A DNA stretch of 52,358 nucleotides from Opitutaceae bacterium (GTDB lineage Bacteria > Verrucomicrobiota > Verrucomicrobiia > Opitutales > Opitutaceae), in contig CANJNJ010000015.1 of NCBI GenBank assembly GCA_947474995.1, forward strand, positions 1-52,358, read 5' to 3'. The notes below the pieces were generated by a model. It had not been told where the DNA came from. It was given only the letters and a program-made list of their open reading frames with translations, and did not search any database. Position 1 is the first letter of the stretch; each line of letters starts with the position of its first letter. Shown here piece by piece: positions 1-52,358 of the stretch. The position numbers were made by a program, and so were the translations under genes.

Positions 1-39
1 CCGGCCGCGCTCGGAGTGCCCGGCCCACCTCGGCAGGAC

Positions 40-1176
40 TCACCCCGCCAGGCAGCGCACGGCCAGGTCGCGCAAGACTTCCTCCTGCTCATGCGGCCGC
101 CGGATGATTTCCTCGAAGGCCGTGATGAATTCCTGCTGGTTGTCGATTAACCGGCGCAGCGTCGGAAGCTTCGCCGTGCCGGCGAGTTTGCCGACGTACC
201 ACGGATTCTGGGTGAAGAGATTGTAGGAGCTCTTCTCCGTGGCGCCGGTAAACCGGGCCCCGTAGGCCGTCGCCGCCCGCGGCAGGCCGTCGAGCCCGCG
301 CGGCCCGATCCGGGCTTCGCCGGCGTCGATTAGCGCGCGCACCTGGAGGAGGATGCGGTTGCGATTTTGCAGCGCCCCAATGACCGGACGGGCATCTCCA
401 CCCGCAAAAAAATGCCGATGCAGGGCGCCCAACGTCCACTTGAGGTCGCCGCTGAAAAACGCCTCCGCGGCCTCAAAGAAGTCACCCTCGGCCACATTCG
501 GCGTGAGTTCCGTCACGTGCGCCTCCGTGATCGTTGTTCCTTCCTTGGCCGCCACGTCGGTCGGTGCCGCAAAACTCGCGAGCTTCCGCGTTTCTTCGAC
601 GACGAGACGCGTGTTGGCGCCGATCCGCGCGAGCATCAGCTCCACGGCACCGGGGGCGAAGCTCGCGCCGAGTGACTTGGCTTCGGCGAGGGCCACCCCG
701 GCGATCGCTTCCCCGGCCCCGTCGCCATCGCCGCCGACCAGCGCGAAATCAGCGTTCTTCTCACACCATTTCGGAAACGAGCGCCGCCGGTCGACCGGCG
801 ACGCCGTGAGCAAGACGGCCGTTTCGTCGGGATTGAGCGCGGCGAGGATTTCCTGGAGGTCCTCGACGAGCTTGAGGGTGCTCTCGGCGCGGCCCGTGAT
901 GGAGTCGGCGAGAAAGTTCACATCCTTCAGCCAGACGACCCGCTTGCCGCCAAACATCGAGATGGTTTGCACGGACTCACGAAAACGGTTCACGGCGGTC
1001 TCCACCTCGCCCACGTTGCCGGCGAAACCACTGAGCACTTCGCGGGAAAACTCGTCGGTCACTTCGGCGGCGAGCGCGGCAAACCGCTCCTTGCCCATCC
1101 GCTGGACCAGGAAGTCATCCGCCCCGCAGATGAAGGTGAAATTTTTTGCCGCGCCCATCTTTCGCCTTGGTTTCAT
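40..1176 (-). CDS. holA: DNA polymerase III delta subunit
   Basis: This 378-residue protein is read as the clamp-loader delta subunit, which opens the beta sliding clamp during replication. The N-terminus has the family-typical opening FICGADDFLV at about residues 14-23, followed by an ATPase-like fold without a P-loop, and a C-terminal helical collar with the usual region of alternating helices (NRNRILLQVRALID). Length fits HolA (about 340-380). The listed start gives MKPRRKMGAA; the second Met (residue 7) is an equally possible start. It is divergent from the ArnT-like gene, with about 110 bases between start codons. Nothing in its surroundings is functionally related. The assignment is by overall family resemblance, since delta is poorly conserved. 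Confidence 0.85.
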   Translation of the reverse strand: MKPRRKMGAAKNFTFICGADDFLVQRMGKERFAALAAEVTDEFSREVLSGFAGNVGEVETAVNRFRESVQTISMFGGKRVVWLKDVNFLADSITGRAESTLKLVEDLQEILAALNPDETAVLLTASPVDRRRSFPKWCEKNADFALVGGDGDGAGEAIAGVALAEAKSLGASFAPGAVELMLARIGANTRLVVEETRKLASFAAPTDVAAKEGTTITEAHVTELTPNVAEGDFFEAAEAFFSGDLKWTLGALHRHFFAGGDARPVIGALQNRNRILLQVRALIDAGEARIGPRGLDGLPRAATAYGARFTGATEKSSYNLFTQNPWYVGKLAGTAKLPTLRRLIDNQQEFITAFEEIIRRPHEQEEVLRDLAVRCLAG

Positions 1177-1286
1177 ACCATCGCCCTCGCCGGCGCACGC
1201 ATAAAATCGGGCGCCTGGGGCCCAACGCGGGCCGCGAAAAAGTGTCGCGCCGTCCGCGGCAGCCCGCGAGGCTCCGCCGCTGCGAC

Positions 1287-3026
1287 ATGCTTTTCCCGCC
1301 GAACTCCTCGCCGTCCGCCGTGCTCTGGCGGCGCGACCTGCTCATCCTGATCCTGCTCTTCGGGGGTCTGTATTTTTTCTCGCTGGGGCGCCACGACCTC
1401 GCGAATCCCGACGAGGGCCGCTACGCCGAGATTCCGCGCGAGATGATGGCCGCGGGTGATTGGGTCACCCCGCGATTGAATGGCGTGGTTTATTTCGAAA
1501 AGCCGCCGCTCGTTTACTGGACGGTCGCGATCTGCCTGCAGGTCTTCGGTTCCTCGGAGTGGTCGGTGCGGATCACGCCCGCGCTGTTCGGCCTGGCCGG
1601 GGTGCTCGGGACCTATGCGGCGGCGCGCCGCCTGTATGGCCGGCCCGTGGGACTGGCCTCGGCGGTGGTGCTGGGCACATCGCTGATTTATTACGCGCTG
1701 TCGCGGGTGCTGATCCTCGACATGGCGGTGTCGGTGTTCATGAGCACGACCCTGTTTTGTTTCATCGTGGGGGTGCAGGAGCCGCCCGGGTCGCGGCGGC
1801 GCTGGCTCTTTTATGGCCTCTATGCGAGTGCGGCCCTGGCGACCCTGACCAAAGGGCTGATCGGATTTCTGATTCCCGGCGCCGTGATGTTCCTGTGGCT
1901 GCTGGTGTTCAACCAATGGAAACGGCTGCGACCGCTGCATCTGCCCACGGGCCTCCTGCTGTTTCTCGCGCTGGCGGCCCCGTGGCACATTCTCGCGCAT
2001 CTGCGCAACGCGAACTGGGCGCGTTTCTATTTTATCCACGAGCATTGGGAACGCTTCACCACGACGGGCCATGACCGCTACGAACCGTGGTGGTTCTTTC
2101 TGCCCATCGTCGCGGTCGGGATCTTTCCGTGGATTGGATTTCTGGGTGCGGCGTTGCGCCGTGCCTTGGCGGGTGGCTGGGCCCGGCGCGAGGAAAATGC
2201 CGTGGCGTGGTTCCTCCTCACCTGGGCCGCGTTTGTGCTCCTGTTTTTTTCCAAGTCGCAGTCCAAGCTCATCCCGTACATCCTGCCCGTGTTTCCGCCC
2301 TTGGCGGTCGTGATTGGGTCGCTGCTCGTCGCGGCGATGACCGACGGTGCGGGCCGGTTGCGGACCGGGCTGAGAATATTCTCTTTCAGCTGCGGTTTGC
2401 TGGCCATCGCGCTGCTCGTCGCCGTGCTGAAAGTCGGCGTGTTCATCCGCGATCCCCTGCAGGCGGCCGAATTGCGACCCTATGCGATCCCGCTGGCGAT
2501 GTTCCTGTTTGCCGGCGGCGTCACGGCGCCCTGGCTGGCCGCGTTCCGGGGAACGCGCGCCGCCGTGGCAAGCATGGCGCTGACCATGGTGCTGTTCTGC
2601 GGCGGACTGGGCCTCGCGACCCAGTACATCGTCAAACCCGGTACCAAGCCGCTGGCGGAATGGATCAAGGCTCACGCGCAACCCGGCGATCGCGTCATGC
2701 ATTACCGGGATTTTCTGCACGATTTCACCTACTACGCCGGGCGTGTCGTGGACGTGGTCGACTACACGAGTGAACTGGAATTGAGCGAGGACCCGGTGGC
2801 CCGGACCAGCGGGCGCTTCCTGAACCGGCGGGCGATGCTGGAACTGTGGGAAAAACCCGGGCGAATTTTCGTCGTGGCCGCCAAGGATGTCTCCGACGCG
2901 ACGCCGGATAACATCGCCGCCGCCGCCCGCACCAAACACGAGCCGCCGCTTTTTTCCGACCCGGCGTTCCATTATCATTTGCTCGCGGAAACCCGGGACC
3001 ATTATCTCCTCAGCAACCAACCCTGA
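1287..3026 (+). CDS. arnT: ArnT-like lipid A aminoarabinose transferase (GT39/PMT family)
   Basis: This 579-residue polytopic inner-membrane glycosyltransferase probably moves L-Ara4N from undecaprenyl phosphate to lipid A. The first periplasmic loop carries the acidic motif PDEGRYAEIPREM (residues 41-53) and EKPPLVYW (71-78), both hallmarks of the ArnT/PMT family. A loop with HEHWERF and a later SKSQSKLIPYILPVFPP segment also match. About a dozen hydrophobic spans are visible. The frame is open for 47 codons further upstream, but that stretch is Arg/Pro-rich and overlaps holA, so I start at the Met before LFPPNSSPS. The arnB start lies one base after its stop, implying one transcript. Substrate is inferred mostly from the arn neighbours. 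Confidence 0.86.
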   Translation: MLFPPNSSPSAVLWRRDLLILILLFGGLYFFSLGRHDLANPDEGRYAEIPREMMAAGDWVTPRLNGVVYFEKPPLVYWTVAICLQVFGSSEWSVRITPALFGLAGVLGTYAAARRLYGRPVGLASAVVLGTSLIYYALSRVLILDMAVSVFMSTTLFCFIVGVQEPPGSRRRWLFYGLYASAALATLTKGLIGFLIPGAVMFLWLLVFNQWKRLRPLHLPTGLLLFLALAAPWHILAHLRNANWARFYFIHEHWERFTTTGHDRYEPWWFFLPIVAVGIFPWIGFLGAALRRALAGGWARREENAVAWFLLTWAAFVLLFFSKSQSKLIPYILPVFPPLAVVIGSLLVAAMTDGAGRLRTGLRIFSFSCGLLAIALLVAVLKVGVFIRDPLQAAELRPYAIPLAMFLFAGGVTAPWLAAFRGTRAAVASMALTMVLFCGGLGLATQYIVKPGTKPLAEWIKAHAQPGDRVMHYRDFLHDFTYYAGRVVDVVDYTSELELSEDPVARTSGRFLNRRAMLELWEKPGRIFVVAAKDVSDATPDNIAAAARTKHEPPLFSDPAFHYHLLAETRDHYLLSNQP

Positions 3027-3027
3027 C

Positions 3028-4224
3028 ATGTCCGCGCCGGTCCCCTCTTCCCGCAGCGAGCCCGTGAAAGTCGCGGAACCAACTTTGCCCTACCTGCCGC
3101 TTACCCGGCCGACGATAGACGACGAAACAATCGCGGGCGTGGCCGAGGTGCTCCGTTCCGGTTGGCTCACGTCTGGCCCGAAGGTGAAGGAACTCGAGGC
3201 CAAGCTCTCCGCTTATTGCGGTGGCCGGCCGGTCCGGGTCTTCAACTCGGGCACGTGCACGATGGAGATCGCGCTCCGCATCGCCGGGATCGGCCCGGGC
3301 CACGAAGTCATCACGACGCCGCTGTCGTGGGTGGCCACGAGCAACGTTATTCTCGAGGTCGGGGCGCGGCCGGTGTTCGTCGACATCGATCCGGTCACGC
3401 GCGAGATCGATCTCGACCGCATTGAGGCCGCCCTCACGCCGGCCACCCGCGCGATCCTGCCGGTGGATCTCGCCGGCCTGCCCGTCGACCGCGATCGGTT
3501 GTACGCCATTGCGCAAAAGCACCGGCTGCGGGTGGTCGAGGATGCCGCCCAATCCTATGGCAGCACGTGGCGCGGGCGGCGGATCGGCGCCTGCGGCGAT
3601 TTTGTCTCGTTCAGTTTTCACCCCAACAAGAACGTCACGACCATCGAAGGCGGCGCACTCGTGCTGAACGATGAGCGCGAGGCGAAGCTGGCCGAGCAGT
3701 ACCGGCTCCAAGGTGTCGTGCGGACCGGTTTCGACGGGATGGAAGTCGAACTCGTCGGCGGAAAATTCAACCTGACCGACGTCGCGGCGCGTGTGGGCCT
3801 CGGGCAGTTGCCGCACCTCGACGAGTTCAATGCCCGCCGCCGCGAACTGGCCCGCGCCTATCTTGAGTTGTTCCACGCTCCCGCCGGCCAGGCCCTCGGG
3901 CTGCAGTTGCCGCCGGCCGACTTCACGCAGACCAACTGGCACATGTTCCAGGTGGTGTTGCCGGAGGAAAAACTGACGATCAAGCGGGGAGAGGTGATGG
4001 CCAAGCTGCACGCCGCGGGCATTGGCACGGGCGTGCATTACCCGGCGATCCATCTCTTTGCCCTTTATCGCGCGCTTGGCTGGAAGGCCGGCGATTTTCC
4101 GCGGGCCGAGTACACGTGCCGCAACATTCTCTCGCTGCCGCTTTTCCCGACGATGACCCGGGCGGACGTCGTCCGCGTGGTCGACAATCTTACCGCAATT
4201 CTGCAAGCCCATCGGAAGTCATGA
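3028..4224 (+). CDS. arnB: UDP-4-amino-4-deoxy-L-arabinose aminotransferase (DegT/DnrJ/EryC1/StrS family)
   Basis: This 398-residue PLP enzyme would transaminate UDP-4-keto-arabinose to UDP-L-Ara4N using glutamate. The fold-type I pattern is clear: FNSGTCTME near residues 72-80, TTPLSWVATSN at 96-106, EDAAQSYGS at 171-179, and the Schiff-base lysine in SFHPNKNVTTIEGGA (Lys201). The C-terminal GVHYPAIHLFALY segment is typical of sugar aminotransferases. The frame extends 47 codons upstream inside arnT; the Met at MSAPVPSS fits the family N-terminus. It overlaps arnC by four bases (ATGA), indicating translational coupling. Within the DegT family the exact sugar is not readable from sequence alone; ArnC and ArnD in the same cluster make ArnB the best reading. 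Confidence 0.87.
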   Translation: MSAPVPSSRSEPVKVAEPTLPYLPLTRPTIDDETIAGVAEVLRSGWLTSGPKVKELEAKLSAYCGGRPVRVFNSGTCTMEIALRIAGIGPGHEVITTPLSWVATSNVILEVGARPVFVDIDPVTREIDLDRIEAALTPATRAILPVDLAGLPVDRDRLYAIAQKHRLRVVEDAAQSYGSTWRGRRIGACGDFVSFSFHPNKNVTTIEGGALVLNDEREAKLAEQYRLQGVVRTGFDGMEVELVGGKFNLTDVAARVGLGQLPHLDEFNARRRELARAYLELFHAPAGQALGLQLPPADFTQTNWHMFQVVLPEEKLTIKRGEVMAKLHAAGIGTGVHYPAIHLFALYRALGWKAGDFPRAEYTCRNILSLPLFPTMTRADVVRVVDNLTAILQAHRKS

Positions 4225-5168
4225 GCGAATCCCTCTCCCGCGCGCTCTCGGTGGTCATTCCCGTTTACAACGAGGAACTGAACCTGCCGGTGCTCTTTGC
4301 CCGCCTTTATCCCGTGCTGGATGCGCTGGGCCGCTCCTACGAAATCATCTTCACCAACGACGGCAGCGCCGACCGCTCGTTCGAGCTCCTGCGCGCCCAG
4401 CACGCCGCGCGGCCCGACGTCACGCGGGTGATCGATTTCAATTCGAACTACGGCCAGCACATGGCAATCATGGCGGCGTTCGAGAACGTCCGCGGCGAAA
4501 TTATCTTCACCCTCGATGCCGATCTGCAGAATCCGCCGGAGGAAATCCCCAAACTGCTCGCGGCGATCGACGGCGGCCATGACTACGTCGGGGGCTATCG
4601 GTTGAACCGGCAGGACTCGTTTTTCCGGAAGTATGCCTCGCGGTTGATCAACTATGTCCGCGAGCACACGACGAATATCGAGATGACGGATCAGGGTTGC
4701 ATGCTGCGCGCCTACCGGCGCCCGATCGTCGCCGCGATCGTCCGCAGCGGAGCGATTAATACCTTCATCCCTGCGCTGGCCTACAGTTTTGCCGGCAATC
4801 CGGGCGAAGTGGGCGTGAAGCACGAGGAGCGGCACGCGGGGACCTCGAACTACTCGTTCTACCAGCTCATCCGGCTCAACTTCGACCTCATCACCGGTTT
4901 CTCGCTGGCGCCGTTGCAGCTGTTCACGATGTTCGCGATGGGGTCGGCGGCCGGCAGCTTCCTGCTCGTGCTCGTGCTGGCCTATCGCCGGTTGTTTCTC
5001 GGGGCGGAGGCGGAGGGAATCTTCACGCTCTTCGGCATTCTGTTTTTCCTGCTCAGCGTGGCGATGGTCGGCATCGGCCTGATTGGCGAATACGTGGGAC
5101 GCACGTATCAGGTGGTGCGCGGACGCCAGCGTTTTCACGTGCGGGAGTTTTTGGAATCGAAGTCCTAA
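4221..5168 (+). CDS. arnC: Undecaprenyl-phosphate 4-deoxy-4-formamido-L-arabinose transferase
   Basis: This 315-residue family 2 glycosyltransferase attaches formylated L-Ara4N to undecaprenyl phosphate on the cytoplasmic face. The GT-A domain shows VVIPVYNEELNLP (residues 11-23), TNDGSAD (45-51), the metal-binding segment LDADLQNPPEE (98-108) and MTDQGCMLRAY. Two hydrophobic hairpin segments follow near residues 230-255 and 265-295, as in ArnC/DPM1-type enzymes. The start is the ATG overlapping the arnB stop; a 35-codon upstream extension lies inside arnB and is rejected. ArnC is preferred over a generic dolichyl-phosphate-type transferase because of the flanking arnB, arnA parts and arnD. 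Confidence 0.87.
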   Translation: MSESLSRALSVVIPVYNEELNLPVLFARLYPVLDALGRSYEIIFTNDGSADRSFELLRAQHAARPDVTRVIDFNSNYGQHMAIMAAFENVRGEIIFTLDADLQNPPEEIPKLLAAIDGGHDYVGGYRLNRQDSFFRKYASRLINYVREHTTNIEMTDQGCMLRAYRRPIVAAIVRSGAINTFIPALAYSFAGNPGEVGVKHEERHAGTSNYSFYQLIRLNFDLITGFSLAPLQLFTMFAMGSAAGSFLLVLVLAYRRLFLGAEAEGIFTLFGILFFLLSVAMVGIGLIGEYVGRTYQVVRGRQRFHVREFLESKS

Positions 5169-5613
5169 GCGCCGATTCGGATATCGAATCGAATCCAAGT
5201 GAGGTGGAGCTGGCCTCGCTGAGGCTGGCTCCGGGGTCAGCGACTCCGGCGACAATTTCCAAACGATTCGGCTGAGGTCGCGGTGGATTCTAAGCCGGAA
5301 AAATTCAGTTGAGAGTTGAAAGTTGAAAGCCAGAGCAGGAAAAAAGTTAACGGTGGTGTAGACCGCAAAAGAGGAGTCACGGATCCGTTTGCCTCGAACC
5401 CAGCCCCAAAAAGAGCGATTTCGCCCCGTCATTTATCGCTTTCAACTTTCACCTCTCAATTTTCATCTGCACGAGTCCGGCTTAGGGCGCCCCGTTGTAG
5501 GAGCGGCCTGAAACCCGGTCCCACCCGTTGCGGCGGAATCAGGATTCCTACTGAGGTCTGGCGTAGTTTCCGGCGTTGCGGGACAAAGATTCCCTGCTGA
5601 GCATCCGGACCCG
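5169..5613. other. 445-base non-coding interval inside the arn cluster, with inverted repeats
   Basis: I see no gene here. The interval holds a nested inverted-repeat element (5291-5484) and, just after it, a second small dyad: GTAGGA at 5497-5502 opposite TCCTAC at 5546-5551. The last bases before the pseudopilin may contain its promoter, but I cannot point to clear -35/-10 boxes. Confidence 0.6.
5291..5484. repeat. Nested inverted-repeat element, about 194 bp
   Basis: The outer arms TAAGCCGGA (5291-5299) and TCCGGCTTA (5476-5484) are perfect complements. Inside them lies a 22-base arm at 5309-5330 (starting TTGAGAGTTGAAAG) matched by its reverse complement at 5438-5459 with a single mismatch. 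The enclosed sequence has no coding signal. The layout resembles a small non-autonomous element; no transposase is present. Confidence 0.65.
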
Positions 5614-6180
5614 ATGTCTCCCGTCGCCTCGGAATCTTCCTGGCCCTTTGGCCACCGGCAACGGCCGGGAGGCTCGCGGCCTTTTGCGGCAACGTCGTCG
5701 CGCGGCGGCTTCACCTTAATCGAAATCATGGTGGTGGTGACCATCATTAGCGTGCTCGCGATGCTGGCGGTGCCGGCGTTTGCCCGGATTCAGCGCCGGG
5801 CGAAAACGACGGCGATCATGAATGATTTTCGCGTCTTCGCGACCGCGTTTGTGGCTTACTCCCACGAGAATGGGAGCTGGCCCGCGGAGGCCGCGCCGGG
5901 CGTCGTGCCCACGGGGATGACCAACCAACTCAATGGCACCGCCTGGTTGCGCACCACGCCCATGGGCGGCAAATACAACTGGGAGTTCAACCAGCTGCAC
6001 TTTGGTACGCGCTATCAGGCGGCCATCGCAATCAGTTCCGTGGCGGGAGCCACTCTGGTACTCGACGTGCCGCAGTTGCAGGACCTCGAGCAGACGATCG
6101 ACAAGGGCAATTTCAACTGGCTGGGCGGCGACTTCCACCTCGGTGCGGCCCTCAACCCGCTCTACATCATTCAACCCTGA
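5614..6180 (+). CDS. Type IV pilin-like / type II secretion pseudopilin
   Basis: This 188-residue protein has a prepilin signature: a leader ending in Gly-Gly, then FTLIEIMVVVTIISVLAMLA with the conserved Glu at mature position 5. A charged helix and a C-terminal globular domain rich in Trp, Asn and Gly follow, as in verrucomicrobial and planctomycete pseudopilins. The leader before the cleavage site is about 32 residues, long for the class; no later ATG is available, so the true start could be an alternative codon downstream. No pilus or secretion assembly genes are nearby. It sits between arnC and the arnA parts, followed after 11 bases by the next gene. Its link to lipid A modification, if any, is unknown. 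Confidence 0.85.
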   Translation: MSPVASESSWPFGHRQRPGGSRPFAATSSRGGFTLIEIMVVVTIISVLAMLAVPAFARIQRRAKTTAIMNDFRVFATAFVAYSHENGSWPAEAAPGVVPTGMTNQLNGTAWLRTTPMGGKYNWEFNQLHFGTRYQAAIAISSVAGATLVLDVPQLQDLEQTIDKGNFNWLGGDFHLGAALNPLYIIQP

Positions 6181-6191
6181 CCTTACGCGGC

Positions 6192-6941
6192 GTGTTCACC
6201 GTTGTCCTTCATCATCTCTCGCCTGACGGTAAAAACGCCGGCGCCGAATTCCCCGATCGGGAGCTGAAGGCGGTGCCGCCGGAGAAACTGCACGCGCTGA
6301 TCGCCGCCCTCGCGGCGCTGGCCCCACGCGACAACGGCCGCGCCACGCCGGAATTGCGCATCGCGGCCGAGCACGGCCGGTTCGTCGTGCAGGTCGCGGA
6401 AGGGCAGCTTCGGTTCAACAGCTGGACCACGCGGGTCGGCGGTTTCGATCTGACGGCCGAACAGATTTTTGGGATCATCACCGGAATCGAAGAACCCGAA
6501 AAAGGCGGTGGTTCGACCGCCGCCGCCGGGCCGCGCCAACGCGCCCGCTGGTGGCGGCTGGGTTTCCTGGTGCTGGCCATTGCGGGCAGTAATGCCGTGA
6601 CGGCCTGGATGCTCTTGCGCCCGACGCCCAATCCCTTCCTGCCCGAATACCGTCTGCTCGACGCCGCGCCCGCCGAACGACTGCTCAACGCGGTGGTGGG
6701 CGACTACGAGACGGGGACCATCGAAGGCGATCGGCGACTCCACCTCACGAAGGATGGCCGGATTCATTGGGAAAAGCTGGGTCCGGGTGGCGCGCTCCTC
6801 GAGCCGGCCGATCTGACGTTCAAGGCCGCGGAGTCGCGCGGGCATCCGGCGTTGTTGACCAACGTCGACGCGTTGATCGACGTCGCGGACGGCGGCAGCC
6901 TGGTGTTTTACGGCGACACCTATCGCCGGCGGTTGAAGTAG
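6192..6941 (+). CDS. Single-pass membrane protein of unknown function
   Basis: I do not recognise this 249-residue protein. The start is GTG, 11 bases after the pseudopilin stop, so the two are probably co-transcribed. Residues 1-105 look soluble, with an Arg/Glu-rich pattern and VVQVAEGQLRFNSW. One hydrophobic span covers about residues 122-142 (LGFLVLAIAGSNAVTAWML), preceded by Arg residues, which suggests a cytoplasmic N-terminus. The rest (ILE GDRRLHLTKDGRIHWE-like beta-rich region, about 165-249) would then be periplasmic. The arrangement is loosely like a pilus or secretion accessory protein, but there is no motif to prove it. Confidence 0.7.
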   Translation: MFTVVLHHLSPDGKNAGAEFPDRELKAVPPEKLHALIAALAALAPRDNGRATPELRIAAEHGRFVVQVAEGQLRFNSWTTRVGGFDLTAEQIFGIITGIEEPEKGGGSTAAAGPRQRARWWRLGFLVLAIAGSNAVTAWMLLRPTPNPFLPEYRLLDAAPAERLLNAVVGDYETGTIEGDRRLHLTKDGRIHWEKLGPGGALLEPADLTFKAAESRGHPALLTNVDALIDVADGGSLVFYGDTYRRRLK

Positions 6942-7010
6942 GTGGTCCCGGCTTTAGGTCGTGGAAAGATGTGGCCATCGGCGGAGGGAGATTCTTCTCT
7001 AGGTGGGCGT

Positions 7011-7135
7011 TCAAAAGGGTCCTTGGTTTGTCATTCTGAGCGCCAGCGAAGAATCCAGCGGCGTCCTCGTATCCGCAGAGGCGGCAATTCCCAGTGGATT
7101 CTTCGCTGCGCTCAGAATGACAGGGGCCTTTTGAG
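7011..7135. repeat. Inverted repeat with TGTCATTCTGAGCG ends
   Basis: The left arm 7029-7057 (beginning TGTCATTCTGAGCG) is matched by 7095-7122 in reverse complement, with one inserted base. An outer TCAAAAGG (7011-7018) pairs with CCTTTTGA (7127-7134). A half copy, CGCTTCGTTCAGAATGAC, lies near 33071-33088. It occupies most of the 217-base gap before the ArnA formyltransferase gene. I see no coding content. Confidence 0.7.
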
Positions 7136-7158
7136 CGTCTCCGAATCACGACGAAACC

Positions 7159-8064
7159 ATGTCCCGTCCCCGCATCATTTTCTTCGGCTACAGCGAAGTT
7201 GGCTACGAATGCCTCTCGTTGCTCCTCGAGCGCGGCGACAACGTCGTGGCCTTGATTACGCACGAGGACAATCCGTCCGAGAAAATCTGGTTCCAGACCC
7301 CGGCCGTCGCGGCCCGGGAGAAGGGCCTGCCCATTTTCACGCCGCCGAAGGTGAACACGCCGGAATGGATCGAACGGATCGCCGCGCTGCAACCGGATCT
7401 GATTTTGTCGGTGTACTACCGCAACATGATCAGCTCCAAGATTCTCGCGCTGCCGCGCCTCGGGGCCTTTAATATGCACGGGTCGCTGCTGCCGAAGTAC
7501 CGCGGCCGGGCGCCGATCAACTGGGCCGTCCTCCATGGCGAGTCGCGCCTCGGGATGACCTTGCACCGGATGGTCAAAAGCGCCGATGCGGGTGCCGTGG
7601 TCGATCAGGAGGGCGTGGATATCTCCCCGCGGGACACTGCCGAACAGGCTTTCCGCCAGGTCCTGCCCTGCGCTCGGCGCGTGCTGGCGCGGCAAATCGA
7701 TGCCCTGCTCGCCGGCACGGCGAAGGAGACGCCGCAGGATGAAACCCAGGTGACTTATTTTGGCGGTCGTACGCCCGAGGACGGTCGCATCCTCTGGACC
7801 CAGTCGTCGCGGCAGATTTTCAACCTCATCCGCGCGGTGACCGATCCCTATCCCGGGGCCTTCAGCGATATCGGCGCTTCGCGTTTGATGGTGTGGTGGG
7901 CCGAGCCGGATTCACCCGCGGCCCGCGGTCGTCGCGGTCGGCCGGGCGAAGTGCTTTCGGTGGCGCCGCTCGTCGTCGCGACGGCGGACGGCGCCCTCGA
8001 ATTGACCAAGACGGATTGGCGCGGCGGCGGGCCCGCCGAGTTGCGCGTCGGGCAAATCCTATAG
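7159..8064 (+). CDS. arnA: UDP-L-Ara4N formyltransferase (stand-alone ArnA N-terminal domain)
   Basis: This 301-residue enzyme would formylate UDP-L-Ara4N with 10-formyl-tetrahydrofolate. It has the methionyl-tRNA formyltransferase-like core: FNMHGSLLPKYRGRAPINW at residues 104-122 and a SADAGAVVDQ segment at 141-150. Asn105, His107 and Asp143 line up with the catalytic Asn102, His104 and Asp140 of E. coli ArnA. A C-terminal OB-like region follows. In enterobacteria this domain is fused to the decarboxylase; here the protein ends and the decarboxylase starts 168 bases later as a separate gene. An alternative reading as another sugar N-formyltransferase is possible, but the arn context is strong. 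Confidence 0.88.
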   Translation: MSRPRIIFFGYSEVGYECLSLLLERGDNVVALITHEDNPSEKIWFQTPAVAAREKGLPIFTPPKVNTPEWIERIAALQPDLILSVYYRNMISSKILALPRLGAFNMHGSLLPKYRGRAPINWAVLHGESRLGMTLHRMVKSADAGAVVDQEGVDISPRDTAEQAFRQVLPCARRVLARQIDALLAGTAKETPQDETQVTYFGGRTPEDGRILWTQSSRQIFNLIRAVTDPYPGAFSDIGASRLMVWWAEPDSPAARGRRGRPGEVLSVAPLVVATADGALELTKTDWRGGGPAELRVGQIL

Positions 8065-8097
8065 ACCTGACGCGATCGGCTCCGGAGATGGAAGTCG

Positions 8098-8116
8098 CGC
8101 CGGTCTCCGACCGGCG
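8098..8116. repeat. Short perfect hairpin, CGCCGGTC family
   Basis: CGCCGGTC-TCC-GACCGGCG forms an 8-bp stem with a 3-base loop 33 bases after the formyltransferase stop. An identical hairpin sits at 10234-10252 right after arnD and a variant at 38076-38093. No T-run follows, so it is not a typical intrinsic terminator. Confidence 0.75.
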
Positions 8117-8232
8117 TCGGATGGCTTTGGCGACTCTTCGAAAGAGATGCTGTCAGGTTGAGCCGACAATCTTGCCTGTCTTCGCGTGATTTTCGTGGTT
8201 AACCCGCCGCCACTTCCCCATCGTCCTGCCCC

Positions 8233-9270
8233 ATGCCTCTTCGCGTTCTCATCCTCGGTGCCAACGGCTTCATCGGCAGTTCCCTGACCCAGGCGATTCT
8301 CAAGCAAAAGGATTGGGAGGTCTACGGGATGGATATCGGCAGCCATAAACTGGAGGACAGCCTCGGCAACCCGCGCTTCAAGTTTGTCGAAGGCGATATC
8401 ACCATCAATCGCGAGTACATCGAGTACCACGTCAAGAAGTGCGACGCCATCATCCCGCTCGTCGCGATCGCCAATCCGATTCAGTACGTGAAGGACCCGC
8501 TGCGGGTCTTCGAACTCGATTTCGAGGCCAACCTCGCCGTCGTCCGCCAGTGCGCCAAATACAAGAAGCGGATTATTTTTCCGTCCACGTCCGAGGTCTA
8601 CGGCATGTGCCCGGATGCCAAGCTGGACGAAGCCACGAGCGAGCTCGTCTACGGGCCGATTGAGCGGCAACGCTGGATCTACGCGTGTTCGAAGCAGCTC
8701 CTCGACCGCGTCATCTACGCCTATGGCGTCCGCGACGGCGTGGACTACACGCTCTTCCGCCCGTTCAACTGGATCGGGCCGAAGCTCGACGATGTGATGG
8801 AACCGAAGGAAGGCAGCTCGCGGCTCTTCACGCAGTTCATCTCGAACGTCATCTTCAAGAAACCGCTGCAGCTCGTCGACGGCGGCAAACAGAGCCGTTC
8901 GTTCACCTTCATCGACGACGGCGTGGATGCGCTTTTGCGCATCATCGAGAACAAAAACGGCTGCGCTTCGCGCCAGATTTTCAATATTGGTAATCCGAAG
9001 AACGACGTCAGCGTCGCCGAGCTGGCGAAGCTCATTATCACCGCGTTCAAGGATTTCCCCGAGTACCGCGAACACGTGAAGGCCGCCCGGACCGTCGTGG
9101 TCCCGTCGGGTAAATATTTCGGAAAATACTATCAGGACATCCAGAAGCGCGTGCCGTTGATCACCAACGCCAAGAAACAGCTCGGCTGGACGCCCAAGGT
9201 GAATCTGAAAAAGGCGATCAAGCTCACGCTGGATTACCACCTCGCGCACAAGGATTATCGCCTCGAGTGA
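8233..9270 (+). CDS. arnA: UDP-glucuronate decarboxylase (stand-alone ArnA C-terminal domain)
   Basis: This 345-residue short-chain dehydrogenase/epimerase-fold enzyme would oxidatively decarboxylate UDP-glucuronate to UDP-4-keto-pentose with NAD+. The Rossmann motif GANGFIG is at residues 9-15. The catalytic triad of ArnA is visible: PSTSEVYGM with Thr119, Ser120 and Glu121, then Tyr150 and Lys154 in WIYACSKQLLDRVIYAYG. The later GGKQSRSFTFIDD segment holds the arginine corresponding to ArnA Arg619. FRPFNWIGP is also ArnA-like. It is a separate gene from the formyltransferase. A UDP-glucose dehydrogenase to make the substrate is not in the window. Confidence 0.9.
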   Translation: MPLRVLILGANGFIGSSLTQAILKQKDWEVYGMDIGSHKLEDSLGNPRFKFVEGDITINREYIEYHVKKCDAIIPLVAIANPIQYVKDPLRVFELDFEANLAVVRQCAKYKKRIIFPSTSEVYGMCPDAKLDEATSELVYGPIERQRWIYACSKQLLDRVIYAYGVRDGVDYTLFRPFNWIGPKLDDVMEPKEGSSRLFTQFISNVIFKKPLQLVDGGKQSRSFTFIDDGVDALLRIIENKNGCASRQIFNIGNPKNDVSVAELAKLIITAFKDFPEYREHVKAARTVVVPSGKYFGKYYQDIQKRVPLITNAKKQLGWTPKVNLKKAIKLTLDYHLAHKDYRLE

Positions 9271-9301
9271 TCCGGATAAGATTAACCGCGGCCGCTCCCC
9301 G

Positions 9302-9329
9302 GGCCGGGCGGTAAAATCCGGCCTTTTTT
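9302..9329 (+). terminator. Intrinsic-terminator-like hairpin directly before arnD
   Basis: GGCCGG at 9302-9307 pairs with CCGGCC at 9318-9323, followed at once by six T residues (9324-9329). The arnD ATG begins at 9331, so the hairpin and T-run occupy the ribosome-binding position. Either some transcripts stop here or it acts as an attenuator of arnD. Function is inferred from shape only. Confidence 0.55.
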
Positions 9330-9330
9330 C

Positions 9331-10233
9331 ATGCCGATCCGACTCGCCCTGAAAGTTGATGTCGACACCGACCGCGGCACGCACGAAGGCGTGCCGAGCC
9401 TGGTGGCCGACTTCGAGTCGCGGAAGATTCCCGCGTGTTTCCTGTTCTCGCTGGGACCGGATCAGACCGGCCGGGCGATCACGCGAATTTTTCGGCCGGG
9501 CTTCTTCCAGAAAATCAGTCGCACGAGCGTCGTGGAAATCTACGGTGTCCGGACGCTGCTCAACGGCACGCTCCTGCCGGCGCCGCACATCGGGCGGCGC
9601 AATGCCCATATCCTCGCCGCAGTGCGAATGGCGGGCTTCGAAGTCGGCATCCATGCGTACAACCACTACCGCTGGCAGGACTACGTGCAGACTATGACGC
9701 TGCCGGAAGTGGGCGCGGAATTTGGCGCGGCGCATGCGGAGTTCTTGCGAATCTTCGGCTTCGAGGCTCAAACCGCGGGCGCCGCCGGCTGGCAAAGCAA
9801 CGCGCGCAGCCGGGAAGTCTACGATCGCGCGCATTTGTTATACTCCAGTGATACCCGGGGCGCGTTTCCGTTTTTTCCGCGCCTGGACGGACGCGTCTAC
9901 AAGACGTTGGAAATTCCGAGCACGCTCCCGACGTTCGACGAACTCATGGGCCGGCCCGAGTTCCCCACGCCCCGGATGGTGTCGCACTACCGTTCGCTCC
10001 TCCGGGAGGATCGCGTGAATGTCTTCACGCTGCACGCCGAGATTGAGGGCATGGGTCGGCGCACGCTCTTTCAACAATTCCTCGACGAATGCCAAGGCGC
10101 CGGCGTCGAATTTATCCGCCTCGACGATCTCGCGAAAGAGTTGCTGAAGAATCGCGCCGCCATCCCGGTTTGCGACCAAGTGCTGGCCGAAATCGACGGC
10201 CGCTCGGGGTTGGTGGCGACCCAAGGAAAGTAG
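9331..10233 (+). CDS. arnD: 4-deoxy-4-formamido-L-arabinose-phosphoundecaprenol deformylase
   Basis: This 300-residue NodB-type deacetylase would remove the formyl group from undecaprenyl-phosphate-Ara4FN so that L-Ara4N can be flipped and transferred. The N-terminus LALKVDVDTDRGTHEGVPSL aligns closely with E. coli ArnD from its first residues, which fixes the start. Asp10/Asp12 of motif 1 and the metal-binding His108 and His112 in GIHAYNHYRWQ are present, as are SDTRGAFPFFP and TLHAEIEGMG near the C-terminus. No usable ribosome-binding site is visible because a terminator-like hairpin abuts the ATG. This gene is the strongest single marker that the cluster is truly arn. Confidence 0.93.
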   Translation: MPIRLALKVDVDTDRGTHEGVPSLVADFESRKIPACFLFSLGPDQTGRAITRIFRPGFFQKISRTSVVEIYGVRTLLNGTLLPAPHIGRRNAHILAAVRMAGFEVGIHAYNHYRWQDYVQTMTLPEVGAEFGAAHAEFLRIFGFEAQTAGAAGWQSNARSREVYDRAHLLYSSDTRGAFPFFPRLDGRVYKTLEIPSTLPTFDELMGRPEFPTPRMVSHYRSLLREDRVNVFTLHAEIEGMGRRTLFQQFLDECQGAGVEFIRLDDLAKELLKNRAAIPVCDQVLAEIDGRSGLVATQGK

Positions 10234-10252
10234 CGCCGGTCTCCGACCGGCG
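10234..10252. repeat. Short perfect hairpin, CGCCGGTC family (second copy)
   Basis: It is identical to the hairpin at 8098-8116 and begins on the base after the arnD stop codon. An 8-bp stem and 3-base loop without a T-run could protect the 3' end of the mRNA. Confidence 0.75.
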
Positions 10253-10272
10253 TCCGGGCCGCTGCAATAGCC

Positions 10273-10398
10273 GACCACGGATGTACACGGATGGCACGGA
10301 TAAGGCCGAGGTGGAAAAGGCCCGCCGGTCTGATTCTTCGCCGACCGGATGATGCGGAGGGGCTCTGCGCCGGATTGAATCCGTGAAATCCGTGGTCC
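10273..10398. repeat. Inverted repeat with GACCACGGAT ends
   Basis: The left arm (from 10273, GACCACGGATGTACACGGAT) is matched in inverse orientation by 10373-10398, ending ATCCGTGGTCC, with few mismatches. It lies between the convergent arnD and lptF/G genes. The same type of arm recurs at 13876-14000. Confidence 0.7.
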
Positions 10399-10429
10399 AA
10401 CCGCCTTCGTCAGATTGGCGTTGTTTTCC

Positions 10430-11578
10430 TCAATTCCGATCAATTCGCCGCAGCATCGACACGCCGAGGCACAGAAAAACCACGTTGGGCAGCCAGAAAA
10501 GCAGGTCGGGACGGTATTCGGGATGCCGATCGAGCCACTTCACCATGACGGTGAGAACGTAGTAGCCGAGGACGAGCACGAGCGCGATGCCGAGGTTGGC
10601 CGAGGTTTCGCGCCGGGACACTTTGATGCCAAGGGGGACGCCGATGAGCGCAAAGGAAAAGACCGCGAGCGAAAGGTTGAATTTCTCCTGCACGATGAGC
10701 TCGAACTTCATCACCGACCGGGCCTGGTCGCGCAGTTCGTCGCGCGTGGTCGCCCGTTGTGCGGCCTGTTTCGCCTGGTCGGCGCGCAATTCCGGATAAG
10801 TCAGCCATTCGGGTTTCACGTGCACGGAGTCGCGGTTGAAGAGCCGATCGAGCGAAATGCGGAGTTCCTCGGTTTTTTCCACCGAGACCGACTTCGGTGA
10901 CTTGCTGAAGTCCTCCGGGTTCTTGGGGTCCCGTTCCTCGGCCATCGCGTGCACCAGCGTCGGCACCAGGCTGTTGGTCGCCTCATCGTAGTCGAGCCGC
11001 CCGGACTCGGCACGGACGAAACGGGTCACGCGCTTCTGGTCGTCGAGTTCCCAGAGCCAGATGTCGCGGAGCTCGGGCCCGCGCTGCTCGCCGACGTAAA
11101 TCACGTAGCCGCGAAAATCGCGGATGAAGGTCTTCGGCACGATCAAGCGCAGCGGATTGGCCCGCACCGCGCCGGCGAGTTCGCGGTGAAATTGGACGCG
11201 GGCCCGCGGCATCGAGTCGAAATTGATGTAGAGGGCGAGGACGGCGCAGAGGGTTGCGAGGATGAAAACGGGGCGGGCGACCCGGACCACGGCGATGCCC
11301 GAGGCGCGCATCGCGGTGATTTCACTGTCGGCCGAAAGCCGGCCGAGCGTGAGCAATACTCCGGTCAGCATGCCCATCGGCAGGGCGAAGGAAATCGCGA
11401 AGGGAAAAAGCAAGGCCGTCAGGCGCAGGAAGGCCGGCGTGCTGAGCTGGCCCGCGAGCCACGGCGCCAGGAGATCGTTCACCACATTCGGCAGCGCCAC
11501 GACGAAAGTGAACAACCCGACGGCAGCGGCGCAGGTGAGCAGGACACTTTTGAAGATGTGGCGATCGAGAAGATTCAC
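10430..11578 (-). CDS. LptF/LptG-family lipopolysaccharide export permease (YjgP/YjgQ)
   Basis: This 382-residue protein is a transmembrane component of the Lpt ABC machine, which moves lipopolysaccharide from the inner membrane to the outer membrane. Three hydrophobic spans sit in the first 120 residues (ending with FPFAISFALPMGMLTGVLLTL), followed by a beta-rich periplasmic domain (about 125-275) and three more spans to the end. LGRLSADSEITAMRASGI is the family's cytoplasmic coupling signature. LptF and LptG are too alike for me to say which this is; the usual partner and LptB are not in the window. Its place beside the arn cluster gives the region an outer-membrane theme. Confidence 0.9.
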   Translation of the reverse strand: MNLLDRHIFKSVLLTCAAAVGLFTFVVALPNVVNDLLAPWLAGQLSTPAFLRLTALLFPFAISFALPMGMLTGVLLTLGRLSADSEITAMRASGIAVVRVARPVFILATLCAVLALYINFDSMPRARVQFHRELAGAVRANPLRLIVPKTFIRDFRGYVIYVGEQRGPELRDIWLWELDDQKRVTRFVRAESGRLDYDEATNSLVPTLVHAMAEERDPKNPEDFSKSPKSVSVEKTEELRISLDRLFNRDSVHVKPEWLTYPELRADQAKQAAQRATTRDELRDQARSVMKFELIVQEKFNLSLAVFSFALIGVPLGIKVSRRETSANLGIALVLVLGYYVLTVMVKWLDRHPEYRPDLLFWLPNVVFLCLGVSMLRRIDRN

Positions 11579-11768
11579 GCGAAGAACCGGCGCCGAAACG
11601 CGGTGGCAGCTTCATCGCAGACCCGCCCGGCCCGCACAAGGTTTCAAACCACCGTCCGCTGCCCCAAGGCGTAGTGTCACCTATGGTGGGGTGACACTAG
11701 GGCGAAGGACGGTTGAGGCGTACAAATTGCCGGGGCGACCGGATGCAAGTCCGCGCGGGTGCGGGTTG

Positions 11769-11812
11769 GTAGTTCCGCCTTCAGGCGGAATTCCGGCTGA
11801 AGCCGGGACTAC
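11769..11812. repeat. REP-like palindrome, TTCCGCC family
   Basis: The core TTCCGCCTTCAGGCGGAA (11773-11790) is a perfect hairpin. It is followed by CCGGCTGAAGCCGG and enclosed by GTAGTTCC and GGGACTAC. Related copies lie at 16686-16756 and 28444-28505. The rest of the 264-base gap (11579-11842) shows nothing I recognise. Confidence 0.75.
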
Positions 11813-11842
11813 GAACAAAGCCTGGCCGCCATGTCGTGACGT

Positions 11843-12943
11843 TCATGAGTTGAACAAGTCCATTTGCGTCCCGCCGGGCCGGCGAAAATGGGCGGTTGAG
11901 AGCGGGACGTGACCCTGGTTCAGGCCGGCGCGGCGGGCGGCAACTTGAAAGAGGTCGCGGATTTGATCGGCGTGAATGCCTTGGCCCTTCAGGCGCTGGC
12001 CCCATTCGCTCACGTTCAGCTTGCCGCCCCGCATTTCGCGCACCCGGGAGAGCACGCGGGCCTTTTTGGTTGGCGCGTGGTCGTCGAGCCAGCGGAGAAA
12101 CACGTCCTTCACGGCGAAAGGAAGGCGCATGATCGTGTAGCCGGCCCGGGTCGCGCCCGCGGCGGCGGCGGCTTCGAGGATGGCCGGCATCTCGTGATCG
12201 GTCAGGCCGGGGATGATCGGCGCCACCATCACGCCGACGGGAATGCCGGCCGCCGCCAATTCGCGGATGGTCCGTAGGCGCTGGGTCGGCCGCGCGGCGC
12301 GCGGCTCGAGTTTGCCGGCGAGCTCGGAGTCGAGACTCGTAACCGAAACGAAGACCGCCGCGCCTCCGTGGCCGGCGAGTTCGCCGAGCACGTCGCAGTC
12401 ACGGGTGACGAGCGCGCTCTTGGTGATGATGGCGATCGGGTTGCAGAATTCGGCGCAGACCTGGAGACACTGGCGCGTCAGGAGGAAGTGCCGCTCGGCC
12501 GGCTGATAGCAATCGGTCACGCCGCTGAAGGTGAGGCATTGGGGTTTCCACGTGGGCGAGGACAAGGCGTGGCGCAGCAGTTCGGGGGCACGGAGCTTGA
12601 CCATGATCTTCGACTCGAAATCGAGCCCGCTGGAAAGCCCGAGGTACTCGTGAAACGGCCGCGCGTAGCAATAGGCACAGCCGTGTTCGCAGCCGCGATA
12701 GGGATTCAGGCTGAACGTAAACGGGATGTCGGGGCTGTCGTTTTCGGCGAGAATGGATTCCGAGGCATCGAAATAGAACTCCGTGCGGGGCGAGGGGCGC
12801 TCATCGGACCAATTGGGCGCTTCGGCGGTCGACGAAAGATCGGGCGCGAGGTGCAGGCGTTCGAAACGGTTGGGCGGATTGACGGGCGCGCCGCGGCCGG
12901 GCAGGGGATTCGGCGGCAGGGAAGGCGACGTGTGCATCTGCAC
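11843..12943 (-). CDS. PA0069-family radical SAM protein
   Basis: This 366-residue protein carries the radical SAM cysteine motif in PYRGCEHGCAYCYARP (Cys85, Cys89, Cys92), which binds the 4Fe-4S cluster that cleaves S-adenosylmethionine. The flanking N-terminal TEFYFDASESILAEND and later FSGVTDCYQPAE, IITKSALVTRDCD and APIIPGLTDHEMPAIL match the spore-photoproduct-lyase-like PA0069/Rv2578c family. Substrate is unknown. The start gives MQMHTSPS; the first 45 residues are Pro-rich and may not all be translated. It is divergent from fdhD, 50 bases between starts, so they may share a control region. Confidence 0.9.
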   Translation of the reverse strand: MQMHTSPSLPPNPLPGRGAPVNPPNRFERLHLAPDLSSTAEAPNWSDERPSPRTEFYFDASESILAENDSPDIPFTFSLNPYRGCEHGCAYCYARPFHEYLGLSSGLDFESKIMVKLRAPELLRHALSSPTWKPQCLTFSGVTDCYQPAERHFLLTRQCLQVCAEFCNPIAIITKSALVTRDCDVLGELAGHGGAAVFVSVTSLDSELAGKLEPRAARPTQRLRTIRELAAAGIPVGVMVAPIIPGLTDHEMPAILEAAAAAGATRAGYTIMRLPFAVKDVFLRWLDDHAPTKKARVLSRVREMRGGKLNVSEWGQRLKGQGIHADQIRDLFQVAARRAGLNQGHVPLSTAHFRRPGGTQMDLFNS

Positions 12944-12993
12944 ACGTTACGAAAAAACATGGCGGTGCCAGCTCGAATCGCTTTGCTGCCGGC

Positions 12994-13845
12994 ATGTCAC
13001 TCGGCAAAGCGCTGCGGGCGAAGCCGATCATCCGCCACGAAGGCGGGACCAGGAGCGAGCGGGCGGACGATTTTGTCGCGGTCGAGGAGCCGCTCGAAAT
13101 CCGCCTGGCCGGTCGCGCCGTCGCGGTGATTATGCGGACTCCCGGACACGATCGCGAACTGGCCGCGGGCTTTCTCGTCACGGAAGGCCTCGTGCGGCGG
13201 CGCGATGAAGTGCTTGATTTGGTGCGCTGCACGGACGGACGCACGGATGCCGCGGGGGCCGGCAATGAGAACATTCTCGACGTGTTGCTGGCGCCGGGCG
13301 TCGCGGTGGATTTCGCGCGGCTGACCCGGCATGTTTTCACGTCGTCGAGTTGTGGCATTTGCAGCCGCGCGAGCATCGAGGCGGTCCGCGGCGAATTTCC
13401 GCCGATCGCAGTCCCGCTTTCTCCCCGACGCGAAGTGCTGGCGGTGCTGCCGGAACGCCTGCGTGCGGCGCAGGCGGCGTTCGAGGTGACGGGTGGATTG
13501 CACGCCAGTGCGCTGTTTAACGCGGCGGGCGAACTCGAGGTCGTGCGCGAGGACGTGGGCCGGCACAGCGCGCTCGACAAGGTCATCGGCTGGGCGTTCT
13601 TCGGCGAACGGCTGCCGCTGGCGGGGCGAATTCTGCTGGTGAGCGGGCGCGTTTCCTTCGAAATCATGCAAAAGGCGCTCGCTGCCGGGATTTCGTGTGT
13701 CGCCTCCATTTCGGCGCCGACCAGTGCGGCCGTGGAGTTTGCGGAAGAATCCGGCCAAACCCTCGTGGGTTTTCTCCGTCCGGCGGCCGGGGTAGGACGG
13801 CAAGAGATGCGGATGAATGTTTACGCCGGCACCTTGGCCGGGTGA
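12994..13845 (+). CDS. fdhD: Formate dehydrogenase accessory sulfurtransferase
   Basis: This 283-residue cytoplasmic protein would transfer sulfur from a cysteine desulfurase to the molybdenum or tungsten cofactor of formate dehydrogenase. Recognisable segments are the EEPLEIRL opening, TPGHDRELAAGFLVTEGL, and the functional CxxC pair in SSSCGICSRAS (Cys120, Cys123). VREDVGRHSALDKVIG and LLVSGRVSFEIMQKA in the second half are family signatures. No formate dehydrogenase or molybdopterin gene is in the window, so the client lies elsewhere. Length matches the family. Confidence 0.94.
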   Translation: MSLGKALRAKPIIRHEGGTRSERADDFVAVEEPLEIRLAGRAVAVIMRTPGHDRELAAGFLVTEGLVRRRDEVLDLVRCTDGRTDAAGAGNENILDVLLAPGVAVDFARLTRHVFTSSSCGICSRASIEAVRGEFPPIAVPLSPRREVLAVLPERLRAAQAAFEVTGGLHASALFNAAGELEVVREDVGRHSALDKVIGWAFFGERLPLAGRILLVSGRVSFEIMQKALAAGISCVASISAPTSAAVEFAEESGQTLVGFLRPAAGVGRQEMRMNVYAGTLAG

Positions 13846-13875
13846 CAGTGTCGGAGTCGCCTTGCGCCCAATTTT

Positions 13876-14000
13876 TTACCACGGATTACGGATTACACAG
13901 CTAACACGGATGACCCGAACAAGAACCCAGCTCATCGCAGTGTATCTAGCCGGATTGGTCTCCGTGACATCCGTGACATCCGTGTTATTCGTGGTCGCCT
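13876..14000. repeat. Inverted repeat overlapping the 5' end of the TPR gene
   Basis: The left arm around 13876-13912 (TTACCACGGATTACGGATTA...) and the right arm around 13959-14000 (ending TCCGTGTTATTCGTGGTCGC) are imperfect inverse copies. They resemble the element at 10273-10398. The left arm contains the ATG of the TPR gene and the right arm encodes the hydrophobic core of its signal peptide. Confidence 0.65.
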
Positions 14001-14818
14001 TGTCTCTGGGTTGGTCGGCTCCGCTGCGCGCGGCGGAAGGCGACTCCATGGCGGAGCGTTCACTGAAGCGGATCGCGGAGAAGCAGCGCGAGCTTTTGAC
14101 CGAGGCGGCGAAAGCGGGTGACGCCCTCGACGCTCCGACTTTTCAGACCCAGGTACAGTCGGTCGCCCACGAGTACGAGCTGCTCCTGCGCAACAACCCC
14201 AGTTTTGCCGCGGGCTACGCCGCCTACGGTTTTTTGCTTGGCAAAGTGGGCATGAGCAAAGAAGCGGCCTCGATGTTGCTCAAGGCCAACCAGCTCGACC
14301 CCGACATTCCGCTGGTGAAGAACCAGCTCGGCAACCATCTCGCGGAGGACGGCAAGCCCCTGCAGGCGGCGCCCTATTACATCGCGGCCATCAAGCTCGC
14401 GCCCAACGAGCCGCTGTACCACTACCAACTCGGCACGCTGCTGGTGGAAGCGCGGGACGATTTTATCAAAAGCGGAGAATGGACGCGCGCGTCGCTCGAC
14501 GAGGCGGTGCATCACGCCTTTCAACGCGCCGCCGAACTCGCGCCGGGCCGCTTTGAGTTCGCCTACCGGTACGCGGAATCCTTTTACGACCTCGAGCATC
14601 CGGATTGGAATGAGGCCCTGAAGGCGTGGAGTGGGCTGGAGGAAAAGGCGCCGACGGCCATCGAACGCCAGACGATGCGCCTCCATGCGGCCAATATTTG
14701 CCTGAAGCTGGGCAAGCGGGAACACGCGCAGGCGCTGATTGCCACCGTCGACGAGCCCAAATTGCAGGGGCAGAAGCAAAAGCTCGTTGCCGAACTCGCG
14801 GAAACCGCGAAGAAGTGA
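13910..14818 (+). CDS. Exported tetratricopeptide-repeat protein
   Basis: This 302-residue protein has a predicted signal peptide (residues 1 to about 42: MTRTRTQ, then LVSVTSVTSVLFVVALSLG, with a likely cut near LRAA-EG). TPR-like helical repeats follow, for example NPSFAAGYAAYGFLLGKVGM, ANQLDPDIPLVKNQLGNHLA and AIKLAPNEPLYHYQLGTLLV. Such repeats mediate protein contacts; no catalytic motif is seen. The frame is open further upstream, but the ATG at 13910 gives a sensible signal sequence. An internal ATG at 14048 would yield a cytoplasmic form. The whole leader lies in a dispersed inverted repeat. Function is unknown. Confidence 0.8.
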   Translation: MTRTRTQLIAVYLAGLVSVTSVTSVLFVVALSLGWSAPLRAAEGDSMAERSLKRIAEKQRELLTEAAKAGDALDAPTFQTQVQSVAHEYELLLRNNPSFAAGYAAYGFLLGKVGMSKEAASMLLKANQLDPDIPLVKNQLGNHLAEDGKPLQAAPYYIAAIKLAPNEPLYHYQLGTLLVEARDDFIKSGEWTRASLDEAVHHAFQRAAELAPGRFEFAYRYAESFYDLEHPDWNEALKAWSGLEEKAPTAIERQTMRLHAANICLKLGKREHAQALIATVDEPKLQGQKQKLVAELAETAKK

Positions 14819-14956
14819 GGCCGTTTTCGGTTCGAAGGGGCCTGGCCCTTCCGCCCGGAGACGCTCCAGGCGGGCGGCCAACCCGTCAGCCATCGAACAT
14901 TAACTTTTTCTCTTTGCGCTCCCTGTCTGAAATTCCGGCGCCACTCCCACCTGACC

Positions 14957-15772
14957 ATGTCCCTGCTCGATAAAGCCGAACGCCATCTCGGACGCTTCGC
15001 GATTCCCAACCTGACGCTCTATCTGGTCATGGGGCAGGCTTTTGTCCTGCTCGGGACGCTGCTCGGCCGAATCGACCTGAAGTATTTTGTGCTGCTGCCG
15101 GTCCTGGCGACGCACGGCGAGTGGTGGCGGGTGTTCTCCTTTCTGCTCATGCCGCCGCCGCCGGGGATGTTCGGTTACGTCTTCGTCGCGTTTGCGTGGT
15201 ATATTTTTTATCTGATGGGCAACGCCCTGGAGGGGACGTGGGGCGCGTTTCGCTACAATCTCTTCCTCCTGGTCGGCTTCGCGCTGACGGTCGGCGCGGC
15301 GTTTCTAAGTCCGCTGTCGGCCGCGACCAACGCCTTCATGGCCGGTTCGGTTTTCCTCGCCTTCGCCTACCTGAATCCGGACTTCGAACTGGCGATTTTC
15401 TTCATCCTGCCGGTGAAGATCAAGTGGCTGGCCCTCCTCACGTGGGCGCTTTACGCCGTGTCGTTTGTGCGCGGGGACGGGCCGGTGCGCTTCCAGATTC
15501 TCGCCTCGGTGGGTAATTTCCTGCTCTTTTTCGGCCACGATCTCTGGCTGGCGGTGCGCTACCGGAAACGGGCGATCGCCCGGCAAATCGAGCAGCGCAC
15601 TCGCGAGGAGGAGCCGCGGCACATTTGCCACGTCTGCGGCAAGACCGACCTTTCGCATCCGCAGCTGGATTTTCGCTACTGTTCCAAGTGTGCGGGCGAC
15701 CAATGCTATTGCCCGGAGCATATTCAGAATCACGCGCACGTCGTGTCGGCCGATGAAGTCAAAGCCGGCTGA
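14957..15772 (+). CDS. Rhomboid-like membrane protein with C-terminal zinc ribbon
   Basis: This 271-residue protein has about five or six hydrophobic spans in residues 15-205, arranged like the rhomboid/derlin fold (early GEWWRVFSFLL, then AFAWYIFYLMGNALEGTWGAFRYNLF). No GxSG catalytic serine motif is seen at the expected span (AFMAGSVFLAF), so it is probably a non-proteolytic member. The soluble C-terminus holds a Cys/His cluster: HICHVCGKTDLSHP, FRYCSKCAGDQCYCPEH and NHAHV, which should bind one or two zinc ions. It overlaps prmB by 20 bases in another frame. The function is unknown. Confidence 0.8.
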   Translation: MSLLDKAERHLGRFAIPNLTLYLVMGQAFVLLGTLLGRIDLKYFVLLPVLATHGEWWRVFSFLLMPPPPGMFGYVFVAFAWYIFYLMGNALEGTWGAFRYNLFLLVGFALTVGAAFLSPLSAATNAFMAGSVFLAFAYLNPDFELAIFFILPVKIKWLALLTWALYAVSFVRGDGPVRFQILASVGNFLLFFGHDLWLAVRYRKRAIARQIEQRTREEEPRHICHVCGKTDLSHPQLDFRYCSKCAGDQCYCPEHIQNHAHVVSADEVKAG

Positions 15773-16697
15773 TCTCTTTGCCGACACCGCCGGGCGGGTG
15801 ACGCTCGGGGACTGGCTGGCGTTTGCCGAGAAGGCGTATGCGCGGCGACGGGTCGCGCTCGGGCAGGTCGCCACGAACGCCCACGACGAGGCGTTGTATC
15901 TTTTGCTGCGCACGCTCGAACTGCCGCTTGCCAGTGATGCCCGTGTGCTGACTAAAAAACTTTCGAAGTCGGCGCGGGCTGCCGTCGAAGCGGTGCTGCG
16001 CCGTCGGATTCTCGAACGGGTGCCGGCGGCCTACCTGACGCGCGAGGCCTGGCTCGGCGAACACCGCTTCTACGTCGACGAGCGGGTCATCATCCCACGC
16101 AGCTATTTTCTGGAAATCATCCCGGAGCAGCTCGCGGCCTGGCTGCCCGCCGGCCGGAAAGTGGCGCGCGTCGTCGATGTCGGCACGGGTGCCGGCTGCC
16201 TCGCGATCCTGCTGGCGCATCAATTTCGCCACGCGCAGGTGGATGCCTGCGATCTTTCCCCCGCGGCCCTGGAAGTGGCCAAGATTAACGTGCAGGCCCA
16301 CCGGCTCGGGCGGCGCGTGCACCTGCACCTCAGCGATGTGCTTTCGGCGGTGCCGTCGGCAAAGTACGACGTGATTCTCAGCAATCCGCCCTACGAGCCC
16401 AGCGAGCTGGTTGATGCGCAGGCGCCGGAATTTGCCGCCGAACCGCGGCTGGCGCACGACGGCGGCCGCGATGGGCTCGGGATCATTCGGCGACTCCTGG
16501 AGCAGGCGCGCACGCGTCTGCAGCCGCACGGCATCGTGGCGATTGAGGTCGGCGGGTTGCGGTCGGCCGTAGATCGGGAATTTGCGGCGCTCGAACCGCA
16601 CTGGCTCCACACGGCCGATGGATCGGACTGCGTCGTGCTTTTCAACGCGGCGCGCCTAGCCGCGTGGAAACCAGCGGTTAAGGTCCGTCGTTCGTAG
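15753..16697 (+). CDS. prmB: Ribosomal protein L3 glutamine N5-methyltransferase (PrmB-like)
   Basis: This 314-residue SAM-dependent methyltransferase has the SAM-binding loop VVDVGTGAGCLAI (residues 140-152) and the catalytic NPPYEPSE motif (211-218), which positions a glutamine amide. The N-terminal ERVPAAYLTREAWLGEHRFYVDERVIIPRS closely follows the PrmB pattern rather than PrmC. L3 is therefore the likely substrate, although a release-factor methyltransferase cannot be fully excluded. I start at MKSKPADLF; a longer upstream frame is antisense-like reading within the preceding gene. The 20-base overlap suggests coupled translation with the rhomboid-like gene. Confidence 0.86.
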   Translation: MKSKPADLFADTAGRVTLGDWLAFAEKAYARRRVALGQVATNAHDEALYLLLRTLELPLASDARVLTKKLSKSARAAVEAVLRRRILERVPAAYLTREAWLGEHRFYVDERVIIPRSYFLEIIPEQLAAWLPAGRKVARVVDVGTGAGCLAILLAHQFRHAQVDACDLSPAALEVAKINVQAHRLGRRVHLHLSDVLSAVPSAKYDVILSNPPYEPSELVDAQAPEFAAEPRLAHDGGRDGLGIIRRLLEQARTRLQPHGIVAIEVGGLRSAVDREFAALEPHWLHTADGSDCVVLFNAARLAAWKPAVKVRRS

Positions 16698-16756
16698 TTC
16701 CACCTTCAGGCGGAAGGCTTGTTCCGGTCAGATTCCGCCTAAAGGCGGAACGACGG
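16686..16756. repeat. REP-like palindrome, TTCCGCC family (second copy)
   Basis: The core TTCCGCCTAAAGGCGGAA (16733-16750) is a perfect hairpin, preceded by an imperfect partner (GTTCCACCTTCAGGCGGAAG, 16697-16716). Outer GTCGTTC and GAACGAC ends are complementary. It lies between the convergent prmB and rhodanese genes and overlaps the prmB 3' end slightly. Confidence 0.75.
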
Positions 16757-16773
16757 GCACGGAGACATTGAAA

Positions 16774-17184
16774 CTACTTCTTCGGCGCTTCCGTTTCGAC
16801 TTTACGCGTGGGCAGCCCCGCTTCCGTCCAGTCCTTCAGCCCGCCGGCGTTGGCGACATTCACGCCTTTCTCGGCGAGAGCTTTCGCGATGATTCCGGCG
16901 CGATTGCCCGAGCGACAGTAAAGGATGACTTCCTTGCCCTCGTTCTTGGCGAGAAAGGCCTTCCACTCGGTCTGCGCGCCGTCGAAATCACTCTTGGCTA
17001 GCAACACCGCCGGTTGGGCGACGCCGGTCTCCGCCCACTCCTTGGGCTCGCGACAGTCCACGAGGACCGCTTTGCCCTCGGCCACGAGCTTGGCCGCATC
17101 AGCGGGAGCAATTTTTGGCGCGTCCGCGGCGAAGACGAGGGTGACGAGGGCGAAAAAGAGGGCGAGGGTGGAGCGGATTTTCAT
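16774..17184 (-). CDS. Exported single-domain rhodanese (sulfurtransferase)
   Basis: This 136-residue protein has a signal peptide (MKIRSTLALFFALVTLVFAA) and one rhodanese domain. The active-site loop is CRSGNR at residues 90-95, with Cys90 the persulfide carrier, and AVLVDCREPKEW (39-50) is the family N-terminal motif. It probably moves sulfane sulfur in the periplasm. The frame extends 61 codons upstream but that part lacks coding character, so the signal-peptide Met is chosen. It lies last in a minus-strand series behind a second rhodanese and an RND pump. The 163-base gap to the preceding gene could hold its own promoter. Confidence 0.9.
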   Translation of the reverse strand: MKIRSTLALFFALVTLVFAADAPKIAPADAAKLVAEGKAVLVDCREPKEWAETGVAQPAVLLAKSDFDGAQTEWKAFLAKNEGKEVILYCRSGNRAGIIAKALAEKGVNVANAGGLKDWTEAGLPTRKVETEAPKK

Positions 17185-17347
17185 GGGTGCGGCGAGGCGG
17201 GTTGGGTTCTGCGACGCCCCAAGGATTGCACCCAGACCCGGCCTTTGTCGACCTTCCGGATGATTCGCAGGCCTCCTGAGCAACGGAAGCGAGGGTCGGC
17301 TGGCTCGCCCTCTCTTCCGGCGATCGTGAAGGAGCGATGCGCGGTCG

Positions 17348-18211
17348 TCACCCGCGACAAGTCTCATCCATAATCCGAATCATCGCGGCCTCGACCTCGC
17401 GCGCGGTGGCGGCGGCACCCGGGGCATTGAACATCGAGAGGAGCGCGGTGGGCTTGATGGTCGCGAGAACGGTTCGGTCTCCTTCGGTGTAGACGGCGAT
17501 CCGGCACGGCAAGGCGGTTGAAATCTCGATGGCTTGATTGAGCGCAACCTGCGCGTGCTGCGGGTTGCAGACCTCGAGTACCCGGCATTCGCGCGCGAAG
17601 GGCACACCCTTGCTTTCCATCTTTTCCCGGAGGTTGTGCGAGGCCTGCACACCGAACTTATGCTGCACGGAGATTTCCGGGAGCCGCTGCCAGACGGTTT
17701 CGAGCGGCAGGGCGGTGGAACGGATGATGAGGATATCGTTAGTCATGGAAGGGCTGATTGGCTGGGCGTGGAGAGAGGAAGCATGCGAGCCGAGCTGATC
17801 GCAGCGGGCGGGTGATCCGCGCCGCGGACCTGGCCAAGGGTGGGCGAGGGAAGGCTTGGCGAGTGCCCAGCCGGCCTCGCGCCATTCGCCAAGACCGCCC
17901 GTGTTTGTCGCGCGCCAGCCTTCGGCGGTGAGCAGCCGGGCGGCTAGGCCGGAGCGCGCGCCGGAGGCGCAGTAGACCAGAATTTCACGGTCCCCGGTCT
18001 CGGTGAGAAATGGCTTCCAAAGCGCCCGGGCGCCGGTGAGGTCGCTTAGCGGCAGGAGCCGGGCGAACAGCGCGACGCCACCCGGCCATTCGCCGCTCTC
18101 GCGTACGTCAACGAGCAGGGCCGTGCCTGCTTTGACGCGGGCCATGCAATCGGCGGGTGCCAGACGGGGCGCGGAGGTGAAGAGGGCTTGGACCATTTTT
18201 AGAAATTTCAT
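17348..18211 (-). CDS. Rhodanese-DUF302 fusion protein
   Basis: Residues 1-118 form a rhodanese domain: [16 protein letters not shown] (30-45) and the active loop CASGAR (81-86, Cys81). A Pro/Ser/His-rich linker (about 119-155) joins it to a DUF302 domain (156-287; [19 protein letters not shown], later [14 protein letters not shown] and [12 protein letters not shown]). DUF302 proteins often neighbour sulfur and thiol genes; their activity is not established. No signal peptide is evident. The frame is continuous, so a fusion is the simplest reading, but the odd linker leaves room for two genes, with DUF302 starting at 17746. The start overlaps the RND stop by four bases. Confidence 0.8.
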
Positions 18212-21200
18212 GCTTTGGCGTCACCGTTTTCGGCGGGCGCTGGAGCGGGCTTCGCGTGGCGCCCGGCATGCGTCATGTAATAGATCAGCGGGACGGCCAG
18301 CGGACTGATGACGAGCGAGGCGATGGCGCCGAAGAGGAGGGAGATGGCGAGGCCCTGGAAGATCGGATCGGCCAGAATGACCAGGCCGCCCACGATGACG
18401 GCGAGCGCGGTGAGCATCATGGGACGGAAGCGTACCGCGCCGGATTCGATGCAAGCTTCAGCCAAGGTGCGGCCGTGGCTCAGGCGCAGTTCGATGAAAT
18501 CGACAAGGATGATCGAGTTGCGCACCACGATGCCGGCGCCGGCCATGAAGCCGATCATCGAGGTGGCGGTGAAGAACGCGCCCATCACGGCGTGGGCGGG
18601 CAGGATGCCGACCAGGGAGAAGGGAATCACGGTCATCACGATGAGCGGCGTGGAATAATTTTTGAACCAGCCGACCATCAGCATGTAGATCAGGATGCAC
18701 ACGGCGCCGAAGGCCAGACCGAGGTCGCGGAAGACCTCGAGGGTGACCTGCCATTCGCCGTCCCACTTCATCGCCGGCTCCCGGTCGTCCGTGGGCATGG
18801 TGGCGTTGTAGATTTTCACGCCGGGCTGCGTGCCGCCAAAGTCGCGGCCGTCGAGCTTCGCCAGCGCGCGATTCATATCGAAGATGGCGTAGACCGGGCT
18901 TTCCACGATGCCCGCGACATCGGCCGTGACGTAGGTCACGTTTTGCAGGTTCTTGTGGTAGAGGTTGCGCTCGCCGAGCGTCGTTTCGACGGTGACGAGT
19001 TCCCGCAACGGCACGAGCGGCGTGGCGGGGTTCATCTCGGAGCGCACGGGCAGCGCGAGCAAATCCTCGGGCCGGACGCGGAGGGCCTGCGGGAGTTCCA
19101 GGACGATGTTGACGTCCTCGCGCTCCGCGGGCGTGTGCAGCAACGAAACCGGATAACCCTGCACCGCCAGTTGCACGGTGCGCGCGATGGCGCTTTCGGT
19201 GATGCCGTGGAGCGCGGCCTTCTCCTTGTCGACATGGAAGATGGTCTTCGGCTGGAGATCCTCGACATACCAGTCGATGTCCACGACGCCGGGCGTGGCG
19301 CGGTAGATATCGCGGATCCGGCTGGCGAGTTTGAGCCGGGCTGCTTCGGTGGGACCGTAAACTTCCGCCACGAGGGTTTGGAGCACCGGAGGGCCGGGCG
19401 GGACTTCGGCGACGGCCACCGCCGCGCCATATTTTTGAGCAATGGCGGCGACGCGCGGACGGATGCGCTTGGCGATCTCGTGACTCTGCGCCTTGCGTTC
19501 GTCCTTGGGCAGCAGGTTGACCTGCACATCGGCCACGGTGCTGCCCCGGCGCATGAAGTAATGGCGGACGAGGCCGTTGAAATTAAACGGGGACGCGGTG
19601 CCGGCGTAGACTTCGTAGTCACGCACCTCGGGCTCCGTGCGAATCGCCGCCGCCATTTCCCGGGCCACGCGGGTCGTCTGCTCCAGCGTAGTGCCCTCCG
19701 GCAGGTTGAGGATGATTTGAAACTCCGACTTGTTGTCGAACGGGAGCATCTTGACCTTTACCGCTCCCACGCCGACGAGCCCCATGGCGCCCACGGTCGC
19801 GGCGGCCACCGCGGTGAGAAACGCCCAGCGCCAGCTGCGGTGGGCGAGCAGCGGACGCATGACGCGCTGATAGAGCCGCGTGAACGTGTTTTCGGCGACC
19901 GTCTCTTCGGCGGCCTCTTCCTCCTCGGTGAGGGGCGCGTCCACGAAATCCGTGGCGTGGCTGTCGCGTTGCGCGTGCCCGCGGAGCATCTTCAGCGCCG
20001 CCCACGGCGTGACGACAAACGCGACGACGAGCGAAAAGAGCATCGCCGCGCTGGAGCCGATCGGAATCGGCCGCATGTAGGGTCCCATCAAACCGCTGAC
20101 GAATGCCATGGGCAGCACAGCGGCAACGACGGCGAGGGTGGCGAGGATCGTCGGGTTGCCCACTTCATCAACGGCCTCGACCGCGATCTGGAGCAGTCGC
20201 TTGCGCCGGCAACTCGGCAGGCCCATGTGGCGGACGATATTTTCGACGACGACGATCGCGTCGTCCACGAGGATGCCGATCGAGAAAATCAGCGCGAAGA
20301 GCGTGATGCGGTTGAGCGTGTAGCCGTAGAGGTAGAAAACGAGCAGCGTCAGCCCGAGCGTCACCGGAATCGCCAGCAGCACGACGATCGACTCGCGCCA
20401 CCCGAGAAAGAGCAGGATAAGCACGGCGACGCCAAAGACGGCGATCCCCATGTGGAGAAGTAGTTCGTTGGATTTTTCCGAGGCGGTCGCGCCGTAGTTG
20501 CGCGTGATGGCGACGCCGATATCGGCCGGGATAAGCGTGCCTTTCTGCGCCTCGACCTTGGCGAGAACGGCGGCCACGACCTCGACGGCGTTGGCCCCGG
20601 GGCGCTTGGCGATCGCGAGGGTTACGGCTGCTTCTTCGGCGGCGCCTGCGGCCTGGGCCCCTTGGCCAAAGAGAACGTAAGTGGAAGGTTCGGACGGGCC
20701 GTCGATGATTGTGGCCACATCGCGTAAATAGATGGGCCGGCCATCGGCGGCGCCAACCACCACCGCCCCGACGTCGCGGGCGTCGCGGAAGAAAGTGCCC
20801 GTTTGCAGCAGCGTCTCCCGGTTGCCGAACGACTGGGCCCCGGTATAAGCTTGGGCGTTGGCCTGCTGGAGCATGGGCACGAGCGCAGCGGCGCTCAGGT
20901 TGCGCGACGCGAGGCGCGAGGGATCGAGCTGCACGCGGATCGCGCGATGCTCGCCGCCAATGACGGTCGTCTCGGCGACGAGCGGGATTTGTTTTACCGC
21001 ATCGTCGATCTGCGTGGCGAGACGGTGGAGGGTGGCATGATCGTAGCGGGCGCTGTGAAAGGTGAGGGCCAGGATGGGCACATCGTCGATCGTGCGCGGC
21101 TTGACGAGCGGGGGCATGGCTCCGAGCGGAATCCGGTCGAAGTTGGCCTGAAGTTTTTGGTTGAGCCGGACGAGGGCGTTTTCGAGGTCGGTGCCGACCT

Positions 21201-21537
21201 TGAACCGCACGATGGTCATGTTGCCGCCGGGACTGGCCGTGGAGTACAGATATTCCACGCCGGGAATTTCCCAGAGGAGTTTTTCCATCGGGCGCGTGAT
21301 GCGATTTTCGACCTCCGCGGCCGTGGCTCCGGGCATCCCCACCATCACGTCGACCATCGGCACCTTGATCTGCGGCTCCTCTTCGCGGGGCAGCATGAGC
21401 ACGGCGAAGAAGCCAAGCAGCAGCGACGCCGCCACGACGATCGGCGTCAGCTTCGAATCGATGAAGAGCGCGGCCATCCGGCCCGCGAAACCGTATTTGG
21501 CGGGGTCCGGAAAAGCGGAGGAAGGGGTGGCGCTCAT
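18208..21537 (-). CDS. RND-family efflux permease
   Basis: This 1109-residue inner-membrane pump has the RND layout: a first span near residues 30-50, a large periplasmic domain, clustered spans at about 360-560, a second periplasmic domain and a final span cluster. The proton-relay aspartates Asp425/Asp426 lie in [34 protein letters not shown] is typical for the AcrB-like hydrophobe/amphiphile branch; it lacks obvious heavy-metal-pump signatures. It overlaps the adaptor gene by four bases and the rhodanese-DUF302 gene by four bases, so all three are translationally coupled. That context suggests export of sulfur-containing or thiol-reactive compounds; substrate is inference. Confidence 0.93.
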
Positions 21538-22565
21538 GGGAGAATCGTCAGCGGCTGGCCTTCCCGCAATCCGACCGGCGGTGTAACGACGATACGCTCG
21601 CCGTCATCGAGCCCCGCCAGAATTTCCACGCAGTCACCCCGGGCTGCTCCGATTTTGACGAGCCGCAGCACGGCGCGCGGGCCGTCGCCGACGACGAACA
21701 CCCGCTCCATCTGGCCAAGCGTGGCCAGGGCTGCGGCGGGCGCGAGCAACGCCTTCACCGGCGCGCCCGAGACTTGGACGCGGGCAAATTGACCCGAGCG
21801 CACAGCGGTTCCCGCGGGTACGGAAATTTTTGCCAGCACCGAGCGCGCGCCGGCATCCGCGGCGGAGGAAAGTTCGGCGAGGGTGCCGGTGAAGCTGAGG
21901 GCGGCGGCGGGCACCTCGATGGCGAGGGGTGTGCCCGAGGCGAGTTTCGCGGCGAGAGAGTCGGGCACGGCGGCCTCGACTTGGAAGTCGGCGAGACCCT
22001 CGAGTTCGAGCAGGGGCATCCCGGGTGCGGCGAGATCGCCGGCATTGGCGAGTTTGCGGGCGACGACGCCGTCAAAAGGCGCCCGCACGGCGGCGTAACC
22101 GAGCATGATCTCGGCCTCGCGTACCATCGCCTGGGTCAGGGTGAACCGGTCCTCCAGGCCGCGCACCATGTCGGCGGTGCTGGCGCTTTTGGTGAGCAGG
22201 TCGCGTTCCCGGTCGAGATCGCGGCGCGCCACGTTGAGTTGCGCCTGGGCCTGGGCGACGCGAGCGGTGATCTCGCCGGCGGAAATTTTCACCAAGAGAT
22301 CGCCGACGTGTACCCGCTGGCCAAGGGTGACGGGCAGTTCGTCAATCGTGCCCATGACCTTCGCGGCGATTTGGGCGCGTTGGACCGGGCGAACGGTGCC
22401 CGTGATTTCGGTCAGCGTGGCCACGTTCTCCGTGTGTGCCACGGCGATCCGGACGCTGGCCGGCGGGAGATTGACCGCGGTGGCCCCTTCGGGCGCCGCG
22501 GGTTTGGCGCAGCCCGCCAGCGAGGCGAGAGCGACGGCCAAAGTCGGGAGATAAAAATGTTTCAT
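21534..22565 (-). CDS. RND efflux periplasmic adaptor lipoprotein
   Basis: This 343-residue membrane-fusion protein joins the RND pump to the outer-membrane channel. It has a lipoprotein signal with lipobox LASLAGC (Cys19). The lipoyl-like half-motifs are seen ([23 protein letters not shown] and [21 protein letters not shown]) with a coiled-coil hairpin between them ([23 protein letters not shown]), then a beta-barrel domain. I start at the ATG giving MKHFYLP; a TTG two codons upstream is possible. It follows tolC by 17 bases. Confidence 0.92.
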
Positions 22566-22582
22566 GGGCAAAAAGGTTGGAT

Positions 22583-23890
22583 TTACGGCAAGGGCGTGAG
22601 CCCGAGGGCGCGGCGGAGTTCGACGACGGCGAGGCGCTCGTCGGCGGAGGCGATCATCCGGCGCAGCCGGGCCTCCAGCAGCCGGCTTTCCACGCCGATG
22701 AGATCGGCGGTGAGGAGGGCTTCTTTTTCGAAGCGGGCGCGGCTCAGGCTGGCACTTTCCTCGGCCTGCTCGACCGCCCGGGCGCTGACGGCGAGCCGCT
22801 CGGCGGCGTCGGCCTGGGCGAGGCGCGCCTGCTCGACCTCGAGGCCGATGCCGAGCGTGGCTTTGCGCAGCATTTCCTTCACCTGCGTCAGTTCCGCGCT
22901 GCTCTGGCGAATCTTGCTGTTGGTCTGGCCGCCGTCGAAGACGTTCATGTCGACCGCGACCCCCGCGAGCCAGCTGTCGGCGCCGCGGGCGAGTTTCCAG
23001 CCATGGTCATATTGGTAGCTCGCAAACGCGTTCACGGTCGGGCGCTGGGCGCCGCGGGATGCTTCCACCATCGCCTCGGCGGCGCGGACCCGGGCCTGCA
23101 GGCCGCGCAGCTCGGGTCGCGGCGAGAAGTCGGCGGTTTCAGGCACGACGAGACGGGTCAGCACGGGATCATCGGCGGCAAGTTCAATGGCGGCCTCCGT
23201 GGGATCGAGCCCGAGGACGAACTGGAAGGCGCGCGCCGCGAGGGCCGCGCCCCGGCGCGCCGACGACAGCGATTCGCGCGTCTGGGCGAGTTGCACCTCG
23301 AGGCTGAGGAGATCGGCCTTGAGCAACTGGCCGGCCTCGAACCTGGCGCGGGCCACCTGGACGGCCGCTTCATACGCCCGCACGCCGCCTTCGACCGCGC
23401 CGACGGCTTCGCGCGCCTTCCGGAGGTTCAGCGTCGCCTTGACGACTTCGGCGGAGAGTTGCTGCTGCGCCGTCCGTAGATCGAGTTCGGCGGCCTCGGC
23501 TCCGGCGCGGGCCGCCTTGCGACCAGCGGTGGGGCGGCCTCCGCTGTAGAGATTGTAGGCCACGGTACCCGTGGCGTTCAGGTTGTCGATCTGGCCGGGA
23601 TGGTTGAAATCGAGGCCGAAATTAAATGCCCGCTGGTTGAGAATGGAGCCGAAGGCCATCATTGGGCTGTTCGTGTCGGTATAGCGGCCCGTGACGGAAA
23701 CTTGCGGGCGCCAGGCCGCGCCGGATTGATCGACCAGAGCGGCGGCACCCTCGGCGCGGGCGCGGGCGACGCGGGCGTCCGGGCTATGCTCGAGTGCCGT
23801 GGCGACCGCCCGATCGAGCGTCCACCGGTCGGCCCGCAGGACGGGTACGAGCGCAATGGCGAGGGTCGAACAGAGTAGGAGGGGGCGCAT
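22583..23890 (-). CDS. TolC-family outer membrane efflux channel
   Basis: This 435-residue protein has a signal peptide (LLLCSTLAIALVPVLRA) and two similar halves rich in heptad-like helices, for example LDRAVATALEHSPDARVARARAEGA near the start and ARLAQADAAERLAVSARAVEQAEES near the end. This is the outer membrane factor pattern: a trimeric barrel with a periplasmic helical tunnel. Beta-strand segments (QVSVTGRYTDTNSPM, VNAFASYQYDHGW) fit the barrel. It lies nine bases after the DUF2892 gene and 17 before the adaptor gene, so it is part of the same pump operon. Confidence 0.92.
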   Translation of the reverse strand: MRPLLLCSTLAIALVPVLRADRWTLDRAVATALEHSPDARVARARAEGAAALVDQSGAAWRPQVSVTGRYTDTNSPMMAFGSILNQRAFNFGLDFNHPGQIDNLNATGTVAYNLYSGGRPTAGRKAARAGAEAAELDLRTAQQQLSAEVVKATLNLRKAREAVGAVEGGVRAYEAAVQVARARFEAGQLLKADLLSLEVQLAQTRESLSSARRGAALAARAFQFVLGLDPTEAAIELAADDPVLTRLVVPETADFSPRPELRGLQARVRAAEAMVEASRGAQRPTVNAFASYQYDHGWKLARGADSWLAGVAVDMNVFDGGQTNSKIRQSSAELTQVKEMLRKATLGIGLEVEQARLAQADAAERLAVSARAVEQAEESASLSRARFEKEALLTADLIGVESRLLEARLRRMIASADERLAVVELRRALGLTPLP

Positions 23891-23899
23891 GGGCGGGGC

Positions 23900-24124
23900 T
23901 CAGGACTTGCCGCCGCCCCAGTGGATGATCCCCTGGTCGTCGAGCCAGCCGAGTTTGCTCAGCACAATCGCGGGCGGGCAAAACCCTGTGAAGGCCGACT
24001 GGATGAGGTTCAAGCCGACAAAACAGGTGAGCAGGAGCCACCACGGGCTGACGAAGTGAATCAGGACCGCACTGAGCAGAACCATCGAGCCGGCGAGGAC
24101 GCGGATGAAGCTGTCGATTTTCAT
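23900..24124 (-). CDS. DUF2892 (YgaP-like) membrane protein
   Basis: This 74-residue protein has two hydrophobic spans (about residues 10-25 and 27-44) followed by FTGFCPPAIVLSKLGW, the signature of the DUF2892/YgaP transmembrane module. In E. coli YgaP the same module is fused to a rhodanese domain; here rhodaneses are separate genes in the same operon. The start is the ATG at 24124; longer upstream frames run through the ArsR gene and are rejected. It is the first gene of the minus-strand operon, and its start borders the AT-rich dyad. Its role is probably in sulfane-sulfur handling at the membrane, by association only. Confidence 0.88.
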   Translation of the reverse strand: MKIDSFIRVLAGSMVLLSAVLIHFVSPWWLLLTCFVGLNLIQSAFTGFCPPAIVLSKLGWLDDQGIIHWGGGKS

Positions 24125-24126
24125 AG

Positions 24127-24160
24127 TATTCAAATATGAGTATATGTGTATATGCTTGAA
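24127..24160. promoter_or_regulatory. AT-rich dyad, likely ArsR-family operator/promoter
   Basis: Between the divergent DUF2892 and ArsR genes lies an AT-rich island in a GC-rich region. TATTCAAATAT at its left end mirrors ATATGCTTGAA at its right end, with a TATATGTGTATAT core. The position, two-fold symmetry and composition fit an operator for the neighbouring ArsR repressor that controls both directions. It resembles in style the AT-rich dyads bound by BigR-type sulfide sensors; identity is not proven. Confidence 0.6.
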
Positions 24161-24190
24161 AAAGGTCAAGCCGTGGTTCTGCTTTCCCGC

Positions 24191-24526
24191 ATGCCGAAGA
24201 AGAGTATCCTGACGGGCGACGCCCTCGAGTTGGTGGCGCGGCGGTTTGCCGTGCTCGCGGAGCCCATGCGCCTGCGCCTGATTCAGGCTTTGTTCACTGG
24301 CGAGAAGAGCGTGAACGCCCTCGTGGCCGAGGTGGGCAGCACGCAGGCCAATGTTTCCCGGCACCTCCAGACCCTGACGCACGCCCACCTCCTGTCGCGG
24401 CGCAAGGCGGGCGCACAGGTGTTCTATACGGTCGCCGATCCTTCCCTCTATCCGCTGTGCGAACTCGTCTGCGGCAGTCTCGCCCGGACTTTGAACCGAC
24501 AAGCGGGCTCGTTCAGCCGCGGCTAG
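24191..24526 (+). CDS. ArsR/SmtB-family transcriptional repressor
   Basis: This winged-helix regulator (111 residues from MPKKSIL) shows the ArsR core: RFAVLAEPMRLRLIQALFTGEKSVNALV, recognition helix STQANVSRHLQTL and wing LSRRKAGAQVFYTVAD. Two cysteines lie in the last helix, LCELVCGSL, spaced CxxxC; they are the only cysteines. Sulfide sensors such as BigR/SqrR pair this helix cysteine with one in helix 2, where this protein has Gln (RLIQALF), so sensing chemistry may differ. GTG at 24146 or ATG at 24152 would give longer forms, but would leave no room for a divergent promoter and would overlap the dyad. It probably represses the DUF2892-RND-rhodanese operon. Confidence 0.88.
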   Translation: MPKKSILTGDALELVARRFAVLAEPMRLRLIQALFTGEKSVNALVAEVGSTQANVSRHLQTLTHAHLLSRRKAGAQVFYTVADPSLYPLCELVCGSLARTLNRQAGSFSRG

Positions 24527-24606
24527 TCCTTGGCCCCCCGGCGCGCCGTGTCCCGGAGCCGCCCTAAGTTTCCGGCTCATGGCCCTCCCATCCGCCCCCT
24601 GGGCGT

Positions 24607-24631
24607 GTTTGTCATCTAATAGATGACAAAC
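24607..24631. repeat. 25-base perfect palindrome (copy 1)
   Basis: Arms GTTTGTCATCT and AGATGACAAAC surround an AAT centre. An identical copy lies at 42071-42095. It sits between the 3' ends of arsR and the class V aminotransferase gene. No T-run follows. The rest of the 250-base gap has no recognisable feature. Confidence 0.8.
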
Positions 24632-24776
24632 GGGCGCGGGAACTTTGGTTGACTGCGGTGGTGGGATCCGCGGGCGCCGCACCAAAAATGCGGGACGGAA
24701 GCCAAGTCCGATTCGGGTGGGAAGCGTCGACCGCGGACAGGGCCCGGGGCAGGGGTCGTTGCGCGCGAGCGCCGGT

Positions 24777-26306
24777 TCAGATTTCGTAGCCCAAGCCCAT
24801 CGGCTCCCACGTGGTGGCCACGACGCCAGTTTGGCCAAATTCATCGAACCATTCGTGCACGCGGCGGCCAATGGCCCCCGTTTCGCGGTGGTGGGTGAAT
24901 TCATTCGTCGCCGGGTTATACGTGTAGTCGGTCGCCCACGCCGGGTGGTTGGCCGCCACGGCGGCGATCGCTTCCACGATGCGCTCGGCCTCCTCGTTGG
25001 TCGTCGTCGGATGAAACGAGAGCCGAACCCAGCCGGGCTTTTCCGATTTGTCGCCATCGCGGATGCGGTCGGTGATCGCCTGGGATTGCCCGGGCGAAAC
25101 GTGCAGCAGGTAGTGGCCGTACGTGCCGGCGCAGGAGCAACCCCCGCGCACCTGGATGCCGTAGCGATCGTTGAGCAGGCGGACGGCCAGGTTGTAATGC
25201 AGGTCGTCGATGTAGAACGAAAGGATGCCGAGGCGATCGCGGTGCTGGCCGGCGAGAAGATGCAGGCCGGGAATCGCCACGAGCCGATCCCACACCAAGT
25301 CCACCAACTCGTGCTCGCGCCGGAGAATATTCTCCGGGCCCATGGCCTCTTTTAGCCGCACGCAGAGCGCGGTGCGGATGGCCTGGGTGAAACCGGGCGT
25401 GCCGCCGTCCTCGCGCGCCTCAATGTCGTCGAAATACTTGTGCTCGCCCCAGGGGTTCGTCCAGTCGACCGTGCCGCCGCCCGGGTTGTCGGGAATGCGA
25501 TTGGTGTAGAGTTTCTTGTTGAAGATCAGCACGCCGCACGTGCCGGGGCCGCCGAGGAACTTGTGCGGCGAGAAATAGATCGCGTCGAGAAACTCGTCCG
25601 GGCGTGCGGCGGGGTGCAGGTCGATCGTGAGGTAAGGGGCGCTGGCCGCGAAATCCACGAAGCACACGCCACCGGCCCGGTGCATCAGGCCGGCGATGGC
25701 GTGATAGGGCGTGATGATGCCGGTGACGTTCGAGCAACTGGTAACGGCGGCGATTTTCACCTTTCGGTCGCGGTAGGTGGCGAGCAACTCGGCGAGGTGT
25801 GAGAGATCGACGAGGCCCTCGGCGTCAGCTTGGATCACGCGCACTTCGGCAACCGATTCGATCCAGGACGTCTGGTTGGAGTGATGCTCCATGTGCGTGA
25901 CAAAAACGATCGGCCGCTCCGCCGCGGGCCGCGTGACCACGTCGCGGTATTTTTCGTGCACGCGCAGGCCGAGGATGCGTTGAAACTTGTTCACGACTCC
26001 CGTCATGCCGGAGCCGTAGCAAATGATGGCGTCCTCGGCCGAGGCGTGGACGTGGGATTTGATGATCTGCAGGGCCTCGTGATACGCCCGCGTCATGGTC
26101 GTGCCCGTGACGGAGGTCTCGGTGTGCGTATTGCCGACGAATGGCGCGATTTCCTCGGCCATCATTTTTTCGATCGGCCCGAACATCCGGCCGCTGGCGG
26201 TCCAGTCGGCGTAGACGATACGCTGCCGGCCGAAGGGCGACTCGAAGTCCTGATCGATCCCGATGATATTGACGCGAAACGGAGCGAAATGGGACTCGAG
26301 ACTCAC
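24777..26306 (-). CDS. Class V aminotransferase-fold PLP enzyme (cysteine desulfurase/selenocysteine lyase-like)
   Basis: This enzyme of about 509 residues has the aminotransferase class V fold: YADWTASGRM near the start, HMEHHSNQTSW, CFVDFAASAPY and the PLP lysine in YFSPHKFLGGPGTCG. A conserved REDGGTPGF follows, then VRGGCSCAGTYGHYLL in the C-terminal half, a Cys-containing loop. It is longer than IscS/SufS (about 400) owing to a C-terminal extension. I use the GTG start at VSLESHFAPF; the 59-codon upstream extension runs into metW and lacks coding character. It follows metW on the same strand. The sulfur or amine substrate is not determined; it belongs to a less studied subgroup. Confidence 0.85.
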   Translation of the reverse strand: MSLESHFAPFRVNIIGIDQDFESPFGRQRIVYADWTASGRMFGPIEKMMAEEIAPFVGNTHTETSVTGTTMTRAYHEALQIIKSHVHASAEDAIICYGSGMTGVVNKFQRILGLRVHEKYRDVVTRPAAERPIVFVTHMEHHSNQTSWIESVAEVRVIQADAEGLVDLSHLAELLATYRDRKVKIAAVTSCSNVTGIITPYHAIAGLMHRAGGVCFVDFAASAPYLTIDLHPAARPDEFLDAIYFSPHKFLGGPGTCGVLIFNKKLYTNRIPDNPGGGTVDWTNPWGEHKYFDDIEAREDGGTPGFTQAIRTALCVRLKEAMGPENILRREHELVDLVWDRLVAIPGLHLLAGQHRDRLGILSFYIDDLHYNLAVRLLNDRYGIQVRGGCSCAGTYGHYLLHVSPGQSQAITDRIRDGDKSEKPGWVRLSFHPTTTNEEAERIVEAIAAVAANHPAWATDYTYNPATNEFTHHRETGAIGRRVHEWFDEFGQTGVVATTWEPMGLGYEI

Positions 26307-26352
26307 GATCGCGCAACCCTGCGCCCGATCACTCCGGGTCGCAAGCCGGACC

Positions 26353-26958
26353 TCACCGCGCCAAATCGTAGAGGGCGTAGCCGGCCAGGAGATTCGGGAA
26401 CGCACGGCAGGGGGTGTGCCAGTTGCCGGCCAGATGGGCGCGGCGGGCGATCCGGATTTCCTTCGCGGCGCAAAAATACTCAAAATCCGCCACCGAGACG
26501 GGATTGGCCGGCCGGCTTTCGAACCACTCGGTGGTGTAGACCTCGTTGCGAATCTTCCGCCCCTGGAGCAGGGAGTTCAGCCGGTTTTTCCAAAAGCCGT
26601 GATTGACGAATCCCACCGTCAGCGCGCGACCGACCCGCAGCGCCTCGAGAATCACCGCCGTGGGATCGGCCAGCTCCTGCACGGTGCGCGAGCAAATGAC
26701 GCGGTCGAAATGCTTGTCCGGAAACGCCCGCATGAATGACGTCATGTCACCCTGATAGGCCGTCAACCCGCGACGGACGCAGGCCGTGATCTTGTTGAAC
26801 TCGAGATCGACGCCGATGGCCGAGACCTGCTTGGTCTGGACGAGATAGTCGAGCAGCACGCCGGCGCCGCAGCCGAGATCGAGCACCCGGGTGCCGGGTT
26901 CGACCCAGTCCCCGATGATCTGCATGTCGACCGTGCGTTTTTCGATCCGCTTGCTCAT
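26353..26958 (-). CDS. metW: Methionine biosynthesis protein MetW
   Basis: This 201-residue Rossmann-fold methyltransferase-like protein has VLDLGCGAGVLLDYL as its SAM-binding motif. ICSRTVQELADPTAVILEALRVG and FVNHGFWKNRLNSLLQGR closely follow MetW. MetW partners homoserine O-acetyltransferase MetX, whose gene precedes it on the same strand. The catalytic role of MetW is not fully settled; it is needed for or stimulates MetX activity in several bacteria. The 159-base gap to metX contains a small inverted repeat. Confidence 0.93.
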   Translation of the reverse strand: MSKRIEKRTVDMQIIGDWVEPGTRVLDLGCGAGVLLDYLVQTKQVSAIGVDLEFNKITACVRRGLTAYQGDMTSFMRAFPDKHFDRVICSRTVQELADPTAVILEALRVGRALTVGFVNHGFWKNRLNSLLQGRKIRNEVYTTEWFESRPANPVSVADFEYFCAAKEIRIARRAHLAGNWHTPCRAFPNLLAGYALYDLAR

Positions 26959-27015
26959 GGGACAAAAGGAATTGGAGCGGCGGCCGGCTGAACTTGGATG
27001 CCCGGATTCATTTTA

Positions 27016-27084
27016 GCCACAGATGACACCCATGGGCACAAATGCCGGAGCAGTTTATTTGTGTTCATTGGTGTCATTTGTGGC
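27016..27084. repeat. Inverted repeat between metX and metW
   Basis: GCCACAGATGACACCCATGG (from 27016) is matched in inverse by 27058-27084, ending GGTGTCATTTGTGGC, with few mismatches. It could form a long hairpin in a metX-metW mRNA. It resembles the CCACGGAT repeats only loosely. Confidence 0.7.
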
Positions 27085-27117
27085 GGCGAAGCAACGGCTT
27101 GGTCTAATCGGTCGATT

Positions 27118-28314
27118 TCAGATCGAGTAGTCGAATTCGTACGGCTCTTCGCGTTCGAGGAAGCCGCGCACGAGGGCGTAGAGTTCCTCGGATTCGAGGA
27201 GAAACGAGTCGTGGCCGAGGTCGGTGGAGAGCTCGGCATAGCTCGCGCGTTTACCGGCGCGCATCAGGGCGAGTGCCAGGGCGCGGTTTTGTTCGGGCGG
27301 AAACAGCCAGTCGCTCGTGAACCCGACGATGAGCGCGTCGCCTTCGACGTGCGCAAACGCCTTCTCCAGCGACCCGTAGGCGTGGGCGAGGTCGAATTGA
27401 TCGAGCGCCCGGGTGATGTACAAATACGAATTCGCGTCGAAACGATTGATGAAGCTCTGCCCCTGGTGCCGCAGGTAGCCCTCCACTTCGAACTGCACAT
27501 CGAACGTGTAGGCATCGTTGTTGGCCCCGTCCTTTTTGCGCCGGCCGAATTTCCGGTCCATGCTCGCATCCGACACGTACGTGATGTGCGCCATCATCCG
27601 GGCAATCGCGAGTCCGACGCGCGGGCCGCCGTCCTTGGGGTAGTCGCCATGGTTCCACGCCGGATCCTGCATGATGGCCTGGCGGCCGACTTCGTTGAAC
27701 GCGATCGCCTGCGCGCTCTCGCGGCCGGTCGTCGCCATCGCGAGCACGCGCCGGGTGCTGCCGGGAAACTCGATCGCCGACAGCAGCGCAATCATCCCGC
27801 CCATCGAGCCGCCGATGATCGCGTGGACCTTGGCGACGCCCAGGTGATCGAGCAGCAGCTTTTGCGCGCGCACCATGTCGCGGATCGTGACGAAGGGGAA
27901 TTGGGTGCCGTAAGGCCGGCCCGTGGCCGGGTTGAGGGACGAGGGGCCGGTCGACCCCTGGCAGCCGCCCAGCACGTTCGCGCAGATTACATAGAAACGT
28001 CCCGTGTCGACGGCCTTGCCGGGCCCAATGAGATTGTTCCACCAGCCGGGCTTGCGATCGTCCGGCGAATGCCAGCCGGCGCAATGGTGGTCGCCACTCA
28101 ACGCGTGGCAGATCACGACAACGTTGTCGCGGGTGGCGTTGAGTTGGCCGTACGTTTCGTAGCGCAGCGTGAAACCGGGAAGGATCTGGCCGCTCTTGAA
28201 GGTGAACGGCTGCGCGTAGACGAAGTCGCACGGCGCCACGAGGCCGACCTCGCCGGGCGCGAGGTGGCGCGGCGCGGACTCCTTGGTCGGCGGCAGTTCG
28301 ACGTCGTCAGTCAT
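27118..28314 (-). CDS. metX: Homoserine O-acetyltransferase
   Basis: This 398-residue alpha/beta hydrolase transfers the acetyl group from acetyl-CoA to homoserine, the entry step to methionine by direct sulfhydrylation or transsulfuration. Diagnostic segments are CHALSGDHHCAGWH, NLIGPGKAVDTGRFYVICANVLGGCQGSTGPSS (shown in parts), and the nucleophile elbow GGSMGGM with catalytic serine. The C-terminal LGHDSFLLE contains the Asp/His partners. I use MTDDVELPP; an ATG 13 codons upstream is also in frame. Succinyl-CoA specificity, known in some MetX-like enzymes, cannot be excluded. Confidence 0.94.
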   Translation of the reverse strand: MTDDVELPPTKESAPRHLAPGEVGLVAPCDFVYAQPFTFKSGQILPGFTLRYETYGQLNATRDNVVVICHALSGDHHCAGWHSPDDRKPGWWNNLIGPGKAVDTGRFYVICANVLGGCQGSTGPSSLNPATGRPYGTQFPFVTIRDMVRAQKLLLDHLGVAKVHAIIGGSMGGMIALLSAIEFPGSTRRVLAMATTGRESAQAIAFNEVGRQAIMQDPAWNHGDYPKDGGPRVGLAIARMMAHITYVSDASMDRKFGRRKKDGANNDAYTFDVQFEVEGYLRHQGQSFINRFDANSYLYITRALDQFDLAHAYGSLEKAFAHVEGDALIVGFTSDWLFPPEQNRALALALMRAGKRASYAELSTDLGHDSFLLESEELYALVRGFLEREEPYEFDYSI

Positions 28315-28443
28315 CGGATGTGGCACCAAAGCACTCGCCCCGCCGGGTGGCAAGGGAGCGAACAGGGTTATGACGCGAGGCTTTTGGCGTCGCTCAAAGC
28401 CGGGGGACTTCCCTGTGGGGCGAAATGGCGGTGCTTCGAGTTC

Positions 28444-28505
28444 GTCGTTCCGCCTTTAGGCGGAAGGGGGTGGTCATCCTAGATTCCGCCGGAAGGCGGA
28501 ACGAC
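28444..28505. repeat. REP-like palindrome pair, TTCCGCC family (third copy)
   Basis: Two hairpins, TTCCGCCTTTAGGCGGAA (28448-28465) and TTCCGCCGGAAGGCGGAA (28484-28501), face each other. The outer GTCGTTCCGCC and GGCGGAACGAC ends are complementary. This BIME-like pair lies between yebC and metX. Confidence 0.8.
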
Positions 28506-28526
28506 CAACCAATCAACAATCCCCGC

Positions 28527-29273
28527 TCACACCTGCGCGGCCACGGCGTCGTCCATCTCTTCGTTCGAAAAGACCGTCTGCACATCGTCGATTTCCTCGA
28601 GCGCGTCGTGGAGTTCGACGATTTGTTTCGCGACGGCCGCGTCGGCGACCGGAACCGTGGTTGTCGGGATGTAGGCGATCTCGGCGCTCTCGGGCTTGAT
28701 GTCTTTTTGCTCGAGAGCGTGAGTCACCCGATCGTACGCCTGAACGCTGCAACGCACTTCGAAACCCTGCGCGCTGGCGATGACATCGTCGGCCCCGGCT
28801 TCGAGCGCGATTTCGAGCAAGGTGTCTTCGGCGATTCGTTCCTTCGTCACCAGAAACTGTCCAGCGTGCACGAACTGAAACGCCACGGCGCCGGTGCTCG
28901 CGAGGTTGCCCCCGTGGCGGGCGAAGGCCGAGCGCACGTCCTTGGCCGCGCGCTGCTTGTTGTCGGTTGTGACCTTGACGATGAAGGCCACGCCGCCGGG
29001 CCCGTAGCCCTCGTAGGTGATTTCCTCATAGACCACGCCGGGCAATTCGCCGGTGCCCTTCTTGATGGCGCGGTCGACGTTATCGGCGGGCATATTGGCC
29101 TCGCGCGCCTTCAGCACGAACGTGCGGAGCCGGGCGTTGCCCTGAGGATCGCCGCCGCCCGCCTTGGCGGCGAGGGTAATTTCCCGCGACAGTCGCGAGA
29201 AAATTTTCCCCCGGCGCGAATCCGTGACGGCTTTCAGCCGTTTGACTTTGGACCACTTGTTATGCCCCGCCAT
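28527..29273 (-). CDS. YebC/PmpR-family DNA-binding protein
   Basis: This 248-residue protein begins MAGHNKWSKVKRLKAVTDSRRGKIFSRLSREI (quoted here only to locate residues 1-32, the family hallmark, in short parts: MAGHNKWSKVK and GKIFSRLSREI). YEGYGPGGVAFIVKVTTDN and the acidic C-terminal EEIDDVQTVFSN match YebC. Members bind DNA as regulators and some assist translation of polyproline stretches. Length is standard. It lies downstream of yidC on the same strand, with an inverted repeat between them. Confidence 0.95.
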   Translation of the reverse strand: MAGHNKWSKVKRLKAVTDSRRGKIFSRLSREITLAAKAGGGDPQGNARLRTFVLKAREANMPADNVDRAIKKGTGELPGVVYEEITYEGYGPGGVAFIVKVTTDNKQRAAKDVRSAFARHGGNLASTGAVAFQFVHAGQFLVTKERIAEDTLLEIALEAGADDVIASAQGFEVRCSVQAYDRVTHALEQKDIKPESAEIAYIPTTTVPVADAAVAKQIVELHDALEEIDDVQTVFSNEEMDDAVAAQV

Positions 29274-29291
29274 GTTCCTGCGGAAGAGTAA

Positions 29292-29378
29292 CGTGTAAGG
29301 TTTAAAAGCGTAAGGTGCCGAAGCGGAAGCGGAATCTTTCGGCTACACGGTCATCGCTTCCACCTTAAACCTTGCACG
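29292..29378. repeat. Inverted repeat between yebC and yidC
   Basis: CGTGTAAGGTTTAA (29292-29305) and TTAAACCTTGCACG (29365-29378) are inverse copies with one mismatch. GCGTAAGGTG and CACCTTA give a partial inner pair. No gene is seen within it. Confidence 0.65.
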
Positions 29379-29386
29379 GCTTGGGG

Positions 29387-31201
29387 CTACTTCTTCCCCG
29401 GCGTGACGTTCTTGACCGTCTTGCCACCGGGACCGGTTTCCACCGCCGGCGCGTTGTCCACCGGATCCTTCGTGCGGTTGATCACCATTTGCTGGCCGAT
29501 GGTGAAGAGACCGTTGATCGTCGAATACAGCGAGAGGGCGCAGGAGAAACTGTAGCAAAACAAGGTGAAGATGAAGGGCATGAATTTCATCATCTTCATT
29601 TGCATATTGTCGGCCGAGGGCGTCGGGGTGAGGCGCATCTGGAAGAACATCGTGGCGCCCATCAGGAGCGGCATGATGTTGATCGGAATGCCGAAGACCA
29701 CGCCGATGGTGTCGGGGGCCGCGAGATCCTTGGCCCAGAGAAACGGGGCGAACCGCAGCTCGGCCGTACACTGGAGCATGGCGAAGAAACCGATGAACAA
29801 AGGGAATGTGATCAGCACGGGGATGCAGCCGCCGACGGGATTCACCTTGTGTTTCTTGAAGACCTCCATCGTCGCCTGCTGCTGCTTCTGGGGGTTGTCC
29901 TTGTACTTCTCCCGGATGGCCTGCATCTCGGGCTGCAGCTTGGCCATGCGCTTGGCGGAGCGGGACGCGGCGAGGGTGAAGGGCAGGCTGACGATTTTCA
30001 GGATCAGCGTCATGACGATGACCGCGACACCCCAGTTGCCGACCCAGTTGTGCGTCGCATTGAGGAGCACGTTCAGCGCCGGGGCGACATAGCCGCTGAG
30101 GAAGATCCGGTTGAAGAAGTACTGGGTGTAAGGCAGCACCTTGTCCTCCTTGTGTTCGAACTTCGCGAGCCGGCGGTATTCCTGCGGGCCGACGTAGAGC
30201 GAGCCGGTGAGTTTGGTGGTGGCGTGGCCGGCAAGCGCGGGCAGTTCGAAGCGGGCGGCGCCGGTCATGCCGACATTCGGGCGCTGGGAGATCGGAAACG
30301 GCGCGAGTTCGATGCGGCGGGCGATGATGCTGATGCCGGGTTTTTCGGGGGTGTAGATGCTGGCGAAGAACTGATTCTTGACGCCCGCCCACATGACCTG
30401 GCCGGGATTCTCGAGGACGGATTTTACGGGGCTGCCGGCGCCGACGAACGAGCCGATGCCCCCGCCTTCGAGGGCGGAGCGCTCGATGAATTTCGTGCTA
30501 TCCCCGTCGAAAGAGGCGACACTGAGATACTGACCGGTGTCGGTTTCGCTGACGAGCGTGGCGGTGCCGAGGCTGAGGCCGGCGCGCGGGAGCGGGGTGG
30601 TGGTGGGGGCGAGATTGCGGAAGATCGTCTCGTGGTGGAGTCGGTACGGATCGCTGCCGGGCTCGCTGGCCGCCATCAGGCGGTAGGTGCGGGTGACTTC
30701 CAGCTTGCCGTCGAGCACCGTGCGATACACGGCCTCGGAGGCCGAGGCGCGAACGAGTTCGTAGTGGGCATCTCGGCCCAAGCCGGGAAAATCCGTCAGC
30801 GCGAGGAGCGGATCCTCGTGGATATGGTTGAACAGGTAGAAGCCCGGCTGACCGAGGACGGCCGGATGTTTCTTGAACGCCACCTCACGCACCGCGCCGC
30901 CGAAATCGGTCAGCCGCGCCTCGATGAATTCGTTCGAGAGAGTGGTGATAACCGCGTTGGCGGCATCGTGACTAATGGCGGCGAAGGCCGTTTGATTGGC
31001 TTGGGCGGGAGCGTTGGCGGCCGTCGACGGGCCAGCCGTCGAGGTGCCGGCCGGGGTCGGACTTGCCGTCGGGGTCGCGGTGGGCGCGGTGGCCGTGGCG
31101 GCGAGGGCCGGGCTCGGGGGCAGGGGCTTCGGCGCGAAGTAAAGAACGGCGAACGCTGCGAGGAGCAGCGCGACGCCGATGGCCGTGTTTTTTTTGTCCA
31201 T
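29387..31201 (-). CDS. yidC: Membrane protein insertase YidC
   Basis: This 604-residue Oxa1-family insertase places proteins into the inner membrane with or without Sec. It has an N-terminal span (AIGVALLLAAFAVLYFA), an Ala/Pro/Thr-rich spacer, a large periplasmic domain (about residues 80-340) and the conserved C-terminal core from about 360: NWVGNWGVAVIVMTLILKI, LPFTLAASRSAKRMAKLQPE, GGCIPVLITFPLFIGFFAML and the last spans. The core arginine is in TLAASRSAKRM. It lies six bases after yidD in the classic rpmH-rnpA-yidD-yidC order. Confidence 0.96.
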   Translation of the reverse strand: MDKKNTAIGVALLLAAFAVLYFAPKPLPPSPALAATATAPTATPTASPTPAGTSTAGPSTAANAPAQANQTAFAAISHDAANAVITTLSNEFIEARLTDFGGAVREVAFKKHPAVLGQPGFYLFNHIHEDPLLALTDFPGLGRDAHYELVRASASEAVYRTVLDGKLEVTRTYRLMAASEPGSDPYRLHHETIFRNLAPTTTPLPRAGLSLGTATLVSETDTGQYLSVASFDGDSTKFIERSALEGGGIGSFVGAGSPVKSVLENPGQVMWAGVKNQFFASIYTPEKPGISIIARRIELAPFPISQRPNVGMTGAARFELPALAGHATTKLTGSLYVGPQEYRRLAKFEHKEDKVLPYTQYFFNRIFLSGYVAPALNVLLNATHNWVGNWGVAVIVMTLILKIVSLPFTLAASRSAKRMAKLQPEMQAIREKYKDNPQKQQQATMEVFKKHKVNPVGGCIPVLITFPLFIGFFAMLQCTAELRFAPFLWAKDLAAPDTIGVVFGIPINIMPLLMGATMFFQMRLTPTPSADNMQMKMMKFMPFIFTLFCYSFSCALSLYSTINGLFTIGQQMVINRTKDPVDNAPAVETGPGGKTVKNVTPGKK

Positions 31202-31207
31202 GAAAGA

Positions 31208-31606
31208 TTAGGCGGTTCGCCGGCACCAAGGCTTGAGGGCGGCGGTGGGCTGACGGGTCGGCGCCGGCGGAACCAGATCGAGCCCGCCCGGATGCCGCGG
31301 GGTGCATTTCACCAGCCGGCGCAGGGCGAGCCAGGTGCCGGCCATCGCGCCGTGTGTCCGAATGGCCTCCGCCGCGTAGTGGGAACACGTGGGGAAAAAT
31401 CGGCAGCCGCATGCGCCCGCAGTGATCACGGGCAAGGCGCGCGAAAGCGCACGCTGGTAAACCCGGATGAAGCCGAGGAGCAGCGAGGCAGGCAGGGGGA
31501 CGAGGGCCCGCAACCAACGACCAACGCGGAGTCGCGCGGAACCGGGCTGCTGGGTCCGAGGCGCCAGCAGGGAGCGCGAATCAAGGCGTGAAGCGGGCGC
31601 GCTCAT
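31208..31606 (-). CDS. yidD: Membrane protein insertion efficiency factor
   Basis: This 132-residue protein carries the YidD core: [15 protein letters not shown], then [23 protein letters not shown] and [17 protein letters not shown]. These cysteine-containing segments define the family. It assists YidC-mediated insertion at the inner face of the membrane. The N-terminal 30 and C-terminal 20 residues are extra compared with the usual 70-85-residue form, so the true start may be later. It overlaps rnpA by four bases. Confidence 0.93.
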
Positions 31607-32013
31607 TTATTTTCAACTTTCGCCACCGGTGAAATCTGCCGGCAGGCTTCGGCGAATTTTTGCTCCAGCTGGCCCACGGGCCAGTCGACCGCTGCGGCGC
31701 GGGCGATCAAGAGCAGATCGCAGCCGGCGGGGACAAGGGACTGGTGGTGGCGAAACATTTCACGGAGTCGACGTTTGGCGCGGTTGCGCCGGGTGGCGTC
31801 GCCCACCGCCGCCGTCGAGGCGATGACGCAGGCACGGACCGGGGGGATTTTTTCCGTTTTAATCTGGAGGCCGGCACTCAAGACCAGTGGCGGCGAAAGG
31901 TCGCGTTGCCTCCACCACACGGTGAACGCACGGCATTCCAAGCGCCGACCCTGTTCGCGCACCGCGCGAATATCGCCCTGGCGGCGCAGATGCTGCTCGG
32001 GGCGGAAACGCAT
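31603..32013 (-). CDS. rnpA: Ribonuclease P protein component
   Basis: This 136-residue basic protein binds RNase P RNA and helps it mature tRNA 5' ends. The RNR signature is present as [16 protein letters not shown], preceded by [34 protein letters not shown] near the N-terminus is also typical. A GTG ten codons upstream (32043) is an alternative start; the ATG at 32013 is preferred. It follows rpmH by 59 bases. Confidence 0.92.
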
Positions 32014-32072
32014 GGGCCGGAAACGCCAGGCCGGTGGACGCACTCGCGGGCGGGCGCGGCGGCCGATGGCAA

Positions 32073-32210
32073 TCAGACGACGGTCAGGCGCTTGCGGCCC
32101 TTGAGGCGGCGGGCTCTGATCACTTTGCGGCCGCCACGGGTGGCCATCCGGGCACGGTAACCGATCTTGCGGGCGCGCTTCTTGCGGTGCGGGCGGAATG
32201 TGGGTTGCAT
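32073..32210 (-). CDS. rpmH: 50S ribosomal protein L34
   Basis: This 45-residue, very basic protein reads [20 protein letters not shown] at its start and ends [12 protein letters not shown], clear L34. [19 protein letters not shown] and RGGRKVI give the signature. It is the first gene of the rpmH-rnpA-yidD-yidC series. dnaA, often next to rpmH, is absent; the next gene to the right is an unrelated phosphoesterase on the other strand. Confidence 0.95.
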
Positions 32211-32432
32211 GATGTTTTAAGAAAAAGAGGGTCAGAAGTGCCCCAGCGCCCGGGGGGTGTCAAGGGTGGGGTTTAAGGGGTGGAAAAGCCATCAGAAGGA
32301 CGCGGTCCCCTCGGCTCGGTCGTGGCTTCCTGCTTCGAGGCTCGCCAAGGTGGGCCAGGCGCCGAGGCCCAGACGTGTTTCCGCGACCTTTTGCATGGTT
32401 TCCGAGGCCGAAATCCGCCAGCGTCGCTCGGC

Positions 32433-32873
32433 ATGCGTATTGCCGTTATTTCCGACACGCACGACCGCTATCCGGCCTCTTTGCCCGGCCGGTTGGCCGA
32501 CGCCGATGAGATCTGGCACTTGGGCGACGTCTGTGCGCCGGAGACATTGGTCGAGTTTGAACAACTCGGGCCGCCGTTGCGTGTGGTCGTGGGCAATTGC
32601 GATGACCATCCCGCCTGGCCCGAAATACTCACGCTCGAACGCGAAGGCCTGGTTTTCCATCTCGTTCATATACCTCCCCGCCGCGTGCCTCCCGGGGTCC
32701 ACGCCGTCCTGCACGGCCACACTCATGTGCCGCGGGATGAGATGGATCCCTCGGGCGTGCGTTGGTTGAACCCCGGCTGCATCACGCGGCCGAACCAGGG
32801 CGCGGCGGCGAGCTGGGCCTGGCTGACGGTCAAGCGCGGACGGCCGCTGCAGTGGGAATTCGTGCGCGTGTGA
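32433..32873 (+). CDS. YfcE/MJ0936-type metallophosphoesterase
   Basis: This 146-residue protein has the calcineurin-like metal-binding motifs: ISDTHD (residues 6-11), WHLGDV (about 28-33), VVGNCDD (about 53-59), LHGHTH (about 93-98) and LNPGC. It would hydrolyse phosphodiesters with two metal ions; YfcE-like proteins act on model phosphodiesters, but the natural substrate is unknown. I start at MRIAVISDTHD; 51 upstream codons of the same frame show no family match. It is divergent from rpmH. Confidence 0.9.
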   Translation: MRIAVISDTHDRYPASLPGRLADADEIWHLGDVCAPETLVEFEQLGPPLRVVVGNCDDHPAWPEILTLEREGLVFHLVHIPPRRVPPGVHAVLHGHTHVPRDEMDPSGVRWLNPGCITRPNQGAAASWAWLTVKRGRPLQWEFVRV

Positions 32874-32904
32874 CGCGGGCGCGCCCAACCAACGGCTGAG
32901 CAAA

Positions 32905-32954
32905 AATTCAGAAGCCAGGAAACCAGGATTTGGTTCATGGCTTCCTTCTGAATT
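32905..32954. repeat. Imperfect hairpin AATTCAGAAG...CTTCTGAATT
   Basis: AATTCAGAAGCCAGGAAACCA (split at 32905-32925) and its imperfect inverse copy at 32931-32954 form a stem with mismatches. The remainder of the 245-base gap up to 33118 contains a half copy of the TCATTCTGAGCG repeat (33071-33088) and no gene. Confidence 0.55.
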
Positions 32955-33118
32955 ATCCTTCTTCACGTCCATCCGCGCTATCCGCGGGACCCGGAATTTT
33001 TTGACCGTGGAAAAAAATCCGCCGGGTTTGTCTTATGCTCGGAGTGTCGTTAGCGCTCGCTCGATGTTTCGCTTCGTTCAGAATGACTCCGAATTTTGAT
33101 TATGGGTAAACCGTCCCG

Positions 33119-33733
33119 ATGGATCCCAAGCGCTGGCCAAATATCCTGAGCGCCACCCGCATCGCGCTGATGCCGGCGGTGCTCCTGATGGCGATGGCGG
33201 GGTCACGACCGTGGTTTGTGGCCATGCTGGCCATTTCGCTCCTGACGGATGCGGTCGACGGCTTTTTGGCGCGCCGGTTCAACGCGTTCACCGAGTTCGG
33301 GCGCAAACTCGACAGCGCCGCCGACTACCTGACGATGATCACGGGCATCGCAGGTATTGCGCTCCTCTGGCCGGACATCGTGCACCGCGAGTTGCCGTGG
33401 ATCTTCACTGGGCTCGTCGCCTTTTTCAGTGTCGTCGTCTACGGCTTTGTCCGTCTCGGCCGGGCGCCTTGTTATCATACGTGGGTGGCGAAGCTTGGAG
33501 CCATCGGCTGCGTGGCGTCGATGGGGCCGCTCCTCGCGGGGCATTCCGCGACGCCGTTTCACGTGGTGATGGTTTTGCAAATTCTCGGGGGCATTGAGGA
33601 GCTCGCCATCGCGCTGCTCTTACCGTCTCACGTCGGCGAAATGCCCAGCTTGTGGCATGCGGGGCGACAGCGGCGGGAGGATCTGGCGCGGTTGGAGCCG
33701 GTCCGAGGTCGCCGCGATCCCGCGCCAAAATAG
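33119..33733 (+). CDS. CDP-alcohol phosphatidyltransferase family protein
   Basis: This 204-residue membrane enzyme carries a complete CDP-alcohol transferase motif in TDAVDGFLARRFNAFTEFGR: DG-x2-AR-x8-G-x3-D-x3-D, ending in KLDSAADY. It would join a CDP-activated lipid or headgroup to an alcohol in phospholipid synthesis. About five hydrophobic spans are visible. PgsA-like phosphatidylglycerophosphate synthase is possible, but the acceptor cannot be read. The start gives MDPKRWPNILSATRIALMP, where the WPNxLxxxR opening is also family-typical. Confidence 0.88.
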   Translation: MDPKRWPNILSATRIALMPAVLLMAMAGSRPWFVAMLAISLLTDAVDGFLARRFNAFTEFGRKLDSAADYLTMITGIAGIALLWPDIVHRELPWIFTGLVAFFSVVVYGFVRLGRAPCYHTWVAKLGAIGCVASMGPLLAGHSATPFHVVMVLQILGGIEELAIALLLPSHVGEMPSLWHAGRQRREDLARLEPVRGRRDPAPK

Positions 33734-33849
33734 GGCGGATTTTCCGGCGACGCCCGCGCGCGACAATTGTTCTGGCCTCGGCTGGAGGGTTGGGGCACAG
33801 GGATGCGACGCGACGGGTTCGCCGTCGTTCCCCCTCCCTCTTCTTAGCC

Positions 33850-35034
33850 ATGGCAATCACGCGACGAGAATTACTGCGGTCCGCCGGCTTGGTCGCCGGC
33901 ACCACGATGCTGGGTGCCGAAGCCTCCAAAGTGGCTCAGTCTGGCCCCCTGGGGCCCAAGGCGATGTCCGGCGATCCCGTTGATATTCCGGACTACGAGC
34001 GGCTGGCACCGGCGCACATGTCGGAGATGGCCTGGGAGTTCATGAGCGGCGGGGCGGCGGATGAACTCTCCCTGCGCTGGAACCATGAGGCGTATGCCCG
34101 CCTTCGCCTCCGGCCACGCGTGCTGGTGGACGTTTCGAAGATCGACACGCGGGTGACGCTTTTTGGTCGCGAACACGCGTTTCCGATTCTGCTCGCGCCG
34201 ACGGCCTATCACAAACTCGTCCATCCCGAGGGCGAATTGGCGACCGCGCGGGGTGCCGGTGCCGCCGGCACCACCATGGTTGTCAGCACCACGGCGACCA
34301 CGAGCATTGAAGACATCGCGGCGGTCGCGACTCAGCCGCTGTGGTTTCAACTCTACGTCCAGCCGGACCGCGGTTTTACCCGCGAATTGGTCCAGCGGGC
34401 CGAGAAAGCCGGGTGCCAGGCGCTCGTGGTAACGGTGGACGCGCCCGTCCTCGGTCCGCGCTATCGGGAGATGCGCAGCAAGTTCACGCTTCCGGAGGGG
34501 ATGGAACGGGCGAATTTGCGCGGGCTCAAATCCGCCAAGGGCGCGCAGCGGGCATCGGAGGCGACGATTTTTAGCGCGGTGCAGGACCCCACGGTCGTCT
34601 GGAAAGATATCGAATGGCTGCGCTCGCTGACGAAAGTCCCCGTGCTCACCAAGGGTGTGCTCAACCCGGATGACGCCGCGCTGGCTGTGTCCGCGGGGGC
34701 GGCTGGCATCATCGTTTCCAACCACGGCGGGCGAAATCTCGACACCGTTCCCGCCACCATCGAGGCGCTGCCGGGCGTGGTGGAGAAAGTTGCCGGCCGG
34801 GTGCCGGTCCTGGTGGATGGCGGCATCCGGCGCGGCACGGATGTGCTGAAGGCCCTCGCCCTGGGTGCGACAGCCACGCTGATCGGGCGGCCCTATTTGT
34901 ACGGACTCGCGGTCGGTGGGGCCAGCGGCGTCACCCATGTCATCAATATCCTCCGTCGGGAGCTGCAAATGGCGATGGCCTCGTCCGGGCGTCCGACGCT
35001 CGCGTCCATCGATTCGTCGTTGATCTGGCGCTAG
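33850..35034 (+). CDS. FMN-dependent alpha-hydroxy acid dehydrogenase/oxidase
   Basis: This 394-residue enzyme oxidises an alpha-hydroxy acid such as L-lactate with FMN. Segments include APTAYHKLVHPEGE, the FMN/substrate region LVVTVDAPVLGPRYREMR, LTKGVLNPDDA, catalytic histidine in IVSNHGGRNLD, and the phosphate-binding VLVDGGIRRGTDVLKALALGA. The N-terminus ITRRELLRSAGLVAGTTML looks like a twin-arginine signal, unusual for this mostly cytoplasmic family. I start at MAITRREL; upstream frame continuation is Arg-rich and non-coding in character. Lactate oxidase, glycolate oxidase or mandelate dehydrogenase activity cannot be told apart here. Confidence 0.9.
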   Translation: MAITRRELLRSAGLVAGTTMLGAEASKVAQSGPLGPKAMSGDPVDIPDYERLAPAHMSEMAWEFMSGGAADELSLRWNHEAYARLRLRPRVLVDVSKIDTRVTLFGREHAFPILLAPTAYHKLVHPEGELATARGAGAAGTTMVVSTTATTSIEDIAAVATQPLWFQLYVQPDRGFTRELVQRAEKAGCQALVVTVDAPVLGPRYREMRSKFTLPEGMERANLRGLKSAKGAQRASEATIFSAVQDPTVVWKDIEWLRSLTKVPVLTKGVLNPDDAALAVSAGAAGIIVSNHGGRNLDTVPATIEALPGVVEKVAGRVPVLVDGGIRRGTDVLKALALGATATLIGRPYLYGLAVGGASGVTHVINILRRELQMAMASSGRPTLASIDSSLIWR

Positions 35035-35349
35035 CTGGCGTCGATTTAGGCGGCGCTGGGCGTAGGCTCCAGGCCCAAAAGCGACTACCGGAATTCCGGT
35101 AGTCACGGGGCTTTCCTTGGGCGAAGCATTCGGGATTAGTTGGCGGCGCCGGCGGATTCCTTCGTGGGCCTCAACCTTGGCCGATCCATCCACGTAACGA
35201 ACTGGTCGCCAAATCGGACCTGCCTCGCCGTGCCCGAGGAATCAACCTCATGACTTATTTTCAGTTGGCCGCCCAGGCCTTCTGGCCTGCTTGCCCTTGA
35301 TGTTTCAGGTTTCATCACACCCGGCCGGCGCCGGCTCCTTTTAACTGCC
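35035..35349. other. 315-base non-coding interval with a 22-base palindrome
   Basis: No gene is recognised. A perfect palindrome lies at 35083-35104, shortly after the oxidase stop. The remainder shows no repeat or promoter that I can support. Confidence 0.6.
35083..35104. repeat. 22-base perfect palindrome centred on GAATTC
   Basis: GACTACCGGAA is followed directly by its reverse complement TTCCGGTAGTC. It lies 48 bases after the oxidase stop codon. It could act as a transcript-end hairpin, but there is no loop and no T-run. Confidence 0.75.
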
Positions 35350-37148
35350 ATGGAACACTCCATCCATGCGGCGCGGGTGAGGGGCCCTGCATGTCGAGGA
35401 TAATGCTGCGGATTCTGAACTCCTGGGCGCATTGTTGGACGAGCCGTGGCTCGGCTGCCAAATCCGGCGCGTCCAGACTCGGGCCGAACGGTTGGCCGCG
35501 TTGAAAGGTGGACGCTTCGACCTCGTCATTTCGGATTTTTTCCTGCCGCAGCTCGGCGGTCTCTCCGCGCTCGCGCTGGCGCGTGAGCACGCGGCCAGCC
35601 TGCCTTTCATCTTTTTTCCGGGGCCCTGGGTGAAGAACGGGAGATCGCCGCCCTCAAGCAGGGCGCCAGCGATTATGTGATTAAGGATCGGTCCGCCCGG
35701 ATGGTGCCGGCGATCCGGATCACTTTGGCGCGCGTCGAGGAGCAGGAAAGCCGACGCGAGGCCGAGGAGCAGTTGCGGGAACACGCGTCCCTGCTCGACA
35801 AGGCGCGTGATCCCATTATCGCCACGGACCCTGGAATTCGCATTGTCTATTGGAACGCCAGTGCCGAGCGGCTCTATGGGTGGACGGCGGGCGAGGCCTT
35901 TGGTCGCAGGCTCGTTGACCTGAATCTCGGGTGCGATCGTCGGCTCTTCGACCAAGCGCATGCCCAGTTGCCCGCCACCGGCGAGTGGCTGGGGGAGTTT
36001 TCGGCTGCAAACCCAGGACGGGGACGTCCTCGAGGTCGAAAGCACTTGGAGCCTGGTGCTCGGACCGGAAGGTCGTCCGCGAACCATTCTCATGGGAGCC
36101 GACCTGCTCCGGCTCAGCGGGTGCGATGCCGATGGCCTGAGGATAATCGATAATATCGAAGCCGGCGCGCGCCGCGGCTCGGCTTTGGTCCGCCAGTTGG
36201 TCGCCTGCGCTCGCGGAGGTGAGGGCGAGCACACCGATCTGAAACTGGCAGAGGTGGTCGAAGAAGTCCGCAAGATACTCGCGCAGGATTTGGGGGCTGG
36301 GATCAAGCTGGAGATCTCCTGTGCGGCGCCGGCCCGTGCGATTCGCGCCGACGCCACCAGATCAAGCAGGTGCTGCTCAACCTTTGCCTCAAAAGCCGCG
36401 ATGGGATGCCCCAAGGCGGGCGGATCGGCATCAAGGTGGATAATGTGATGGTAGACGAGCCGATGTCCCGCTTGCACCCGGGAGCCCGACCGGGTCCTTA
36501 CGTCCGCCTGGCGGTGAGCGACAACGGGTCCGGCATCCGGCCCGCCTTGCTGAAGAAAATCTTCGATCCGTTTTTCACCACGAAGAATCCGGGTCGGGGC
36601 ACGGGCCTGGGGCGATCCACCGCCGCTGGCCTCGTCAAAAGCCACGGCGGATTCCTCAAAGTCGAAAGTGCGGTCGGCAAGGGCACCGAGTTTGATCTCT
36701 ATTGTCCCGCGCTGCTGCAGGCCTTGGGGTCGACCACGCGAACGGCCAGCCCGTTTGCCGGTCGGGGCAACGGCGAAAGCATTCTGGTGGTCGAAGGCGA
36801 TGCCTCGGTGCGGGACACCTTCCGTCTCTTGTTCGAAAAGGCCGGATATCACGTGCGGACGGTCGCCGGCGGACGTGAGGGTCTGGCTGAGTTTCGGCGA
36901 CGAGGCGGAGCGTTCGATTTCGTGATTGCCGAGTTGAAATTGTCGGACGTTTCGACGGGCGAACAGATCGCGGCGATGAGATCGATTCAGCCGCATCTCC
37001 CCATCCCGGCGATCAGCGGAGAGATGGCCCCGCCGGGGCTCGGCGCGATCCGCGCTTTGACCCCGCGGTGGAAGTCCTCGCCAAACCGATCCTCGCCGAG
37101 ACCGTTCTGGCCACCCTGAACCGTTTGCTCGCGACGAAAAAAATATAG
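35350..37148 (+). pseudogene. Broken hybrid histidine kinase (REC-PAS-HATPase-REC), multiple frameshifts
   Basis: The remains read, in shifting frames, as a receiver domain (ALHVEDNAADSELLGALL, then FDLVISDFFLPQLGGL), a PAS domain (IIATDPGIRIVYWNASAERLYGW), an ATPase domain (VRLAVSDNGSGIRPALLKKI, DPFFTTK, GRGTGLG) and a second receiver (GESILVVEGDASVRDTFRLL). Frame changes are needed near 35382, in the T-run at about 35609, near 35995, near 36355 and near 37055. The text runs from GRPRTILM straight into GADLLRLSG at 36086-36094, so the dimerisation helix with the phosphorylated His is missing. A response regulator gene follows. Sequencing error could explain some shifts but not the deletion. 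Confidence 0.8.
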
Positions 37149-37379
37149 AGCGTACGCCCCGAATTCCGGCACGGGGGCCGGTGGGGAAGCGAATCAGGAT
37201 GAAGGTCGCGGTTTGCGCAAGGGCGCCGGTGTCCGCGGGTAACCTGTATCGGCTCGCCATGAAATGTCATTGCCCCGGTGGGCACCATCCGTGATCTTGG
37301 CAACGGCGTTGGCCTCTCCTTCCAAGATTCGGGGGCTATGCAGCGCCCGTCGCAGCGTTTATTTTTCTCCCGACCAAGT

Positions 37380-38024
37380 ATGCCCAGCCTTCGCACGGTC
37401 CTCATCGAAGACGAGACCATGTTTCGCCAGCTGATCGTCTCGACGCTGGGCCGGGTGCCTGCTCTCGAGATTGTCGGCGCCTTTGGCCTTGGACGGCCGG
37501 GGCTCCAATGCTGCCTCCAGAAGAAACCGGATTTGCTCGTCGTCGATCTCGTGCTGCCTGACATCGACGGCTTGGAAATTGCCCGGCAGGTGCGCCGGGA
37601 GCTGCCGCAGATTAAAATTCTGGTGCTCACCGCTCATCCGAGCGAACGACTGCCGGCGGATCTACTTGAACTCGGCGTCAGCGGTTACGTCGACAAGACC
37701 GAGCCCATTGACTATGTTTTGAGCGCGGTCGACACCGTGCGGCGCGGCGGGATGTTTTTTGCGAGCCACGTGCAGGCCAAGAGCGGTCGTCCACTGCGGT
37801 CATTGCCCCCCCCGGTGGTGCTCAAGGTGCCTCTGACCAAGCGGGAGACTGAAATCGCGCGGATGGCTTCAGGCGGACTCATGTCCAAGGAAATTGCCCT
37901 CAAGTTGAACGTCAGTCTGCGCACCGTGGAAAAGCATCGCGAGAATCTCATGCAAAAGATCGGCGTGCATGAACTCGCGAGCCTGACGCGCTGGTGCATC
38001 CAGGCGGGGATCGTTGACCCTTGA
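37380..38024 (+). CDS. NarL/FixJ-type response regulator with LuxR HTH
   Basis: This 214-residue protein has an N-terminal receiver domain (VLIEDE at residues 7-12, phospho-acceptor Asp56 in LLVVDLVLPDIDGLEIA, conserved switch VLTAH and Lys in GYVDKTEP) and a C-terminal LuxR-type HTH (PLTKRETEIARMASGGLMSKEIALKLNVSLRTVEKH, in parts). It would bind DNA when phosphorylated. The ATG at MPSLRTVLIED is chosen over an upstream in-frame Met. The adjacent upstream kinase is a pseudogene, so this regulator may be orphaned or served by another kinase. Confidence 0.9.
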   Translation: MPSLRTVLIEDETMFRQLIVSTLGRVPALEIVGAFGLGRPGLQCCLQKKPDLLVVDLVLPDIDGLEIARQVRRELPQIKILVLTAHPSERLPADLLELGVSGYVDKTEPIDYVLSAVDTVRRGGMFFASHVQAKSGRPLRSLPPPVVLKVPLTKRETEIARMASGGLMSKEIALKLNVSLRTVEKHRENLMQKIGVHELASLTRWCIQAGIVDP

Positions 38025-38075
38025 GCGACGCGGCGGCCCGAGGGGACGCGAGGCTGCCGGAGTGGCCATACGCGT

Positions 38076-38093
38076 CGCCGGTCAGCGACCGGC
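38076..38093. repeat. Short hairpin, CGCCGGTC family (variant copy)
   Basis: CGCCGGTC-AGC-GACCGGC forms a 7-bp stem. It differs from the copies at 8098 and 10234 in the loop and lies between the convergent regulator and small-repeat genes. Confidence 0.65.
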
Positions 38094-38099
38094 ACTACC

Positions 38100-38360
38100 T
38101 TACCAGCGCTTCTTTGGGACGACGCGGCCCTTGGCGTTTTCGACGCCGATGCAACCCGGCGGAATGGCGACGAGCCGGCCATCGCTGCCTTCGAGGCTGC
38201 CAGCTCCGGCCGGAATTGCGATCATCCGTCCGTCCTTGCCCTGGGCTCCAACAAATCCCGCCGGAATCGTGACTGCATGGCCATCGCGTCCGACCAGTTT
38301 GGTCGTCGTCGTCGAAGTGCTGGCGGCGCGACCGTCCATTGTTGTTGGTTTGATGCTCAT
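38100..38360 (-). CDS. Small protein of 17-residue tandem repeats
   Basis: I do not recognise this 86-residue protein. Its C-terminal part is three consecutive 17-residue units: GRDGHAVTIPAGFVGAQ, GKDGRMIAIPAGAGSLE and GSDGRLVAIPPGCIGVE, followed by a partial fourth, NAKGRVVPKK. Consensus is G-x-D-G-[RH]-x-[VI]-[AT]-I-P-x-G. The N-terminus is Ser/Thr/Lys-rich without a signal peptide. The repeat preserved at protein level argues for a real gene. The ATG at MSIKPTTM is used; in-frame ATGs up to 38390 give a slightly longer form. A beta-solenoid or beta-hairpin repeat is plausible. Function is unknown. Confidence 0.7.
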   Translation of the reverse strand: MSIKPTTMDGRAASTSTTTTKLVGRDGHAVTIPAGFVGAQGKDGRMIAIPAGAGSLEGSDGRLVAIPPGCIGVENAKGRVVPKKRW

Positions 38361-38515
38361 TTTCGCTGGCTTTGAAGTTTTGTCGGGCATGCGGTCGGTT
38401 CGCGCGGTTACCGGAAAGATAACCATGGGCCTAAATGGGGGGCGTGCCAATGCCAATCAGGCATGGCCGGCGAGATGGGGCCTCCCCCAGTGCTCCGCGA
38501 AAAACGATGTCGGAA

Positions 38516-38800
38516 TCAGGTAACGGCCGCCGGAATCGGACGGTGGTAACGCAATTGCGACCGCTGCCACGCTTCGCGGGTTTCTTCTTCCAGCGCCGTT
38601 TCCGGTACTGGGAGCTCGTAGCTGATCTTACCTTCGATCACTTCGCGCAGAGCGATGTCCTCGGGGAGCAGTTTCTCGAGCGACTCGACCAGCGCGCGAT
38701 TGCCGCGCTTTAGCTGTTTCACGCGGGTGGAAACCACGTTTACGAGAATATTCGGATCATCGATGACCTTGAGTGCTTCCCGCAGGTAGTCGTCTCTCAT
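38516..38800 (-). CDS. rpoZ: RNA polymerase omega subunit
   Basis: This 94-residue protein reads MRDDYLREALKVIDDPNILV and then NVVSTRVKQLKRGNRALVES, the omega signature of an N-terminal helix region and the SxRxxQLxxG segment. It binds the beta-prime subunit and helps assembly of RNA polymerase. EDIALREVIEGKISYELP ends the conserved part. Length fits. A 252-base gap on its 5' side separates it from the divergent peptidase gene and likely holds both promoters. Confidence 0.86.
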   Translation of the reverse strand: MRDDYLREALKVIDDPNILVNVVSTRVKQLKRGNRALVESLEKLLPEDIALREVIEGKISYELPVPETALEEETREAWQRSQLRYHRPIPAAVT

Positions 38801-39052
38801 GTGGAGATGGGCCGCAGCCCGATTGACACCGCCACCATGGATCCTTGGGTCGTATGCATAAGTGTTCTCAAGCGAGCCGGTTATCTTGGAAACTGACTGT
38901 TCGAAACACGACGCATATCGCCGCGACGGGAGGACCGGGCGGCCAATTCATTCCCGGACCACGCGGTTAGGTTGATGTTAAATCCGGCCTTCGCCCGGAG
39001 ACGCGCCGGTGATTGACTCGCGGGACGCGCCTGCGACGCTCGGCGCGGGACG

Positions 39053-39808
39053 ATGAGCGAGGAACAACAGCAGGATTTATTCGGGCTTTTTTCACCGGTT
39101 TCCGGAGTGCACAAAGCTCCTCCGGCGCCGGCGAGCCTGGCGTCCGGTGGCGTCGTGTTCGAGCGCAGCCTCCGCGCCAGCCGCTATCGTCTCACGGTTC
39201 GGCGCGATGGCATGGCGGTGGCCACGATTCCCGCGCGCGGCTCGGAGCGCGAGGCATTGCGTTTTGTCGAGCAGCACCGCGATTGGCTCGAGCGCGCGCG
39301 CGAAAGATTATCGCGCCGGCCGCACGGCGCCGACGTTTGGACCGTGGGCACGCGGGTGCTTTGGCGGGGCGAGTTGACCGAGATTCGCGTCGCCGTGGCG
39401 GGTGAGCGCCCGCAGGTCTGTCTCGCGGCGGATGTTTTTCGCGTGCCCCGCCACGACGGCGATCTGAAGCCGACGCTGGAGGCGCATTTTGCGCGCCGGG
39501 CGCGCGTGGAGTTGCCCGCGCGCACGTGGGAGCTCGCCGCCATTACCAACGCGGCGGTGACGCAAGTGACGGTCCGAAACCAGCGCTCCCGCTGGGGTTC
39601 CTGCTCGGCGAATGGCACCATTTCGCTCAACTGGCGGCTCGTCCAGACGCCCGAGTCCGTACGCGACTACATCATTTACCACGAGCTGATGCATCTGCGG
39701 GAGATGAATCACTCGCACCGATTCTGGGCCCGCGTGGCGGAAGTATGTCCGGGTTGGGAGGACGCCGAGCGCTGGCTGAAGCGGAATGGCAGCCTGCTCG
39801 GCCTGTAG
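39053..39808 (+). CDS. YgjP-like metallopeptidase domain protein (DUF45)
   Basis: This 251-residue protein has a zinc motif HELMHLREMNHSHRFW, an HExxH followed by a third ligand His, and the preceding RNQRSRWGSCSANGTISLNWR is the DUF45/YgjP hallmark. The N-terminal region (ERSLRASRYRLTVRRDGM) is a typical beta domain. It is predicted to be a cytoplasmic metalloprotease; natural substrates are not known. The start chosen gives MSEEQQQDLFG. Confidence 0.9.
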   Translation: MSEEQQQDLFGLFSPVSGVHKAPPAPASLASGGVVFERSLRASRYRLTVRRDGMAVATIPARGSEREALRFVEQHRDWLERARERLSRRPHGADVWTVGTRVLWRGELTEIRVAVAGERPQVCLAADVFRVPRHDGDLKPTLEAHFARRARVELPARTWELAAITNAAVTQVTVRNQRSRWGSCSANGTISLNWRLVQTPESVRDYIIYHELMHLREMNHSHRFWARVAEVCPGWEDAERWLKRNGSLLGL

Positions 39809-39895
39809 CCCGGACTTTTCGCACCCTGCTTCCCTGCGCCGCCACCACGCGTCCTAAAATCTTGGCTGCGGCCGCAGCCGCCGGGAGCGTTCGGG

Positions 39896-40435
39896 CTACC
39901 GCCAGTCGATCAGTTCGACCTCAAAGATGAGCGTGGCTTTGCGGGGAATGCTCGGCGGCCGGCCCATTTCCCCGTACGCGAGCCAATAGGGGACAATCAG
40001 CGTGCGTTTCTCGCCCTTGTGCATGGAAAGAAACGCCTCGTCCCAGCCTTTGATCACGGCACCGGTCCCCACCCGGAAGACGAACGGCGCGCCGCGCTTG
40101 TAGGAACTATCAAACGGCGTGCCGTCGAGCAGGCGGCCGTCGTAATGGCAGATGACTTCGTCGCTGTGGCGCGGCGTCGCGTCGCCCGTGCCCTGCGCGC
40201 GCACGACATAACGCAGCCCCGATGGCAGCACATGCGCGGTGCCATACGTCTTGGCGATGAGCATCGCCTCGTCCCCGCTCAGCTGTGGCTTCTCGGCGTT
40301 GAGCGCCTCCCTCATCGCGCTGTTGATTGGGCGACCCGGGTCTTTGCGGGCCAAAATGCCTGAACGGGTGACGAGCGCGGCCGTGAGCAGGAACACGCCC
40401 AGTAAGACGAGATAGAACTTATTGCGCATGGCCAA
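39896..40435 (-). CDS. FKBP-type peptidyl-prolyl isomerase
   Basis: This 179-residue protein has an N-terminal hydrophobic anchor or signal (FYLVLLGVFLLTAALVTRS) and a C-terminal FKBP domain: DEVICHYDGRLLDGTPFDSS, PFVFRVGTGAVIKGWDEAF and KRTLIVPYWLAYGEMG, with PSIPRKATLIFEVELIDW at the end. It would catalyse proline cis-trans isomerisation in the periplasm. No transcription partner is evident; a pseudopilin lies upstream on the same strand, 54 bases away. Confidence 0.93.
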   Translation of the reverse strand: MAMRNKFYLVLLGVFLLTAALVTRSGILARKDPGRPINSAMREALNAEKPQLSGDEAMLIAKTYGTAHVLPSGLRYVVRAQGTGDATPRHSDEVICHYDGRLLDGTPFDSSYKRGAPFVFRVGTGAVIKGWDEAFLSMHKGEKRTLIVPYWLAYGEMGRPPSIPRKATLIFEVELIDWR

Positions 40436-40489
40436 CCTTCCGCCCGTTCCCGGGAAATTTGCAAACCTCCAAACGCGCCGCGATCACGC

Positions 40490-40837
40490 TCAGAACCCGT
40501 ACGTAATGGTGCGGGCACCCGAGATGCCACCGATCGTGATGGTAATGCCGGCGGTAAAGTCCACCGGGTAGGACTCGTTAGCCACGAGATTGATCGATTT
40601 CACGTAGTTCGTGGAGCCGACAATGTTGCTGTAGGCGACGAACCCGACCCCGTGCTCCATCATGTATTGATCGGCGGCGGCGGCGAGCTGCCGGGCATTG
40701 TTGAGGACGGCCTTGTCCTGCGAAGCGAGTCGGACCTTTTGGAATCCGGGAATCGCCAATCCGGCCAGCACGCCGATGATCACGACGACGATCATGATCT
40801 CGATCAGGGTAAAGCCATGGGCTGGGGCGGACTTCAT
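40490..40837 (-). CDS. Type IV pilin-like / type II secretion pseudopilin
   Basis: This 115-residue prepilin has a short leader, MKSAPAHG, and cleavage before FTLIEIMIVVVIIGVLAGLAIP. The mature part starts with Phe and has Glu5. AVLNNARQLAAAADQYMME follows, as in minor pseudopilins. The C-terminal beta region is short. It is the second orphan pseudopilin in the window; no assembly ATPase, platform protein or peptidase is nearby. It is likely part of a family of scattered verrucomicrobial pseudopilins. Confidence 0.9.
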   Translation of the reverse strand: MKSAPAHGFTLIEIMIVVVIIGVLAGLAIPGFQKVRLASQDKAVLNNARQLAAAADQYMMEHGVGFVAYSNIVGSTNYVKSINLVANESYPVDFTAGITITIGGISGARTITYGF

Positions 40838-40874
40838 TCGGGACTTCCCGGTTTGTTACATAATCTGGCAGTAA

Positions 40875-41629
40875 TTACCCGCCAATTTTCGGCCATTGAA
40901 TTACGGTGACTGCGTATGATGGCCGGGCCAGAAGCTCCAGGACCACGATGTCCATCGCATTGCCCTCGATGGTGCCTGCGCTGCCGTGCAGGGCGATCGC
41001 GAAGTCGGGTTTCGAAAATTTTTGGTAGAGGCCTTCCGCGCGCATGCCGCGCGCCCCGATGCCGCGCTCCTCGGCCGGCTGCCTGACGAGCACGGCCGTG
41101 CCAAACCACCGGTCTTTCAACCCGACCAGCATTCGCGCGGTGCCCGTTAACCCCGTCATGTGAACGTCGTGACCGCACGTCTGCATCGTGGCGACTTCCG
41201 GGCCGGCCAAATCTTTCACGCGCACCTTGCTGCGTAGGGTAAGCCGGTTTCCTTCGCCACGGGCAAGCCGTCGAGGTCGCTGCGAATCAGGAACGTGGGC
41301 CCCGGCCCGTTGCGCAGCACCGCCACTACGCCAAAGCCGCCAACTTATTCGGTGACTTCGAAGCCGGCGCGGTGCAGCTCACCCGCCACGACCCTGGCGG
41401 TGCGCTCCTCCATGAGGGAAAGATCCGGATGCGTCTGGAGAGCATGGTAGAGCGCGTCGAGCGAGGCGTAGTCGCGCCGATTTTTGGGCCACGAGCTTGC
41501 CGAAGGTCGGCGGAAGGGGCCGCGCTCCGCGACGGCACGATCGCAGCCAGGAGCAGAAGGGGGAGAAGCGTTCGGCAATGCCCAGGGAGAAAGAGAGGGC
41601 CGATGGCGCCGCGAGGTCGCGTTGTTCAT
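40875..41629 (-). pseudogene. Degraded M20-family amidohydrolase
   Basis: The upstream part reads SLDALYHALQTHPDLSLMEE and AGELHRAGFEVTE, then meets TAA at about 41345-41347. Translation beyond it continues VGGFGVVAVLRNGPGPTFLI and RSDLDGLPVAKETGLPYA, then needs a frameshift before KVRVKDLAGPEVATMQTCGH, the metal-binding motif of M20 amidohydrolases. RQPAEERGIGARGM follows; the rest of the family length (about 430) is lost. The signal-peptide end is also in the wrong frame. A stop, at least two shifts and a truncation make this a pseudogene. Confidence 0.82.
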
Positions 41630-41681
41630 TCTTAAGCCGCGCGGTGCGGGCGGCGGCGAGCGCGGCGTTCCGCCGCGCGCC

Positions 41682-42014
41682 TCAAGCGGGCAGGAACGAG
41701 CAAATGTATTCGCAGAGACCGGAGCCGACGACGATCGTGAAACCGCTGTTGCCCGGCACATCGAAGAACGTGCCGGCGGCGTAGGCGCGGGCGTCCTTCG
41801 CCCCGTCGAGAGTCACGAGGCACGTCCCGGCGATGATTTCCATCCGCTCCGGCGCACCCGTGTTGAAGTGGTAGGTGCCGGGGCGGATCAACCCGAGGGT
41901 TTTCTTGGTGTCGTCCTTGAATAGCACCGTGTGGCTGACGACATTGCCGTCGAAATAAACGTTGGCCTTGGCCACGACGGTGACTCCGACGAATTGGGCG
42001 GGAAGCGAGGACAT
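41682..42014 (-). CDS. ppnP: Pyrimidine/purine nucleoside phosphorylase (DUF1255, YaiE)
   Basis: This 110-residue cupin-fold protein matches PpnP, which splits nucleosides with phosphate to bases and ribose-1-phosphate. FVGVTVVAKANVYFDGNVVS, HTVLFKDDTKKTLGLIRPG and TYHFNTGAPERMEIIAG are diagnostic, with YICSFLPA at the end. The start is MSSLPAQF; a 33-codon upstream extension passes through the 25-base palindrome and is rejected. It is isolated between pseudogene remains and the LysM gene. Confidence 0.92.
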   Translation of the reverse strand: MSSLPAQFVGVTVVAKANVYFDGNVVSHTVLFKDDTKKTLGLIRPGTYHFNTGAPERMEIIAGTCLVTLDGAKDARAYAAGTFFDVPGNSGFTIVVGSGLCEYICSFLPA

Positions 42015-42070
42015 GATGCCCCGGGTTGATGGCGTTGCTCCCCGCCCGAAGCAAGCGCCACGTGGGGCGC

Positions 42071-42095
42071 GTTTGTCATCTAATAGATGACAAAC
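42071..42095. repeat. 25-base perfect palindrome (copy 2)
   Basis: It is identical in all 25 bases to 24607-24631 (GTTTGTCATCT-AAT-AGATGACAAAC). It lies 56 bases upstream of the ppnP start, in the gap before the LysM gene's 3' end. Confidence 0.8.
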
Positions 42096-42151
42096 GGAGC
42101 GAGGTTGCCGCATGGCGGCCCGGTGGGGAACGATGCCACCCGGATGACTCG

Positions 42152-43414
42152 TCAGGGAGGCGGGATCCGCAATTCCATCCCTGGCTGGAGCGGCCGGCCG
42201 GCCCCGAGCAGCTTGGAGTTTGCTTCCAGAATGGAGCGCCAGCGCTCGGGGTCGTCGTAATACCGCCGGGCGATATTCCGCAGGGTGTCGCCGGCCTGGA
42301 CCAGATAAACCCGGATGACGGGCTTGGTGCTTTCACGGCCGACGTTGACCCGGCTGGGATTGGTTCGGAATTCAGCCGTGGCGGCGACTCGGGTCGGTGG
42401 GGCCTTGGCGATTTCCGGTGCGGCCGGATTGGGCGTCGACGATCCCAGGCTGGACGCGGCGGACGCGTTCTGGGCGATGGCGGCGGCGAGTTCGGCGCGC
42501 GCGGCCGCGGTCGCTTGTTCGGCCCGACGGCGGGCATCTTTCTGTTCGAGGAGTTCGGCGCTGAGCTGGGTGAGGGTGGCTTGCACCTGATGGTTGCTCG
42601 CCACGATGTTCTTCAATTCGGCATTTAGTGCCACGTTTTCGGTGCGGGCGCGTTCGAGGTCGGCCTTGGCGGCGACTTCGGAAGGTGAGGCCTGGGCGAT
42701 TTCCGGTACGATCGGACGGGGCGGTAACGGCGCCCGGTCGGATTCGGTGGACGTGTTCTGGGCCACGCCGGCGGCCAGTTCGGCGCGCGCGGCGGCGGTC
42801 GCTTGTTCGGCCCGGCTCCGGGCTTCTTTCTGCTCGAGGAGCTCCGCGCTGAGCTGGGTCAGAGTGCCTTGAGCCTGATCGTTGCTCGCCACGACGTTCT
42901 TGAACCGCGCGTTCAGGGCCACGTTTTCGTGGCGGGCGCGCTCGAGATCAGTCCGGAGTTGGGCGGTTTCCTCCTGCAATTGCGTGTACGTCCGAAGCGA
43001 GGTCGCCAGTTTTTCCTCGAGCTCGGAGACCTTGGCGCCGGACGCGGACACCGCGTCGCTGGCCGTTTTGGCGGCCGCGTTGCTGGCCGCACGCTCGGCC
43101 GAAAGTTTGGCATAACTGGCCCGCAACGTGGCGAGTTCGCGGGTCGTTTCATTCAGCCGCGCGACGGACTCGGGCGATCGGCCGCCGTTGGGGTTGTGGT
43201 CAAGGGCGGTGCGCAAGGCGTCCCCTTCCTTTCGGGCCAGCGCCAATTCCTGCTGCAGGACCTTTCGCTCGAGGCTGAGCTCAGCGACCGCCTGGGCCGG
43301 CGCGGCCTCGCCCGTCAGCTCCACGTTCGAAGTCCCGCGCCGAAAATGCGTCAGACTGCAGCCCGCCAGGAGCGGAAGCAGGACGGCGGCGAGAATGGCC
43401 CGAATAATGAACAT
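42152..43414 (-). CDS. LysM-domain coiled-coil lipoprotein
   Basis: This 420-residue protein has a lipoprotein signal (AAVLLPLLAGCS, Cys19), a long Ala/Glu/Leu-rich coiled coil (about residues 45-345) and a C-terminal LysM domain (about 370-418: VYLVQAGDTLRNIARRYYDD, ILEANSKLLGAGRPLQPGM). LysM binds peptidoglycan glycans, so the protein may link a membrane to the cell wall. Inside the coiled coil a 96-residue unit is duplicated in tandem. A paralogous protein is encoded at 48699-50063. I start at MFIIRAILA; a further 13 upstream codons are possible. Confidence 0.85.
   Translation of the reverse strand: MFIIRAILAAVLLPLLAGCSLTHFRRGTSNVELTGEAAPAQAVAELSLERKVLQQELALARKEGDALRTALDHNPNGGRSPESVARLNETTRELATLRASYAKLSAERAASNAAAKTASDAVSASGAKVSELEEKLATSLRTYTQLQEETAQLRTDLERARHENVALNARFKNVVASNDQAQGTLTQLSAELLEQKEARSRAEQATAAARAELAAGVAQNTSTESDRAPLPPRPIVPEIAQASPSEVAAKADLERARTENVALNAELKNIVASNHQVQATLTQLSAELLEQKDARRRAEQATAAARAELAAAIAQNASAASSLGSSTPNPAAPEIAKAPPTRVAATAEFRTNPSRVNVGRESTKPVIRVYLVQAGDTLRNIARRYYDDPERWRSILEANSKLLGAGRPLQPGMELRIPPP
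42371..42949 (-). repeat. Tandem 288-bp duplication within the LysM gene
   Basis: Two adjacent units of 96-97 codons (42662-42949 and 42371-42661) encode near-identical coiled-coil segments. Each starts DLERAR-x-ENVALNA and contains TQLSAELLEQK and RAEQATAAARAELAA. The paralogue at 48699 has only one such unit. Confidence 0.8.
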
Positions 43415-43596
43415 GAGGCGCCGATACGAAAGTGAAGGGACCGAGCGGGGCAATCATTCCCTTGTCTTGCCTGGGGACTTCGCCGGCCGGCGCCGGGAGC
43501 TTCCAGCGTCCGACCTACCGTGTGCGCCAATGTGCCGAGTCGAAACCGGCGGGCGCCTCGCCATGGCCCTGTCGAGACGCGACCATGGAGTGCCTG

Positions 43597-44047
43597 ATGA
43601 TGGCTTTCCTCCAGCGACTGCTGGCCGCGATTCGAAAACTGCCTTGGGCGGTTTTCGTGCTCGTGGGCGGCCGTGCGGATTTTTGTCGGCGACGCGTTGA
43701 CCACCGATTGCTTCGCGCTCTTTGCGCTGCTGTGGCTGCCGCACGGACTTCGGCCCGTGGAGGGTCGCGCGGCGGCGACGCGGACCATTTGGCAAAGCTG
43801 GCGCGAGGCGCTCGCGGACGTGGCGGCCAACCGGCGGTTTCTCCACTATCTCGGCGGCCTGCTTTGCCTGGCGGCGGCGTTTGTGCAGGTGTTCGACGTG
43901 CTCGCCGTGGAGGCGGTGGATCGCGGCCTGAGCCCCGGCCGCCTCTGGCGTGGTCATGGGTTTCAACGGATTTTTTTAAATCAGGTTCCTCGAGCTGCCG
44001 CTGAATCAGTGGGTGCGACGATACCCGCTCCGTCGCGTGCTTTGGTG
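43597..44047 (+). pseudogene. Remnant of an MFS transporter
   Basis: Reading across frames gives RIFVGDALTTDCFALFALLW, LPHGLRPVEGRA, ANRRFLHYLGGLLCLAAAFV, then after a shift GVVMGFNGFF and, past a TAA, LELPLNQWVRRYPLRRVL. The last motif is typical of the loop between two halves of multidrug MFS proteins. At least two frameshifts and a stop break it, and both ends of a normal 400-residue protein are missing. The following 288 bases up to the DUF1592 gene hold nothing I recognise. Confidence 0.65.
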
Positions 44048-44335
44048 AGGATCCCAGACTTTTGCGACCGCGGCCGATAAGTATCGGGCGATCAAGTTTT
44101 CCCGGCATCCGCACGCGTCCACCGCCCGTGTCTTTTCGAAAACGCACTCGGCTCGGCCGGGCGCGCGCATGGCTGGCTTCCGGGGTGGCCGAGGCTTACG
44201 GTCCATGAATAATAGCTCGAAATCGCACCGAACCTTGCTACGAACCAAGCTGCGAAATTTTAAGGCAGTTTACCTCTGGTTGATTGCGCGTTTGCTACCC
44301 CGATTACCCCTTTGCGTTCACCCCTTTCACCTCTG

Positions 44336-47197
44336 ATGAAGCCTTCCTCTTTTTTTTCGATTGTGGTCTCGCGCGGCGTGGGTGAATGCATCGCCATCGC
44401 GGGAGTGCTGGGCGTATTCCCCGCGCCGGCACTGCGCGGTGCCCAGGAATTCTCCGAAGCCGAGGCCTTCGCGTTCACGGACCGCTATTGTTCAAATTGC
44501 CACAACGACGTGGACAAGGAGGGCGGTCTCGATCTCACCAACGTGAAGTACACGCCGGGGGACTCGGCTAATTTTCTCACCTGGGTGAAAGTACATGACC
44601 GCGTCCGGTCGGGAGAAATGCCGCCGAAGGAAAAAAAGCGGCCGAGCGCCGCCGACGCCTCGGCCTTCGTCAAGGGCCTCGCGACCTCATTGACGGCGGC
44701 CGAGCAAATGACCGTGGCCCGCGACGGCCGGGCGGCGCGGCGGCGGCTCAATCGGATGGAGTACGAAAGCGCCCTGCGGGATTTACTCCAGGCGCCGTGG
44801 CTGCAGGTGCGCGATCAATTACCCGAGGACGGCGAGGCTTCCCGGTTTAACAAAGTCAGCGCGGCGCTCGACGTCTCCTACGTCCACATGACGCGCTACA
44901 TGAGCGCGGCCGATCAGGCGATGCGCCAGGCCATCAGCGTCCAGTTGGTGCACCCGGAAACGACGACCAAGCGCTACTACGCCCGGGAAGACAGCGGGAT
45001 TGCCCGGTGGAACGGGCGCCAGCGGGGTAATGTCACCCCGGAGAGAAATACCTTTCCCGCCCTCGGTACGAAGGCGCAGCCGGACGTGTGGGCGTCCAAG
45101 GAGCCGATGACCGTGGGCGACAAGGATCCGGCCACGCGGGAACAGGAGGCTGTCGGCTGGGTTTCGAGCAATTACATCACGGGTTTCGGTTCCAGCTGGA
45201 ACAGCTTCCGGGCCCCTGTTACCGGTCGCTATCGGTTGCGCTTCAGTGGCTACACGCTGTGGGTTGGTGGGTATGGCTATTGGAAGTACACCTACGGAGT
45301 GCCCAACGATGGCCTGATCGACGGGGTGCCGCAGTGGTACACGCCGAACTTTGCGGATATTGCGCCGGGGCGGCGGAATGAGCCCATCACGATTTATACC
45401 AAGGGCGGGACGATGAACCGGCGGCTGGGCGGATTCGACATCACGCCGGAGCCAACGGTGAACCAGCTTGATGAAGTCTGGATGCTCGCGAACGAGTACC
45501 TGGTGACGGACTCGTCGCGGTTCTTTCGCTCGCGGCCCACCATCAACAGCACGTTGATTTCGGCGCAAGGCGGTTACACGAATCCGCTCGCACAGCGCGA
45601 CGGCATGCCGGCCGTCGCCTTTCGGTGGATGGAAGTGGAAGGGCCGCTGTACGACGAATCCACCACGGCGGGCTATCGGCTCCTTTTTGGCGATTTGCCG
45701 TTGAAGAAAGTGGAAGCCGGCGCTCCCGGGGTCGCGATCGAGACGGTTTCGACGGCGTCTGCGGGCCGCGGTGGACGTGGCCGGGGCGGACGCGCCGCCA
45801 AGGGCGGTGACCCCGCGGATCCGGCCGCCGTCGCGGCGTACCAGCAGGGCGGGCGTGGTTCGGGCGACGTGTCGACTCTCAAGCCCGTGATAGTCGAGGT
45901 GGTTTCAGCCAACCCGCCGCAGGACGCAGAGCGGTTGCTCCGGGCGTTCATGCAACGCGCGTATCGCCGGCCGGTCGAGGAGCGGACGGTGCAGAATTTC
46001 CTCAAGCTGATCAATCAGCGGCGGGAGGCGGGCCTCGGCTTTGCCGGTTCCATGCTCGCGGGTTATACGGCGGTGCTGGCGTCGCCCCAGTTCGTGTTTG
46101 TCGATGAAGTGCCCGGTCGCTTGGATGACTATGCGCTGGCGACGCGGCTGGCTCTTTTCCTGTGGAACTCGGAGCCAGACGTCGCGCTGCGCGCGCGGGC
46201 GGCCCGCGGGGAATTGCACCGGCCGGAAGTACTCAAGGCGGAAACGGACCGCCTGCTCGCCGATCCCAAGTCGCAGCGGTTTGTCGATGCCTTCCTTGAT
46301 TACTGGCTTGAAATTCGCAAAATGGAGGACTCCACGCCGTCGACGGCCCTCTACAATGACTACTACCTCGACGACGCCCTGACCGAAGCGGCGCTGGCCG
46401 AGCCCCGCATGTTTTTCAGCGAACTGCTCAGCCGGGACATGCCGGCGCGGAACATCGTGGATTCTGATTTCACGTACCTGAACGATCGGCTCGCCGCGCA
46501 TTACGGAATTTCCCGTGTCGAGGGGATTGCGATGCGCCGGGTCGGCCTGCCCGGTGACAGCGTGCGCGGGGGACTGATGACCCAGGCGATGGTCCTCAAG
46601 GTCACGGCGAATGGCACGACCACGTCACCGGTGATTCGCGGCAAGTGGATCATGGAGCGGATCATGGGCTTTGATACGCCGTTGCCTCCCGCTTCCGTCC
46701 CGGCGGTTGAGCCCGATATTCGCGGCGCCGTCACGATTCGTCAGCAACTCGACAAGCATCGGGCGGATGAAAGTTGCGCGATGTGTCACCGGAAAATTGA
46801 TCCGCCGGGTTTTGCCTTGGAAAGTTTTGACGTGATGGGCGCCTGGCGTGAACGCTACCGCGCGACGGCCGTCGACGTGGAACCGGAAAAGGGCTTCGGT
46901 AAAAACGGCTGGCCCTTCGCGTTCCACCTCGCGCTGCCCGTCGACTCGAGCGGCCAGCTCGCCGACGGACGGGCGTTCAAGGATGTCCGGGACTTCAAGC
47001 ACCTGTTGCTCAAGGACGAGGCGCAAATCGCACGCAATTTGACGCGGCAATTGTCCGTTTTTGCCACCGGCGCGCCGGTGCGATTCAGCGACCGCGCGAA
47101 GATCGAAAAAATTCTCCAGGCCACGAGTGCCAAGGGTTACGGCGTGCGCAGCATCGTGAACGAAATTATCCAGAGCGACCTTTTCCAGAACAAGTAG
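44336..47197 (+). CDS. DUF1592 protein with planctomycete-type cytochrome c motif
   Basis: This 953-residue exported protein has a signal peptide (up to about residue 36), a haem-binding CSNCH (52-56) in a planctomycete cytochrome-like domain, and a second SCAMCH near residue 814. [19 protein letters not shown] is the DUF1587 hallmark; [20 protein letters not shown] the DUF1595; the DUF1592/DUF1588/DUF1585 parts follow, including [13 protein letters not shown] and [12 protein letters not shown] Gly/Arg-rich stretch ([15 protein letters not shown]) lies near residues 475-490. Such proteins abound in Planctomycetes and Verrucomicrobia; their reaction is not established. The next gene, DUF1552, is its usual partner. 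Confidence 0.92.
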
Positions 47198-47259
47198 ACG
47201 CCGCCGAACTCACCTCCCTTTTTTCCAACCATTTCCCGCCGTCGGCGAACCTCATCCCC

Positions 47260-48612
47260 ATGAAAACGAAAGCCCAAGCCGCCCCCCTCTACGGACCATT
47301 CATCGCCACCCGGCAGCCGCTCTCCCGCCGCCGCTTTCTCCGTGGGACCGGCGTGGCCCTGTCGTTGCCCTTGTTGGATGCGATGATGCCGAGTTTCGCG
47401 CGGGCCCAGACGGCGAGCTCGCCGCTCGCTCCCGGCGCGGTGCCGCGGCGCATGTTCGCCGTCTGTAACAACCTTGGCCTGCTGCCGGCAAACTTCTTTC
47501 CCACGGGAAGCGGGCGCGACTACGTCGCGTCGCCGTACCTCGAACTGCTGAAGGAGCACCGCAACGACTTCACGGTTTTCAGCGGGGTGTCGCACCCCAA
47601 CGTCGATGGCGGGCATCCGGCGGACGTGTGCTTTGTCACGGCGGCGCCCCATCCCGGCAGCGCCTCATTCCGCAACACGATCTCGCTCGATCAACACATT
47701 GCCGAGCGCATTGGGATCATGACGCGGTTTCCGTCGATCACCCTTTCGGTCAACACCCGCTCGCGGAGTCTGTCGTGCACTGGGACGGGCGTGGCGATTC
47801 CGCCGGAAGACAAGGCGGCGGAAGTGTTCAAGCAGCTTTTTGTCCAGGGCACGCAGGTGGAGATTGACGCCCAGGTGCTCAGGCTCGAGACCGGCCGCAG
47901 CATCCTCGATGCCGTCGCCGACGAGGCGAAGAATTTGGAGCGCAACCTCAATGCGCCCGATCGAGAACGGCTGGATCAGTACTTCACGAGCGTTCGCGAT
48001 CTCGAGGGTCGGTTGAAGGCTTCGCAGGGCTGGGAGAAAAAGCCGAAGCCAGTCGTCAAGGCGGCCGTGCCGGTCGATCCCTCGAGTCCGGCGGAGTACA
48101 TGAAGAAAATCGGCGTGATGTACGATCTCGCCCGGCTGGCCTTCCAAACCGACTCCACGCGGGCCATCACGTTGATGATCGATAGCGTGTCCACGCCCGT
48201 GGTCGAGGGCATCCAGGACGTCGCGATCGTGGACGGCTATCACAACCTCTCCCATCACGGCAAAGCCCCGGACAAGATCGCCCAGCTGAAGGCGCTCGAC
48301 GAAAACCATATGAAGCTTCTGGCCAAGCTGTATTCCGACCTGAAAGCGGTGCGCGAAGGCGAGGATACGTTGTTGAACCGGACGATGATTGTTTACGGAT
48401 CAAATTTCGGCGATGCCAACGCGCACGTGTCGACGAACATGCCGGTCCTCTTTGCCGGCGGGGGTTTCAAGCACGGCCAGCACCTCGGCTTCGACAAGGA
48501 TCGCAATTATCCACTGCCGAACTTGTTCGTCTCGATGCTCCAGCGCATGGGTCTGGAGGACGACAAATTCGCCTCTGCGACAGGGACGATGCGGGGTTTG
48601 GAAATGACCTGA
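47260..48612 (+). CDS. DUF1552 Tat-exported protein
   Basis: This 450-residue protein has a twin-arginine signal, [20 protein letters not shown], cleaved near [24 protein letters not shown] and [19 protein letters not shown] match the DUF1552 family, which is related to sulfatase/alkaline phosphatase-like DUF1501 proteins. [11 protein letters not shown] and [16 protein letters not shown] lie in the second half. It follows the DUF1592 gene by 62 bases, a pairing seen widely in Planctomycetes and Verrucomicrobia. The two probably work together outside the cytoplasm; the substrate is not known. Confidence 0.93.
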
Positions 48613-48698
48613 GTCCGGCCAAAACCCGCGGAGATTTTTTGGGCCGGCAGCCTACGGGCGGCACTCCGCGCCGTCCGCCTTCGCGCAGAGCGCGCGTG

Positions 48699-50063
48699 CT
48701 ACGGAATCCGCAGCGTGCGACCAACAACGAGATTGTTGGATTCGCCGAGAATGTCGCGATTCGCCGCCAGGATATCACCCCAACGGCCGGGCGTGCCGTA
48801 ATATTGGGTGGAAATCTTGGCGAGAGTGTCACCGCCGGCGACGACGTGGAAACGGCCGGGGCCGGCCGGGGTGGTCGGCGCGGGGGTTGGGGTGCTCGGC
48901 ACGCTCGTGACGAGGGAGGCGTTGACGCCGCTGAGATTAATCTTGGCCATCGGCTGGGCCGGCGGCGGCGGCGCGCTGGCGAGGCGCGACTTGAGCCGGG
49001 TATTTTCCTCGGTCAGGGTCGTGGCGAGCGATTGGGCGTCGCGCAGCTGATCGCGCAGCGCCTGAACCTGCGTGGCCGGGGCTCCGCCGCTCTTGAGCTG
49101 CGACAATTGGGTTTCGAGTTCTGTTTTCGCCGACGTGAGCTGGTTGCTCGCCGTCTTGAGCTGTTCGTTTTCGTCGCGCAGGAGCGACGCGTTGCGCAAG
49201 GCGCTGGCCAGTTTGGCTTCGACGTTCGCCAGTTCGGGCGACGGCCCGCGCGAGTCGGTTTCGACCGCACTGAGTTGTTGTTTCAGGCTGGCGCGTTCCG
49301 CCGTCAGCAATTCGACCCGGGTGCGGAGGACATCGAGTTCCTGCCGGAGTGCCGTGGTTTCGGCAGAACGGTCCGCTATCAGGGAACTGGCGGCGGGCGC
49401 GGCGCCGGTTCGCTGGGAGGCGAGTCCGGAGGCATTGGGCGCCATGGTGGTCAGCTCGGTTCGAAGGGTGGCGGCGTTCTGTTCGGCGCGGAAGCGGGCA
49501 TCCTTTTGCGCGAGCAGGTCCGTATTGAGCTGGGCGAGCGCCGCCTGGGCCTCTTCATTCTTGGCGGTGATCGTCTTGACCTGTTCGCCCAAGGTGACGT
49601 TTTCCGCGCGCGTGCGGGCGACATCAGCGCGCAGCCCCGAAATTTCCCCCTGCAGCTCGGTGAACGTGCGCAGCGACGCGGCGATTTTTTCTTCCGCGGC
49701 ACCCAACCGGGTGCGCAGCGTGCCGGCCTCGGCGGCCGAGGCCACGGCCTGATTTTTTTCACCCTGAAGCTTGGCGTAATCGGCCCGCAACGTCGCGAGT
49801 TCCCGGCTGGTTTGGTTAAGTTTTTCGACGAGCTTGGCGGAGGTGTCACCGTCGGCCGCGCGATTCTCGATGGCCATTCGCAAGGCGTCTCCCTGGGCGC
49901 GGGTCAAGGCCAGCTCTTGTTGGAGAATCTTTTTCTCTAGTTTTAGATCGAAATTCTCCTTCAGCAATTTCTCGTCGCCGATGACCGTGGTCACGGGGGT
50001 CGGTAACTTGCCCACGTGCACGTAACCGCAACCGCTAAGAAGGAGCAGGGCGGACAGGGACAA
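48699..50063 (-). CDS. LysM-domain coiled-coil lipoprotein (paralogue)
   Basis: This 454-residue protein has a short lipoprotein signal, SLSALLLLSGCGYV (Cys12), a long coiled coil (about 40-360) and a C-terminal LysM domain (about 400-453: FHVVAGGDTLAKISTQYYGT, ILAANRDILGESNN). It resembles the product of 42152-43414 in order and in segments such as KKILQQELALTRAQGDALR and QTSRELATLRADYAKLQGE. The start is TTG; upstream in-frame codons (IKPDAIASPIPHL) would give a better signal sequence but have no usual start codon, so the start is uncertain. Confidence 0.83.
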   Translation of the reverse strand: MSLSALLLLSGCGYVHVGKLPTPVTTVIGDEKLLKENFDLKLEKKILQQELALTRAQGDALRMAIENRAADGDTSAKLVEKLNQTSRELATLRADYAKLQGEKNQAVASAAEAGTLRTRLGAAEEKIAASLRTFTELQGEISGLRADVARTRAENVTLGEQVKTITAKNEEAQAALAQLNTDLLAQKDARFRAEQNAATLRTELTTMAPNASGLASQRTGAAPAASSLIADRSAETTALRQELDVLRTRVELLTAERASLKQQLSAVETDSRGPSPELANVEAKLASALRNASLLRDENEQLKTASNQLTSAKTELETQLSQLKSGGAPATQVQALRDQLRDAQSLATTLTEENTRLKSRLASAPPPPAQPMAKINLSGVNASLVTSVPSTPTPAPTTPAGPGRFHVVAGGDTLAKISTQYYGTPGRWGDILAANRDILGESNNLVVGRTLRIP

Positions 50064-50225
50064 AAGGTGTGGAATAGGCGATGCGATCGCATCGGGTTTG
50101 ATGAAGTGAGGATTTTTTGGCGGCGCAATGCCGAGAGGATGCGGAAATTACGGACTAGGGAATCCGCAAATCCGGTTCCGGCACAAGTCTCGTTTCGCGG
50201 CCCTCGGGGACGGCAGAGTGAAGGG

Positions 50226-51095
50226 TCACTTCTTGGCCGCTTTGAATGTGGCGAGTTCCGCGCGCGCGGCCGCAAGGTCGGCTTGGGCGGCGGTCAGGGC
50301 CCGGGCCCGCTCGGCGGCCAATACCTCGGCCTGTTGGGCTTTCGCCGCCACGCGATCAGCCAGTTCAATCCGGGAAGCGAGCGCCGCTTGGGCTTCTTTG
50401 AGTTGTGCCTGCAAAGTCTTGATTTCGGCGGAGGGATCTTGCGCCGGCGGGGCGTCGTCCGACGCGCGACCGCGGCCGGAGCTGCCGGAACTGGAATCAG
50501 GCTGGGCGCGCTCGAGTTCCTTCTTGGCCACGGCGAGATCGCTGGCGAGTTGGCGCTTTTCCTCGGTGACCGCGGCGAGTTGGTCGTAGAGATTCCTCGC
50601 TTCGTCGGGTGACGAGGGCGCGTGGCCCCCAGCTGACCCGGCTGGCGTCGCCACGGGCGCCGGGGCCTGGCTCTTTCCTGCCGCCGTTCCGGTGGGAGCG
50701 GTGGCGACCGCCTTGAGATAAGGATTGGTGCTTCGCAGTTCTTCCAGTCGGCGGCGTCCGTCCGCCAATTGCTTGGGCGTCATGTTGCCGAGGACGGTGT
50801 CGAGCGCCTTTCCGGTGCTGCCACTTTGGGCCGCGATGGTCAGCCAGGCGAAAGCCTCGGGCAGATTCACCGCGGTTTGCCGCCCTTGGGCAAACGCAAG
50901 GCCGAGATTGTATTGTGCGATGGCATTGCCGCGTTCGGCCTTGGCCTTGAGTGCGGCGAATTCGGCGGCGTCGTTCTTTTCCGTTTTTGGGGCAGCGGCC
51001 GCCGGAGCCGGGACGGCCGGCGCATTGGCGGCGGTAAGGCAGGGAACTGCCGTGACAAACGGCAGGACAAGGACGGCGAAACGAACCGACTTCAT
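50226..51095 (-). CDS. Exported Sel1-like/coiled-coil protein
   Basis: This 289-residue protein has a signal peptide (FAVLVLPFVTAVPCLTA), one or two Sel1/TPR-like repeats (AERGNAIAQYNLGLAFAQGR, AFAWLTIAAQSGS) and, after a Pro/Ser/Ala-rich spacer, a C-terminal coiled coil (IKTLQAQLKEAQAALASRIE, ALTAAQADLAAARAELATFK). Its coiled-coil style matches the two LysM proteins. It lies upstream of the second LysM gene on the same strand with 162 bases between them. Function is unknown; a cell-envelope scaffold is plausible. Confidence 0.78.
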   Translation of the reverse strand: MKSVRFAVLVLPFVTAVPCLTAANAPAVPAPAAAAPKTEKNDAAEFAALKAKAERGNAIAQYNLGLAFAQGRQTAVNLPEAFAWLTIAAQSGSTGKALDTVLGNMTPKQLADGRRRLEELRSTNPYLKAVATAPTGTAAGKSQAPAPVATPAGSAGGHAPSSPDEARNLYDQLAAVTEEKRQLASDLAVAKKELERAQPDSSSGSSGRGRASDDAPPAQDPSAEIKTLQAQLKEAQAALASRIELADRVAAKAQQAEVLAAERARALTAAQADLAAARAELATFKAAKK

Positions 51096-51434
51096 GGAGA
51101 ACAACAGCACGACGATAGCATTGGTGCGGGGAGAAACAACTCGCGAAGCGACGACTAAGTGTTTTCCCGTGCCGCGGAGTTAGTTGGGGCAACGAGCCGA
51201 AAGTCGGGCTGTTCGATTTTCGCGCTCGGGTCACGAGGGTAGTTCGCGCGCCGGCAACCGCGCCGCGGTCGTCGCTGCCGCTGGCGAGGCGCGGGTATCT
51301 TCGATCATGTGAGGCCGGGTGGTCGCCACGTTTCAGCCGCCGGGACCGCGTTGGGCCGCCCTGTGTCCAGCAACTTCAACTCGAGGCTTGCACGAAGGTA
51401 AGCTAGCTTACCAACATGTACCCCCCACGTCCCC
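51096..51434. other. 339-base divergent control region with a palindromic operator
   Basis: No gene is recognised. It separates the divergent Sel1-like and MarR genes and should hold both promoters. The clear element is the 16-base palindrome at 51397-51412. Confidence 0.6.
51397..51412. promoter_or_regulatory. Likely MarR operator
   Basis: GGTAAGCTAGCTTACC is a perfect 16-base palindrome 22 bases upstream of the marR start. Its symmetry and position fit an autoregulatory MarR-dimer site. A TTGCAC just before it (51388-51393) could be a -35 box, but no convincing -10 box is seen. Confidence 0.65.
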
Positions 51435-51905
51435 ATGGTCGCGCCGCACGCAAAATTTGAGCAGAGTATTGGCCCGATCCTGGGGGATATCAGCCGGCTG
51501 GCGCGGAAGGAATTTGATCGCCGGGTCCGCGATTTGCACCTCACGCGCGCGCAATGGCTGTTTCTCTACCATGTCACCCAGCAGCCGGGCTGCACGCAGA
51601 GTGAACTGGCGGAGCGCCTGCAGATGGAAAAAATCACGGTTAGCCGGCAGGCCGAGCGCTTGGTTCGGGCCGGTTGGATCGAGCGCTGCGACCATCAGGA
51701 CGATGGCCGGGCCTATCACCTCTATGTGACTCCGAAGGCGGAACCCATCATTGTCCGCCTTGCCGCGGTGGCGGAGGAATTGCGGGCCGATTATTTGCGC
51801 GGGTTGCCAAGTGCCCGTCGCACGGCGCTGATGGTCGATCTCTTGCACATCAAATCCAATCTCCTCCGTCTCGATTCGAAATCCAGACGCCGTTCTCATG
51901 AATAA
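51435..51905 (+). CDS. MarR-family transcriptional regulator
   Basis: This 156-residue winged-helix protein has LTRAQWLFLYHVTQQPGCTQSELAERLQMEKITVSRQAERL (read in parts, residues 37-76) and the wing ERCDHQDDGRAYHLYVTPK, which matches the MarR DxRxxxLxLT pattern. It likely represses its own operon, including the adaptor gene whose start overlaps its end by eight bases. The inducer is unknown, but the coupling to an efflux adaptor suggests a drug or toxin. Confidence 0.92.
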   Translation: MVAPHAKFEQSIGPILGDISRLARKEFDRRVRDLHLTRAQWLFLYHVTQQPGCTQSELAERLQMEKITVSRQAERLVRAGWIERCDHQDDGRAYHLYVTPKAEPIIVRLAAVAEELRADYLRGLPSARRTALMVDLLHIKSNLLRLDSKSRRRSHE

Positions 51906-52358
51906 TACTGAAATTTGCCGGCGTTTTTGCCGCGGGCTCGTGGCGGTCCTGCTCTTGGAATTAGCGGGATGTTCACCGGCGAACAGTGGCGCGGGCAAGA
52001 CCGCGGCGCCGGCCGTTCCGGTGCAAACCGCCGTGGCCCAGCGGCAGGACGTGCCACGCTTGGTGGAGTCGGTCGGAGCGGTTCAGGCGTTGCGGACGGT
52101 GGCGGTCAAGTCGCAGGTCGACGGGATGATCGCCGAGGTTCACTTTCGCGAGGGCGACGAAGTGAAGGCTGGCGATCCACTGGTCTCGCTCGATCAGCGC
52201 CCATTCGAAAACAGCGTCCGCATCGCCCGGGCTGATCTGGCGAACGCCCGGGCCGAAGCGTCCAAGGCGACGGCGGATCTCGAGCGCTACAAGGGCCTCG
52301 ACCAACAGGACGCAATTTCCAAGGAGCAGCTCGCCCTGCTCGTCACCAAGGCGGAAAC
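51898..52358 (+). CDS. Efflux RND periplasmic adaptor lipoprotein (partial, cut by window end)
   Basis: The visible 153 residues have a lipoprotein signal (VAVLLLELAGCS, Cys25) and the start of a membrane-fusion protein: VPVQTAVAQRQDVPRLVESV, GMIAEVHFREGDEVKAGDPL and the beginning of the helical hairpin (RIARADLANARAEASKATAD, LDQQDAISKEQL). This is the MdtA/AcrA type. The start overlaps the marR stop, so an RND pump gene probably follows beyond the window. The frame is open at the right edge. Confidence 0.9.
   Translation, partial: MNNTEICRRFCRGLVAVLLLELAGCSPANSGAGKTAAPAVPVQTAVAQRQDVPRLVESVGAVQALRTVAVKSQVDGMIAEVHFREGDEVKAGDPLVSLDQRPFENSVRIARADLANARAEASKATADLERYKGLDQQDAISKEQLALLVTKAE

Follow-up and report, generated by a model that had tools for sequence, protein, structure and literature searches.

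A gene-less, MITE-like element has probably inserted at the start of a gene whose product, a TPR protein, was already exported, and there it now seems to supply both the start codon and the n-region of the signal peptide. The gene lies in a 52,358-nucleotide stretch of an Opitutaceae genome; we refer to the whole stretch as the window. The insertion point would be the ancestral start codon, with a conserved motif on its 5' side and the codons of the signal peptide on its 3' side. Translation would now begin at an ATG in the left arm of the element (ACACGG-ATG) and run into a basic n-region, which reads MTRTR in this genome and MTRIRK or MKRIRKK in others, with the right arm, where retained, lengthening the hydrophobic region. 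Export would have been kept, not created, since the old cleavage region and the mature protein are unchanged. Full copies of the element class would carry a predicted nuclease gene of the GxxExxY family (PF13366) between their arms. This reading was drawn, by sequence, from the position and frame of the element, orthologues with and without it, the link between arms and GxxExxY genes, and empty sites.

The element at the start of the TPR gene

The element is a fold-back of two CCACGGAT-type arms (Table 1). The left arm carries the ATG of the TPR gene (13910–13912), and the right arm, CTCCGTGACATCCGTGACATCCGTGTTATTCGTGGT, reads SVTSVTSVLFVV in the TPR frame. The word TCCGTGNNATCCGTG, with up to 2 mismatches, has 10 matches versus 1.9 expected, a number reached in 0 of 100 shuffles, and tandem TCCGTG units are more numerous than in any shuffle. 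The pattern CCACGGATN{0,6}ACGGAT matches 13 times in the own genome and its reverse 0 times; across 27 genomes of the genus, the arm pattern was found in 19 (1 to 44 hits each, 0 in the rest) and the reversed pattern in none. The repeat is confirmed as a real element: the sequence and the reversed-pattern controls agree with the initial annotation that this is a dispersed inverted repeat with the TPR start codon in its left arm. The further copy placed by that annotation in non-coding DNA at 10273–10398 is likewise present, between converging gene ends. As in MITEs, the element is short (~120 nt), has terminal inverted repeats, lacks a transposase gene, is multicopy and is present or absent at orthologous sites. 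TGAG flanks one copy in genome G020 on both sides, a possible target-site duplication. An Rfam search over 13700–14200 gave no match. Both window copies are predicted to fold as hairpins, with an RNA fold z of −2.3 at the TPR gene and −3.6 at 10.3 kb; in the former, the TPR ATG is base-paired.

Table 1 Features at the TPR locus and the second copy of the element
Feature	Position	Strand	Remarks
fdhD	12994..13845	+	5' neighbour in many relatives
Upstream motif GGCACC-N14-GTGTCG	13828..13853	+	Conserved; possible promoter
Left arm, CCACGGAT units	about 13878..13912	+	ACCACGGATTACGGATTACACAGCTAACACGGATGA; same arm in 14 orthologues
TPR protein gene	13910..14818	+	302 aa; predicted to be exported; homologues conserved in 52/57 relatives
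Signal peptide MTRTRTQLIAVYLAGLVSVTSVTSVLFVVALSLGWSAPLRA	13910..14032	+	Predicted cleavage after LRA; LRA-AE junction conserved in orthologues
Inner spacer, 47 nt	13913..13959	+	Differs from lineage to lineage
Right arm, tandem TCCGTGACA units	13960..13996	+	From window sequence and shuffle test
Second, non-coding copy of the element	about 10275..10397		Flanked by two converging gene ends

The gene product gives TPR matches. The GGCACC-N14-GTGTCG motif is kept before the gene even where the upstream neighbour is not fdhD, and may be its promoter. As a regulon motif, GGCACC-N-GTGTCG was rejected: the own genome holds 6 hits versus 5 for the control, with no enrichment.

By hydropathy and charge, the TPR leader resembles a Sec signal peptide, with a basic n-region, a hydrophobic h-region and a small residue at −1, and it probably functions as one. 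The n-region comes from the left arm and half of the h-region from the right arm; the end of the h-region and the c-region come from the host. The initial annotation had assigned the hydrophobic core to the right arm; the strongest hydrophobic stretch, VTSVLFVVALSL, straddles the point where the right arm gives way to host sequence. The only good start is ATG 13910, with the basic leader MTRTR within the left arm, and we infer that translation begins there. A start at 14048, which had been named as an outcome that would overturn a repeat-borne leader, would delete the signal peptide kept by the family: no hydrophobic stretch follows it (best 12-residue window −0.58 versus 2.1–3.2 for the leaders).

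Leaders of the TPR orthologues

A contig scan yielded 64 TPR loci from Opitutaceae-like Verrucomicrobiota MAGs, some from the same genomes. Of about 62 orthologues whose leader could be read, 14 have a CCACGGAT-type arm between the upstream motif and the TPR gene (the own genome, L197, L198, L199, L200, L203, L208, L213, L216, L217, L219, L220, L223 and L245). In all 14 the arm occupies the same place and the same frame, with ATTACACGGATG read as I-T-R-M and no stop up to the conserved body; the ITR-M reading is slightly altered in L200 and L245. The resulting leaders begin MTRIRK, MKRIRKK, MKRMH, MKRIT and similar, with K/R after the ATG in most. In L199 and L208, the arm ATG would imply an n-region of 43–90 residues, so the real start may be further downstream. 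The own genome, L213 and L217 retain a clear right arm, L208 keeps part of it and in the others it is eroded; loss of this arm in most lineages may free the ATG from pairing in the mRNA hairpin.

Nearly all repeat-free orthologues, whether of the same genus or of others, have a compact signal peptide of their own (for example MKFPAAALLVLLAAVLAPAPLRA in G015 and MKRLLLFGLLVFSFALVRA in G022); in most, it starts at its own ATG about 12–24 nt past the upstream motif. Both kinds of leader have signal-peptide-like charge and hydropathy. Comparing leaders between orthologues, as had been suggested initially, found the ITRM leader in no repeat-free genome. In G013, an ancestral-looking ATG is still present immediately 5' of the element (CCCATGATTAACCGCGG). 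Among the closest orthologues compared, the leader changes faster than the body, with gaps that preserve the frame; a codon-position test of the leader gave only a weak third-position bias (4, 3 and 5 in the closest pair).

These leaders bear on two other accounts of the TPR start. The initial annotation held that capture of the repeat had made a formerly cytoplasmic protein exported. The arms do encode the n-region and part of the h-region in the own genome, but the signal peptides of repeat-free orthologues in the same and other genera contradict this account, which we consider highly improbable. Because those orthologues have compact signal peptides of their own, export is, judged from the leaders, older than the insertion, and the repeat rewrote the leader without creating export. 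Translation could also start at the in-frame GTG 13940, or at another codon in or after the element, with the left arm merely part of a 5' leader RNA. In-frame GTG and TTG codons are present and the predicted hairpin takes up the ATG in a stem, both of which favour such a start; however, a leader from this weaker GTG has no basic residue ahead of the core, and the arm ATG is common to the 14 orthologues, next to K/R residues in most. A start downstream of the arm ATG is therefore unlikely.

GxxExxY predicted-nuclease genes and the arm class

GxxExxY genes (TIGR04256) occur in 25 of the 27 genus genomes and in 52 of 115 genomes of the phylum. They are flanked by inverted repeats of tandem 9–10-nt words (CACGGAG, CACGAAG, CACTGATG, CACTAAT, CACGAA, CACAGAG, CACGGAT and others), and the inverted-repeat score of the flanks exceeds the 99th percentile of random windows of the same geometry at 49 of 59 loci. 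Among 37 cases, the left arm includes or adjoins the ATG of the gene in 18, and the right arm includes or adjoins its stop in 21. The protein belongs to PF13366 (PDDEXK_3) by profile and has an invariant D..E-x-K. A sequence search for solved structures of GxxExxY proteins found none. A structure model (pLDDT 94.5) compared with solved folds has nucleases as its nearest neighbours, the Cas4-like SSO0001 at the top (Z 9.4) and Holliday-junction resolvases at Z 6.5, the lower Z values not being telling alone. Plasmid-borne GxxExxY genes have clear arms in Gemmatirosa (hairpins on both sides), Bacteroides, Bernardetia and Sphingomonas, and thus in Gemmatimonadota, Bacteroidota and Pseudomonadota; those of Persicobacter, Fusobacteria and Prevotella have no clear arms, and the Treponema case is marginal.

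The window element belongs to this class in having inverted arms built from tandem 9–10-nt words. As just 47 nt separate its arms, with no GxxExxY gene, we call it a gene-less derivative and not a full member. This reading is favoured because GxxExxY genes lie between arms of the CACGGAT word in the same genus (L305, L306 and L144/L176). The GxxExxY nuclease is the candidate for mobilizing the element. A literature search, with most subscription journals outside its coverage, returned no account of a link between GxxExxY genes and such arms. On a wider reading, to which we give an even chance, minimal elements in several phyla would consist of one PD-(D/E)XK nuclease gene between inverted tandem-word arms and would give rise to gene-less derivatives. 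Inserted at a gene junction, such elements could replace the downstream start codon and overlap it with their own stop, so that even the core gene gatB would now begin within a selfish-looking repeat.

Mobility, recurrence and known systems

Two copies in G020, both inserted at or just past the start of the downstream gene, are absent from the orthologous sites in G015 and G017, which shows gain or loss, and at one of these sites G017 holds a different palindrome. This one is of TTGTCATTGCGAGGAGCG type and sits at the gene start where G020 has its CACGGAT element (L341, ~1893–2115).

Across one genus (L308–L331), the gatA–gatB junction holds GxxExxY elements, solitary elements of various words, remnants or nothing: a GxxExxY element in 6 genomes, a solitary other-word element in 5 and a remnant in 1, with an empty junction (TGATG overlap) in G000. 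The word at the junction varies between sister genomes. In 11 of the 24 genomes, no in-frame ATG precedes the core of gatB; in G020, G022, G008, G016 and G018, the gene has no in-frame ATG and its only usable starts are right-arm GTGs. The right-arm GTG region before gatB reads SVTSVTHSVPSVS, which resembles the TPR leader; the first GTG overlaps the GxxExxY stop as GTGA in G022 and G020. A third candidate is in L057, where the reading frame of an exported protein begins within a CACGGAT element (MNTDRT...SSVLSVVKKFLSAALL...). In L080, a gluQ-like gene, named by sequence motif, has a GTG at the end of an arm as its sole near start. General targeting of start codons was considered and is not supported, as an arm is found within 20 nt of only 9 of 59 neighbouring gene starts, compared with 18 of 74 stops; starts are captured occasionally and not as a rule.

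Two accounts of how the element came to its sites can be weighed against these data. The repeats might be stationary hairpins under selection, as terminators or mRNA stabilizers, with the match to the TPR frame incidental; most solitary copies with two callable neighbours do lie between codirectional genes. We nevertheless regard stationary hairpins as improbable, given that copies are present at some orthologous sites and absent at others, that hits are scattered, with 0 to 44 per genome, and that sister genomes carry unlike words at one and the same junction. A closer question is whether the TPR gene was hit once or repeatedly. A single ancient insertion, inherited and then lost in most lineages, would mean one capture event, and we give it somewhat less than an even chance. 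In its favour, place and frame are identical in all 14, and the variant ACACGGATGAAACGG is common to three lineages (L213/L217, L203–L223 and L245) across a deep split, elsewhere being found in about 2 of 182 arms fetched, which argues for some common descent. Against it, the element is scattered on a tree built from TPR, FdhD and a neighbouring membrane protein, on which a single gain requires 16 losses whereas 8 gains are enough at equal costs; element-free sister genomes show clean short leaders; inner spacers are unmatched across lineages; and the K-R codon pair after the ATG may have been convergently selected. Furthermore, other palindrome families occupy the same spot in G005, G004, L225 and L226, with a second one nested in L199, indicating that the spot receives repeated insertions. 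A shared flank, CCCAATTTTTT, was rejected as proof of a single origin, as it resembles the family consensus. The palindromes noted at the pre-TPR spot are GTAGGGCGGG, TCGATTTTGGATT, GTTTCCCGGGA and GGCGGTTTCC (L225, L226, L016, L017 and L199).

Palindromic elements are known to serve as protein-coding sequence in a few lineages, mostly where they have inserted within genes. A signal peptide derived from a MITE has been proposed before, for the Yersinia YPAL/RU-2 element fused to YPO1552 (PMC2229807). There too, a small inverted-repeat element provides a reading frame that forms part of a predicted signal peptide; however, that fusion was proposed to make a new exported protein, whereas here export appears ancestral, and the present element is found at the same gene in many lineages and belongs to a GxxExxY-linked class. 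Rickettsia palindromic elements are in-frame palindromes inside genes of unrelated function (PMC2229807, PMC10969869); compared by architecture only, they sit inside coding sequences, whereas the TPR element appears to replace the start, is built of tandem 9–10-nt words and occurs in another phylum. REP/RAYT repeats (PMC3733652) are also short palindromes with many intergenic copies but, compared by their arms, lack tandem words and have GTAG or CGTC tags in place of a CCACGG start. Full GxxExxY elements (TIGR04256, PF13366) share the arm architecture, some with the same CACGGAT word, and differ from the window copy in having the gene. What is new here is the recurrence, the nuclease link and the start-codon replacement. 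One element type appears to supply start codons repeatedly, both to the gene of an exported protein and to gatB, and is itself tied to a named nuclease family for whose biology we found no account. This raises testable questions about what mobilizes these common repeats and how genes survive the loss of a start codon, and it cautions that starts annotated close to such repeats may be wrong.

The window contains further repeats. An inverted repeat at 5290–5329 and 5446–5485 has tandem GTTGAAA-like words in its arms and the same layout as the TPR element. A palindrome, GTTTGTCATCTAATAGATGACAAAC, occurs in two copies that are 97% identical (24601–24633 and 42065–42097), and a dispersed palindrome family is built around TTCCGCCTTCAGGCGGAA (11753–11816, 16678–16764 and 28428–28510). 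Finally, a 288-nt tandem duplication with 80% identity spans 42372–42947.
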